This document shows positions 1 to 43,375 of a stretch of DNA of 43,375 bases, piece by piece. Where the stretch lies: assembly GCF_014653785.1 (NCBI RefSeq), contig NZ_BNAS01000009.1, positions 1 through 43,375 on the forward strand. Direction: 5' to 3'. Within the stretch, counting starts at the first letter, position 1. The number at the start of each line of letters is the position of its first letter. Both the position numbers and the translations under genes were made by a program. Below the pieces are notes generated by a model. It ran no database searches, was not told the origin of the DNA, and saw only the letters and a list, made by a program, of their open reading frames with translations. The DNA is from Promicromonospora soli. Lineage in GTDB: Bacteria; Actinomycetota; Actinomycetes; Actinomycetales; Cellulomonadaceae.

Positions 1-3000
1 CACCGACACGAGTTCGCGCAGCACCACGTCGTCACGCAGCGCGTCCGCCAGGTCCTGCACCGTCCGCGTTACCGGACCCTGCGCGTCCTGCCACAGCTCA
101 GGCCCTTCCAGCCGGTCCAAGATCGCCGACCGCACGGCCTCATCCTGCTGCTTCGCCCACGGCGTCCGCGCCCACCGCCGCTTGTACTCCGGCTTCTCCA
201 GCAAACGGATCGTCTTGTCCGACTCGATCAAATTCAACCGCCGCTGCACGACCTCGGCATATGCACTTGGCCAAGACGCTGGCAGATCTGTAATCGGCTG
301 GAACTTGTGATTGTGGTGGGTAAACCACTTTGTGGCCGTGCCCCCAGCTTCAATCTCACGTGCGAGGCAAATCGCGAATGCCCGCTCTGACGGACCGAGC
401 TCAATCACACCCTGATAGTTCAACTCTTCGTCGATCAGGCCATACAGGCGGTACACCTCCCAATCTAGCTCTTCCTGCTCAAAGACCATTTGGGCACCGA
501 TCTCCTCCGACCTGCGATGAGCGCTCTGCAGGCGGTCCACCAGTCCTCCGGTTGCCCCGGTGGTCGATCCAGTCGCGGCCTCATCCAGCCACCCACGCAC
601 GACGGTGGCCGGACTCACCTTCCCGAGCGCCGTCGCTGCTAGGTCGAGTCGACGCCCCCGCTCCAGCGGAAGGGCCCCCGGAAGAGGAAACTCCAGAAGT
701 TTCGTACCAGTGAATTCCCAGTTCCAGGACCATGGCTGGTCGGGGATCCCGCTCGACGCGGTCGCGTTTCCCTTGCTATGACTGACCTGTTTGAGCCAGA
801 AGCATGCCGTCGAGCTATTCAATACCCCTAGCATTTCCAGGTACTGCTCCTCGGACGACCCTTCAGGCAGCATGATTACCGGGGCATGCCGGTTGAAGAC
901 CTTTCCACCGCGACTGAGCGCAGCATGGAAGTGTGTTCCGATCGACGCAAAAGCCAGCAGTAGTGGGGATTGATACCTTTCAACGATCCACCGATACCAC
1001 GTCCACCAATCATCACCGGCTTCCTTGCGAGTAATCCCCCCGAATCCGGTCGTCAACTCAAGAACGGCACGGAAACGCCATAGATGGCGCCCCCATGCAG
1101 ACGACCCATCATATGGCACTGGCATAAATTCCGCGTCATACGGCGCGAGGGCCATTTCTCCATCCCGAAACGACCAATCACGGACGAGGTCGCCAGTAAC
1201 ATAGGGCCTGCCGAGGCTATCTCCATTTCTAAAGCGCCTAAACCAACTGGGACCGATCACGAACGGCTCGTCGCTTCCTGGAAAACTCGCCGGCCCAATA
1301 TCTCTCGATATCCCGTCTCGCAAACGCCGCCGACCGCTCGAGTTGACCAACTCGAACACGTCGCCTGCTCCGCCACCAGTCAGTGACCAAGGAAACTTCC
1401 TCAGCACGTCCCGGCTCACGTCAGCGACCGACACATAGAGCCCGTCGAAGCCTGGCTCTGCCAGGTGCTCGACGATCTCGGTCCAGACCGCCCCCCTTGC
1501 CGGATCATCGGGCTGGCCTGGTTCACCGCGCACGCCCAAGACTGTTCGAACAGTCTCTTCCACCGGGCGTCGCCGCCGGCCCACAAGGATCACGGTGGGC
1601 GTGCTGTGGCCAGGAATGTACGCACCTGAGGTGTCGATGACCTCGGTAAGGTCCACCGGGTTGTCCTGGTGATACCCCGCAAATAGGTCTTCGATGAGCC
1701 TTTTGCCGAACTCGCGCTTCATGAACGAGTTGCTCGTGATCTGCCCAACATGGCCCGCAGGTCTGCCCTGGAAGCCCTTGGCGGCCAGACGGAAGAACAG
1801 CTCCATAAACGGGACGCTCAACGCGTACTTGCCCGCAGTCGTCGAGTACGCCGCTCGATACGCTGCATTGAGAGCCTTGTCCTTGACCGTGATGTACGGC
1901 GGGTTGCCGACGACCACGTGGTACTGGCCCGGCGTCAGGATTCCCCCGTACTCTGAGAGGTCCTCCGTGTGCTTCTGGAAGGCCGCACCGACAGGCTCGG
2001 CCTCCGGTGAGCCAGCCGTCGGCTCAAAGGTGTGCCCCAGGTCCAGCTGCCCGAAGATGACCTCGTCGGCCGTGCCCTGCTTGCCCTGCTCGCCCAGGAG
2101 GGAGTCGCCGATCGCCAGGTGGAAGCCCAGCGCAGGCACGTCAACCAGGGACTTCTCGCCCATCGCCAGGAGGCCCGCCACCGTGAGGCGGAAGCGGGCG
2201 ATGGCCACCGCGAACGGGTTGACGTCCACGCCGTGGATCGAGTTCAGCGCTTTGCGGACCCGCTCCTTGGCGTCCATCGCAGGCGCCTTCTCGCGCCACG
2301 CCGCATCGATCCGCGCGAACGCACCCAGCAGGAAGTGACCTGACCCGCAGGTTGGGTCGATGAGCTTCAGGTCTTCCAGCGCCGTCTCGCGCAGCGCCGG
2401 TGTCAGCGTGCGGTCGAGGATGAATTCCTCAACGAAGTCCGGAGTCTGGAGCAGCGCGTAGGTCTTCTTCGCATGGTCGGACAGGTCCTGGTACAGGTCA
2501 CCCAGGAAGCGGGTGCCGAGCTCCGGGTCGTTGAAGTCGTGCACCAGGTTCCCAGAGTCGTCCGTCCGGCGCCAGAACGCGATCAGGTCGGACGCCGCCT
2601 CCGGAGAGATCTCCGCCGACCAAACCGGGTTGTGCCGGCGGTCCACCAACGCCGCCCCCACGGGCTGGGCAGCGAGCACCGTGAACGACTGCTGCAGCCA
2701 GTGTCGACGGTTGTGTAGTGGGTTGGCGCGGAAGTACGCGTCCAGGTTCTCCTGAGCGCGCTGGGTCCGATCCCCCGGGCCCGCGATCCAACCCACGGCG
2801 ACCTGCCTGCCGTCCAGCCACGCCCCTGCCAGGAGGTCGTTGTCCTCGCAGAACCGCACGAATGTCGTCGCGATCAACCATGCGACAGCGGCCTGGTCCA
2901 CCTCGTCGTCGCGCCACGTGACCCACGACCGGGCGGTCCGCTCGGTGCGCAGCGCCTCAGCATGCTCGGACCGGAGCTCCTTGCCCCAGACGTTGTCCGC

Positions 3001-3084
3001 TTCGTCCGCCCGCTCGCGCAGGTCGGCCTGGAGGCGCTTGAGCTGACCCTGCAGGTCCTTCAGCAGGACGGGCGAGTTGATCAC
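1..3084 (-). CDS. pglX: BREX-2 adenine methyltransferase PglX, second tandem copy (partial, 3' end outside window)
   Basis: PglX is the N6-adenine methyltransferase that marks host DNA in type 2 BREX. The frame is open from a GTG at 3084 to the left edge (1028 codons) with no stop, so this copy is cut by the window rather than broken. It carries the SAM motif DPTCGSG and the catalytic NPPY (Asn at about residue 394, bases 1894-1905). The N-terminal ~500 residues and the last ~80 visible residues are nearly identical to the copy at 3158-6826, while the central, presumably target-recognising, part is clearly diverged. Its start and ribosome binding site sit in a repeat of the end of pglW. It lies 73 bp downstream of the first pglX and is probably in the same transcript. 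The family assignment is firm; distinct specificity is inferred. Confidence 0.88.
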   Translation of the reverse strand, partial: MINSPVLLKDLQGQLKRLQADLRERADEADNVWGKELRSEHAEALRTERTARSWVTWRDDEVDQAAVAWLIATTFVRFCEDNDLLAGAWLDGRQVAVGWIAGPGDRTQRAQENLDAYFRANPLHNRRHWLQQSFTVLAAQPVGAALVDRRHNPVWSAEISPEAASDLIAFWRRTDDSGNLVHDFNDPELGTRFLGDLYQDLSDHAKKTYALLQTPDFVEEFILDRTLTPALRETALEDLKLIDPTCGSGHFLLGAFARIDAAWREKAPAMDAKERVRKALNSIHGVDVNPFAVAIARFRLTVAGLLAMGEKSLVDVPALGFHLAIGDSLLGEQGKQGTADEVIFGQLDLGHTFEPTAGSPEAEPVGAAFQKHTEDLSEYGGILTPGQYHVVVGNPPYITVKDKALNAAYRAAYSTTAGKYALSVPFMELFFRLAAKGFQGRPAGHVGQITSNSFMKREFGKRLIEDLFAGYHQDNPVDLTEVIDTSGAYIPGHSTPTVILVGRRRRPVEETVRTVLGVRGEPGQPDDPARGAVWTEIVEHLAEPGFDGLYVSVADVSRDVLRKFPWSLTGGGAGDVFELVNSSGRRRLRDGISRDIGPASFPGSDEPFVIGPSWFRRFRNGDSLGRPYVTGDLVRDWSFRDGEMALAPYDAEFMPVPYDGSSAWGRHLWRFRAVLELTTGFGGITRKEAGDDWWTWYRWIVERYQSPLLLAFASIGTHFHAALSRGGKVFNRHAPVIMLPEGSSEEQYLEMLGVLNSSTACFWLKQVSHSKGNATASSGIPDQPWSWNWEFTGTKLLEFPLPGALPLERGRRLDLAATALGKVSPATVVRGWLDEAATGSTTGATGGLVDRLQSAHRRSEEIGAQMVFEQEELDWEVYRLYGLIDEELNYQGVIELGPSERAFAICLAREIEAGGTATKWFTHHNHKFQPITDLPASWPSAYAEVVQRRLNLIESDKTIRLLEKPEYKRRWARTPWAKQQDEAVRSAILDRLEGPELWQDAQGPVTRTVQDLADALRDDVVLRELVSV

Positions 3085-3108
3085 TGGGGTGCTCCGGGAA
3101 TCTCGAGG
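3085..3108 (-). repeat. duplicated pglW tail with ribosome binding site
   Basis: These 24 bases match 6827-6850, the last codons of pglW (ending LEIPGAPQ), with one mismatch. Here they stand outside any pglW gene, directly before the GTG of the second pglX. The segment supplies the GGAG ribosome binding site 7 nt before that GTG. It indicates that the pglX duplication unit began inside the 3' end of pglW. Confidence 0.85.
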
Positions 3109-3157
3109 CTTGCAAGTGTTTGGACAACAGCCTTGACACCAAGGAAGCGCCGCAAGG

Positions 3158-6100
3158 TCATCGCTTCATTCGCCTCACCGGTTCGGGCGTCCACGCCGTG
3201 ACCTGGTCGCGTGTCATCTCCAACCGCGCCAAGTGCTGGTCGATCGTCCCAGACACCACGGCGGCCGCGCTCGTGCCGAACGCCGGCTCGATCTCGGAGT
3301 GCCACTGCGCCACCCACGGCTCCAGCTCCACGAGCCCGGCCACTAGCGGCACCACAGCCTCGTCCGACGCCCCCCGCGACTGCTGCGCCAGGATCTCCCG
3401 CGCCAACGCCAGCGCCTGGTCGCGGTGCGGCCAGCCCGCCCACCCGAGCAACACCGTGGGGTCGCCATCGTGCCGCACGTCCGGGTACGCGACGAACCGC
3501 TCCTTGGGCACGTCGAGCTTGCCGCGCGCCTTCCAGTACTCGACCTTCCGGAAGTCCGGCGTCGAGTACTTCGGCGGCACCGGAATCGTGACCTTCTCCC
3601 CCGCGTCCTCCCGACGCTGCAGATCCCACACCTGCTGCCACGTGCGGAACTTCTCCAGGCCCGACGGCTTGTACCGCTGCGCCGCCAGGTACGGCACGGC
3701 CTGTTCAGCAACCAGGCCTGACAGCACCGTCGCCAGGTTCGGCTCCGCATGCCCCGACAACACCGACACGAGTTCGCGCAGCACCACGTCGTCACGCAGC
3801 GCGTCCGCCAGGTCCTGCACCGTCCGCGTCACTGGACCCTGCGCGTCCTGCCACAGCTCAGGCCCTTCCAGCCGGTCCAAGATCGCCGACCGCACAGCCT
3901 CATCCTGCTGCTTCGCCCACGGCGTCCGCGCCCAGCGGCGCTTGTACTCGGGCTTTTCCAGCAGACGGATCGTCTTGTCAGACTCGATCAGGTCCAGCCG
4001 CCGCTGCACGACGTCGGCATACCCGCCCGGCCACGAAACCGAGAGCTCAGTGAGGGGCTGGGACCCGTGGCGTTCGAACCAGACAGTTTCCTCGGACCCG
4101 TCGGCCACATGCCGCGCGAGTGCGATCTCGAACGCCCGCTCCCCCAGCGCCAGCAGCGGTACGTCGCCCGTCGGAGCGGTCAGGTCCTCGTCGATCAGCC
4201 CGTAGAGCCGATAGACCTCCCAGTCCAGCTCCTCCTGCTCGCGAACCATCTGCCCACGGATCGCACCGACAGAGTACGCAGCAGCGGCCAACCGCTCCGC
4301 CAGCGAGTCGCTCCCGGTGGTCGAGCCCGTCGAGACCCCGTCCACCCACTCCTGCACAACGACGCCCGGGCTCACCATCGCGAGCTCCGTCGCCAACGCA
4401 TCGAGCCGCCGCCCACGCTCGAGCGGCAGTGTCGCCGGAAGCGGGAACTGGCTGACCTTTGTGCTGTTGAACTGGTAGAACACCTCCCACTCGTCCTGCA
4501 TGAACCCGCCGGTACCTGACTGGCTGCCCTTGTCGTGGCTGACCTGTTTGAGCCAGAAGCACGCCGTCGAGCTGTTCAGCACCGCGAGCAGCTCCAGGTG
4601 CCGCTCCTCCGGAGCACTCTCGGGCAACGTGATCACAGGCGCAGTCTGCTTGAATACCTTCCCACCCCGGTCCAGCACGAAGTGGTTATGCGTGGCAACC
4701 TCCGCAAACGTAATGGACAGCGAAGTCAAGTAACGTTCCCGTACCCAGCGATACCAGGTCCACCAGTCTTCCCCGCTCTCTGCACGAGTCTGGCCACCAA
4801 ATCCAGTTGTCCCACCGAGGGTCGTTCGGAACCGCCACAGATGGCGACCCCAGGATTTCGAAGACTCGTAGGGCAGAGGTCGATAATCAGGCCCGTATGG
4901 CGCCAGCGCATATTCGTCAGGGCGCACATCCCAGTCGCGAACAACTTCACCCACAACAAGATCGCGCCCGAGATTGCGAGAATCCGGGAAGCGCTTGAAC
5001 CATGGCAGCCCCAAGAAGAATGGCTCATCGTTTCCCGGGAAACTTGCGAATCCAATTTCCATAGCAAGGCGTTCACGAAGACTGCCAATCTGCACCGTCC
5101 GCATGGCTTCGAACACGTCGGCAGCGCCACCACCACTCAGGGACCACGGGAACTTCGTTAGCGTGGCACGGTCGAGGTCTGCAACAGAAATGTAGTTCCC
5201 GTCATACCCCGCTTCGCCGAGATGACCAACGATCTCAGTCCACACGAGCCCCTTCGCAGGGTCAACAGGCTGACCCGGTTCTCCACGCACGCCCAGGACC
5301 GCACGGACGGAGGCCGTGACCGGGCGACGCCTGCGGCCAACCAGGATGACGGTCGGCGTCCCATGACCAGGGATGTAGGCGCCTGAGGTGTCGATCACCT
5401 CGGTCAGGTCTACCGGGTTGTCACCGTGATAACCAGCGAACAGTTCTTCGATCACTTTCTTGCCGAACTCGCGCTTCATGAACGAGTTGGACGTGATCTG
5501 GCCGACGTGTCCTGCCGCCTGGCCCTGCTCGCCGCGCATAGCCAGGCGGAAAAAGAGTTCCATAAAGGGCACAGACAGCGCGTACTTGCCAGAAGTAGTC
5601 GAGTACGCCGCTCGATACGCCGCGTTCAGTGCCTTGTCCTTGACCGTGATGTACGGCGGGTTTCCCACCACGACGTGGTACTGGCCCGGGGTCAGGATTC
5701 CTGAATACTCGGAGAGGTCTTCGGTGTGCTTACGGTAGGGGGTATCGACAGGCTCGACCGTCGATCCGAGCGTGTCTCCCATGTCGAGCTGTCCGAAGAG
5801 GAGCTCGTCGGCCGTGCCCTGCCTGCCCTGCTCGCCCAGGAGGGAGTCGCCGATCGCCAGGTGGAAGCCGAGCGCCGGCACTCCAACGAGGGACTTTTCG
5901 CCCATCGCCAACAGACCCACGACCGTCAGTCGGAAGCGCGCGATGGCCACCGCGAACGGGTTCACGTCCACCCCGTGGATCGAGTTCAGCACCATCCGGA
6001 CCCGCTCCTTGGCGTCCATGGCCGGCGCCTGCTCACGCCACGCCGCATCGATCCGACCGAACGCACCCAGCAGGAAGTGGCCTGACCCGCACGTAGGGTC

Positions 6101-6826
6101 GATTAGCTTCAGGTCTTCCAGAGCCGTCTCGCGCAGCGCTGGCGTCAGCGTGCGATCGAGGATGAACTCCTCGACGAACTCGGGCGTTTGCAGCAGCGCG
6201 TACGTCTTCTTCGCGTGGTCGGACAAGTCCTGGTACAGGTCGCCCAGGAACCGGGTCCCGAGGTCCGGGTCGGTGAAGTCATGCACCAGGTTCCCTGCGT
6301 CGTCCGTCCGACGCCAGAACGCGATCAGCTCAGACCCCGCCTCCGGAGAGATCTCCGCCGACCACACCGGGTTATGTCGCCGGTCCACAAGCGACGCACC
6401 GGCAGGCTGGGCGGCGAGCACCGTGAACGACTGCTGCAGCCAGTGTCGACGGTTGTGCAGCGGATTGGCGCGGAAGTACGCGTCCAGGTTCTCCTGGGCG
6501 CGTTGGGTCCGATCGCCCGGGCCGGCGATCCAGCCCACCGGGACCTGCGTGCCGTTCAAGGTGGCGCCGGCGAGCAGGTCGTTGTCCTCGCAGAAGCGCA
6601 CGAACGTCGTCGCGATCAACCATGCGACAGCAGCTTGGTCCACCTCGTCGTCGCGCCACGCAACCCACGAACGAGCAGTCCGGTCGGTACGCACCGCCTC
6701 TGAATGCTCGGACCGGAGTTCCTTGCCCCAGACATTGTCCGCGTCGTCGGCCCGTTCCCGCAGGTCTGCCTGGAGACGCTTGAGCTGACCCTGCAGGTCC
6801 TTCAGCAGCGCGGGCGAGTTGATCAC
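3158..6826 (-). CDS. pglX: BREX-2 adenine methyltransferase PglX, first tandem copy
   Basis: This is a full-length 1222-residue PglX, the usual size for the family. PglX methylates adenine at a BREX recognition site and is required for phage restriction. The SAM-binding motif I DPTCGSG is at residues 243-249 and motif IV NPPY at 389-392, so catalysis should be intact. Residues about 530-945 form the part that differs from the second copy at 1-3084. The GTG start at 6826 overlaps the pglW stop by 4 nt (GTGA), and the ribosome binding site GGAG lies within the end of pglW, so translation is coupled. Two short stretches (4316-4337 and 5741-5759) resemble a dispersed actinobacterial repeat. BREX partners pglY and pglZ are not in the window and would be expected beyond the left edge. 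Confidence 0.93.
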   Translation of the reverse strand: MINSPALLKDLQGQLKRLQADLRERADDADNVWGKELRSEHSEAVRTDRTARSWVAWRDDEVDQAAVAWLIATTFVRFCEDNDLLAGATLNGTQVPVGWIAGPGDRTQRAQENLDAYFRANPLHNRRHWLQQSFTVLAAQPAGASLVDRRHNPVWSAEISPEAGSELIAFWRRTDDAGNLVHDFTDPDLGTRFLGDLYQDLSDHAKKTYALLQTPEFVEEFILDRTLTPALRETALEDLKLIDPTCGSGHFLLGAFGRIDAAWREQAPAMDAKERVRMVLNSIHGVDVNPFAVAIARFRLTVVGLLAMGEKSLVGVPALGFHLAIGDSLLGEQGRQGTADELLFGQLDMGDTLGSTVEPVDTPYRKHTEDLSEYSGILTPGQYHVVVGNPPYITVKDKALNAAYRAAYSTTSGKYALSVPFMELFFRLAMRGEQGQAAGHVGQITSNSFMKREFGKKVIEELFAGYHGDNPVDLTEVIDTSGAYIPGHGTPTVILVGRRRRPVTASVRAVLGVRGEPGQPVDPAKGLVWTEIVGHLGEAGYDGNYISVADLDRATLTKFPWSLSGGGAADVFEAMRTVQIGSLRERLAMEIGFASFPGNDEPFFLGLPWFKRFPDSRNLGRDLVVGEVVRDWDVRPDEYALAPYGPDYRPLPYESSKSWGRHLWRFRTTLGGTTGFGGQTRAESGEDWWTWYRWVRERYLTSLSITFAEVATHNHFVLDRGGKVFKQTAPVITLPESAPEERHLELLAVLNSSTACFWLKQVSHDKGSQSGTGGFMQDEWEVFYQFNSTKVSQFPLPATLPLERGRRLDALATELAMVSPGVVVQEWVDGVSTGSTTGSDSLAERLAAAAYSVGAIRGQMVREQEELDWEVYRLYGLIDEDLTAPTGDVPLLALGERAFEIALARHVADGSEETVWFERHGSQPLTELSVSWPGGYADVVQRRLDLIESDKTIRLLEKPEYKRRWARTPWAKQQDEAVRSAILDRLEGPELWQDAQGPVTRTVQDLADALRDDVVLRELVSVLSGHAEPNLATVLSGLVAEQAVPYLAAQRYKPSGLEKFRTWQQVWDLQRREDAGEKVTIPVPPKYSTPDFRKVEYWKARGKLDVPKERFVAYPDVRHDGDPTVLLGWAGWPHRDQALALAREILAQQSRGASDEAVVPLVAGLVELEPWVAQWHSEIEPAFGTSAAAVVSGTIDQHLARLEMTRDQVTAWTPEPVRRMKR
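4316..4337 (-). repeat. dispersed-repeat-like stretch inside pglX
   Basis: The top strand reads as a variant of the element GGTCTCGACAGGCTCGACC in reverse orientation, within codons for a Gly/Ser/Thr-rich linker of PglX. The second pglX has a decayed version at the matching place (about 550-575). The linker context suggests a tolerated insertion. Confidence 0.45.
5741..5759 (+). repeat. dispersed-repeat-like stretch inside pglX
   Basis: The stretch reads GGTATCGACAGGCTCGACC, one base from the element seen at 41110 and 43057. On the coding strand it encodes part of a VEPVDT-like linker between the two methyltransferase motifs. The other pglX copy has a different, longer linker here. Confidence 0.5.
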
Positions 6827-9800
6827 TGGGGTGCTCCAGGAATCTCGAGGGGTGCAACGGCGGCGAGCGCCGCAGGGTCAGACGGAAAAGTGAGCCAACC
6901 GCTCGGCCCCACAGGCACGGAGGCGCCTTCGAGGACCGGTGCTGGCTGGTCTGCGGACTTGGCAACGAGCAGCCAGCGGGTGGCGGGCCGCGGCGTGCCG
7001 ACGTCAAGGAACTGCGCGAGCAGCGGGGTCATGCCGTAGCGGACGAGCGGGCCGGCATTGGTTACCAATAGTGGAACCGGACGCGCCAGCTCGTCCTCCC
7101 AACGCGGCCGCACGGCGTCACGTACGAGGGCAGCGAGCATGTTCCAGTCCGCACTGCCTCGGTCCAGTCCGTCGACTCCGACGACGAAGGACCAGTCGAT
7201 TCCCTCGCGCTCAGCAAGTGTCTTTGTGGCCTGGACAAGCAGGCTGCCCACGTCGAGCAATTCCAAGCCCCGGGCGGCATAGCCGGAGGCAATGATGTGC
7301 GTCGCCCGCACATACCGGCGCGGGTCCACCGCCAGCGTCAGCGCAGCATGACGGGAGAATGAGTCGGCAAGCTTCCGAGCGACGTCGACATCGGGCGTCC
7401 CGGCGCCACCGTGTGTCGTCAGGCTGGTGCCAGTGGCCGTGGAGGCACGGTTGGAACCGGGCGTCTCGTACCGGCCGTCCACGTTTCGCACGCCTGGCAG
7501 GACCTTCGCGACCAGTTCGTCGAGGCGGACCTGGGTACCCGGCAGCCGTACCTCGGGGAACCTCGCCGATACACTGCGCCGCACTGCCTCGACGCTCAGG
7601 CTCCGCCCCGGCTTGCCGCGCAATGCATGCTCAAGCGCGATACGAACCTCAAGGTTGCGGGGGTAGAGCTCCTCGAAGCCGGAGACCGCTGCGTTGTCGC
7701 TCGCCGAGGCTGCCAAGCGCAGCAACCGATGGTCGGGTAGGTACGCGTCGCCCAGTGTCTCGCCGAGCACCGCGCGCAAAGCGCGTGCCGCGGGAACGTG
7801 CCCGATCACGCCGTCTCGGACGAGGTCGTCGGCCTGGCGGCCGAGATCGATCGCTAGGTCGCCCAGCTCGTCGGCTGTGGGCGCCGGCGCATCGAGATCC
7901 TCGGCGAGCACCGACTCGGTCAGGGCGAGCAGCGGGTCACGGCCTTGGGAGCGGCGGCGCAGGTTGAGCGCCGGGTTCGGCATCCGCAGGTCCAGCTCGT
8001 AGACAGCACGCAGCAGCGCGCGGCCCTGGCCGACGCGGGCCGGGCCTTCGAGCAGCGAGCCTCGCTGTGCGGCCAGAGCCGTGGCGAGCTCTGGGACGGT
8101 CATGATGCGGCCGGCGTCCGCGAGGATGCGCAGCACTTCGGCGTGTACTGCGTCGAGGACGCTGCCCTGCCCGGCAGGGGTGCTGGTCCACATCATGACG
8201 GCGGCTTCGATCTCGCTGTTGACCTGCTCGCGACTCAGGCCGAGCTGCTGGCCGGCCTCCGCGGGAGTAGGCCAGGTCAGAGTGAATTTCGGTGCCTTGT
8301 CGGACAGGCCGACCACTGTGCGAATGACAGTGGTGTCGCCATCGAGGCGGCCCAACAGGCCTTCAACCACGCGCTCGGTGCCCGACGCGTCGTCGTCGTT
8401 CGTCCGCGCGGGCGTGCTGAGCCGTTCGCGCCATTGGCGGATGCGGCCCTGGATCTCCTTGCGGTACTTCTCGCCGAGTCCCCGGATCGAGTTGACACGC
8501 ATGGGGTGGATGCCGAGCAGGTCGCCGACTGTGACCGCTTCGTCAAGGCGCGCGAGGGCGGACAGGGCGCGGGCCGAGAGACCGGACTGTTCCAGGAGTG
8601 TCTCGACGGTCGCCCGTGCAGCGCGGGCGTCATCGGCCCCGGTGGTGTCGTCGTCGGCGTCGAGGGAGGCAAATGCCTCGTGCCAAGCGACGGCAAGCTC
8701 GTCGACCGTGCCGAAGCGGTCCTTGGCGTCGGGCGACAGGGCGCGGCGGAAGAGTGCGGTGAGCGGGACTGCAACGGCCTGCTCGAAGCCGCCGGGGTCG
8801 ACGACGGGGGCGTCAGTGGCGTGGGCCGGGACGCCCGCGCCCTGGCCCCACCAGGGGAGTTGGCCGGTGGCCATCTCGAACAAAGTCGCCGAGACGGCGT
8901 AGATCTCAGCCGCACGGTCATAGACCGTACGGCGGCCGCGGCCAAGGTACGGGTCGAGATAGCCGGTTGTACCGGACCGCAGGTTCTCCACGGGTTCGGT
9001 GGCAAGCGAGAAGTCGAAGAGAACGAGGGTCGGGCGACGCGTGCCCGGGTCCTCGCGGATACCGAGGTTCGCCGGCTTGATATCCCGATGGAACACGCCC
9101 TTGCCGTCGAGATAGCTCATCGCTTCCAGCAGTTCGGAGCCAAAGCGTTCGAGCTGCCCCAGGGTGGCGCGCCCCTCGGTGGTGAGACGTGCAGCAAGAG
9201 TCTCCGGTCCGGCGTCGGACAGCAGGAGACCACGGCGGCCATCGAGGTCGAGCGGGCCTTCGAGGAGCCGAACGACGCGCTTATGGTCCAGCCCCTTCAG
9301 AATCTGCGCCTCGTTGTCGAGCGCGCGCGCCGCGACGTCAGTGCGGGCGATCTTCAGAATCAGCTCACGGTCACGACCTGCGTCATCGCCCACCGTGTCG
9401 TCGAGCACGGCGAGCGCGACGCCGCTGGAACCTTCGCCGCGGCGCCGTGAGACCAGAAAGCGGTCGGCGATCATGTCTGCGGTCTGAGCGTCGAGGGGGT
9501 CGGCAACAGGCGTCCGGACCTCGTCAACCGCTTGGCGCCGAACCTCGTCCCAGGCATCCCGGACCAGACCAAGAACCTCGTCGATCGTGGCCGGCCGGTC
9601 GGACTCGACCACGCTGGTGGCCAGCGTGACAGCCACGGCCAGGTCGTCGGGAACGCCCTGTGCCGCGCGTCGGGGGTCAAGCCCGCCGAGCTCTGCGTGA
9701 ACCTGCTCCAGCTCGGCAAACGTGGCCGCGGGGGCGGTGCCGGTAAGGATGAGGTAGGCAAGTGCCCCGAAGCCATACACGTCCAGGGGGACGCCGGGCA

Positions 9801-11037
9801 GTTCCGTCGCGTTCTGCCGCGCCTCGGGCGCCAGGTAAAGCCAGTCCTCCTGGTTGGACGCGCCCATCAGGTCGGCGAGGCCCCCACTGATGGCGGTCCA
9901 ACGAGAGGTCGCGTCCGTCGAGCGGTCCTTCTGGCCGAAGTACCAGTCTCGGATTGTCACGCGCGGCAGGCCACGCTTGCGCGGGGTCACCCAGATGCGC
10001 GCCGGCGCCAGCGCGCGGTGCAGGAGGTGACGCTGGTGTGCGTACCGCAGGATCTCGCCGAGCCGGGTGATCAGACCAACGCGCTCCTCCATCGTGAGGT
10101 TCGCGCCATCCGCCGCAAGGTAGTCCGACAGTGGTGTGGAGGCGTCGTCGTGGTCGAAGACTAGGGCCGGACCATCGTCGGTCTTCTTGAAGTCGACCGG
10201 AGCCGCAATGCCGTCGTTACTGATGCCGTAGGTCAGCTGGAACTCCCGCTGAGCCAACTGCTCGATCCGGGTGCGTTCGCTCGTCGGCGCCTTGGGCGGC
10301 ACGTCGTACAGGCGCAGACGACGCTTGATGCTCGGCATCGCAGGCAGCTGGACCAACACGTCGTGCCAGTCAGGTCCCTCTGCGATCGGCGTCGAAGAGG
10401 CGACCTCGAAGTCGCCGACCATGCGGACCTTCGGCGTCTTGCGGAAGCCCGCCTTGTCACACAGGGCGCGCACCTGCTTGGCCTGTACCCCGTCAATGCG
10501 ATGATGCGGATTGCTCGGCAGCGCGCCAACGAACTGACTCAATGTCTGGAGCGGCTTCTGCGGCTTCTGCGTCTTGACGTCGTAGTCGTCCAGGCGAAGA
10601 ACGTTGGACAGCCCGAGCTCGTCGACCTTGACCATGCTTCCATGACCGTGCAGCACCACGAGAGCCTTCACGAACGGCAGCGTCTTGGCCGCTGCCGGAC
10701 TCGGCGCATACGACTTCAAGAGGCTCGACAACCGCTTGGCCTTACGATCCGTCAGCAGCCACGGATTCTCGACGTTGCGAGTCCCGTGGTACCAACGCTG
10801 TGCCGTGCCACTTATGGTGCCGTGCCACCCCTTGAGCTCCACCACGAAGAAGCCGGCCGGCGAGAGCAGGAGGACATCGATCTCTGCGCTCCGGCCGTTG
10901 CTGTCGATGAACGTCAGGTTCGCCCAAGCCGTGGTGACGCCGTCGTCAGGAAGGACCTCGCGGACCTTCTGGAGCGCCTTGTCTTCGGCAGGCGTCACTG
11001 GCTCGCCCATGACGATCCAGCGGGAGTCAGGCAGCAT
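6823..11037 (-). CDS. pglW: BREX-2 serine/threonine kinase PglW
   Basis: PglW is the large kinase specific to type 2 BREX. The 1404 residues begin with a NERD nuclease-related domain (about 40-140) retaining D54, E67 and K69 (the D...ExK pattern). A first kinase-like domain (about 280-500) has HRALAP at 340-345, with Ala replacing the catalytic Asp, so it is a pseudokinase. A second kinase domain (about 525-790) looks active: glycine loop 534-539, K562, HRD at 650-652, N657, and DFS at 675-677 in place of DFG. The remaining ~600 residues include a helix-hairpin-like stretch near 850-900. The ATG at 11037 has a GAGG about 10 nt upstream. The gene is the first of the leftward BREX operon and its stop overlaps the pglX start by 4 nt. 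Confidence 0.92.
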   Translation of the reverse strand: MLPDSRWIVMGEPVTPAEDKALQKVREVLPDDGVTTAWANLTFIDSNGRSAEIDVLLLSPAGFFVVELKGWHGTISGTAQRWYHGTRNVENPWLLTDRKAKRLSSLLKSYAPSPAAAKTLPFVKALVVLHGHGSMVKVDELGLSNVLRLDDYDVKTQKPQKPLQTLSQFVGALPSNPHHRIDGVQAKQVRALCDKAGFRKTPKVRMVGDFEVASSTPIAEGPDWHDVLVQLPAMPSIKRRLRLYDVPPKAPTSERTRIEQLAQREFQLTYGISNDGIAAPVDFKKTDDGPALVFDHDDASTPLSDYLAADGANLTMEERVGLITRLGEILRYAHQRHLLHRALAPARIWVTPRKRGLPRVTIRDWYFGQKDRSTDATSRWTAISGGLADLMGASNQEDWLYLAPEARQNATELPGVPLDVYGFGALAYLILTGTAPAATFAELEQVHAELGGLDPRRAAQGVPDDLAVAVTLATSVVESDRPATIDEVLGLVRDAWDEVRRQAVDEVRTPVADPLDAQTADMIADRFLVSRRRGEGSSGVALAVLDDTVGDDAGRDRELILKIARTDVAARALDNEAQILKGLDHKRVVRLLEGPLDLDGRRGLLLSDAGPETLAARLTTEGRATLGQLERFGSELLEAMSYLDGKGVFHRDIKPANLGIREDPGTRRPTLVLFDFSLATEPVENLRSGTTGYLDPYLGRGRRTVYDRAAEIYAVSATLFEMATGQLPWWGQGAGVPAHATDAPVVDPGGFEQAVAVPLTALFRRALSPDAKDRFGTVDELAVAWHEAFASLDADDDTTGADDARAARATVETLLEQSGLSARALSALARLDEAVTVGDLLGIHPMRVNSIRGLGEKYRKEIQGRIRQWRERLSTPARTNDDDASGTERVVEGLLGRLDGDTTVIRTVVGLSDKAPKFTLTWPTPAEAGQQLGLSREQVNSEIEAAVMMWTSTPAGQGSVLDAVHAEVLRILADAGRIMTVPELATALAAQRGSLLEGPARVGQGRALLRAVYELDLRMPNPALNLRRRSQGRDPLLALTESVLAEDLDAPAPTADELGDLAIDLGRQADDLVRDGVIGHVPAARALRAVLGETLGDAYLPDHRLLRLAASASDNAAVSGFEELYPRNLEVRIALEHALRGKPGRSLSVEAVRRSVSARFPEVRLPGTQVRLDELVAKVLPGVRNVDGRYETPGSNRASTATGTSLTTHGGAGTPDVDVARKLADSFSRHAALTLAVDPRRYVRATHIIASGYAARGLELLDVGSLLVQATKTLAEREGIDWSFVVGVDGLDRGSADWNMLAALVRDAVRPRWEDELARPVPLLVTNAGPLVRYGMTPLLAQFLDVGTPRPATRWLLVAKSADQPAPVLEGASVPVGPSGWLTFPSDPAALAAVAPLEIPGAPQ

Positions 11038-11192
11038 TCGGACAGAACCTCAAGACATCGGTGGCGGGACTGTACTCAGCGTCGCATGCGAGGCGGTGTA
11101 CAGCCTGGTGACGCTGGTGAAACGGTACCTGCCGTCAGGCCAGCGACGCGGGTTAAAACGGGTGAGCCGCGGGTGACTCTGGCCAAGTAACT

Positions 11193-11207
11193 GTTGGTTC
11201 AACCAAC
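11193..11207. promoter_or_regulatory. perfect 7-bp palindrome upstream of pglW
   Basis: GTTGGTT-C-AACCAAC is a perfect inverted repeat about 155 bp before pglW, in the only noncoding stretch that could hold the BREX promoter. It has the size and symmetry of an operator for a dimeric regulator. No BREX regulator is encoded in the window, so the partner is unknown. Confidence 0.4.
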
Positions 11208-11222
11208 TGGCGCTGCTAGCTG

Positions 11223-11387
11223 ACCAACGACGGCATGAACGACGTCGAACTGCTGACCTGGGCTGCACGCGGAGTCGCGATGGGGCACGCACTCCAGCAG
11301 CTCAAACCCGTCGCGGACGAGGTCACCCGCACCACATAAGAGCACGGCGTCGTCGATGCCTCCGGTCGATCACTGCGCGGGACGTAG
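11223..11387 (+). pseudogene. C-terminal remnant of a Cof-type HAD phosphatase
   Basis: Read on the plus strand, 11223-11339 encodes a piece matching the end of the intact HAD protein at 17707-18546: the NDxE motif region, then LTWA-RGVAMGHA and ADEVT. It ends in an in-frame TAA where the intact protein continues; after this stop the same frame still reads EHGVV-DA-like sequence to a TAG at 11385-11387. There is no start and no N-terminal half. It is diverged from the intact copy, so it is an old paralogue or a relic of another element rather than a recent duplicate. Confidence 0.8.
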
Positions 11388-11405
11388 CCGGTCGCTAGCC
11401 ATTTC

Positions 11406-11448
11406 GGGCCCCGGGCCGCCTCCGAGAGGACCGCAGCTCCCGGGGCCC
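11406..11448 (-). terminator. hairpin after the DUF262 gene
   Basis: GGGCCCCGGG (11406-11415) and CCCGGGGCCC (11439-11448) form a perfect 10-bp stem 29 bp past the stop of the leftward DUF262 gene. There is no clear U tract on either strand, as is common in GC-rich actinobacteria. It would separate that gene from the BREX operon. Confidence 0.5.
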
Positions 11449-11476
11449 TCCGCCATTGCGTGAGAGTCAGAACGTC

Positions 11477-13684
11477 TCAGCGCAACCAGATGCGCAGGTA
11501 GCTCCCTCGCTCCTCTCCCAAGCCGGCGGCAGCCCAATTGGCTGTCTGCCCGGGCTCGTCGCTCCGCACGTCGACATTGGTGCGGTTGAGATAGGCGCTA
11601 CCTCCGACGCACTTCACGACGAACCCCCAGCCCGGCCATGAGGCATCGGGGTCTGCCAATTGCATGCCAACGGATGCGAGCGCGGCGACCAAGGGCGCCA
11701 GGGAGCCCACCGGTTGTCCAGGCACGGGCTCCACCAATGCTGCCGCGACGTGCTCGGCTGGCGCCCGCACCGGTACGGCCGGTTCAGGCGCGGAGGAAGC
11801 CTCTCGGCTCCGCCCACCGAGCGTGTTCGGACTTGGCCACACGCGAGTTGCCACTGCTGCGAGGAATGCCCCTCGCGCGTCGATCTCGGACTCACTCCAT
11901 TGCTCGACAGCAGCGATTCCCTTGTTGATCACCAGGGCGCCCTGCTTCGCAAACTCCGGCCGCTTCGCGGTCCACCCCAAGTTCGAGACGTCAAGATTGA
12001 ACGCCTGAGTGACGAGGGTCAGGTTGCCAAGTCGGTCGAGCGCCTGCCCACGCAGCAGAACGCGTTGGACAGCCTCGGTGTCACCGGCGTCGGGGTCAGC
12101 GTCGACAAGATTGCCGGCAGCATCGCGCAGTGGCCAATGCGCCTTCCAGCTGCGCGGCAGCACGTGCTCGATCTGCAGTCCGTCGAATCCGATCGCCGCG
12201 GGCGGCTCATGTGGGTCGTCACGTCGGAGCTGGTCGTCAATCGCCTCGAACAGCGTGCGGATCCGGTACTGCGCCACGTTCTTGTAGAACGGCCGCGTCA
12301 TGAACGCATCGCGGACTTCGTTGTCAGTAGGCCATGCAAGCGTGCCACCCTGCAGTGCGTCGACGACGGCATCCGCAACGTTCTCGCCTGATGCGGCGGC
12401 ACTCTTCGCCTCCCGCAGAACCCGGGTGAGGTGCGTGCCGTAGCCACGCGTCTGCCAACCAACGTAGACCCGGCGCAGCGCCCACGATTCGACCGAGCGC
12501 ACGGCGCGTACCTCGTCCTCCAGACTCACTACCTGCGGTGACGCGATGCGTAACCAGGCGAGGAGGGGCACCGACGTCGTGATCTCGAACGCGTTGAGCC
12601 GGTCGTACGACGTGCGCAGGCGCGGATCCACGGCTTCGGCGCCGTAGATTGCCCGGTACGCCTTGGCATAGTGACTGAGCTCGCGCAGGACATGCTCGGT
12701 ATCAGGAGCGCCGGGCCCATTCAGGTACTCCCGCGCCTCGCGATACAGGTGGCTTACGTTCGCCTCGGAGCCTGAGATGCCGGTAAGCCAGACCGACAGC
12801 AGGACGTCGCGACGGCCGCGCGCCGCGTGGCCACGGCCAACGATGACCTTCCACCAGTCATCGTCGAAGTGCGCCCAGTACGCGTCGTAGAGCCGATCGA
12901 CATCCTCGTCAGCAAGTTCGCCCCGAAGGAAGAGAAGGTTCTTGACGAGATCAATCGCCGCGAGCGGAGTCTGACGACCGTTGAGCACCTCGAAGATGAC
13001 CTGAGCGTCGTCGTTGTCCTCGAGGTCGATGACGACCAGCTTGAAAAGGCTCGACAACGCGTCTGCCAGCGCCTGTAGACGGACGGGGTCCAGTTCGCCG
13101 GCGTCGTTGCGTGCACTCTCGCGCACGGCCTCGGAGAAGTACCGGCGCGCTCTGAGGTAGAGGTGGTCCTTGTCCCCGGCATAGGCAGGCACCGTGTCGG
13201 CCATCGCGGCGGGCCACACTTCGCGATCTCGTCGCCGTGGCCAGAGCTTGTGAACCTCCTCAGGCGAGTCCACGACGTCGTCCGGGTTGAAGAGCATGCG
13301 GCGGACGGACTTGCGACGATCCGACCCAACATCCTGGAGAACGTCAAGCAGACCGCGCACGAGGAGCTGAATCGTCGTGAGCCGCTGCTGACCGTCGATG
13401 ACCGAGCGCAGAGCAATCCCGCCCGTGGCGAACGGAAGGCTCGCGCACACGACCGCGCCAAGAAAGTGCGGCGTGACGCCCTGCTCCTTGTTCTTCAGGC
13501 CTACCGCCTTCTCGTCCTCGTCCGAGCGAACTTCGAGGAGCTTGTCCGCTGTGCTCTCCAGGTCTTCGAATAGGAGTTTCCACTGACCGTCGAGGGTCCA
13601 CTCGTAGTCCCGCTGGAACGTCGGGATGATGTACCGCCGCTCCGGCTTGAGGATGTCCTGCAGCGGGTAGGTCTTTGCGTCCAC
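11477..13684 (-). CDS. DUF262/DUF1524 protein, GmrSD-like modification-dependent restriction enzyme
   Basis: The family joins an N-terminal DUF262 domain (ParB-like fold, nucleotide use) to a C-terminal DUF1524 HNH-type nuclease, as in GmrSD, which cuts modified phage DNA. Seen here, from the chosen start: FQRDYEW at 23-29, the DUF262 signature DGQQR at 97-101, and a DUF1524 EHVLP motif at 506-510 followed by an LGNLTLV segment. The product is 735 residues, a single fused polypeptide. An upstream ATG at 13699 would add five residues, but AAGGAG lies 4 nt before the GTG at 13684, so I prefer that start. It is divergent from the GTPase gene and next to BREX, which fits a defence role. The nuclease target is not known. 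Confidence 0.82.
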   Translation of the reverse strand: MDAKTYPLQDILKPERRYIIPTFQRDYEWTLDGQWKLLFEDLESTADKLLEVRSDEDEKAVGLKNKEQGVTPHFLGAVVCASLPFATGGIALRSVIDGQQRLTTIQLLVRGLLDVLQDVGSDRRKSVRRMLFNPDDVVDSPEEVHKLWPRRRDREVWPAAMADTVPAYAGDKDHLYLRARRYFSEAVRESARNDAGELDPVRLQALADALSSLFKLVVIDLEDNDDAQVIFEVLNGRQTPLAAIDLVKNLLFLRGELADEDVDRLYDAYWAHFDDDWWKVIVGRGHAARGRRDVLLSVWLTGISGSEANVSHLYREAREYLNGPGAPDTEHVLRELSHYAKAYRAIYGAEAVDPRLRTSYDRLNAFEITTSVPLLAWLRIASPQVVSLEDEVRAVRSVESWALRRVYVGWQTRGYGTHLTRVLREAKSAAASGENVADAVVDALQGGTLAWPTDNEVRDAFMTRPFYKNVAQYRIRTLFEAIDDQLRRDDPHEPPAAIGFDGLQIEHVLPRSWKAHWPLRDAAGNLVDADPDAGDTEAVQRVLLRGQALDRLGNLTLVTQAFNLDVSNLGWTAKRPEFAKQGALVINKGIAAVEQWSESEIDARGAFLAAVATRVWPSPNTLGGRSREASSAPEPAVPVRAPAEHVAAALVEPVPGQPVGSLAPLVAALASVGMQLADPDASWPGWGFVVKCVGGSAYLNRTNVDVRSDEPGQTANWAAAGLGEERGSYLRIWLR

Positions 13685-13867
13685 GGGGCTCCTTTGCATC
13701 TGCGACGTCGTTCATGATGTCAGGCCCGGGCGTACTACTGCCTACCGGCACGGGTGATCCTGGGCCCAGTCCATCGACTTGGCTGCTGGAACACCGTCGA
13801 TCATCGCCCGGGTGACTTTGGTGAGTTCCCGGTTCCGACAGCACAGGTCCGGGGTAGCGTCACCGCC

Positions 13868-14896
13868 GTGGCAGCAATCCGAGTGCGGGAACAACACATC
13901 GCCGTATTCGGCGGGGCCGGCAGCGGCAAGACCGTCCTGGTCTCGTCCTTCTACGGCGGGGCACAGGAGCACGCGTTCCTCAAGGAGAGCCTGTTCCACG
14001 TCATCGCTGATGACACCAGCCAGGGCACCCGCCTCCACCAGAACTACCTCGGCATGAAGAACAGCGCTCGGGTGCCTGCGCTGACACGCTTCGCAGCGAC
14101 GCCATACTCCTTCACGATCAAGTTGAAGGATCAGGGTGACGCCAAGGCCACCAGAGCGAGGCCCTTCGACGCGCTACGCGTCGTCTGGCACGACTACCCG
14201 GGCGAGTGGTTCGCGGAGGAGCCGAGCGGCGAGACGGAAGCAGAGCGCCGTCTCCACACGTTCCGGTCGCTGCTGCGGTCCGACGTCGCCCTCGTCCTGG
14301 TCGACGGCCAGAAGCTTCGCGACAGCGCTGGTGAGGAGGAGAAGTACCTCAAGTCCCTGTTCTGGGGTTTGGTCGTCGAGAAGGCCGGCGGTGACGTCAC
14401 CGCACTCCACGAAGTACTCAAGGGCATGGTCCAGGTCCCGGATGCGCTGTCGATGGGCGAGGACTTCATGCTGCTCTCGTCGGCCCGGTTCACGCCGGAC
14501 AAGATCGAGGTGACCGAACGGGTCGGCCTCGACCTTCTGCTGCCAGTCGCTTCCCTTCTGCCCCTGGAGCGGCTCATCCAGTGGTCCGAGCGGTTCGATA
14601 TCCCGCGCAAGTGGATGGACCAGCTCGCGGACAACGCCGACGCACTGGCGACCGCCCTCGCCGGGGCGAGCGTCGTCACCGCCGTCCTGAACAAGGTGCC
14701 CAAGATCGGTCCAGCGCTGGGCAAGGTCGCACTCCCCGCGCTCGCCGAGGCGATCAAGCTCGGCCTGCCGAAGATCAAGGAGGCGAACGCCCAGGCCCGG
14801 GCGAACAAGGACCAACTGAGGACTGTCCTGACCCAGTTCCGGCTCGACCTCGAACAGGGCGTCGAGGACGGACTCCTCGTGAAGAGCCTCAGGTGA
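13868..14896 (+). CDS. P-loop GTPase-like protein, possible defence NTPase
   Basis: A 342-residue soluble protein. Residues 15-22 (GGAGSGKT) form a Walker A loop near the N-terminus, and 109-112 (DYPG) form a DxxG-type switch II motif, pointing to a TRAFAC-like GTPase rather than an AAA ATPase. A clear NKxD specificity motif is not visible; VDGQK near 145-149 sits roughly where it should be. The last ~90 residues are helical with Gly/Ala/Lys-rich segments. The open frame extends to 13754, but homologous-looking sequence starts at the GTG at 13868; the ribosome binding site is weak. It resembles the double-GTPase-type NTPases linked to conflict systems, but I cannot confirm the family. It overlaps the next gene by 4 nt and is divergent from the DUF262 gene. 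Confidence 0.7.
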   Translation: MAAIRVREQHIAVFGGAGSGKTVLVSSFYGGAQEHAFLKESLFHVIADDTSQGTRLHQNYLGMKNSARVPALTRFAATPYSFTIKLKDQGDAKATRARPFDALRVVWHDYPGEWFAEEPSGETEAERRLHTFRSLLRSDVALVLVDGQKLRDSAGEEEKYLKSLFWGLVVEKAGGDVTALHEVLKGMVQVPDALSMGEDFMLLSSARFTPDKIEVTERVGLDLLLPVASLLPLERLIQWSERFDIPRKWMDQLADNADALATALAGASVVTAVLNKVPKIGPALGKVALPALAEAIKLGLPKIKEANAQARANKDQLRTVLTQFRLDLEQGVEDGLLVKSLR

Positions 14897-15297
14897 ACTT
14901 CGTCTGGGCGACACGCGGAAGGTCCTGGGGCTTTCGGTTCCTCCGCGACGGAGGGTTCCCCGACCCACTCCCGGTCTATGACCATGCATTTGCGGGCACC
15001 GAGGACGAGCCGACGACGTACCGGCGCGTCGGCACGCAGGTTGCCTTGCGTTTCCCTGACCCCGATGGTCGATCGGACGAGGCGGGGCGCGTCATCCCCC
15101 ACGACATCGTCGTCCTGCCGCCGCTGGCAGACGACATCCGCTCCGTCGATGACGGTCAGCGGATCGTCTGGCCGCTGATTGCGGATGCCTTCAAGAGCTT
15201 GTGGGACCTGAAGCGGCCACTGTCGGCTACCGACATCAGGAGAGCCTTCGGTGACGATCCGGCCAGTCTCGGCAGCGACGAAGAGCACCGACCGTGA
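14893..15297 (+). CDS. small unknown partner of the GTPase
   Basis: A 134-residue protein starting at a GTG that overlaps the GTPase stop (GTGA), so the two are translationally coupled and probably act together. I do not recognise the fold. The sequence begins with an aromatic-rich strand region (residues 2-20), has a Pro/Asp-rich centre, and ends in a charged helix and an acidic tail. There is no signal peptide or membrane segment. Function is unassigned; dependence on the GTPase is inferred from the overlap only. Confidence 0.72.
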   Translation: MNFVWATRGRSWGFRFLRDGGFPDPLPVYDHAFAGTEDEPTTYRRVGTQVALRFPDPDGRSDEAGRVIPHDIVVLPPLADDIRSVDDGQRIVWPLIADAFKSLWDLKRPLSATDIRRAFGDDPASLGSDEEHRP

Positions 15298-15319
15298 CCC
15301 ACTTCGGGCCACTCGGCCC

Positions 15320-15994
15320 CTACCGCCAACGAGCAGCGAACGCTCCGTTCATCCGCTTGAGCGAGACGAAGCTGCCGTCGGCGATGCGTCGGCGGGTTTC
15401 CTGCCACTCGCGGATCACGCGTCGCCGGCCGTCGGGATGCTCGGGCCAGTTGTCCCGTGTGATGGGAACACCCGAGTAGACCGGCTCGTAACTGAACCCG
15501 TGCAATGGCGCGGCTTTCGGATGCACGGTGGCGAGAATCTGGATCGCGCGACGGTGGTACCACTTGGACACCGCCGCGACGGGTAGTCCGACGTGGACGG
15601 CCTCATCGAGGAACGTGGTCGAGTTCTGCACGTTCTGCCAGGTGTCTGCCGACTCGGCCTCGACACGAATCACGTCCATGGGGACACCCCGCTCGATGAG
15701 CAGGTTACGCAGCACGTGCCCTTCGACGATGCCGTTGTGCCTGTTGACCCCGCCGGTCACGATGATCAGCGGAGCCAGACCTTGCTGGTAGCGATCGGCA
15801 ACAAGGTCTGCGGGCAGCGTCTGATTGGTGCCGAACACGAAGTAGGCCGCCGGGCCGGTCGGGGGCGCCTCGATGTCCACGAACGCCGTGATCTGCGGGA
15901 CTAGTTCAGGGCTGATTTCGGCGACGCTGAAGTCGATCCCGGCGTACGCCGAAGCTCCGCCACTGGGCACCGGTGCTTCCCCCTGGTCGGTCAC
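15320..15994 (-). CDS. YdcF family (DUF218) protein
   Basis: This 224-residue protein has the DUF218 core: a FVFGTN strand near the start, TGGVNRHN followed by E-G-H-x-LRNLLI, and the later RVEAESADTWQN segment that is the family hallmark. Many relatives are membrane-anchored, but this one has no leading hydrophobic helix and should be cytoplasmic. YdcF-type proteins bind nucleotide cofactors; the reaction is not established. The GTG start at 15994 overlaps the stop of the upstream regulator gene by 4 nt, so the two form a leftward operon. The gene converges with the GTPase partner, 23 bp away. Confidence 0.83.
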   Translation of the reverse strand: MTDQGEAPVPSGGASAYAGIDFSVAEISPELVPQITAFVDIEAPPTGPAAYFVFGTNQTLPADLVADRYQQGLAPLIIVTGGVNRHNGIVEGHVLRNLLIERGVPMDVIRVEAESADTWQNVQNSTTFLDEAVHVGLPVAAVSKWYHRRAIQILATVHPKAAPLHGFSYEPVYSGVPITRDNWPEHPDGRRRVIREWQETRRRIADGSFVSLKRMNGAFAARWR

Positions 15995-17430
15995 GTCCTG
16001 CTCCCTGCTGCTGCGAGGTCCCGTGCGGCGTCACGGTACAGGCCGGCAAACTCCGATACCTCGGCTGTGTCGCTGATGCCAGCACCAGCGAGGGCGCGGT
16101 CGAGCTTGCCTGCTAGGACGACGGTGGGCCACACGGTGCCCGGCACACTCAGCGCGGCGGCTCCGGTCGCGGCAGCCTCATCCAGCTCTCCGAGCCCGGC
16201 CTGTGCCAGGGCCAGCACGAGGAGGGTTCGGGCGTAGCTCGATGTCTCGCGGGCTCGGCCCTCAGGGTACGCCGTCGTGATCAGGCCCTCGGTGACCGCC
16301 GAAGCCTCTGCATACTCGCCGACCAGTAGCAGCGAAGCGGCCGTGTACGGAGGCTCGGCGGAACGCGCGATCGAGTGCACACCGGCGTTGGCGTCATCGT
16401 CGAGAGCGGAAATCGCAGTCTGCGCCCGGAGGCGAGCGGTCTGCATGCCCTGCGTGTTGCCGAGCGAGGCATGCGAGCGCATCTGCTGGCAGATCAGCTT
16501 CGCGAACGCCACAGTGCCGACAGGTGCCATGGCCGCGCCCTGACGAGCCAAGTCCAGTGAACGGGCTCCGCGTCCTTGGTAGTGCGAGATCGTGGCACGG
16601 GTCAGCAGCGCCCAGCCCGAGATCACCGGGTGGCCCGCCGCTTGGCCACGATTCTGCGCGTCGAGCGCCCAGACCAGTGCTGAGGTGTGGTCGCTCTGGT
16701 AGGAGGACGCGACGGCCAAGATGCTGGACAGCCACGCAGCGGCCGCTTGGATGTCAGCTGCCCGAGCCCCGATGGGCTTGTACCTGTCGAGAAGTGACCG
16801 TGCGAACTGCCGGGCCGCTAGAAGGTCGGCCAGGACCGGTGCCGGGCCGGCGGTCGCGAGCCTGTCGGAGGTGAAGGCGATGACCTCTTCCAGAGCGTCG
16901 ATCGCCGCGCCAAGACTGTCGGGCTGTCCGGACTCCACCATGCCCAAGGCGTACGTCAGGCTGGACGAGCCGTACTCAGATGCGGGGCTGACTCGCGCCG
17001 CTTCCTGGGCCACTCCTGGATACGACGCCGACCGAGCCTGCCCGGTGTCAATCTGTCTCGTCGCCACAAGTCGACGTTCGGCATCCGACATCCGGTCGAG
17101 GTCGGCCTCGTCGAGGAGGTCGGCAACCACGCAGCCGTGTCCAAATGCGGACGCCAGCGCGGCGAGGACCTCCAGCGAAGGACGTGTTCCGCCGAACGGC
17201 CAGGACTCCCACTCGGAGACGCGGCTCTCACCGATGGCCAGGTGTGGGTTGGCGGAGCGGAACTCCTGAACGAGCTTCCACTGCGGCCATCCCATCGCGT
17301 ACCGCCAGGCGACCCGCGGCCGCACGTGCAGCCGCGCAGCCAGCTCGACCGCGACGTCCTTGGTGGACATGCCCCTGCGGAACAGCTCCTGTCGGATCTG
17401 CTCGCGCAAAGCCTTCGCACTCTTGGCCAC
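15991..17430 (-). CDS. helix-turn-helix regulator with TPR-like C-terminal region
   Basis: From the GTG at 17430 the product has 479 residues. The GGAGG sequence 8 nt upstream of this GTG decides the start; the longer open frame to 17574 lacks such support. Residues about 8-95 hold an XRE-like helix-turn-helix with the segment ESRVSEWESW and an extended actinobacterial-type linker. Residues about 140-479 are Ala/Leu-rich repeats of TPR character, typical of regulators that bind a small ligand or peptide. It is coupled to ydcF and divergent from the HAD gene; two palindromes lie in the shared upstream region and could be its own operators. The ligand is unknown. Confidence 0.8.
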   Translation of the reverse strand: MAKSAKALREQIRQELFRRGMSTKDVAVELAARLHVRPRVAWRYAMGWPQWKLVQEFRSANPHLAIGESRVSEWESWPFGGTRPSLEVLAALASAFGHGCVVADLLDEADLDRMSDAERRLVATRQIDTGQARSASYPGVAQEAARVSPASEYGSSSLTYALGMVESGQPDSLGAAIDALEEVIAFTSDRLATAGPAPVLADLLAARQFARSLLDRYKPIGARAADIQAAAAWLSSILAVASSYQSDHTSALVWALDAQNRGQAAGHPVISGWALLTRATISHYQGRGARSLDLARQGAAMAPVGTVAFAKLICQQMRSHASLGNTQGMQTARLRAQTAISALDDDANAGVHSIARSAEPPYTAASLLLVGEYAEASAVTEGLITTAYPEGRARETSSYARTLLVLALAQAGLGELDEAAATGAAALSVPGTVWPTVVLAGKLDRALAGAGISDTAEVSEFAGLYRDAARDLAAAGSRT

Positions 17431-17474
17431 AACCTGCCCCTCCAGGTTCCGGCGATCCGTCGTGAGGCTCGCCT

Positions 17475-17487
17475 CTAGGCAGCCTAG
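17475..17487. promoter_or_regulatory. palindrome in the regulator/HAD divergent region
   Basis: CTAGGC-A-GCCTAG is a perfect 6-bp inverted repeat with a one-base centre, 45 bp upstream of the regulator start. It is a plausible autoregulatory operator. Confidence 0.4.
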
Positions 17488-17525
17488 TGACGGCAGCGGA
17501 CTGCGGCCCTTCGCGCGACGGAAGT

Positions 17526-17540
17526 TTCCAGCCTCTGGAA
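17526..17540. promoter_or_regulatory. second palindrome in the regulator/HAD divergent region
   Basis: TTCCAG-CCT-CTGGAA is a perfect inverted repeat between the divergent regulator and HAD genes, about 50 bp from the first palindrome. The two differ in sequence, so they may be sites for different proteins. Confidence 0.35.
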
Positions 17541-17706
17541 GTTGTCGGGCCTCGGGATCGCGTCTCCGCTGCACCTAGACTCTGATCGCGTTCTTCCTTG
17601 GACAGGCGGATTTCCCACCTGCGGGCAGCAGCAGGGTGGTTCTGCCTGACGGCGACGGCTCCCCGCCGACGTCGGGCACCCCGACCCTGACCCATCGGAG
17701 ATCACC

Positions 17707-18546
17707 GTGACCACACACGACAACGTCGACATTGCTTCGCCAAGGCTGATCGCCCTCGACATCGACGGCACCCTGATGCACGCCAACGGCCATATCACCG
17801 ACGTCGTCCACCAGGCGATCGACCAGGCCCAAGCTGCCGGGCACCACCTGGTGCTCGCCACCGGTCGAGGCCTCGACGGGCTCCTACCCGTCGCCGAGCG
17901 GCTCGGGCTGACCGACGGATTTGCGGTGGCCGCCAACGGCGGGCTGACGATCCGTCTGGATCCCGCCGCACCGGACGGTTTCCGGTTCGCGAACGCGCGG
18001 ATGTTCGACCCGGCAGACGTGATCGAGGCTGCCCTCTCACTCATCCCGGATGTCCTCGTCGGGGTCCAGGAGCTCGTCAGGGGCTGGAAGGTGAACCGCC
18101 CTTTCGACCCGAAGCTGCTCAACGGTGAGCAGACGCAGGCCGACGTGGTGGATCTTTGCGCGGCACCTGCCTGCCGGGTCTCGTTGTCCGCCCCTGAGAT
18201 CCGCCTGCACCTGGAACCTCTGCGCGCGACAGGGGTAACGGTCACGCCCGCGGGACCGGACTGGCTCGACGTGACCGGCCCGCGTGTATCGAAGGCGACG
18301 ACGCTGGAGCGGCTTCGGGCCAAGCTCGGAGTTTCGATCGAGCACACCGTCGCGATCGGCGACGGGCCCAACGACATCGAAGCCCTGACCTGGGCCGGCC
18401 GAGGCGTTGCGATGGGTCACGCTGCTGCGGCAGTGCGCGAGGCGGCCGACGAGGTCACCGGCACGATCCACGAGGACGGCTCCGCAACGGTTCTGGCTTC
18501 GCTGGTACAGCCGACGACCGAGCAACCGTCCGAGGAGTCAGCCTGA
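17707..18546 (+). CDS. Cof-type HAD family phosphatase
   Basis: This 279-residue HAD hydrolase carries motif I DIDGT with D18 and D20, the conserved Lys at about 196, and GDGPND at 218-223 for metal binding. The long insert between motifs is the Cof/YidA-type cap, usually acting on sugar phosphates or flavin precursors; the substrate cannot be read from the sequence. The GTG at 17707 follows GGAG by 6 nt. It is divergent from the regulator-ydcF operon. Two HAD remnants (11223-11387 and 18555-18635) lie nearby, the first clearly related to this protein. Confidence 0.88.
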   Translation: MTTHDNVDIASPRLIALDIDGTLMHANGHITDVVHQAIDQAQAAGHHLVLATGRGLDGLLPVAERLGLTDGFAVAANGGLTIRLDPAAPDGFRFANARMFDPADVIEAALSLIPDVLVGVQELVRGWKVNRPFDPKLLNGEQTQADVVDLCAAPACRVSLSAPEIRLHLEPLRATGVTVTPAGPDWLDVTGPRVSKATTLERLRAKLGVSIEHTVAIGDGPNDIEALTWAGRGVAMGHAAAAVREAADEVTGTIHEDGSATVLASLVQPTTEQPSEESA

Positions 18547-18554
18547 CAGGGGCG

Positions 18555-18635
18555 CTATCGATCTCGAGACCGGCCGAACGGCAGGAGCGTCCCATCCACA
18601 TCGAGGAACAGGATCGGGCGCGAGACACCGGTCAT
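18555..18635 (-). pseudogene. N-terminal stub of another HAD hydrolase
   Basis: On the minus strand an ATG at 18635 opens a 26-codon frame reading MTGVSRPILFLDVDGTLLP and then a TAG at 18555-18557. This is a typical HAD N-terminus with the DVDGT motif, cut off after about 20 recognisable residues. The rest of the gene is missing and the intact HAD gene abuts it tail to tail. It is gene debris, not a functional short protein. Confidence 0.75.
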
Positions 18636-18747
18636 CCCGCACGATATCGACGACACACGGTAAGCGACGCGCCGTCTTCGCGGGTCCCCGCGCAGCGTGC
18701 GAGATTCGCGACGTCGTCATGGATCGGGCGGGTGCAGAGGGACGAAC

Positions 18748-18948
18748 GTGCCCAAGTACCTGCGCCGCATGATCGAAGGCGCCCCTCTCGTCTCCCTTAT
18801 CTTCGACAGCGAGGAGTCGCCGAGGGTGCCCACCTGGTGTTTCAGGCTGGCCGAACGCACTTTCATGGTTCTGGTGGCGCCCAGTGGGTACTCTCGCAGC
18901 GTCGTCGTCGTTGCTGCTCAGGGGTGGGATGCGCATGAGGCCGTCTGA
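18748..18948 (+). CDS. small protein of unknown function upstream of the toxin gene
   Basis: A 66-residue open frame from a GTG that follows AGGGACGAAC. The sequence looks beta-rich, with a VVVVA strand near the end and no helical WXG-like pattern, so it does not resemble the usual small T7SS partner proteins. Its 3' end overlaps the start of the toxin gene by 14 nt in another frame, which suggests cotranslation. Identity and role are unknown. Confidence 0.5.
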   Translation: MPKYLRRMIEGAPLVSLIFDSEESPRVPTWCFRLAERTFMVLVAPSGYSRSVVVVAAQGWDAHEAV

Positions 18949-20539
18949 TTGGTCGCCGGTGGGGTTGGATGCCGATCCGACGCCGGGTGATCCGGTGCTG
19001 GTGCTCTCGGGTGGGCAGGAGTATCTGGACGTCGCGGACTCGATCGACAACGCCGCCTCGGCGATGAGTCGTCTCGATGTGGAGGGGACCATCTCGCAGG
19101 CGGTGGATGCGTTGATGGCGACCAAGGAAGACACCATCGGCGAGATCCGTAAGGCGCATGGCCGGTATGTGGCCGCGGGTGAGGCCCTGGTCGGGTACGC
19201 GTCGTCTCTGGAGCGGGTGCAGGCGGAGACGTTGGCGGCGTTGGAGCAGGCGCGGACCGCTCAGGATGAGGCGCAGTCGGCGTCGGGTTCGCAGGATCGG
19301 TGGCAGGAGCTGGCCGACTCGGCGAAGGACGAGTCGGAGAAGGCGGAGTATCAGCGGCAGGCTGATCAGGCTGGTACAGACGCGAACCAGGCTTCCTCCA
19401 CGATCTCCAGCGCGACGAGCGCGGTGGAGTCCGCGGTCTCGGACCGCAACCGCGCCGCGGACCATGCGATCGACCGGATCGAGGAGATCACCTCCTCGGA
19501 TGATCTGAACGACGGCTGGTGGGAGGACTGGGGTTCCAAGCTCGTCGCCGCGATCGCTGACATCGCCGACATGATCTCCACCATCGCCGGGATCCTCGCG
19601 ATCATCGTCGCGTTCATCCCGATCGTCGGCACCGCCCTGGCGGGTGTGCTCCTCGTGATCGCCGCTGTCGCGGCGATAGTCAGTGCGGTCGCGAACATCA
19701 CGCTGGCCGCCACCGGTGAACGGTCGTGGGCGGAGGCGGGTCTCGCGATCGCGGGTGCTGCGTTGTCGTTGATCGGTCTGGGTGGTGCGGCGAAGGCTGC
19801 GATGGGGCTGTCCAAGGCGATCGTCAAGGGCGGTGGCCTCAAGCAGGTGCTGAGCAAGGGGTGGTGCAAGTTCGGGTTCGGCAAGTGCTTCGTGGCGGGC
19901 ACCCTGATCCATACCCCGGACGGCCCGCGCCCGATCGAGGACATCAAGGTCGGGGACAAGGTCTGGGCCCACGACCTGGCCACGGGCGCTGATGAGCTGC
20001 AGGTGGTCCTGGAGACGTTCGTGCGGCACACGACGGAGCTGTTCCACCTCACCATCAACGGCGCGGTCATCTCGACTACGGCCGAGCACCCGTTCATGGT
20101 CTCCGGGCGTGGCTGGCTGGATGCCGCTTTCCTGAAGGTCGGCGACCTGCTGGTCACACCGGACGGGGCCACGGTCCCGATCGAGGCGATCGAGACCGAG
20201 CAGCGCGACGACGCCGAGGCGGAGTCGGTCTACAACTTCCACGTCTCCACCCACCACAACTACTACGTCCACGCCGGCGACATCGCCGTCCTCGTTCACA
20301 ACGGCCTCCACACCAGACCTGGCTCGCTCGCGCAGTTCTACGGCGTGTCGACAAAGAAGGTGAAAGATGCGATTCACATGGTAAAGAACCAGGGTGGATG
20401 GCGAGGCGATGGTGCCCGACGAAACCCGGATGTCATAGTCGATGATGCAACCGGAGAGGTGTACCCTCAACTCCCAGGCGGAAAGCCTGCGGACGAGAGC
20501 ATCGGCAATATTCTCGACTACCTTGATCTTCCGGAATGA
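18935..20539 (+). CDS. T7SS-type polymorphic toxin with Hint domain
   Basis: A 534-residue modular toxin. Residues 1-40 (DWSPVGLDADPTPGDP) match the putative actinobacterial T7SS secretion-signal domain. Residues 40-200 are a long helical, LXG-like region, and 203-283 contain hydrophobic helices that could enter a membrane. A pretoxin Hint domain runs from C318 (CFVAGT) through a TAEHPF block to VHN at 454-456; it should cleave itself and free the last 78 residues. That tip has RRNPDVIV, TGEVYP and ESIGNI motifs seen in short polymorphic-toxin ends; its activity is unassigned. The ATG at 18935 has GGTGGG about 6 nt upstream. The tip and the next gene are visibly less GC-rich than the body, fitting tip exchange. 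Confidence 0.85.
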   Translation: MRPSDWSPVGLDADPTPGDPVLVLSGGQEYLDVADSIDNAASAMSRLDVEGTISQAVDALMATKEDTIGEIRKAHGRYVAAGEALVGYASSLERVQAETLAALEQARTAQDEAQSASGSQDRWQELADSAKDESEKAEYQRQADQAGTDANQASSTISSATSAVESAVSDRNRAADHAIDRIEEITSSDDLNDGWWEDWGSKLVAAIADIADMISTIAGILAIIVAFIPIVGTALAGVLLVIAAVAAIVSAVANITLAATGERSWAEAGLAIAGAALSLIGLGGAAKAAMGLSKAIVKGGGLKQVLSKGWCKFGFGKCFVAGTLIHTPDGPRPIEDIKVGDKVWAHDLATGADELQVVLETFVRHTTELFHLTINGAVISTTAEHPFMVSGRGWLDAAFLKVGDLLVTPDGATVPIEAIETEQRDDAEAESVYNFHVSTHHNYYVHAGDIAVLVHNGLHTRPGSLAQFYGVSTKKVKDAIHMVKNQGGWRGDGARRNPDVIVDDATGEVYPQLPGGKPADESIGNILDYLDLPE

Positions 20540-20943
20540 CTGGTGATCGCATGATAAGCAGCGTGGCGGTTCGTATCGAGTCGGCAGAGTTGACGGGCGA
20601 GGAGTTGAGTGAGCTGCTCGGCCCGAGTACCTGGCACGCCGACCGTGACTCACTCGTCAGCGCACGGCGACCGGACGGTCCCAGGCGGCAAATGACGACG
20701 TGGATCAAAGAATCATCCGTCAGCTCGGACGAAATCTCCGTTCACGTAGATTCGCTGCAAGATGTTATGCGCGCGGCGAATCACGCGCGTACCCAGGGTG
20801 TCGACATTACTATTGACCTCACATTCATGGTTGAAGCACGTGAGATGGGGTTCATCGTCGCACTGGAAGTGGGGCTATTGAAACGGCTCGCCGAGCTGGG
20901 GTGTGGACTGGTCGCCGACGTATACAACTCAAGCACCGACTGA
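20536..20943 (+). CDS. probable cognate immunity protein
   Basis: A 135-residue acidic soluble protein whose ATG overlaps the toxin stop (ATGA), the usual arrangement for immunity genes. The N-terminus (strand, then ELTGEELSELLG, then a W-containing segment) resembles DUF4279-type immunity-like proteins, but this is a weak call. A second ATG at 20551 is possible. Base composition is as low as the toxin tip, consistent with joint transfer. It would bind the toxin tip in the cytoplasm and protect the producer. Confidence 0.7.
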   Translation: MTGDRMISSVAVRIESAELTGEELSELLGPSTWHADRDSLVSARRPDGPRRQMTTWIKESSVSSDEISVHVDSLQDVMRAANHARTQGVDITIDLTFMVEAREMGFIVALEVGLLKRLAELGCGLVADVYNSSTD

Positions 20944-21016
20944 CCTCGACCAGACGCGGCAGGACCCTGCCCGGCCCGCAGACTCGCGACCGCGGTTCCA
21001 TCGAGATGCTTGCGGC

Positions 21017-21117
21017 CTACTGGAAGTGGCCCGCTCGACGGCCTGGCGGATCGCCGTCTTGTAGTCCCCTGGCATGTTCAGGGCGTAGACCTCGTCGGGC
21101 GTGACGAGGCCCAGAGG
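21017..21117 (-). pseudogene. frameshifted C-terminal remnant of a Nudix hydrolase
   Basis: Minus-strand reading gives LGLVTPDEVYALNMPGDYK and then AIRQAVER, closely matching the C-terminus of the intact Nudix protein at 38577-39038. One base is missing before the final GHFQ, which appears in the neighbouring frame and ends at a stop at 21017-21019. No Nudix box lies upstream. It is a decayed 3' gene end. Confidence 0.78.
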
Positions 21118-21155
21118 TAACGGCTGGCAGATGGCTGGTTAGATGACGCCACGTC

Positions 21156-21371
21156 GTGCTGGGCCGAGTGCCGCTCAACGGAGAAGTTCGTGGAGCGGGT
21201 GTGCACCATTTCCTCAACGGGCAGGACATCGTGGAGAACCTCGAGGTGATCAATCAGGTCGGGCTCACGCGGCTGGGTGAGCCCGGCACGCCCGAGGACG
21301 TTCAGTCGGCCTGGAAGGGGACATTCGAACTGCCCTGGTTCCACGTCCGCACCGCTGGGCGTCTCCCATGA
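21156..21371 (+). CDS. hypothetical protein, possibly truncated
   Basis: A 71-codon frame from a GTG, bounded upstream by a stop at 21144. It contains VHHFLNGQDIVENLEVI and a Trp-rich end; I do not recognise it. The 3' end overlaps the next gene by 4 nt (ATGA), so it was part of a two-gene unit. It has no good ribosome binding site and sits among gene remnants, so it may be a 5'-truncated piece. Confidence 0.4.
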   Translation: MLGRVPLNGEVRGAGVHHFLNGQDIVENLEVINQVGLTRLGEPGTPEDVQSAWKGTFELPWFHVRTAGRLP

Positions 21372-21688
21372 CAGCACTGATCGCCTTCGGCTCCGACCGC
21401 GTACAGGACGACTATGTCAACTCGTCGTGGTGGTTCGACTTTCTCGAACGCCACGTGGAGCCCGAAGCGGGAGAGCTCCGCAGGGTCCTCGACGAGAACG
21501 TCAGCGTCATCGGTGTGAACTTCTCGACGATGACCGCCGAGGAACGTACCGTCGTCGCTGACTGGCTCGCCGACGCGATAGGAGCCGACATTGCCGCGTC
21601 CTTGCTGACAGGGCAGTCGCTCGAGCACCTCACCGACCTCAGAGAAAAGCTGGTCGTCGTCGCGTCGCGAGAGGACCAGGGCTCATGA
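21368..21688 (+). CDS. hypothetical small protein, possible orphan immunity protein
   Basis: A 106-residue acidic soluble protein starting at the ATG that overlaps the previous stop. It has a strand-like start, a WWFDFLERHVEPE segment and two helical stretches. No family is recognised. The position downstream of a toxin-immunity pair, the small size and the acidity fit an orphan immunity gene, but this is a guess from context. Confidence 0.5.
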   Translation: MTALIAFGSDRVQDDYVNSSWWFDFLERHVEPEAGELRRVLDENVSVIGVNFSTMTAEERTVVADWLADAIGADIAASLLTGQSLEHLTDLREKLVVVASREDQGS

Positions 21689-21771
21689 CGAGACGCGGAG
21701 CGCTCTCTCTTCCCAACACGAACGAGACGACCGAGCGCGCACCGAGGCCTGTCGATTCGTAACTTGGGCCC

Positions 21772-21921
21772 ACGTACACCGAGTTCTACGACCAGTGCCC
21801 CGTCCTCCGCGCCGAGGACCCAGCCCTACGCGCCAACCGCCTCGCACTGTGCGAGTTCACCGGCCGCACCCTGGCAACCGGACTCGACCTGCTCGGCATC
21901 GCCGCACCCGAACGCATGTGA
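21772..21921 (+). pseudogene. argS: C-terminal remnant of arginyl-tRNA synthetase
   Basis: The plus strand encodes 49 residues: FYDQCPVLRAED, then RLALCEFTGRTLATGLDLLG and the ending APERM. This is the typical end of the ArgS anticodon-binding (DALR) domain. A stop at 21760 precedes it in frame and no ArgS body is present. It may be debris or the 3' tag of an element that once integrated at an argS gene. Confidence 0.8.
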
Positions 21922-21948
21922 CTGGGCCCGGCCCTGCGGGCCAGGTCA
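21919..21948. terminator. hairpin between the argS remnant and thiF
   Basis: TGACTGGGCCC and GGGCCAGGTCA form an imperfect 9-of-11 bp stem between converging sequences, beginning at the remnant's stop codon and 17 bp from the thiF stop. It could terminate the thiamine operon on the minus strand. Confidence 0.4.
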
Positions 21949-21964
21949 CAACACGAATGGCGCC

Positions 21965-25492
<3,528 letters not shown>

Positions 25493-25500
25493 GGGTGTTC

Positions 25501-25582
25501 TCCCTTCGCTGGCATGACCCAGATCAGGTTCGACGGTCGGCGCCCTGCGCCCTCTCAGCCCCGTCCGGGGCTCCCGTGCACG
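25501..25582 (-). promoter_or_regulatory. TPP riboswitch
   Basis: On the minus strand the segment has the hallmark parts of the thi-box: GGGGCTGAGAGGG, then ACCTGATCTGGGTCATGCC and GCGAAGGGAG. The final GGGAG doubles as the thiO ribosome binding site, pointing to translational control. A -10-like TATGGT lies at 25588-25593, so the transcript should begin at about 25581, just ahead of the aptamer. Confidence 0.95.
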
Positions 25583-25659
25583 CGACAACCATAGCCCGGC
25601 CCGCAGGAGTTCCAGGACCGTGTCTCGGGCACCCTCCGAAGGACGCCGCGGCGTCGGCC

Positions 25660-25665
25660 TACACT
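25660..25665 (+). promoter_or_regulatory. -10 element of a leaderless thiE promoter
   Basis: TACACT ends 7 nt before the thiE GTG. This TANNNT-to-start spacing is typical of actinobacterial leaderless transcripts, and there is no ribosome binding site before thiE. If so, thiE escapes riboswitch control. Confidence 0.55.
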
Positions 25666-25672
25666 CGCGCTC

Positions 25673-26344
25673 GTGGACCCCCGCACCCGGCTCGCCGACG
25701 CCCGCCTGTACCTCTGCACGGACGCCCGTCAGGACACGAACGACCTCGAACCGTTCCTGCACGCGGCGCTCGAGGGCGGCGTCGACGTCGTCCAGCTCCG
25801 GGACAAGTCCCTGGAGGCCGCCCGCGAGGTCGAGCTGCACGCGCTCGTCGCCCGCGTGGCCGCCGAGCACGGTGCGCTGTGGGCGGTCAACGACCGGGCC
25901 GACATCGCGCGCCTCGCCGGTGCGCCGGTGGTGCACATGGGCCAGGGCGACCTGCCGCCGGGCGCCGTGCGGACCGTGCTGGGCGACGGCCCAGTTCTCG
26001 GCCGCTCCACCCACTCCCTCGACCAGGCGCTGGCCGCCGAGGCCGACCCGCGCGTCGACTACTTCTGCGTCGGGCCCCTGTGGGCCACACCGACCAAACC
26101 GGGCCGCCCCGCCGTCGGCCTCGACCTGCTGCGCGACGTCGCCGCCCGGGAGCCGTCCACGCCCTGGTTCGCCATCGGCGGCATCGATTCCGCACGTCTC
26201 GACCAGGTGCTCGACGCCGGGGCGCGCCGCGTCGTCGTCGTCCGCGCCATCACCCAGGCAGACGACCCCCGGGCTGCGGCGGCCGAGCTACGCCGCCGGA
26301 TCACGAGCCGCGCACGCGAAGGGCATGTCGCCGGGCGATCCTGA
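25673..26344 (+). CDS. thiE: thiamine phosphate synthase ThiE
   Basis: ThiE joins the pyrimidine pyrophosphate and thiazole phosphate to give thiamine phosphate. The 223-residue TIM barrel has VVQLRDKS (pyrophosphate site), a VNDRADIA segment, HMGQGDLP, a [11 protein letters not shown] loop and IGGID. It is divergent from thiO, separated by the riboswitch and promoters. The start GTG is set by the family N-terminus and the -10 element. Confidence 0.95.
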
Positions 26345-26417
26345 GCCTCCTGCTGTCTGGGCGTCGATCCAGGTCAGAACACTGCTGCGGCGTCGAGCAC
26401 GAGGGAGCGCAAGAGCC

Positions 26418-26996
26418 TCACGCCCGCGCCGCAGCGATGAGGAGCATCGTTCCCGGCAGCAGGGTCACCAGGTAGTAGACCGCGGGCACCATGTCGCCGG
26501 CGATGAGGGTGGCGACGATGGTGGCCGCCATGGTGCCGATCATGGTCCAGCCGACCCAGGCCGCGAGCAGCCCGCTCGCTAGGAGCGCGGCCCCGAAGAG
26601 CGCGATCGCCAAGGGCGTGAGGATGAAGTAGGTCCAGAGCCACCACGACGGAAGGTCGCCCCGGGCGAAGGCTGCCGGGTCCGTCACGCGTGCAGACAGG
26701 TGCACGATCCACGGCACCAGGCCTGCGAGCGCGAGCACTCCGCTGACGAGGGCCATGACTCGTGCGGCAAGTCCGTCCACGCCGAGCGCGAAGAGGACGA
26801 TGCCGCCGGCGACGGCCGCGGCCCCGACGCCGAACAGCACGTTCGCGAGGGTCCACTGCGTCGCCGACGCCAGGATGTGCTCCAGCTTCTTGTCGGAGGA
26901 CGGCTCGGGGAAGACCCGCCAGGAGATCGGCAGCATCGCCCCGACGATGAACGAGGCACCCGCCAGCAGCGCGATCGCGCTCAGCCGAAGCAGCAT
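26418..26996 (-). CDS. small integral membrane protein
   Basis: A 192-residue protein with about six hydrophobic helices and short loops, thus an inner-membrane protein of unknown function. The start ATG at 26996 follows GAGGAGG by 7 nt; longer frames upstream lack this. The sequence begins with a LLRLSAIALLAGASFIVG helix and has a WWLWTYF segment. No motif for transport or catalysis is seen. It converges with thiE and is divergent from the ATP-grasp gene. Confidence 0.8.
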   Translation of the reverse strand: MLLRLSAIALLAGASFIVGAMLPISWRVFPEPSSDKKLEHILASATQWTLANVLFGVGAAAVAGGIVLFALGVDGLAARVMALVSGVLALAGLVPWIVHLSARVTDPAAFARGDLPSWWLWTYFILTPLAIALFGAALLASGLLAAWVGWTMIGTMAATIVATLIAGDMVPAVYYLVTLLPGTMLLIAAARA

Positions 26997-27170
26997 CGTT
27001 GCACCTCCTCGTTGCCACTCTGGCACGGGAGTCGTGCCGTCGCAGGGCTGTCCCGCGGTGGACCTGTCGGCGAGGTAGGCGAGCTGCGCCGCCACCGTCC
27101 TGCGCCCGATTTTTCCAGTTCATCCGCTCCGTGACTCAACGTTTCTCGTGCCCCGCCCGTCTCCTGTGAC

Positions 27171-28433
27171 ATGGGGAACCTCGCAGCGGTACATCCGGTA
27201 ATCCTCGGCGGCGACGCCGGCGCATACAGCCTCGCTCGTGCCTTCCACGAGGGCTACGGCGTCACGTCGACCGTCGTGTCCATCCGCCCGACGCCCAACG
27301 TCGCGCACTCCAACATCATCCAGAACGTCGTCGAACCGCGCCTCGACGACCCCGCCGTCATGGTCGAGCTGGTTCGCCGGATCGCCGCGACCGCTCCGGG
27401 CCCGGTCATCGCGGTCACGTGCGTGGACTGGTACGTGCGGGCGCTCGCGGAGCACCGCGCGCGCCTGGAGGACGTGGCGGTCGTCCCGTACCCGTCGGTC
27501 GGTCTGCTCGACAGGGTCATGGACAAGCAGCGGTTCTCCGAGCTCTGCCACGAGCTCGGCGTGCCGCACCCACGGACGGAGGTGCGCGACGGCGGGGAGC
27601 CGGTGGGCGACCTCGACCTGCGCTTTCCGGTGATCGCCAAGCCCGGTGACAACACGGCGTGGCACCAGGTGTCGTTCCCCGGCAAGGCGAAGGTGCACCT
27701 GGTACGGGACCGCGCCGAGCTGGCCGCACTCCTGAAGGCGGCCGGGGACGCGGGCTACCGGCGGCCGATGATCGTTCAGGAGTACGTGCCCGGCGACGAC
27801 TCGCAGATGCGGATCATGACCACCTACTCCGATCTCGAGGGCACGGTTCGCATGGCGTGGGGCGGTCGCGTGCTGCTCGAGGAGCACACGCCCGGGACCC
27901 TGGGGAACCCGGCGGCGATCCTCACCGGGAGTCTCCCCCAGGTCGAGGCGGACGCCCGCCGGCTCGTGGAGCACCTGGGCTGGACGGGGTTCGCGAACTT
28001 CGACGTGAAGGTGGACCCGCGTACCGGCGTCGGGCACTTCTTCGAGCTGAACCCGCGCACCGGGCGGTCCAACTACTACCTGACCGCGAGCGGTCTGAAC
28101 CCTGCCGCCTACTGGATGGCGGACCACCTCACCGGGCACTGGCCGCACCACGCGGAGCCGCTGGAGGTGCTGTACCGGATAGTCCCGGGCTTCCTCCTGG
28201 ACAAGTACGTGCACGACGAGTCGGTCCGTGCAGCCGTGCGCCGTGCCCCCGTGGTGCACCCGCTGAAGTACAGGCGCGACCTGTCGCCGCGCCGCGACGC
28301 CTGGGTGCGTCTCGCCGAGCTGAACCAGGTGCGCAAGTTCTCGCAGCACCACCCGCTGCAGGAGACCGGCGGGGCGTCCGGGCAGCCCGGTTTCGGGGAG
28401 CCTCTCCCGTCCTCGGAGCGCGAGGTTGCCTGA
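27171..28433 (+). CDS. ATP-grasp ligase, probable D-aspartate ligase for the peptidoglycan bridge
   Basis: A 420-residue ATP-grasp enzyme. Visible are the central-domain DKQRF (118-122), FPVIAKPGDN with K157, the QEYVPGDDSQ stretch (203-212), and the metal-binding ELNPRTGRS with E292 and N294. The family makes carboxylate-amine bonds. The next gene, overlapping by 8 nt, is an aspartate/glutamate racemase, the pairing used in organisms that attach D-Asp to the Lys side chain of the stem peptide (as with Enterococcus faecium Asl). Micrococcales of this type often have A4-alpha bridges with D-Asp. No ribosome binding site is evident before the ATG, so a leaderless start is possible. Substrate is inferred. 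Confidence 0.82.
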   Translation: MGNLAAVHPVILGGDAGAYSLARAFHEGYGVTSTVVSIRPTPNVAHSNIIQNVVEPRLDDPAVMVELVRRIAATAPGPVIAVTCVDWYVRALAEHRARLEDVAVVPYPSVGLLDRVMDKQRFSELCHELGVPHPRTEVRDGGEPVGDLDLRFPVIAKPGDNTAWHQVSFPGKAKVHLVRDRAELAALLKAAGDAGYRRPMIVQEYVPGDDSQMRIMTTYSDLEGTVRMAWGGRVLLEEHTPGTLGNPAAILTGSLPQVEADARRLVEHLGWTGFANFDVKVDPRTGVGHFFELNPRTGRSNYYLTASGLNPAAYWMADHLTGHWPHHAEPLEVLYRIVPGFLLDKYVHDESVRAAVRRAPVVHPLKYRRDLSPRRDAWVRLAELNQVRKFSQHHPLQETGGASGQPGFGEPLPSSEREVA

Positions 28434-29319
28434 CGTCGGCGCGCCGGGCGCCGGAACGCTCGTCGGCGTGCTGGGCGGGGTCGGTCCGCTCGCGACGGTC
28501 CTGTTCATGGAACGCGTCGTCCGGCTGACCGACGCGGCACGCGACCAGGACCACGTCGACATGGTGGTGCTGCAGCACGCGACCGTCCCGGACCGGACGG
28601 CGTTCGTGCTGGGGCGCTCCAGCGACGATCCGGGGCCCGTGCTCGCCGCCGACGCGCGGCGGCTCGCCGGGGCCGGGGCCGGCTTCCTCGTGCTGCCGTG
28701 CAACACGGCACACGCGTTCGCCGGCGCGATCGCCGCGGCGACGTCGGTCCCGCTGCTGTCCGCGGTGGACGTGACGGTGGCCGCGGTGCTGTCGTGCGAC
28801 GCCTGGACCGGTCGCCTCAGCGGGCCGCGGCCCGAGGCCGTCGGGCTCCTCGCGACCGAGGGGACGATCGCGTCGGGCGTCTACACGGACGCCTTCGGCG
28901 CCCGCGGCATCAAGACCCTGGTGCCCGACGTCGCCGGTCAGGCGACCGTGACGTCGCTGATCTACGACAGCGTGAAGGCGGGCCGTGGCGGTGACCTGAC
29001 CGCGCTGGACGGCGTCGTCGCCAACCTGCGCCTCCGTGGGGCCGAGGCGATCGTGCTGGGGTGCACCGAGCTGTCTGTCGCGGCGGAGGCGACCCCTCCG
29101 GGCCTCCTGCCCGACGTCGTGCTCGTGGACGCCCTCGACGAGCTAGCCCGGGCAACGGTGCTGCGCTCGGGACGCCGGCTGCGCGCAGAAGGAGGCTCTA
29201 GTACTACAGCCGTAGATCGTGATACTCACGCGCTGTCCGGGTGCCCAGAGCGCGCCTGGCGCCACGAGGGCCGCCCGACCTCAGCCTCGAAGGCAGGTCG
29301 GACATCGACCGTGTCGTAG
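28426..29319 (+). CDS. aspartate/glutamate racemase family protein
   Basis: The family interconverts L- and D-Asp (or Glu) using two cysteines. Both are present: PCNTAH with C92 and GCTEL with C213, plus the GGVGP N-terminal loop. The start is TTG at 28426, with GGAG 7 nt upstream and 8 nt of overlap with the ligase gene, so the two are coupled. The family fold ends near residue 250, yet the frame runs on to 297 residues and overlaps the convergent NTF2-like gene by 94 nt; the tail is probably not conserved. It would supply D-Asp to the preceding ligase. Confidence 0.87.
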   Translation: MPDVGAPGAGTLVGVLGGVGPLATVLFMERVVRLTDAARDQDHVDMVVLQHATVPDRTAFVLGRSSDDPGPVLAADARRLAGAGAGFLVLPCNTAHAFAGAIAAATSVPLLSAVDVTVAAVLSCDAWTGRLSGPRPEAVGLLATEGTIASGVYTDAFGARGIKTLVPDVAGQATVTSLIYDSVKAGRGGDLTALDGVVANLRLRGAEAIVLGCTELSVAAEATPPGLLPDVVLVDALDELARATVLRSGRRLRAEGGSSTTAVDRDTHALSGCPERAWRHEGRPTSASKAGRTSTVS

Positions 29320-29669
29320 ATGATGTGGAGCTCGCTGATCTTCCCGTCCGATCCGAGCGTGGCCACGTCGACGACGTCGAACGGCGCCGCCGCGCCAGAG
29401 GGAAGGCGCCAGTCGAAGTGGAACCAGAAGCTCACCGTCGTCTGGCCGTCCTGGTTCTTGCCGCTCATCACAGACTTCAAAGTCAGGTTCGCCTGACTGG
29501 TGTCCGCGAACAGCTCCGAGTAGAAGTCCTGGGCTGGTCGGGGGCCGTAGAGCGGTGAGGGGACCACGCCATCGGCCGTGAAGAGACTGACCGCCAGCCC
29601 CACATCCGCGGCGCCGAGAGCGCGAAGGTAGGTGGCTACAAGCTCATCCGCTGCCGTTTGCACGTCCAC
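29226..29669 (-). CDS. NTF2-like (SnoaL-type) protein
   Basis: A 147-residue cone-shaped alpha+beta protein: an N-terminal helix with YLRALGAADVG, FTADGVVPSPLYGP, then strands with FWFHFDWRLP and VDVATLGSDGKISELHIIYD. The family includes small isomerases, cyclases and stress proteins; nothing marks a specific reaction. The start is a GTG at 29669. It converges with the racemase and overlaps its 3' end. Confidence 0.8.
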   Translation of the reverse strand: MDVQTAADELVATYLRALGAADVGLAVSLFTADGVVPSPLYGPRPAQDFYSELFADTSQANLTLKSVMSGKNQDGQTTVSFWFHFDWRLPSGAAAPFDVVDVATLGSDGKISELHIIYDTVDVRPAFEAEVGRPSWRQARSGHPDSA

Positions 29670-29700
29670 AAGGTACCGATTTCTTCGTCGCGGGTGCGAC

Positions 29701-29740
29701 GCGACCGACTACCTCGGCATCGGCCGAGGTAGTCGGTTGC
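29701..29740 (-). terminator. long hairpin after the alpha-galactosidase gene
   Basis: 18-nt arms (29701-29718 and 29723-29740) pair at 17 of 18 positions around a 4-nt ATCG loop. It is the second hairpin reached after the leftward GH27 gene. Confidence 0.65.
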
Positions 29741-29748
29741 GTCGCGGA

Positions 29749-29773
29749 GCGACTACCCCGGCGGGGTAGTCGC
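29749..29773 (-). terminator. second hairpin after the alpha-galactosidase gene
   Basis: GCGACTACCCC and GGGGTAGTCGC form a perfect 11-bp stem with a 3-nt loop, 31 bp past the GH27 stop. It shares a CGACTACC(T/C)CGG core with the neighbouring hairpin. Confidence 0.65.
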
Positions 29774-29804
29774 AGTTTCTCCTGGAGGAGGGAGTGCTAC
29801 CGGG

Positions 29805-31487
29805 CTACCGGCGCGTCCAGACCTGGTTCGCCGCGCCGTGGCACGTCCAGAGCTGCACCGCGGTGTTGTTGGCGGTGAGGTTGCGGTCGACGTCCAGGCA
29901 CAGGCCGGACCGCACGCCGCGGATCGTGCCGTCGCCCTGGAACGTCCACTGCTGGTTGTTGCCGCCGTTGCAGTCCCAGAGCTGGACCCGGGTGCCCGCC
30001 GTGGCGTCGAGCGGGGCGTCGAGGCACTTGCCCAGCGACCGCAGCGTGCCGTCCGTCGCGGTCCACGTCTGGTTCGCTCCCGAGTGGCAGTCCCAGATCA
30101 CCAGGCCGGCGCCGTTCGCCGTGGCGTTGTCGTACACGTCGAGGCAGCGGCCCGATGCAGAGCTGACGAGCGTCGTGCCTGTCGGCGGCTGGGACGTGCC
30201 GCCAGGGCTCACCTTGAACAGCGCGACGCCGTGCTCGGCGACCTGTGCGGTGATCTGCCCGGTGGTCGTGCCCGTGGCGCCGGTCCACAGCTCGCGGTAC
30301 GAGTGCGTGCCGGAGCCGAGCCCGACCTGGCCGAGCGTGGTCGAGATCTGCCGGCTGCCGGAGCCGCGGTTGAGCAGGGCGACCGCCACGGAGCCGTCGG
30401 CGAGCGGCTTGGCCCAGACCTCGGCGTCACCGTCGTCACGCACCCGGTCCGCCTGACGCACCAGCGGGTCCTGGTCGATCGCGAGGACGTCACGATTGGT
30501 GAGGACCGCACGCACGTCGGCGCTCATGTTCCTCAGGTCGTTGCCGGCGATGAGCGGAGCGCTGAGCATCGCCCACATGCTCTGGTGCGCGCGGTTCTCC
30601 GTGGGCGTCAGCGTGTTCCGCACGCCGACCATGAGCATGTCGGGGTCGTTGTACCGCCCGGGCTGGGTCCACTCGCGCATCGGCTCGATGATGTCGAGGG
30701 CTTCCGTGATCCCGACGAAGCAGTCGGCCGACGGCGAGCAGCCCGTCGACCAGTCGTCGTCCAGGTCCTCGGACGTGCGCCACATATCCGAGAACTCGCC
30801 CCAACCGGAGTAGGTCGGGGCGGTGTTCGAGTGGGCGCTGTTCGGGTTGATCGAGTAGACGATGGGGCGGCCGGTGGCCTTCAGCGCGTCGCCGAACTTC
30901 TTGAACAGCGCGGCCTGCTCGGTCACGGTGCCGCGCGGGTCGCACCAGTCGTGCTTGACGTAGTCGACGCCCCACGAGGCGAACAGGTTCGCGTCCTGGG
31001 TCTCGAACCCGTTCGACGACGTCCCCGGGAGGTTCGCGAAGTACTGGTTGCAGGTCTTCTCCCGCGGCGCGTGGTAGATCCCGAACTTCAGGCCCTTGCC
31101 GTGGATGTAGTCGCCCAGCGCCTTCATCCCCGACGGGAAGCGGTCCGTCCGGGCGCGCAGGTTGCCGTTCGCGTCGCGGGTGTCCTGCATCCAGCAGTCG
31201 TCGACGACGACGTACTGGTACCCGGCGGCGGCCATGCCCGAGCTCACCATGGAGTCCGCCGTCTCGCGCACCATCTGCTCGTTGATGTCGCAGTAGAAGG
31301 TGTTCCAGCTGTTCCAGCCCAGGGGAGGCAACGGTGCCGGCTCCTCGACGGTCGGGTCGGCCGCAGCAGCGGTCGCGGTAGCAACCGGAGCAGCGGCACC
31401 GGCCGCCGGTCCGACGGCGAGCATAGACGTGGTCAGTGCGGTCGCGGCGAGCAACGAGAGCCAACGGCGACGAGACAGGTCTTTCAC
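29805..31487 (-). CDS. secreted GH27 alpha-galactosidase with CBM13
   Basis: Secreted enzyme that removes alpha-galactose from galactomannan or raffinose-type sugars. The 560 residues begin with a twin-arginine-like signal (SRRRWLSLL, then a hydrophobic stretch and Ala-rich cleavage region to about 43). The GH27 barrel starts at PPLGWNSWNTF (54-64); the nucleophile is D180 in YVKHDWC and the likely acid/base D240 in WRTSED. A beta-sandwich follows, then a ricin-type CBM13 domain (about 430-560) with three QxW repeats (NQTW, NQQW, NQVW). The GTG at 31487 has AAGGAG 5 nt upstream; the open frame extends further but includes only leader. It is divergent from the esterase genes across a region with LacI-type palindromes. 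Confidence 0.93.
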   Translation of the reverse strand: MKDLSRRRWLSLLAATALTTSMLAVGPAAGAAAPVATATAAAADPTVEEPAPLPPLGWNSWNTFYCDINEQMVRETADSMVSSGMAAAGYQYVVVDDCWMQDTRDANGNLRARTDRFPSGMKALGDYIHGKGLKFGIYHAPREKTCNQYFANLPGTSSNGFETQDANLFASWGVDYVKHDWCDPRGTVTEQAALFKKFGDALKATGRPIVYSINPNSAHSNTAPTYSGWGEFSDMWRTSEDLDDDWSTGCSPSADCFVGITEALDIIEPMREWTQPGRYNDPDMLMVGVRNTLTPTENRAHQSMWAMLSAPLIAGNDLRNMSADVRAVLTNRDVLAIDQDPLVRQADRVRDDGDAEVWAKPLADGSVAVALLNRGSGSRQISTTLGQVGLGSGTHSYRELWTGATGTTTGQITAQVAEHGVALFKVSPGGTSQPPTGTTLVSSASGRCLDVYDNATANGAGLVIWDCHSGANQTWTATDGTLRSLGKCLDAPLDATAGTRVQLWDCNGGNNQQWTFQGDGTIRGVRSGLCLDVDRNLTANNTAVQLWTCHGAANQVWTRR

Positions 31488-31814
31488 GAGCACTCCTTCG
31501 TGCGGCGGTGATGTGGGCGGTGGCGCACGGCCGCGCCGTCGTCCTGACGGCGTGACCGGTAGGAGGGACGGGAGATGCGAGACGGACGCCGGCGCCGCGG
31601 GCGGGGCCCGCGGCGACGGTAGGTGGTGCTCTATGGGGCGGTCAGGTCGAACCGCCGAACGCGGCGGTGCGACGCCAGAACCGAGCTGCACTTCGGGAAG
31701 GCATCCTTGACTTCCTCTCATCGATGAGCGGGCACTTGCGCAGGGCGCGAGACACAGGATCCGGAGGAGTCAGTGCGGGGCGCGAGGCCGCGTCAGGTCC
31801 GATCCGGGAGACTG

Positions 31815-31828
31815 TGTGAGCGCTAACA
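31815..31828. promoter_or_regulatory. LacI-type operator
   Basis: TGTGAGCGCTAACA is a near-perfect palindrome with the AGCGCT centre typical of LacI-family sites. It lies 328 bp upstream of the GH27 start in the divergent region. A weaker relative, TTAAACGATTT, is at 31884-31894. No LacI gene is in the window. Confidence 0.6.
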
Positions 31829-31955
31829 TCAAGGACGATACTGGCAGGCGCTTACCTTGTGCGCAATGGTCCGACGAGGATTATTAAACGATTTCTTCTT
31901 GCCGCTCCGGCAGGCCGGCACTCAGACCGTGTCCGAGACGCTGGTGCTCGGAGAT

Positions 31956-31967
31956 CTAAACGATTAG
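31956..31967. promoter_or_regulatory. LacI-type palindrome
   Basis: CTAAACGATTAG has symmetric CTAA/TTAG halves around a CG centre, like LacI/CcpA-family operators. It is the second good site in the divergent region. Confidence 0.5.
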
Positions 31968-32007
31968 GTCATCCCAGGGGCTTGACCTGAACGGTGTGGG
32001 CGCTATC

Positions 32008-32018
32008 GTAAACGTTAC
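32008..32018. promoter_or_regulatory. LacI-type palindrome
   Basis: GTAAACGTTAC has GTAA/TTAC halves around ACG, the third site, 222 bp before the CE2 gene. The stretch 31488-31814 otherwise shows only GH27 leader sequence, and 32019-32230 shows nothing recognisable. Confidence 0.5.
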
Positions 32019-32239
32019 AAACCAGACATTTGTATCGATTCACATGGTCCGATGACCTTGCGGATCGCCGGCACCGAGATCAGCGCCCGGTCTCGTGTAC
32101 CGGAACCAACCTCCACTGGTCAGCAACGAAGCGACCAATTTCCTGCGAGGCCAAGGCCGGGGAGCGCTCCGCGCTCTGATCCGGCGACCGGTCGCTCGGA
32201 GCCGACGGACTCCGAACATCCCAAACGAAGGAGCATGCC

Positions 32240-33724
32240 TTGCACTCTCCCTCTCACCGGCGGAGAAACCGCCTGCGATGGATTGCCGCCTCTCTGGGCG
32301 CGATCCTCGTCGCGGCGATTCTGCCCGGATTCACCTCCACGGCCACCGCGGCCGTCACTCCCGGCACCTGGTACGCGATCACCAACGAGCACTCCGGGCT
32401 CGTCGTCGACATCGAGGCCCGTTCGACGGCGAACGGAGCCAAGGCACTGCTGTGGAACCGCACCGATGCGACCAACCAGCAGTTCCGTTTCGTCGACGCC
32501 GGAGGCGGGTACTACCGCATCGAAGCCCGGCACAGCGGCCAGGTGCTCGACGTCAACGCGAAGAGCACCGCGAACGGCGCCGACATCGTCCAGTACCCCA
32601 ACAACGGCGGCACCAACCAGCAGTGGCAGCTCAACGAGCAGTCCAACGGCTCCTACGAGATCGTCAACCGCAACTCCGGCAAGGCCCTCGACAACTGGGA
32701 AGCGGCGACAGCGCCCGGCAGCCGTGTCTCGCAGTACGACCGCAACGGGTCGGCCGTGCAGCGCTGGCGGCTGGTCCCCGTGGGCGGCGCTCAGGCCGGC
32801 AACGGCTCGGTCTCGGACCCGAACCTCCAGTACTACGGCCGCTGGGCTCCCGACGGCTCGTGGCGCACCATGGGCTGGGCCGGTGGCTACGTCGAGGCCG
32901 CCTTCACCGGCTCCACGATCGGCGTCCACCTGCGGAACTCCATCGACATGTACTACTCGGTCGACGGCGCACCGGAGCAGTGGAGGCGAGGCGTCTCAGG
33001 AGACGTGACCATCGCGTCGGGTCTCGGCAGTGGCACGCACACAGTCCGCATCGGATTCCGGGAGCGGGCCGGGTCGTACACCGGCGACCCGGCGTTCGGC
33101 GGGTTCAACCTCGCCTCGGGCGGTTCGACGACGTCGATCGCGCGGCCGGCGAACTTCATCGAGTTCATCGGCGACTCGATCACTGTCGGCCAGCCCAACG
33201 GGAACCGGCCCTTCACGGCCTACCCCTACCTGGTCGGCGAGGACCTCGGCGCCGGCCACACCCAGGTCGCCCAGGGTGGCGCATGCCTGGTCAGCACCTC
33301 GGACGGCTGCTACGGGATGATGGACTGGTTCCGCCGCTCGTCGGCCTGGGTGAGCAACGACGACTGGAACTTCTCGACCTACCGGGCCACCGCCGTCGTG
33401 ATCAACCTGGGCACCAACGACGTCGGGCACGGCGTCTCCACCACCGAGTTCAACCGGAACTACGTCGTGATGCTGGAGCGGGTCCGCCAGGCCTACCCGA
33501 ACGCCGAGATCTTCGCGATGGGCGTCTTCAGGAACCGGTACGTGACCGAGACGCGGAACGCGGTCCAGGCACGGGTCGACGCCGGTGACACCCGGGTCCA
33601 CTTCGTCGACACGACCGGTTGGGTCGACCCGGCAGTCGACACCCTCGACAACGTCCACCCGACCGACGCCGGACACCGGAAGATCGCCAACCTGCTGGCC
33701 CCGATCATCGACCGATACATCTAG
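32240..33724 (+). CDS. secreted CBM13-CE2-like SGNH acetylesterase
   Basis: Secreted esterase likely removing acetyl groups from plant polysaccharide. The 494 residues comprise a Sec signal (1-38, ending TATAA), a ricin-type lectin domain (about 42-180, with NQQF, NQQW and VQRW repeats), a jelly-roll domain (about 195-300) as found in CE2 esterases, and an SGNH hydrolase domain: GDSITVG with nucleophile S313, GTND with N393, and the DNVHP block with H473. The TTG at 32240 is preceded by GGAG at 6 nt spacing; no ATG fits the frame. It is followed after a hairpin by a second esterase with a near-duplicate lectin domain. Confidence 0.88.
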   Translation: MHSPSHRRRNRLRWIAASLGAILVAAILPGFTSTATAAVTPGTWYAITNEHSGLVVDIEARSTANGAKALLWNRTDATNQQFRFVDAGGGYYRIEARHSGQVLDVNAKSTANGADIVQYPNNGGTNQQWQLNEQSNGSYEIVNRNSGKALDNWEAATAPGSRVSQYDRNGSAVQRWRLVPVGGAQAGNGSVSDPNLQYYGRWAPDGSWRTMGWAGGYVEAAFTGSTIGVHLRNSIDMYYSVDGAPEQWRRGVSGDVTIASGLGSGTHTVRIGFRERAGSYTGDPAFGGFNLASGGSTTSIARPANFIEFIGDSITVGQPNGNRPFTAYPYLVGEDLGAGHTQVAQGGACLVSTSDGCYGMMDWFRRSSAWVSNDDWNFSTYRATAVVINLGTNDVGHGVSTTEFNRNYVVMLERVRQAYPNAEIFAMGVFRNRYVTETRNAVQARVDAGDTRVHFVDTTGWVDPAVDTLDNVHPTDAGHRKIANLLAPIIDRYI

Positions 33725-33745
33725 GTACAGAGCGCCATTCCTCCT

Positions 33746-33777
33746 GGTGGGCCTCGGCGGCGGCGCCGAGGCCCACC
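33746..33777 (+). terminator. hairpin between the two esterase genes
   Basis: GGTGGGCCTCGGCG and its complement form a perfect 14-bp stem with a 4-nt loop, 22 bp after the CE2 stop and 24 bp before the next gene. No U tract follows, so it may only partly stop transcription. Confidence 0.6.
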
Positions 33778-33800
33778 ACCCACAAAACCTTGGAGCACAG

Positions 33801-35045
33801 ATGCGCACTCCCGAATCCTCTGGCCTGCTCGGGGCCGGAATCTCCCGCCGGTCCCTGTTCGGTCTGGCGGCCGGAGCCGCCGCGGCGACCACCGGCCTCC
33901 TCACCGCCTCACCGGCGCACGCCGCGTTCCGGACCGGCACCTGGTACGTCCTGCAATCGCGCCACTCCGGCCTGGTCCTCGACATCCAAGGGAGGTCGAC
34001 CTCGACCGGCGCGCTGCTGGTGCAGTGGAACCGCAACGACGCGACCAACCAGCAGTTCCGCTTCGTCGACGCCGGCGGCGGCTACTACAAGATCCAGGCC
34101 CGCCACTCGAGCCTGCTGCTCGACGTCTACGCCAAGAGCACCGCGAACGGTGCCGACATCGTCCAGTGGAGCGACACCGGCGGCACCAACCAGCAGTGGC
34201 AGATCATCGACGACGGCACCTACCTGCGCTTCATCAACCGCAACTCCGGCAAGGCCCTCGATCTGTGGGAACGGTCCACCACCCCCGGAGCCCGCATATC
34301 GCAGAACGACTCCAACGGCGGCACCAACCAGCAGTGGCAGCCCCTGGCCGTAGGCGCGCCGGCGGACGGGACGCCGACGATCTACATAGCCTCGGACTCG
34401 ACCGCCCAGACCTACAACTCGGGGTCCTACCCGCAGATGGGTTGGGGCCAGAAGCTCGCCAGCTACTTCGACGCGAACACAACGGTGGCCAACCACGCCA
34501 TCGGCGGGCGCTCGTCGCGCTCGTTCATCGAGCAGGGGCGGCTGGACACGATTCTCAGCGCCATCCAGCCGGGCGACTACCTGTTCGTCCAGTTCGGACA
34601 CAACGACGCCAGCTCGGGCAACCCCGAGCGGTACACCTCGCCCGACGACTACAAGCGGTACCTCCGCGACAACTACATGGCCGGAGCGACGGCACGCGGT
34701 GCCACACCGGTCCTGATCACCCCGGTCTCACGGCGCGACTACGACTCGAACGGCCAGTTCCGGGTCTCGTTCCCCGACTACGTCAACAAGGTTCACGAGC
34801 TGGTCAACGAGACCGGCGTCGCGATGATCGACCTGTCGGCACGCTCGCGGGCCTACCTCAACTCGATCGGCCCCGAGGCGGCCAAGGGGGTTTTCCTCCA
34901 CCTGAGCGCGGGCCAGTACCCGGCCTTCCCGGACGGGGTCACCGACAACACGCACTTCCAGGAGTACGGAGCCGACCAGATGGCGCGCATCGTCTCCGAA
35001 GGCGCGGGTGCCCTGCCCCTGCCGATCGGGGACCACGTCCGGTAG
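33801..35045 (+). CDS. secreted CBM13-CE12 rhamnogalacturonan acetylesterase
   Basis: Secreted SGNH esterase of CE12 type, which deacetylates the rhamnogalacturonan backbone of pectin. The 414 residues start with a twin-arginine signal (ISRRSLFG, cleavage near AHA-A at 42), then a ricin-type domain (about 45-183) with three NQQ(F/W) repeats, then the catalytic domain: SDST with S200, GGRSSRSF at 235-242, GHND with N268, and DNTH with H385. The ATG at 33801 follows TTGGAG by 5 nt. It is co-directional with the CE2-like gene and probably shares its promoter despite the hairpin. Confidence 0.92.
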   Translation: MRTPESSGLLGAGISRRSLFGLAAGAAAATTGLLTASPAHAAFRTGTWYVLQSRHSGLVLDIQGRSTSTGALLVQWNRNDATNQQFRFVDAGGGYYKIQARHSSLLLDVYAKSTANGADIVQWSDTGGTNQQWQIIDDGTYLRFINRNSGKALDLWERSTTPGARISQNDSNGGTNQQWQPLAVGAPADGTPTIYIASDSTAQTYNSGSYPQMGWGQKLASYFDANTTVANHAIGGRSSRSFIEQGRLDTILSAIQPGDYLFVQFGHNDASSGNPERYTSPDDYKRYLRDNYMAGATARGATPVLITPVSRRDYDSNGQFRVSFPDYVNKVHELVNETGVAMIDLSARSRAYLNSIGPEAAKGVFLHLSAGQYPAFPDGVTDNTHFQEYGADQMARIVSEGAGALPLPIGDHVR

Positions 35046-35068
35046 CACCTGAGCCCCGGGCTCAGGTG
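35046..35068 (+). terminator. terminator hairpin of the esterase pair
   Basis: CACCTGAGCCC and GGGCTCAGGTG form a perfect inverted repeat around one base, beginning directly at the CE12 stop. It lies between convergent genes, so it could act for both. Confidence 0.65.
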
Positions 35069-35088
35069 AGACCTCCCCGGCGCCCGCT

Positions 35089-35586
35089 TCAGTGACCCCG
35101 CACCATGCGAATCTGTACGATCTCGTGGGCGTCGGTGAAGCGGGCGCCGTCTTGGGCAAATCCATGCTTCTCGTAGAACCGACGCGCCCGGGGATTGGCC
35201 TCGGCGACCCACAGCTCGGCCGGCCGCCGCGCAGGGAGCACCGCATCGAGAAGCAGCGCCCCGATGCCCGACCCGTGGTGCTCGGGGCGCACGTACAGCG
35301 ACCACAGCTCGTCGGACTGGACCGGTGGGACGCCGTCCTTGCCGCGCGTGGACCCAGCCTGCGCGAAGCCCACCACCTGCTCGTCGACCACCGCGACCAG
35401 CGGGTGCCCGGGAACCCTCCTGGACAGCCGGTCCCGCCAGCGATGCCGGCGGCGCGCAACGGTGTCACTCGCCCAGTGCTCAGCCGGTAGCAGGTCGGAG
35501 TACGTCTGCACCCACGCCGAGTGGTGCGCGACGGCGATCGCGCCGGCGTCGTCGACGGTTGCGGGCCGCACGCTGAGTTCTGTCAT
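35089..35586 (-). CDS. GNAT family N-acetyltransferase
   Basis: A 165-residue acetyl-CoA-dependent acetyltransferase. It begins MTELSVRPATVDDAG, has the beta4 LYVRPEHHGSGIGALLLDAV segment with the acetyl-CoA pyrophosphate loop, and ends NPRARRFYEKHGFAQDG, the typical C-terminal motif. The substrate is unknown. I start at the ATG at 35586 (GGAG upstream, fits the family); the frame extends 13 codons further. It stands alone, convergent with the CE12 gene. Confidence 0.9.
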   Translation of the reverse strand: MTELSVRPATVDDAGAIAVAHHSAWVQTYSDLLPAEHWASDTVARRRHRWRDRLSRRVPGHPLVAVVDEQVVGFAQAGSTRGKDGVPPVQSDELWSLYVRPEHHGSGIGALLLDAVLPARRPAELWVAEANPRARRFYEKHGFAQDGARFTDAHEIVQIRMVRGH

Positions 35587-35681
35587 GCACTCCACCGTCC
35601 CATGCAATTGCAATGGCGGCGACATGATTTCCCCATGCGAATTCGCCGTGACCCGGCGCCAGTCTTACAGGACCCGGAGTC

Positions 35682-35710
35682 TTGACAGGTCTGCCGGAAC
35701 GCGCGAACAT
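35682..35710 (+). promoter_or_regulatory. promoter of the ArsR operon
   Basis: A consensus -35 TTGACA at 35682-35687 is followed after 17 bp by GAACAT at 35705-35710, a poorer -10. The segment after it (35717-35739) repeats TGGTTATG, which could be the ArsR operator. Confidence 0.45.
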
Positions 35711-35738
35711 CACCACATGGTTATGAAACTGGTTGGTT

Positions 35739-36110
35739 ATGGGCACCGTCACCGCTGAGCGGCTCGACGCGACGTTCGCAGCCCTCGCCGACCCCACGCG
35801 ACGCGCCATCGTGGCCCGGCTCGCCGCAGGTGATGCGACGGTCACCGAGCTGGCCGCGCCCTTCAACATCAGCCAGCCCGCGATCTCGAAGCACGTGAAG
35901 GTGCTCGAGCGAGCGGGACTGGTGACGCGAAGCCGGCAGGCGCAACGCCGGCCATGCCGGCTCCAGGCGGGGCCGCTGCGGGACGTCACCGCGTGGCTGG
36001 CGAACTACCGCGACTACTGGGGCGAGAGCTATCAACGGCTCGATGCGCTGCTCGCCGAACTCACGGCCGACGACGCGTCCGCTACTCCCCCGCAGGACGG
36101 CCGGTCGTGA
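35739..36110 (+). CDS. ArsR family winged-helix repressor
   Basis: A 123-residue regulator with ADPTRRAIVARLA and the recognition helix ISQPAISKHVKVLERAGLV. No cysteine metal site is visible, so it is likely of the non-metal ArsR subgroup that pairs with SRPBCC proteins. The ATG at 35739 is preferred over a TTG two codons earlier. Its stop overlaps the next gene's start (GTGA). It probably represses its own operon. Confidence 0.88.
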   Translation: MGTVTAERLDATFAALADPTRRAIVARLAAGDATVTELAAPFNISQPAISKHVKVLERAGLVTRSRQAQRRPCRLQAGPLRDVTAWLANYRDYWGESYQRLDALLAELTADDASATPPQDGRS

Positions 36111-36610
36111 GTGCCGACGAGCGCCTGCACGTCGTCGCGCCGGGTGATCGCGACATCGTGATGTCGCGGACGTTCAACGCGCCTGCCAACCTCGTCTTCG
36201 ACGCGTTGACCACACCACACCTGCTGACCCGCTGGTACGGCGCCCGCGGCTGGAGTCTCGTCGCCTGCACGGTCGACCTGCACGTCGGCGGGCGCTACCG
36301 GTTCGTCTCCCGCGGCCCGGACGACGCCGAGCTGGCCCAGTCCGGGACGTACCGGGAGATCGAGCGGCCGTCGCGGCTCGTCTTCACCGAGGTGTTCGAC
36401 GACCAGTCCTACCCCGGCGAGACCTTGATCGCGCACGACCTCACCGAGCTGGCCGACACCACGACGCTGACCAGCACCTTGCACTACTCGTCTCCGGAGG
36501 CGCGCGAGATCGTGCTCCGCTACCCCATGACCCGAGGAGTCGGTCAGTCCTTCGACCGGCTCGACGCAGTCCTCACCGAACTCGCTCACGCACAGGAGAA
36601 GCAATCATGA
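36107..36610 (+). CDS. SRPBCC (AHSA1-like) domain protein
   Basis: A 167-residue helix-grip protein with a hydrophobic ligand pocket: IVMSRTFNAPANLVFDALTTPHLLTRWYG at the start and a C-terminal helix with GVGQSFDRLDAVL. Such proteins commonly accompany ArsR regulators; ligand unknown. The GTG at 36107 overlaps the arsR stop and the stop overlaps the VOC gene start, giving a tightly coupled three-gene operon. Confidence 0.87.
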   Translation: MSADERLHVVAPGDRDIVMSRTFNAPANLVFDALTTPHLLTRWYGARGWSLVACTVDLHVGGRYRFVSRGPDDAELAQSGTYREIERPSRLVFTEVFDDQSYPGETLIAHDLTELADTTTLTSTLHYSSPEAREIVLRYPMTRGVGQSFDRLDAVLTELAHAQEKQS

Positions 36611-37014
36611 AGTGGACCCTCGAAGTCGTCGTCGTACCGGTATCCGACGTCGACCGCGCCAAGGCCTTCTACAGCGACAAGCTCGGCTTCAACGTCGACC
36701 ACGACACGAAGATCGGCGAGGGCCAACGCGTCGTACAGCTGACCCCGCCCGGATCGGGATGTTCGGTCGTCATCGGCGAAGGAGTCGTGCCGCCGATGCC
36801 GCCAGGATCGCTCAAGGGCCTGCAGCTCGTCGTCAACGACGTCACGAAGGCCCGGGCCGAGCTGGCCGAGCGGGGAGTGGAGGTGAGCGACGTCCAGGTC
36901 CTCGGCGAGAACCCGACGCCGATGCCGGAGCCGCTCGACAACGTGGGGTTCTGCTTCTTCAACGACCCCGACGGCAACGCCTGGGCAGTCCAGCAGATCT
37001 CGACCCGCCCGTGA
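36607..37014 (+). CDS. VOC (glyoxalase-like) family protein
   Basis: A 135-residue vicinal-oxygen-chelate protein with two beta-alpha-beta-beta-beta repeats: VVPVSDVDRAKAFYSDKLGF in the first and LVVNDVTKARAELAERGVEV then FFNDPDGNAWAVQQ in the second. It may be a metal-dependent lyase or a binding protein. It starts at an ATG overlapping the SRPBCC stop and is the last gene of the operon. Confidence 0.88.
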   Translation: MKWTLEVVVVPVSDVDRAKAFYSDKLGFNVDHDTKIGEGQRVVQLTPPGSGCSVVIGEGVVPPMPPGSLKGLQLVVNDVTKARAELAERGVEVSDVQVLGENPTPMPEPLDNVGFCFFNDPDGNAWAVQQISTRP

Positions 37015-37028
37015 TCGGGCGCGGTCCT

Positions 37029-37050
37029 GCTCCACCGCGCTGGGTGGAGC
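37029..37050. terminator. hairpin between convergent VOC and deaminase genes
   Basis: GCTCCACC and GGTGGAGC form an 8-bp stem with a 6-nt loop, 15 bp after the VOC stop and 12 bp from the deaminase stop. It can serve both directions. Confidence 0.55.
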
Positions 37051-37061
37051 CGGGCCGCGCC

Positions 37062-37781
37062 TCAGTTCCCATCGACTGTCCGGAACCGCACGAAGTCGAC
37101 CACGTCGTCATCGACGATCCCGGGGTAGTAGTGGGTCCGTAGCGCCGTGCGCAGGTCGTCAGCCGTGGCGTTCTCCAGGGCTGCGTGGGCATCGGTGATG
37201 TCGGCGAACCGAACCTGCTCGACGGACTCGACCACCCCGGGCCGGGACCGGTACCGGTCGTCGAACTCGAACAGCAGGGTGGCCGGGCCTGGCACGGCAG
37301 GGTCGTTGAAGCGCGTGGTGGCCGTCTTGACGCCGTCGACCACGGTTGTCCAATGGCGCGGATTGAACCGCAGCAGGCGTGGCGGGTTCGCGTCGGGGTG
37401 CTGGAAGGGGTACGGAAGCAGGTCCCGGGCTGGGACCGGGATCAGGCCGTTGCCGTCAGGAACGATGACGTGGCAGTCCGGGTGCTGGTCCAGCAGGACC
37501 TGGCGGCATCGTCCGCACGGCGGCATGACGCCGCGGTTCTCGTCACCCACGGCGACGATCCCCGCGATCGGACCGGCGCCGGCGCCGGCCGCCGCCCCGA
37601 GCGCCACGAGCTCGGCGCACGGGCCTCCCGTGAAGTGGTAGACGTTCACGCCGGTGTAGATGTCGCCGTGGACGTCCATCACCGCAGACGCGACGGTGTT
37701 CAGGTAGGAGCCATCGGCGGGAAGGCGAGATGCGGTGTCGACTGCCGCGTCGAGGAGACGCCGTTCGGAGACGTTCAGCAT
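37062..37781 (-). CDS. cytidine deaminase-like domain fused to an ASCH domain
   Basis: A 239-residue two-domain protein. Residues 1-130 are a cytidine/blasticidin-S deaminase-type domain with CAE at 55-57 and PPCGRC at 87-92: C55, C89 and C92 bind zinc and E57 is catalytic. Residues about 135-239 form an ASCH domain (RFNPRHWTTVVDGVKTATTR then LLFEFDD), a PUA-like fold that includes N4-acetylcytidine amidohydrolase YqfB. The fusion suggests handling of modified cytidines or a deaminase guided to RNA; neither is proven. The ATG at 37781 begins MLNVSERRLLDAA. It lies 24 bp downstream of the DUF402 gene, perhaps in one transcript. Confidence 0.85.
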   Translation of the reverse strand: MLNVSERRLLDAAVDTASRLPADGSYLNTVASAVMDVHGDIYTGVNVYHFTGGPCAELVALGAAAGAGAGPIAGIVAVGDENRGVMPPCGRCRQVLLDQHPDCHVIVPDGNGLIPVPARDLLPYPFQHPDANPPRLLRFNPRHWTTVVDGVKTATTRFNDPAVPGPATLLFEFDDRYRSRPGVVESVEQVRFADITDAHAALENATADDLRTALRTHYYPGIVDDDVVDFVRFRTVDGN

Positions 37782-37805
37782 GGACCTGACCCTAGGACCC
37801 GCGCC

Positions 37806-38378
37806 TCAGGGCTCGTCGGCCGGCCGCCCGCGGACCTCGGCGAGCAGCCGCCACCCGAGACCGTCGAACGCCTCCTGATATCCCGGGCACAGCGCACGAT
37901 GCAGCTCGTCGGCGGCATCGCGGGCGACCTGGGCCGCGGCAACGTCGATCAGCCCGTCCGCCTCGGCGGCGTCGAGCTCGTCGACGTCGACGATTCCCGC
38001 GTCGTCGGCCGAGACCCAGAGATCCAGCTCAAGATCGAGGAACGAGAACGGCTCGTCGCGTGCCGCGGCGACGTCGACCGAGATCCAAGGGGACAGCCAG
38101 TGATCAGAGGGTGGCTCCGGAGCCGTCGCCCAGCACCACGCGACGAACCGCCCACCCGACTCCGGGAGCGCCAGCGTGGGGAAGAGCTGCACGCCGTCGG
38201 CCGGCTGCATCGACACGGAGCCGTCGGACCCGACGACCTCGGTGCCCGCCGGGCTGAACAGCCAGTCCCCCTCGGCCCCGCGACGAACCACCCGTGAAGC
38301 ATGAGCCTTCTGGACACCGTCCAGCTTGACCTTGCGGCTGCGCACGGTCCGTCCGACCTGACTGCCGACGTTCAGCAC
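37806..38378 (-). CDS. DUF402 domain protein
   Basis: A 190-residue DUF402 protein with the beta-barrel core (GRFVAWCWATAPEP, WISVDV, FLDLELDLWVSADD) and the Asp-rich segment DVDELDAAEADG. Family members include nucleoside tri/diphosphatases and FomD-type hydrolases that use divalent metals bound by Asp residues. The start is a GTG at 38378 without a visible ribosome binding site; a GTG ten codons in is possible. A long inverted repeat lies 16 bp upstream, so the promoter must be squeezed next to it or lie within it. Confidence 0.8.
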   Translation of the reverse strand: MLNVGSQVGRTVRSRKVKLDGVQKAHASRVVRRGAEGDWLFSPAGTEVVGSDGSVSMQPADGVQLFPTLALPESGGRFVAWCWATAPEPPSDHWLSPWISVDVAAARDEPFSFLDLELDLWVSADDAGIVDVDELDAAEADGLIDVAAAQVARDAADELHRALCPGYQEAFDGLGWRLLAEVRGRPADEP

Positions 38379-38393
38379 CGGTTAGAAGTCATC

Positions 38394-38454
38394 GTTGTGG
38401 GCGCGATCGTTGCGCCTAAAACGGACGCGTAGTCGCAACGATCGCGCCCACAAC
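38394..38454. repeat. 21-bp perfect inverted repeat, dispersed palindrome
   Basis: The arms at 38394-38414 and 38434-38454 are exact complements, 21 bp each, with a 19-nt spacer. The arm begins GTTGTGGGCGCGATCG; a near match, GTTGTGGGCGCGACCG, recurs at the right end of the window. It sits between divergent DUF402 and Nudix genes. This looks like a REP-type dispersed palindrome rather than a simple terminator. Confidence 0.8.
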
Positions 38455-38576
38455 AAAAGGTCGGCCGCCACAGTGTCACCGTCTCCATGGCGGGATCCTG
38501 GCACGGCCGCGCCGCTCACATCGAGGGCATTACCTGATCCCAGGAACCTCGCCCCGTCCACCACTACCGTCAAACG

Positions 38577-39038
38577 GTGAACCTGCTCCACACCCGCTCC
38601 CCCGAAGAGCCCTACCTGATCGAGCGCAACGCCGGCTACTTCGAGTACCAGCTCCCGATCTCCGTCAAGGCAGTCATCAGCTGGAGGGGCCAGCTCCCCC
38701 TCCTGCGCAACGAGCGTGACGAGTGGGAGCTCCCCGGCGGCAAGCTCGACCTCGACGAAGACCCAGCGGTGTGCCTCGCCCGCGAGATCCAGGAGGAGCT
38801 CGCCTGGGACGCCACGGTCGCCGAGCCCTACTACGCCTGGGTCTACCAGATCTTCCCGCACCGCCATGTCTTCGTCCTCACGTTCCTCGCCACGTACGAC
38901 GGCGAAACCCCGCCCGCCTACAGCCACGAGCACAAGGAGCTCGTCCTCGTCACGCCAGGCGAGGTCGGTGCCCTCACCATGCCCGAGGACTACAAAGCGG
39001 CGATCGACCAGGCCGTCGAGCGCGGCCACTTTCGTTAG
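38577..39038 (+). CDS. Nudix hydrolase
   Basis: A 153-residue Nudix protein that hydrolyses a nucleoside diphosphate linked to another group. The Nudix box spans 55-77: G55, E61, R69, E70, E73 and E74 fit G-x5-E-x7-RE-U-x-EE-x-G-U, with Ala76 replacing the last Gly. The start is a GTG at 38577. A decayed copy of the C-terminal part lies at 21017-21117. Substrate unknown; it stands alone. Confidence 0.87.
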   Translation: MNLLHTRSPEEPYLIERNAGYFEYQLPISVKAVISWRGQLPLLRNERDEWELPGGKLDLDEDPAVCLAREIQEELAWDATVAEPYYAWVYQIFPHRHVFVLTFLATYDGETPPAYSHEHKELVLVTPGEVGALTMPEDYKAAIDQAVERGHFR

Positions 39039-39200
39039 GCGCCACCTGCTTCTCAACAAAACCGCATCGGCAATGCCACCGGTTCGGCCGATTTGACCGA
39101 CTCCGCGGCCAACGCTCAACCAAAATGTCCAGATACTGCAAGCTCAGAACCGATTTCGATGTATCCGCACGGTAATCCGTCTTTGATTGCACGGCTGCCC

Positions 39201-39206
39201 TAGCCT
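39201..39206 (+). promoter_or_regulatory. -10 element of a leaderless ATPase promoter
   Basis: TAGCCT lies 6 nt before the ATG at 39213 and no ribosome binding site is present, the pattern of leaderless actinobacterial genes. The rest of 39039-39200 shows nothing recognisable. Confidence 0.5.
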
Positions 39207-39212
39207 GGCCTC

Positions 39213-40493
39213 ATGCTCGTTCGCTTCGAGGTCAAGAACTTCCGATCGATCTCAGACACAGTTGAACTCTCCATGGTGGCGGTCGACAAGGACCGCGCGG
39301 CCGCGCGCGACGTTCCCAACATCGGCGAGAGCGTCCTGACCCGGGCCGCGATCTACGGCCCGAACGCCTCGGGCAAATCGAACGTCCTTGCGGCCTTCGT
39401 GTGGCTGGTCGACGCGGTGCGCAATTCCCTGCGCATGTGGCAAGGCGCAGTCCCCGTCGAACCGTTCGCGTTCGCAGAAGGCCGCGACAAACCCACCGAG
39501 TTCACGGTCGATTTCGTGGTGGACGGAGTCCGCTTCGAGTACACGCTGGAGGTGACCAGCACCGCGATCCGGCGCGAGCGGCTGTACCACTACCCACAGA
39601 AGAAGCCCCGGAAGATCTTCGAACGTGCCGGTACAGATGTCACGATGAACCGGGCTCTTGGATCCGTGGGCCCATTTCTCGAGCTCTTAACACCTTCGAC
39701 CTTGTTGGTCTCGCTGGCTCGACGTTTTGAGGTCCCCGAGGCTTCGGCATTCGCCGATGCGCTGACCGCGACGATGGCATTCGGCAAATTACCCAACCCT
39801 CGTCCCTGGCTCGGGCTCACGCGGATCGAGGTGCAACAAAGCCCTCGTTCGACAGTCCGGCTCTTCGACTCGGAACGAGACGAGCAGGATGCGGTGTCCG
39901 AGAGTGAGCTCGCCGACGAGCGCGCTCAGGCGTTGGCCCTCTTGAGACTGGCCGATCTTGGTGTCGACGACGTCGTCATCGAACGCGAGACCATCTGGGG
40001 TGACACACGTGTCGGTACGCCTGGGACGGAGCCCCGGCCACGCATGGTCCACCGGACGGCAACCGGCAACGCAATGCTCGACCTGCACCAGGAGTCCGAA
40101 GGCACGCAGACCTGGTTCGCGCTGATCGGCCCGGTGATCCAGTCGCTGCGCCAGGGATCGCCGATCATCTTCGACGAGCTCGACGCGAGCCTGCACCCGG
40201 TGCTGTCGGCGGAGCTGCTGCGCCTCTTCCAGGACACGTCGACGAACCCGAGAGGTGCCCAGCTCATCTTCACGTCGTACGACACGAGCCTCCTGAACCA
40301 TCTGAACCGCGACGAGGTGTGGCTCACGCAGAAACGGCCGGACGGTTCGACGGAGCTCGGCGCCATCGCCGAGTTCGCGGGGGAGCGTGTACGCAGGTCC
40401 GCGAACATCGAGTCGGCGTATCTGCACGGCCAGTACGGAGCGCTCCCCGACATCGACCCCGCTGAGCTGCGCAATCTCGGACTGATCGGCTGA
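39213..40493 (+). CDS. AAA15/RloA-AbiL-like ATPase
   Basis: A 426-residue ABC/SMC-type ATPase like those in RloAB and AbiL abortive-infection systems. It begins VRFEVKNFRSI, with Walker A GPNASGKS at 49-56, a signature-like SEGTQ at 295-299, and Walker B IIFDELDASLHP at 318-329 (D321, E322). A D-loop and a His-switch-like LIFTSYDTSLL follow. The usual partner gene (RloB-type) is absent: the next gene downstream runs the other way. It may work alone or be the relic of a pair. Confidence 0.86.
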   Translation: MLVRFEVKNFRSISDTVELSMVAVDKDRAAARDVPNIGESVLTRAAIYGPNASGKSNVLAAFVWLVDAVRNSLRMWQGAVPVEPFAFAEGRDKPTEFTVDFVVDGVRFEYTLEVTSTAIRRERLYHYPQKKPRKIFERAGTDVTMNRALGSVGPFLELLTPSTLLVSLARRFEVPEASAFADALTATMAFGKLPNPRPWLGLTRIEVQQSPRSTVRLFDSERDEQDAVSESELADERAQALALLRLADLGVDDVVIERETIWGDTRVGTPGTEPRPRMVHRTATGNAMLDLHQESEGTQTWFALIGPVIQSLRQGSPIIFDELDASLHPVLSAELLRLFQDTSTNPRGAQLIFTSYDTSLLNHLNRDEVWLTQKRPDGSTELGAIAEFAGERVRRSANIESAYLHGQYGALPDIDPAELRNLGLIG

Positions 40494-40515
40494 TAGGACG
40501 GCGCCCTGAGGCGCC

Positions 40516-41703
40516 TCACGCCGACCGCGCCCCCAGCCACGGCTCCAGGTGGTCCTCGCGCCACAGCCATTCGACGCCGGCGGCCATCTCCTCCGGCGTG
40601 CACAGCGCCGCTTGGAACGCCTCGCGCAGCCGCTGCCGCTCGTCATGAAGGCCGCCCGCGCCGGTCCCACGGTCGTCCGCGACCCCCACAACGACGATCC
40701 GGGTGTGCGGCACCGTCCCCGCGCAGACCTCCGACCACGGCCCGAGGTCCGCGAAGGCGAGCTGCCCGCCCGCGCCGTCCCACAGGCACGCGAGACCGGG
40801 CCGGTCCGCGACGTGGAACACGCCGCGGGCCCGCAGGCCACCCGTGCTCAGGTCCTCGATGCGCTCCAGCAGCCGCTCGGGGTGGAACGGCAGCGGTGAG
40901 CTCAGCTCGAGCGTCCAGCTCCGGTCATCGGGCACGCCGCCGGAACCGGTGACGACCACCGCACCGAGCGGGTGCGCCCGGCGTTCGGCACGGGCCGTCG
41001 AGTGCCGCGCAGCGCCGAGATCCGCGGCGGACAGCGCGTGCAGCCCGTCCACACGCCGGGTTCCGGCGCCGCGCAGGCGGTCCAGCAGGCCCGACGTCGT
41101 CGCGGACATGGTCTCGACAGGCTCGACCAGCGAGGAAGGCTCGACCGCCGAGTAGCTGGCGACCACCAGGTCCGCCTGCTCGATCTGGGCCGCGAGCGCC
41201 TCCCCGACCGAGCGTTCGTCGTCGGCCGTGAGCTCGAGGCCGCGGTCGACGAGGGTGTCGTCGCCGAACAGGTCCTGCTGGAGCGTGTCGGCGTCGACGA
41301 TCGCGAGGGAGGTGGCGACGCGGGTGTGCACGAGCTTTCCGCCGGGCGCGGTCTCGGCGGCGAGGGCGCGGGCGGCGGGCAGGGGCTCGGCGCTGACGGG
41401 GAGCGCGAGCAGGACGTCGGTCCAGCGGCCGTCCTGGGCGAGGCGCGCGATGGTGGGCACGGCGTCCTCGCGGACGGCGCAGGACAGGCAGGCGTGCTCC
41501 AGCGGGACGAGCACGTCCTCGACGACGCCGGTGGCGTCGAGCACGACCCGCCGGAGGTGGTCCTCGTGGATGTCGTGCCGCACCGCGACGACGCCCGGCC
41601 CGTCCATCAGCAGTCCGAACAGCGCGGAGTCGCGCAGCACGGGATCGCTGGTGGCCAGGACGCTCACCGGGATGATTCCGCGGCTGTCTCCGGTTCGGTA
41701 CAT
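40516..41703 (-). CDS. COG0523 (CobW-like) protein without a normal P-loop
   Basis: COG0523 GTPases deliver metal ions, and Zur-controlled members help under zinc starvation. This 395-residue member keeps the overall layout (a [13 protein letters not shown] metal segment with C72 and C75, and a C-terminal CobW_C-like region with LPFHPERL and [10 protein letters not shown]), but where the Walker A loop should be it reads [14 protein letters not shown], with no GKT/S. It is therefore probably not a normal GTPase. The ATG at 41703 has GAGGAGG 4 nt upstream; the frame extends to 41793 only through the operators. Residues near 185-202 ([11 protein letters not shown]) come from an inserted dispersed repeat. 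It is divergent from the zinc-free ribosomal protein operon. Confidence 0.85.
41110..41155 (+). repeat. dispersed repeat inserted in the cobW-like gene
   Basis: The element starts GGTCTCGACAGGCTCGACC (41110-41128) and continues with further CTCGACC units to about 41155. It matches the intergenic copy at 43057-43075 and is read in frame as SLVEPVET within a low-complexity part of the protein. Confidence 0.75.
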
Positions 41704-41738
41704 GCTGCCTCCTCGCCCGGGGTCCACCCGGGAATTAT

Positions 41739-41753
41739 TGATAACGGTTCTCA
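41739..41753. promoter_or_regulatory. Zur-type box, cobW-proximal
   Basis: TGATAACGGTTCTCA fits the actinobacterial Zur pattern TGANAAnnnTTNTCA. It is 36 bp upstream of the COG0523 start codon. Zinc-bound Zur would block both promoters here. Confidence 0.75.
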
Positions 41754-41777
41754 GTTCTGGTTCACTGTAGCGCGTTA

Positions 41778-41792
41778 TGAGAACCGTTCTCA
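41778..41792. promoter_or_regulatory. Zur-type box, rpmB-proximal
   Basis: TGAGAACCGTTCTCA is symmetric except at the centre base. It lies 38 bp before rpmB and 39 bp centre to centre from the other box. The operon content (zinc-free ribosomal proteins) supports Zur. Confidence 0.8.
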
Positions 41793-41830
41793 CACGCGGC
41801 GGCCACGACGTCGCAACAGCAGGAGGTCAT

Positions 41831-42067
41831 GTGTCAGCCAGATGCCAGGTGCTGGGCACCGTGCCAGGTTTCGGCCACTCGGTCTCGCACTCCCACGTGC
41901 GGACAAAGCGCCGGTTCAACCCCAACATCCAGAAGAAGCGCTACTGGGTTCCGTCGCTCGGCCGCAACGTCACGCTGCGCGTCAGCGCCAAGGGCATCAA
42001 GACCATCGATCGCAGGGGCATCGATGTGGTTGTCGCCCAGATCCTCGCCCGAGGGGAGAAGGTCTGA
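41831..42067 (+). CDS. rpmB: 50S ribosomal protein L28, zinc-independent paralogue
   Basis: L28 of 78 residues, starting [15 protein letters not shown] and containing the [16 protein letters not shown] signature. Only one cysteine remains, so the zinc ribbon is lost (C-minus form). The GTG at 41831 follows AGGAGG by 4 nt. It is the first gene of the Zur-controlled operon; the stop overlaps the rpsN start by one base. Confidence 0.95.
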
Positions 42068-42372
42068 TGGCCAAGAAGTCGAAGATCGCCGCCGATGCCC
42101 GACGCCGCGAGGTGGTCGCCCGGTACGCCGAGCGACGTGCCGCGCTGCTCCGCATCATCCGGAACCTGGACCTGCACCCCACGGTGCGCGCCGCCGCCGT
42201 CAGCGAGCTGTCGAGGCAGCCCCGCGACGCCAGCCCGACGAGGCTGCGCAACCGCGACATCGTCGACGGCCGGCCCAGGGCGTACTCGCGGAAGTTCGGG
42301 CTGTCCCGCATCCGCTTGCGCGACATGGCCCACCGGGGCGAGCTGCCCGGGGTGACGAAGTCCAGCTGGTGA
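42067..42372 (+). CDS. rpsN: 30S ribosomal protein S14, zinc-independent paralogue
   Basis: S14 of 101 residues, the long form without any cysteine; it has LPR-like [15 protein letters not shown] and [15 protein letters not shown]. It replaces the zinc-binding short S14 when zinc is scarce. ATG at 42067 overlaps the rpmB stop. Confidence 0.95.
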
Positions 42373-42378
42373 CCCCTG

Positions 42379-42398
42379 CCGGGCCGTTCGCGGCCCGG
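42379..42398 (+). other. UUCG-loop hairpin inside the ribosomal operon
   Basis: CCGGGCCG-TTCG-CGGCCCGG is a perfect 8-bp stem with a stable UUCG tetraloop, just after the rpsN stop. It might stabilise or attenuate the transcript between rpsN and rpmJ. Confidence 0.55.
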
Positions 42399-42421
42399 GC
42401 CCGACATCGAAGGAGTGGCAC

Positions 42422-42544
42422 ATGAAGGTTCGCGCATCCCTGCGTTCCCTGAAGAACAAGCCCGGCGCCAAGGTTGTGCGCCGGCACGGCAAGACGTTCG
42501 TGATCAACAAGCTCAACCCGCGCTGGAAGGCGCGCCAGGGCTGA
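42422..42544 (+). CDS. rpmJ: 50S ribosomal protein L36, zinc-independent paralogue
   Basis: A 40-residue L36 ([20 protein letters not shown] at the start, [12 protein letters not shown] at the end) without cysteines, the ykgO-like C-minus type. AAGGAG lies 7 nt before the ATG. Confidence 0.95.
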
Positions 42545-42560
42545 GCGGAAGGAGCAAGTA

Positions 42561-42854
42561 ATGAAGAACATCCACCCCACCTACGGCCCCGTCGTGTACC
42601 GCGACGCGAGCGCAGGCTTCACGTTCCTGACCCGCTCCACGCTCGCGGGCGACACGGACGCCGGCCCCGGCCGCCCGACGGCCACCATCGAGTGGTCCGA
42701 CGGCAACACCTACCCCGTCGTCGACATCGAGATCAGCAGCGCCAGCCACCCGTTCTGGACCGGATCGGCCCGCGTGGTCGACACCGCCGGACGCGTCGAG
42801 AAGTTCCGGCAGCGCTACGGCAACCGCACCAACAACAGCAAGGGTGGTAACTGA
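42561..42854 (+). CDS. rpmE2: 50S ribosomal protein L31 type B
   Basis: A 97-residue L31 of type [16 protein letters not shown] start, FLTRST, and SHPFWTG. It has no cysteine and substitutes for the zinc-binding L31 under zinc limitation. GGAAGGAG precedes the ATG; the stop overlaps the rpmG start by one base. Confidence 0.95.
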
Positions 42855-43021
42855 TGGCCTCGCGCGTAGACCTCCGGCCCGTCATCAAGCTGCGCTCCAC
42901 GGCAGGCACCGGCTTCACCTACGTGACCCGCAAGAACCGGCGCAACGACCCCGACCGGCTCGTGCTGCGCAAGTTCGACCCCGTCGTCCGCAAGCACGTG
43001 GACTTCCGCGAGGAGCGCTGA
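42854..43021 (+). CDS. rpmG: 50S ribosomal protein L33, zinc-independent paralogue
   Basis: A 55-residue L33 with [20 protein letters not shown] and the ending KHVDFREER. No cysteine pairs, so C-minus type. It overlaps the rpmE2 stop by one base. Confidence 0.95.
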
Positions 43022-43034
43022 CCCGACCCCCGTC

Positions 43035-43075
43035 GGTCGAGCTTGTCGAGACCTGAGGTCTCGACAGGCTCGACC
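43035..43075. repeat. dispersed palindromic repeat between rpmG and rpmF
   Basis: Arms 43035-43053 and 43057-43075 (GGTCTCGACAGGCTCGACC) pair at 18 of 19 positions around TGA; further CTCGACC units run on to about 43107. It splits the operon between rpmG and rpmF and is the clearest copy of the element also found in cobW and pglX. Confidence 0.8.
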
Positions 43076-43130
43076 AGCGAGTAGCTCGACCACCGAGTAA
43101 CTCGACAGCAAGTACAGAGAGGAGGCCGCC

Positions 43131-43301
43131 GTGGCGGTCCCCAAGAGAAAGATGTCCCGGTCGAACACGCGGTCCCGGCGCTCGCAGTGGAAGGCCCAGG
43201 TGCCCGAGCTCGTCCCCGTGACCACCGTGGACGGACGCCAGGTCAAGGTCCCGGCCCGCCTGGTCCCCGCCGTCCGCCGAGGCCTGGTCGTCCCGGACTG
43301 A
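43131..43301 (+). CDS. rpmF: 50S ribosomal protein L32
   Basis: A 56-residue L32 beginning [20 protein letters not shown], with no cysteine. The GTG at 43131 follows GAGAGGAGG by about 7 nt. It is the last gene of the zinc-free ribosomal operon, 109 bp after rpmG beyond the inserted repeat. Confidence 0.93.
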
Positions 43302-43328
43302 CGCAGCCCGCACACCCGCGGAACGACG

Positions 43329-43357
43329 ACGCCCCGGCGCAGAAAGCGCCGGGGCGT
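43329..43357 (+). terminator. terminator of the ribosomal protein operon
   Basis: A 12-bp GC-rich stem (core GCCCCGGCGC / GCGCCGGGGC) with an AGAAA loop, followed by TTCGTTG. It lies 27 bp after the rpmF stop and is the best intrinsic terminator in the window. Confidence 0.85.
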
Positions 43358-43359
43358 TC

Positions 43360-43375
43360 GTTGTGGGCGCGACCG
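43360..43375 (+). repeat. partial copy of the dispersed palindrome at the window edge
   Basis: GTTGTGGGCGCGACCG matches 15 of 16 bases of the arm at 38394. The copy is cut by the window end directly after the operon terminator. Confidence 0.6.

Follow-up and report, generated by a model that had tools for sequence, protein, structure and literature searches.

A BREX type 2 locus of Promicromonospora soli with two adjoining pglX genes that differ in their presumed recognition regions

Architecture of the locus

The window analysed here is the whole 43,375-nucleotide stretch of DNA from Promicromonospora soli. It opens where the contig begins, within a BREX-2 operon in which pglW is followed by two pglX genes on the same strand. 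At the operon start, pglW (positions 6823–11037, minus strand) encodes a kinase of 1,404 residues and scores 1087 bits against NCBIfam NF033442 (cut-off 990); its stop codon and the start of pglX1 share four bases. The pglX1 gene (3158–6826, minus strand) is an open frame for a protein of 1,222 residues (X1), and pglX2 (3084–1, minus strand) encodes X2, which the contig end cuts after its first 1,028 residues. Both proteins exceed the 400-bit cut-off of NF033451 (“BREX-2 PglX”), with 1575 and 1253 bits, respectively. Self-BLAST of positions 1–3115 against 3761–6857 and the side-by-side sequences identified a relic of the pglW 3′ end ahead of X2 (3085–3115, minus strand), within which a GGAG motif lies seven bases upstream of the X2 GTG start.

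The missing 3′ end of X2, which the sequence-only reading had asked for, was located on a second contig, C8 (L003:1–388), where the tail runs in frame to a stop and is followed by pglY, pglZ, brxD and brxHI. The end of the window contig (C9) corresponds to X1 nucleotides 2998–3066 and the start of C8 to X1 nucleotides 3291–3359, each an exact match of 69 bp, with an unassembled stretch of 224 bp between them. Since the match to X1 is exactly 69 bp long at either contig end, the assembly break probably sits inside an exact repeat of 362 bp (X1 nucleotides 2998–3359), and X2 is probably intact, at about 1,231 residues. The X1 copy of this repeat occupies 3468–3829 (minus strand) and the X2 part on this contig 1–69 (minus strand), whereas we infer the middle 224 bp of the X2 copy. 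Joining C9 to C8 would give a single operon of the order pglW-pglX1-pglX2-pglY-pglZ-brxD-brxHI. No stop or frameshift, either of which would have spoken against a working second copy, was found across the readable parts of X2.

The contig break inside X2 could indicate an assembly artefact, in which the pglX genes of two strains were placed in tandem or extra copies are hidden in the gap. We consider this very improbable: both pglX genes and the pglW-relic junction lie on one stretch free of N, contamination of the assembly is 0.51%, and Cellulomonas humilata shows this gene order on a single contig that extends past pglZ. A third pglX between the contigs was rejected on a search of the genome itself, which matched only X1, X2 and the C8 tail, so that nothing points to an extra copy.

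The remaining components were assigned by profile scores. The PglY ATPase matched the PADLOC BrxC-PglY model over residues 10–1217 (1225 bits) and scored 859 bits in NCBIfam NF047891, under the cut-off of 1700. PglZ is of the BREX-2 kind (NF033446, 701 bits, cut-off 200), BrxD scored 650 bits in NF033438 (cut-off 350) and BrxHI 912 bits in PADLOC. The locus is thus BREX type 2 by PglX, PglW, PglY, PglZ, BrxD and BrxHI, in agreement with the earlier description of two pglX genes in one BREX-2 locus. The divergence of the two lies between the methyltransferase domain and a conserved C-terminal part. A single pglX is a usual feature of BREX-2, not a defining one; here there are two.

Integrity of the two PglX proteins

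Both open frames retain the SAM motif DPTCGSG and the catalytic motif NPPY, as had been claimed. In X1 these are residues 243–249 (6080–6100, minus strand) and 389–392 (5651–5662, minus strand); in X2 the SAM motif lies at 2338–2358 (minus strand) and NPPY corresponds to residues 394–397 (1894–1905, minus strand). A set of 128 positions is conserved across 98% or more of 115 further PglX proteins; X1 keeps all 128 and X2 keeps 127, the one change being G489S (X1 numbering). Comparison of the N-terminal parts gave a dN/dS of 0.11 and a dS of 0.58. By these sequence measures, purifying selection is shown for the N-terminal chassis, and a recent duplication was rejected on the dS value.

Both pglX genes therefore look functional at the level of sequence. 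That X2 or X1 makes no mark of its own but is regulatory or functionless appears unlikely given the motifs in both proteins, the 127 to 128 conserved positions retained and the low dN/dS. The G489S substitution speaks in favour of this possibility, as does the type 1 BREX of Lacticaseibacillus casei/paracasei Zhang, in which m6A is reported to be lost only by inactivation of pglX and not of the second methyltransferase (PMC10164179).

Mosaic divergence between X1 and X2

Protein identity between X1 and X2 was scanned in 25-codon steps. X1 residues 1–520 show 80–100% identity to X2, apart from a single step at 50% where an indel lies (351–370); identity falls to 28–76% across residues 521–942 and returns to 96–100% across residues 943–1022. 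The borders previously placed at about residues 530 and 945 are thus right by this profile. The variable block of X1 (residues 530–942; 4001–5239, minus strand) aligns with positions 241–1482 (minus strand) of X2. It follows the Eco57I domain (281–458) and overlaps the start of DUF7008 (from 860), and from this domain order the block is presumed to comprise the target recognition domain (TRD) and a helical spacer.

No solved structure was found with the variable-block profile; the one row returned (E 0.97) was taken as chance. The whole-protein profile matched five distinct PDB sequences at E values of 5e-6 to 3e-5 (8c45, 9ewz, 8zek, 7lni and 8cxz), of which 9ewz belongs to the entries for DNA-bound E. 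coli BrxX. Only alignments of the 7lni/8cxz type (CamA-type) reach into the variable block, and weakly (domain i-E 0.14); we take 7lni and 8cxz to be CamA.

At four-fold degenerate sites, X1 and X2 differ at 105 of 268 positions in the N-terminal part (39%), at 85 of 131 in the variable block (65%), at 7 of 44 at the start of the C-terminal part (16%) and at 21 of 65 in the tail; the difference between block and N-terminal part is significant (p = 1.5e-6). The “nearly identical ends” of the sequence-only reading therefore hold for the protein but not for the DNA, in which 105 of 268 N-terminal four-fold sites differ. By these comparisons the pair is a mosaic of segments of unequal age, and not a plain case of duplication followed by change. 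The gene-conversion-like tract shows, as judged from its silent sites, recombination between X1 and X2.

This tract bears on whether the second copy is a reserve, with the locus changing its specificity when the flanks recombine. The exact tract beside the variable block, with 16% four-fold difference against 39% around it, shows exchange between the copies; one publication describes pglX phase variation as common in BREX (PMC11341690) and another mentions a homopolymer tract in brxX (PMC6326788). However, direct orientation permits deletion or conversion, not reversible inversion, and since the copies are direct repeats, crossing-over between X1 and X2 would delete one. With a ribosome-binding site of its own and an open frame, X2 needs no switch in order to be read. 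Looking for phase-variable marks, we found neither a slippery homopolymer tract (the longest run in either pglX is six) nor an inverted second copy, both genes being on the same strand. The earlier proposal of a reserve for switching thus found little support beyond the evidence of recombination, and we regard it as quite unlikely.

Recognition regions across the PglX family

The N-terminal parts of X1 and X2 are each other's nearest (89%). Residues 530–800 of X1, in turn, are 65% identical to the family member L080 and 56% identical to X2. The trees are in accord with these identities. In the recognition-region tree, X1 groups with the region of another genus (99/93), and X1 and X2 both fall within one three-row clade (98/88); an X1+X2 clade was not rejected by the AU test (p = 0.062). 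The suggestion of a recognition region changed after duplication needs revising: the higher four-fold difference of the block, the grouping of X1 with another genus, itself qualified by the AU result, and the family-wide pattern described next do not fit a simple change.

Across 116 aligned PglX proteins, with X2 left out (6670 pairs), median recognition identity was 0.46 at N-terminal identity of at least 0.80 and 0.43 at N-terminal identity of 0.45–0.60. Where N-terminal identity is 80% or higher (158 pairs), the recognition regions are less than 65% identical in 150 pairs, and none of these 158 close pairs listed (6670 family pairs; X2 included) reached 0.80 in both regions. On these alignments, a common chassis with differing recognition regions is the rule of the PglX family. 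Recognition identity appears nearly independent of chassis kinship, which points to module exchange over gradual change. Nearly every close pair of PglX proteins from different species shows the pattern of similar chassis and differing recognition regions.

A shared or overlapping motif for X1 and X2 is possible because the two recognition regions, at 56% identity, exceed the 0.46 median of close-chassis pairs and belong to one three-row clade; the AU test, too, does not reject X1+X2 as a clade there. Both enzymes would then be active on the same or an overlapping motif, amounting to dosage or redundancy. We consider this fairly unlikely: with 85 of 131 silent sites differing while neighbouring parts were homogenised, the block was kept divergent, and none of the listed close pairs combines high identity in both regions.

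Tandem pglX genes in other genomes

Adjoining pglX genes on the same strand were found in just 2 of the 70 genomes with a match, P. soli and C. humilata, in line with the earlier statement that ordinary BREX-2 loci have one pglX. The two occurrences apparently arose independently. For the recognition regions of the C. humilata pair, a single clade was not rejected (AU p = 0.40).

Three other candidates were set aside. In Streptomyces niphimycinicus (L128), the two pglX genes are about 12 kb apart and 41% identical, and so form no tandem pair. In Pseudonocardia oceani (L122), an insert of about 2 kb interrupts the single pglX; a frame within it resembles, on our reading, a transposase. The “pglX x2” of a Candidatus Thiodictyon plasmid is, by its layout, one pglX annotated in two parts.

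Discussion

We consider it somewhat more probable than not that the locus encodes one anti-phage BREX-2 (Pgl-type) machine with two PglX methyltransferases, which share a common chassis and would differ in specificity. PglX1 and PglX2 would both be made and serve one PglW/Y/Z machinery, each methylating its own site in host DNA, and incoming DNA that lacks one mark or the other would be attacked. In the likeliest history, the second pglX arrived as an allele carrying a different recognition region and inserted between pglW and pglY, leaving behind the pglW 3′ relic that bears the ribosome-binding site of X2; later conversion then made the stretch after the recognition region identical.

A broader proposal, which we advance tentatively as falling a little short of probable, is that BREX-2 PglX serves as a modular scaffold, its recognition regions passing among actinobacteria almost without regard to the chassis, and that tandem pglX loci are natural two-specificity machines in which either methyltransferase serves one PglW/Y/Z apparatus. 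If so, a phage would have to escape two motifs simultaneously, and such loci would parallel, within BREX, the type I systems that have multiple specificity subunits. Were each PglX to make a mark of its own, loss of one copy would remove one motif while the machinery stays, and the locus would offer a natural internal control for comparing BREX-2 exclusion sites with methylation sites. The wider result, a testable general claim, is the near independence of recognition-region identity from chassis kinship.

Among known systems, the BREX of L. casei/paracasei Zhang likewise combines two methyltransferases in one system, but it is type 1 and its second enzyme is reported not to be responsible for m6A (PMC10164179). 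The BREX type 2 system (Pgl) of Streptomyces coelicolor shares the order pglW, pglX, pglY, pglZ, brxD, brxHI, here spread over two contigs, and has one pglX where P. soli has two adjoining. The BREX-2 locus of C. humilata ATCC 25174 (L083/L105) resembles the present one in its pglW-pglX-pglX-pglY order on one strand, its conserved ends and differing middle, and its neighbour relics at the junction. It differs in that its pglX pair is closer to itself than to the pair in the window, divergence sets in from about residue 300, earlier than in the window, and a pglY 5′ relic lies between its two pglX genes. Restriction systems of type I that carry several HsdS subunits likewise combine one machine with exchangeable specificity parts between conserved flanks, whereas in PglX the recognition region lies inside the methyltransferase itself.

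Organisation of the BREX-2 locus

Base 1 of the window is the end of contig C9 (G000:C9:1-43375), where the minus strand carries part of a BREX-2 locus. The pglW gene (11037-6823, above the NCBIfam cut-off) is followed by two tandem methyltransferase genes. Of these, pglX1 (6826-3158) encodes 1222 aa, and pglX2 runs from 3084 off the contig at base 1, leaving 1028 aa that can be read. Their products, X1 and X2, score 1575 and 1253 bits, respectively, against NCBIfam BREX-2 PglX (cut-off 400). A second contig of this genome, C8, opens with the end of a pglX gene, followed by pglY, pglZ, brxD, and brxHI. PglW, PglZ, and BrxD exceed their NCBIfam cut-offs; PglY reaches 859 bits in NCBIfam, below its cut-off of 1700, and 1225 bits in PADLOC across almost its full length, and the identity of BrxHI is a PADLOC assignment.

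Just upstream of pglW, the minus strand (11477-13699) also encodes a 740-aa protein of the GmrSD type (type IV restriction), which matches Pfam GmrSD_N and GmrSD_C and PADLOC Orf5 and mREase_IV. Its C-terminal ~100 residues (about 640-738) match shorter genes near BREX-2 genes in three genomes (G197, G187, G157) and are also matched in Cellulomonas humilata (G057), about 14 kb from the BREX-2 genes; this part is perhaps a domain travelling with BREX-2. Elsewhere, the window encodes an AAA_21 ATPase resembling AbiLi/AriA defence proteins (39213-40493, plus) and a TPP riboswitch (25484-25587, minus; 63.8 bits).

The 3′ end of pglX2

The final 69 bases of C9 are identical to pglX1 nucleotides 2998-3066 and the opening 69 bases of C8 to nucleotides 3291-3359. 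Overlaps of the same length at both sides look like a typical assembler leftover at an exact repeat. We infer that pglX1 and pglX2 share a repeat of 362 bp, of which 224 bp of the pglX2 copy were left unassembled. On C8, the tail of X2 shares 113 of its 118 aligned residues with X1, the final stretch being different, and full-length X2 would be about 1231 aa. A search of the genome's contigs matched no further pglX. The missing 3′ end probably lies on C8. The second gene, which the sequence-only reading had described as open, is open over its 1028 aa on C9, and the tail keeps the frame up to its stop codon. A 451-bp stretch, 98% identical between the contigs (window 29225-29675 and 12489-12939 of the C8 locus), lies beside both halves of the BREX locus.

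X1 and X2 are mosaics of segments

X1 contains an Eco57I-type methyltransferase domain (residues 281-458) followed by a variable block (530-942) running into DUF7008 (from 860). In line with the conserved ends and diverged middle first noticed, protein identity between X1 and X2 is high at residues 1-520, low at 521-942, and near 100% at 943-1022. The copies disagree at 105 of 268 four-fold sites in residues 1-515, 85 of 131 in the variable block, 7 of 44 in residues 943-1022, and 21 of 65 in the tail from 1098; the N-terminal part is distinct from the variable block (p = 1.5e-6) and from 943-1022 (p = 0.002), with region borders picked after viewing the identity profile. Silent sites are free of selection for specificity, and therefore the segments differ in age. 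Based on this, the variable block appears to have been exchanged and the stretch after it homogenised more recently, in the manner of gene conversion. N-terminal dN/dS is 0.11 at dS 0.58, as under purifying selection. Of the 128 positions at which 98% or more of 115 other PglX agree, X1 keeps all and X2 keeps 127, departing only by G489S.

Different recognition regions on similar bodies across the family

We compared 117 aligned PglX from two partly overlapping genome sets, after removal of exact duplicates over residues 31-1100; pairs in this set are non-independent. Among the 158 pairs with N-terminal identity of at least 0.80, identity in the recognition region was below 0.65 in 150 and reached 0.80 in none; nearly all close PglX of different species show this pattern. 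Across 6670 pairs, X2 left out, N-terminal identity correlated with C-terminal identity at 0.56 (rank correlation) and with recognition identity at 0.21, and median recognition identity was 0.46 at N-terminal identity of at least 0.80 versus 0.43 at 0.45-0.60. Given the 150 of 158 close pairs and the correlation of only 0.21, PglX with near-equal bodies normally carry different readers, and the window presents the same situation within one operon. In Saccharomonospora iraqiensis (L126, L140), one genome has three pglX on three contigs, two of which share 90% of residues N-terminally, 55% across the recognition region, and 98% C-terminally.

Over residues 1-515, X1 and X2 are mutually nearest (89%; next best 76%), and a quick-method N-terminal tree joins them at 100 and rejects X1 with the PglX of locus L080 (p = 1.6e-5). 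Over residues 530-800, L080 (65%) and a Streptomyces PglX (L118, 59%) lie closer to X1 than X2 does (56%), while X2 still has X1 as its nearest (56%; L080, 55%). A recognition-region tree of 35 rows, selected for similarity to the four tandem copies of the window and C. humilata, groups X1 with L080 at 99/93, with X2 joining next at 98/88. AU tests on this region rejected neither an X1+X2 clade (p = 0.062) nor one formed by the two C. humilata copies (p = 0.40), which counts against the swap reading.

Tandem pglX is rare and may have arisen twice

Strong pglX matches, defined by almost complete length in the family search and by E ≤ 1e-60 in the others, were found in 10 of 221 genomes of the family; an order search of 396 added 10, a class search of 394 added 48, and a phylum search of 396, run with the family model, 2 more, giving 70 genomes from overlapping sets, some of them partial or maybe not BREX-2. 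Weaker family-search rows (28 of 38 matching genomes) were short, low-scoring matches and were excluded as other methyltransferases. With two to three candidate places scored per genome, adjoining same-strand pglX occurred in 2 of the 70, the window's genome and C. humilata, which bears out the expectation that ordinary BREX-2 loci have one pglX. Some genomes carry two pglX that are widely separated or fragmented (G666, G685, G740; G534, G772, G799). Among the best 80 of at least 459 confirmed named loci, pglW and pglY were both present at 59, and tandem full-length pglX at one, again C. humilata.

Four full-length flanked loci among these best 80 (L126, L157, L161, L162) have pglX but none of the other BREX-2 genes looked for in the surrounding 10 kb or so, and are perhaps solitary pglX. 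At L094 (G799), pglX is broken (105-1448 and 5757-7703), its N-terminal part following pglW and its C-terminal part preceding pglW on the opposite strand. About 5.7 kb (L088, G221) and 6.7 kb (L097, G702) of other DNA separate pglX from pglY at two further loci.

In the N-terminal tree, the C. humilata copies are mutually nearest and stand separately from X1 and X2, and the two doublings therefore look independent. Identity within the C. humilata pair drops from about residue 300 and recovers after about 905, with an additional conserved stretch at 705-754. The C. humilata locus resembles the window in having tandem pglX with scraps of neighbouring genes at the junction. In the window, the 31 bp preceding pglX2 match those preceding pglX1, that is, the end of pglW, and this scrap supplies GGAG seven bases ahead of the start codon. 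Unlike this pglW scrap, the C. humilata junction is mainly pglY 5′-like (about 55 bp), plus some 15 bp that are pglW 3′-like. Both junctions fit insertion, between pglW and pglY, of a pglX segment carrying scraps of neighbour genes, which may be how the second copy arose.

Proposed roles of the two methyltransferases and comparison with known systems

The PglX/BrxX of type I BREX recognises the target site, reading the first four base pairs through its target recognition domain, and is required for marking and defence (PMC11842806; PMC11341690). A 2026 comparative study describes a domain order common to type 1 and type 2 enzymes (PMC12839542), and the variable block occupies the position where this domain is expected; we presume that it contains it. 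Both PglX would be translated and share common machinery, with X1 and X2 marking different sites. It is possible instead that they share one motif, since their recognition regions, at 56% identity, are more alike than the median close pair.

The sequence-only reading had also proposed the second copy as a reserve specificity, switched by recombination. The copies clearly exchange DNA, and phase variation of pglX has been reported for BREX (PMC11341690; PMC6326788). Switching is nevertheless less likely, because direct repeats delete or convert and X1/X2 have neither a slippery tract nor an inverted copy. We favour two methyltransferases that would mark different sites.

The literature searched, with partial coverage, contained no description of tandem pglX in BREX-2, a weak indication that the arrangement is new. 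BREX with a second methyltransferase is already known from Lacticaseibacillus casei/paracasei Zhang (PMC10164179); that system resembles the window in this respect but is of type 1.
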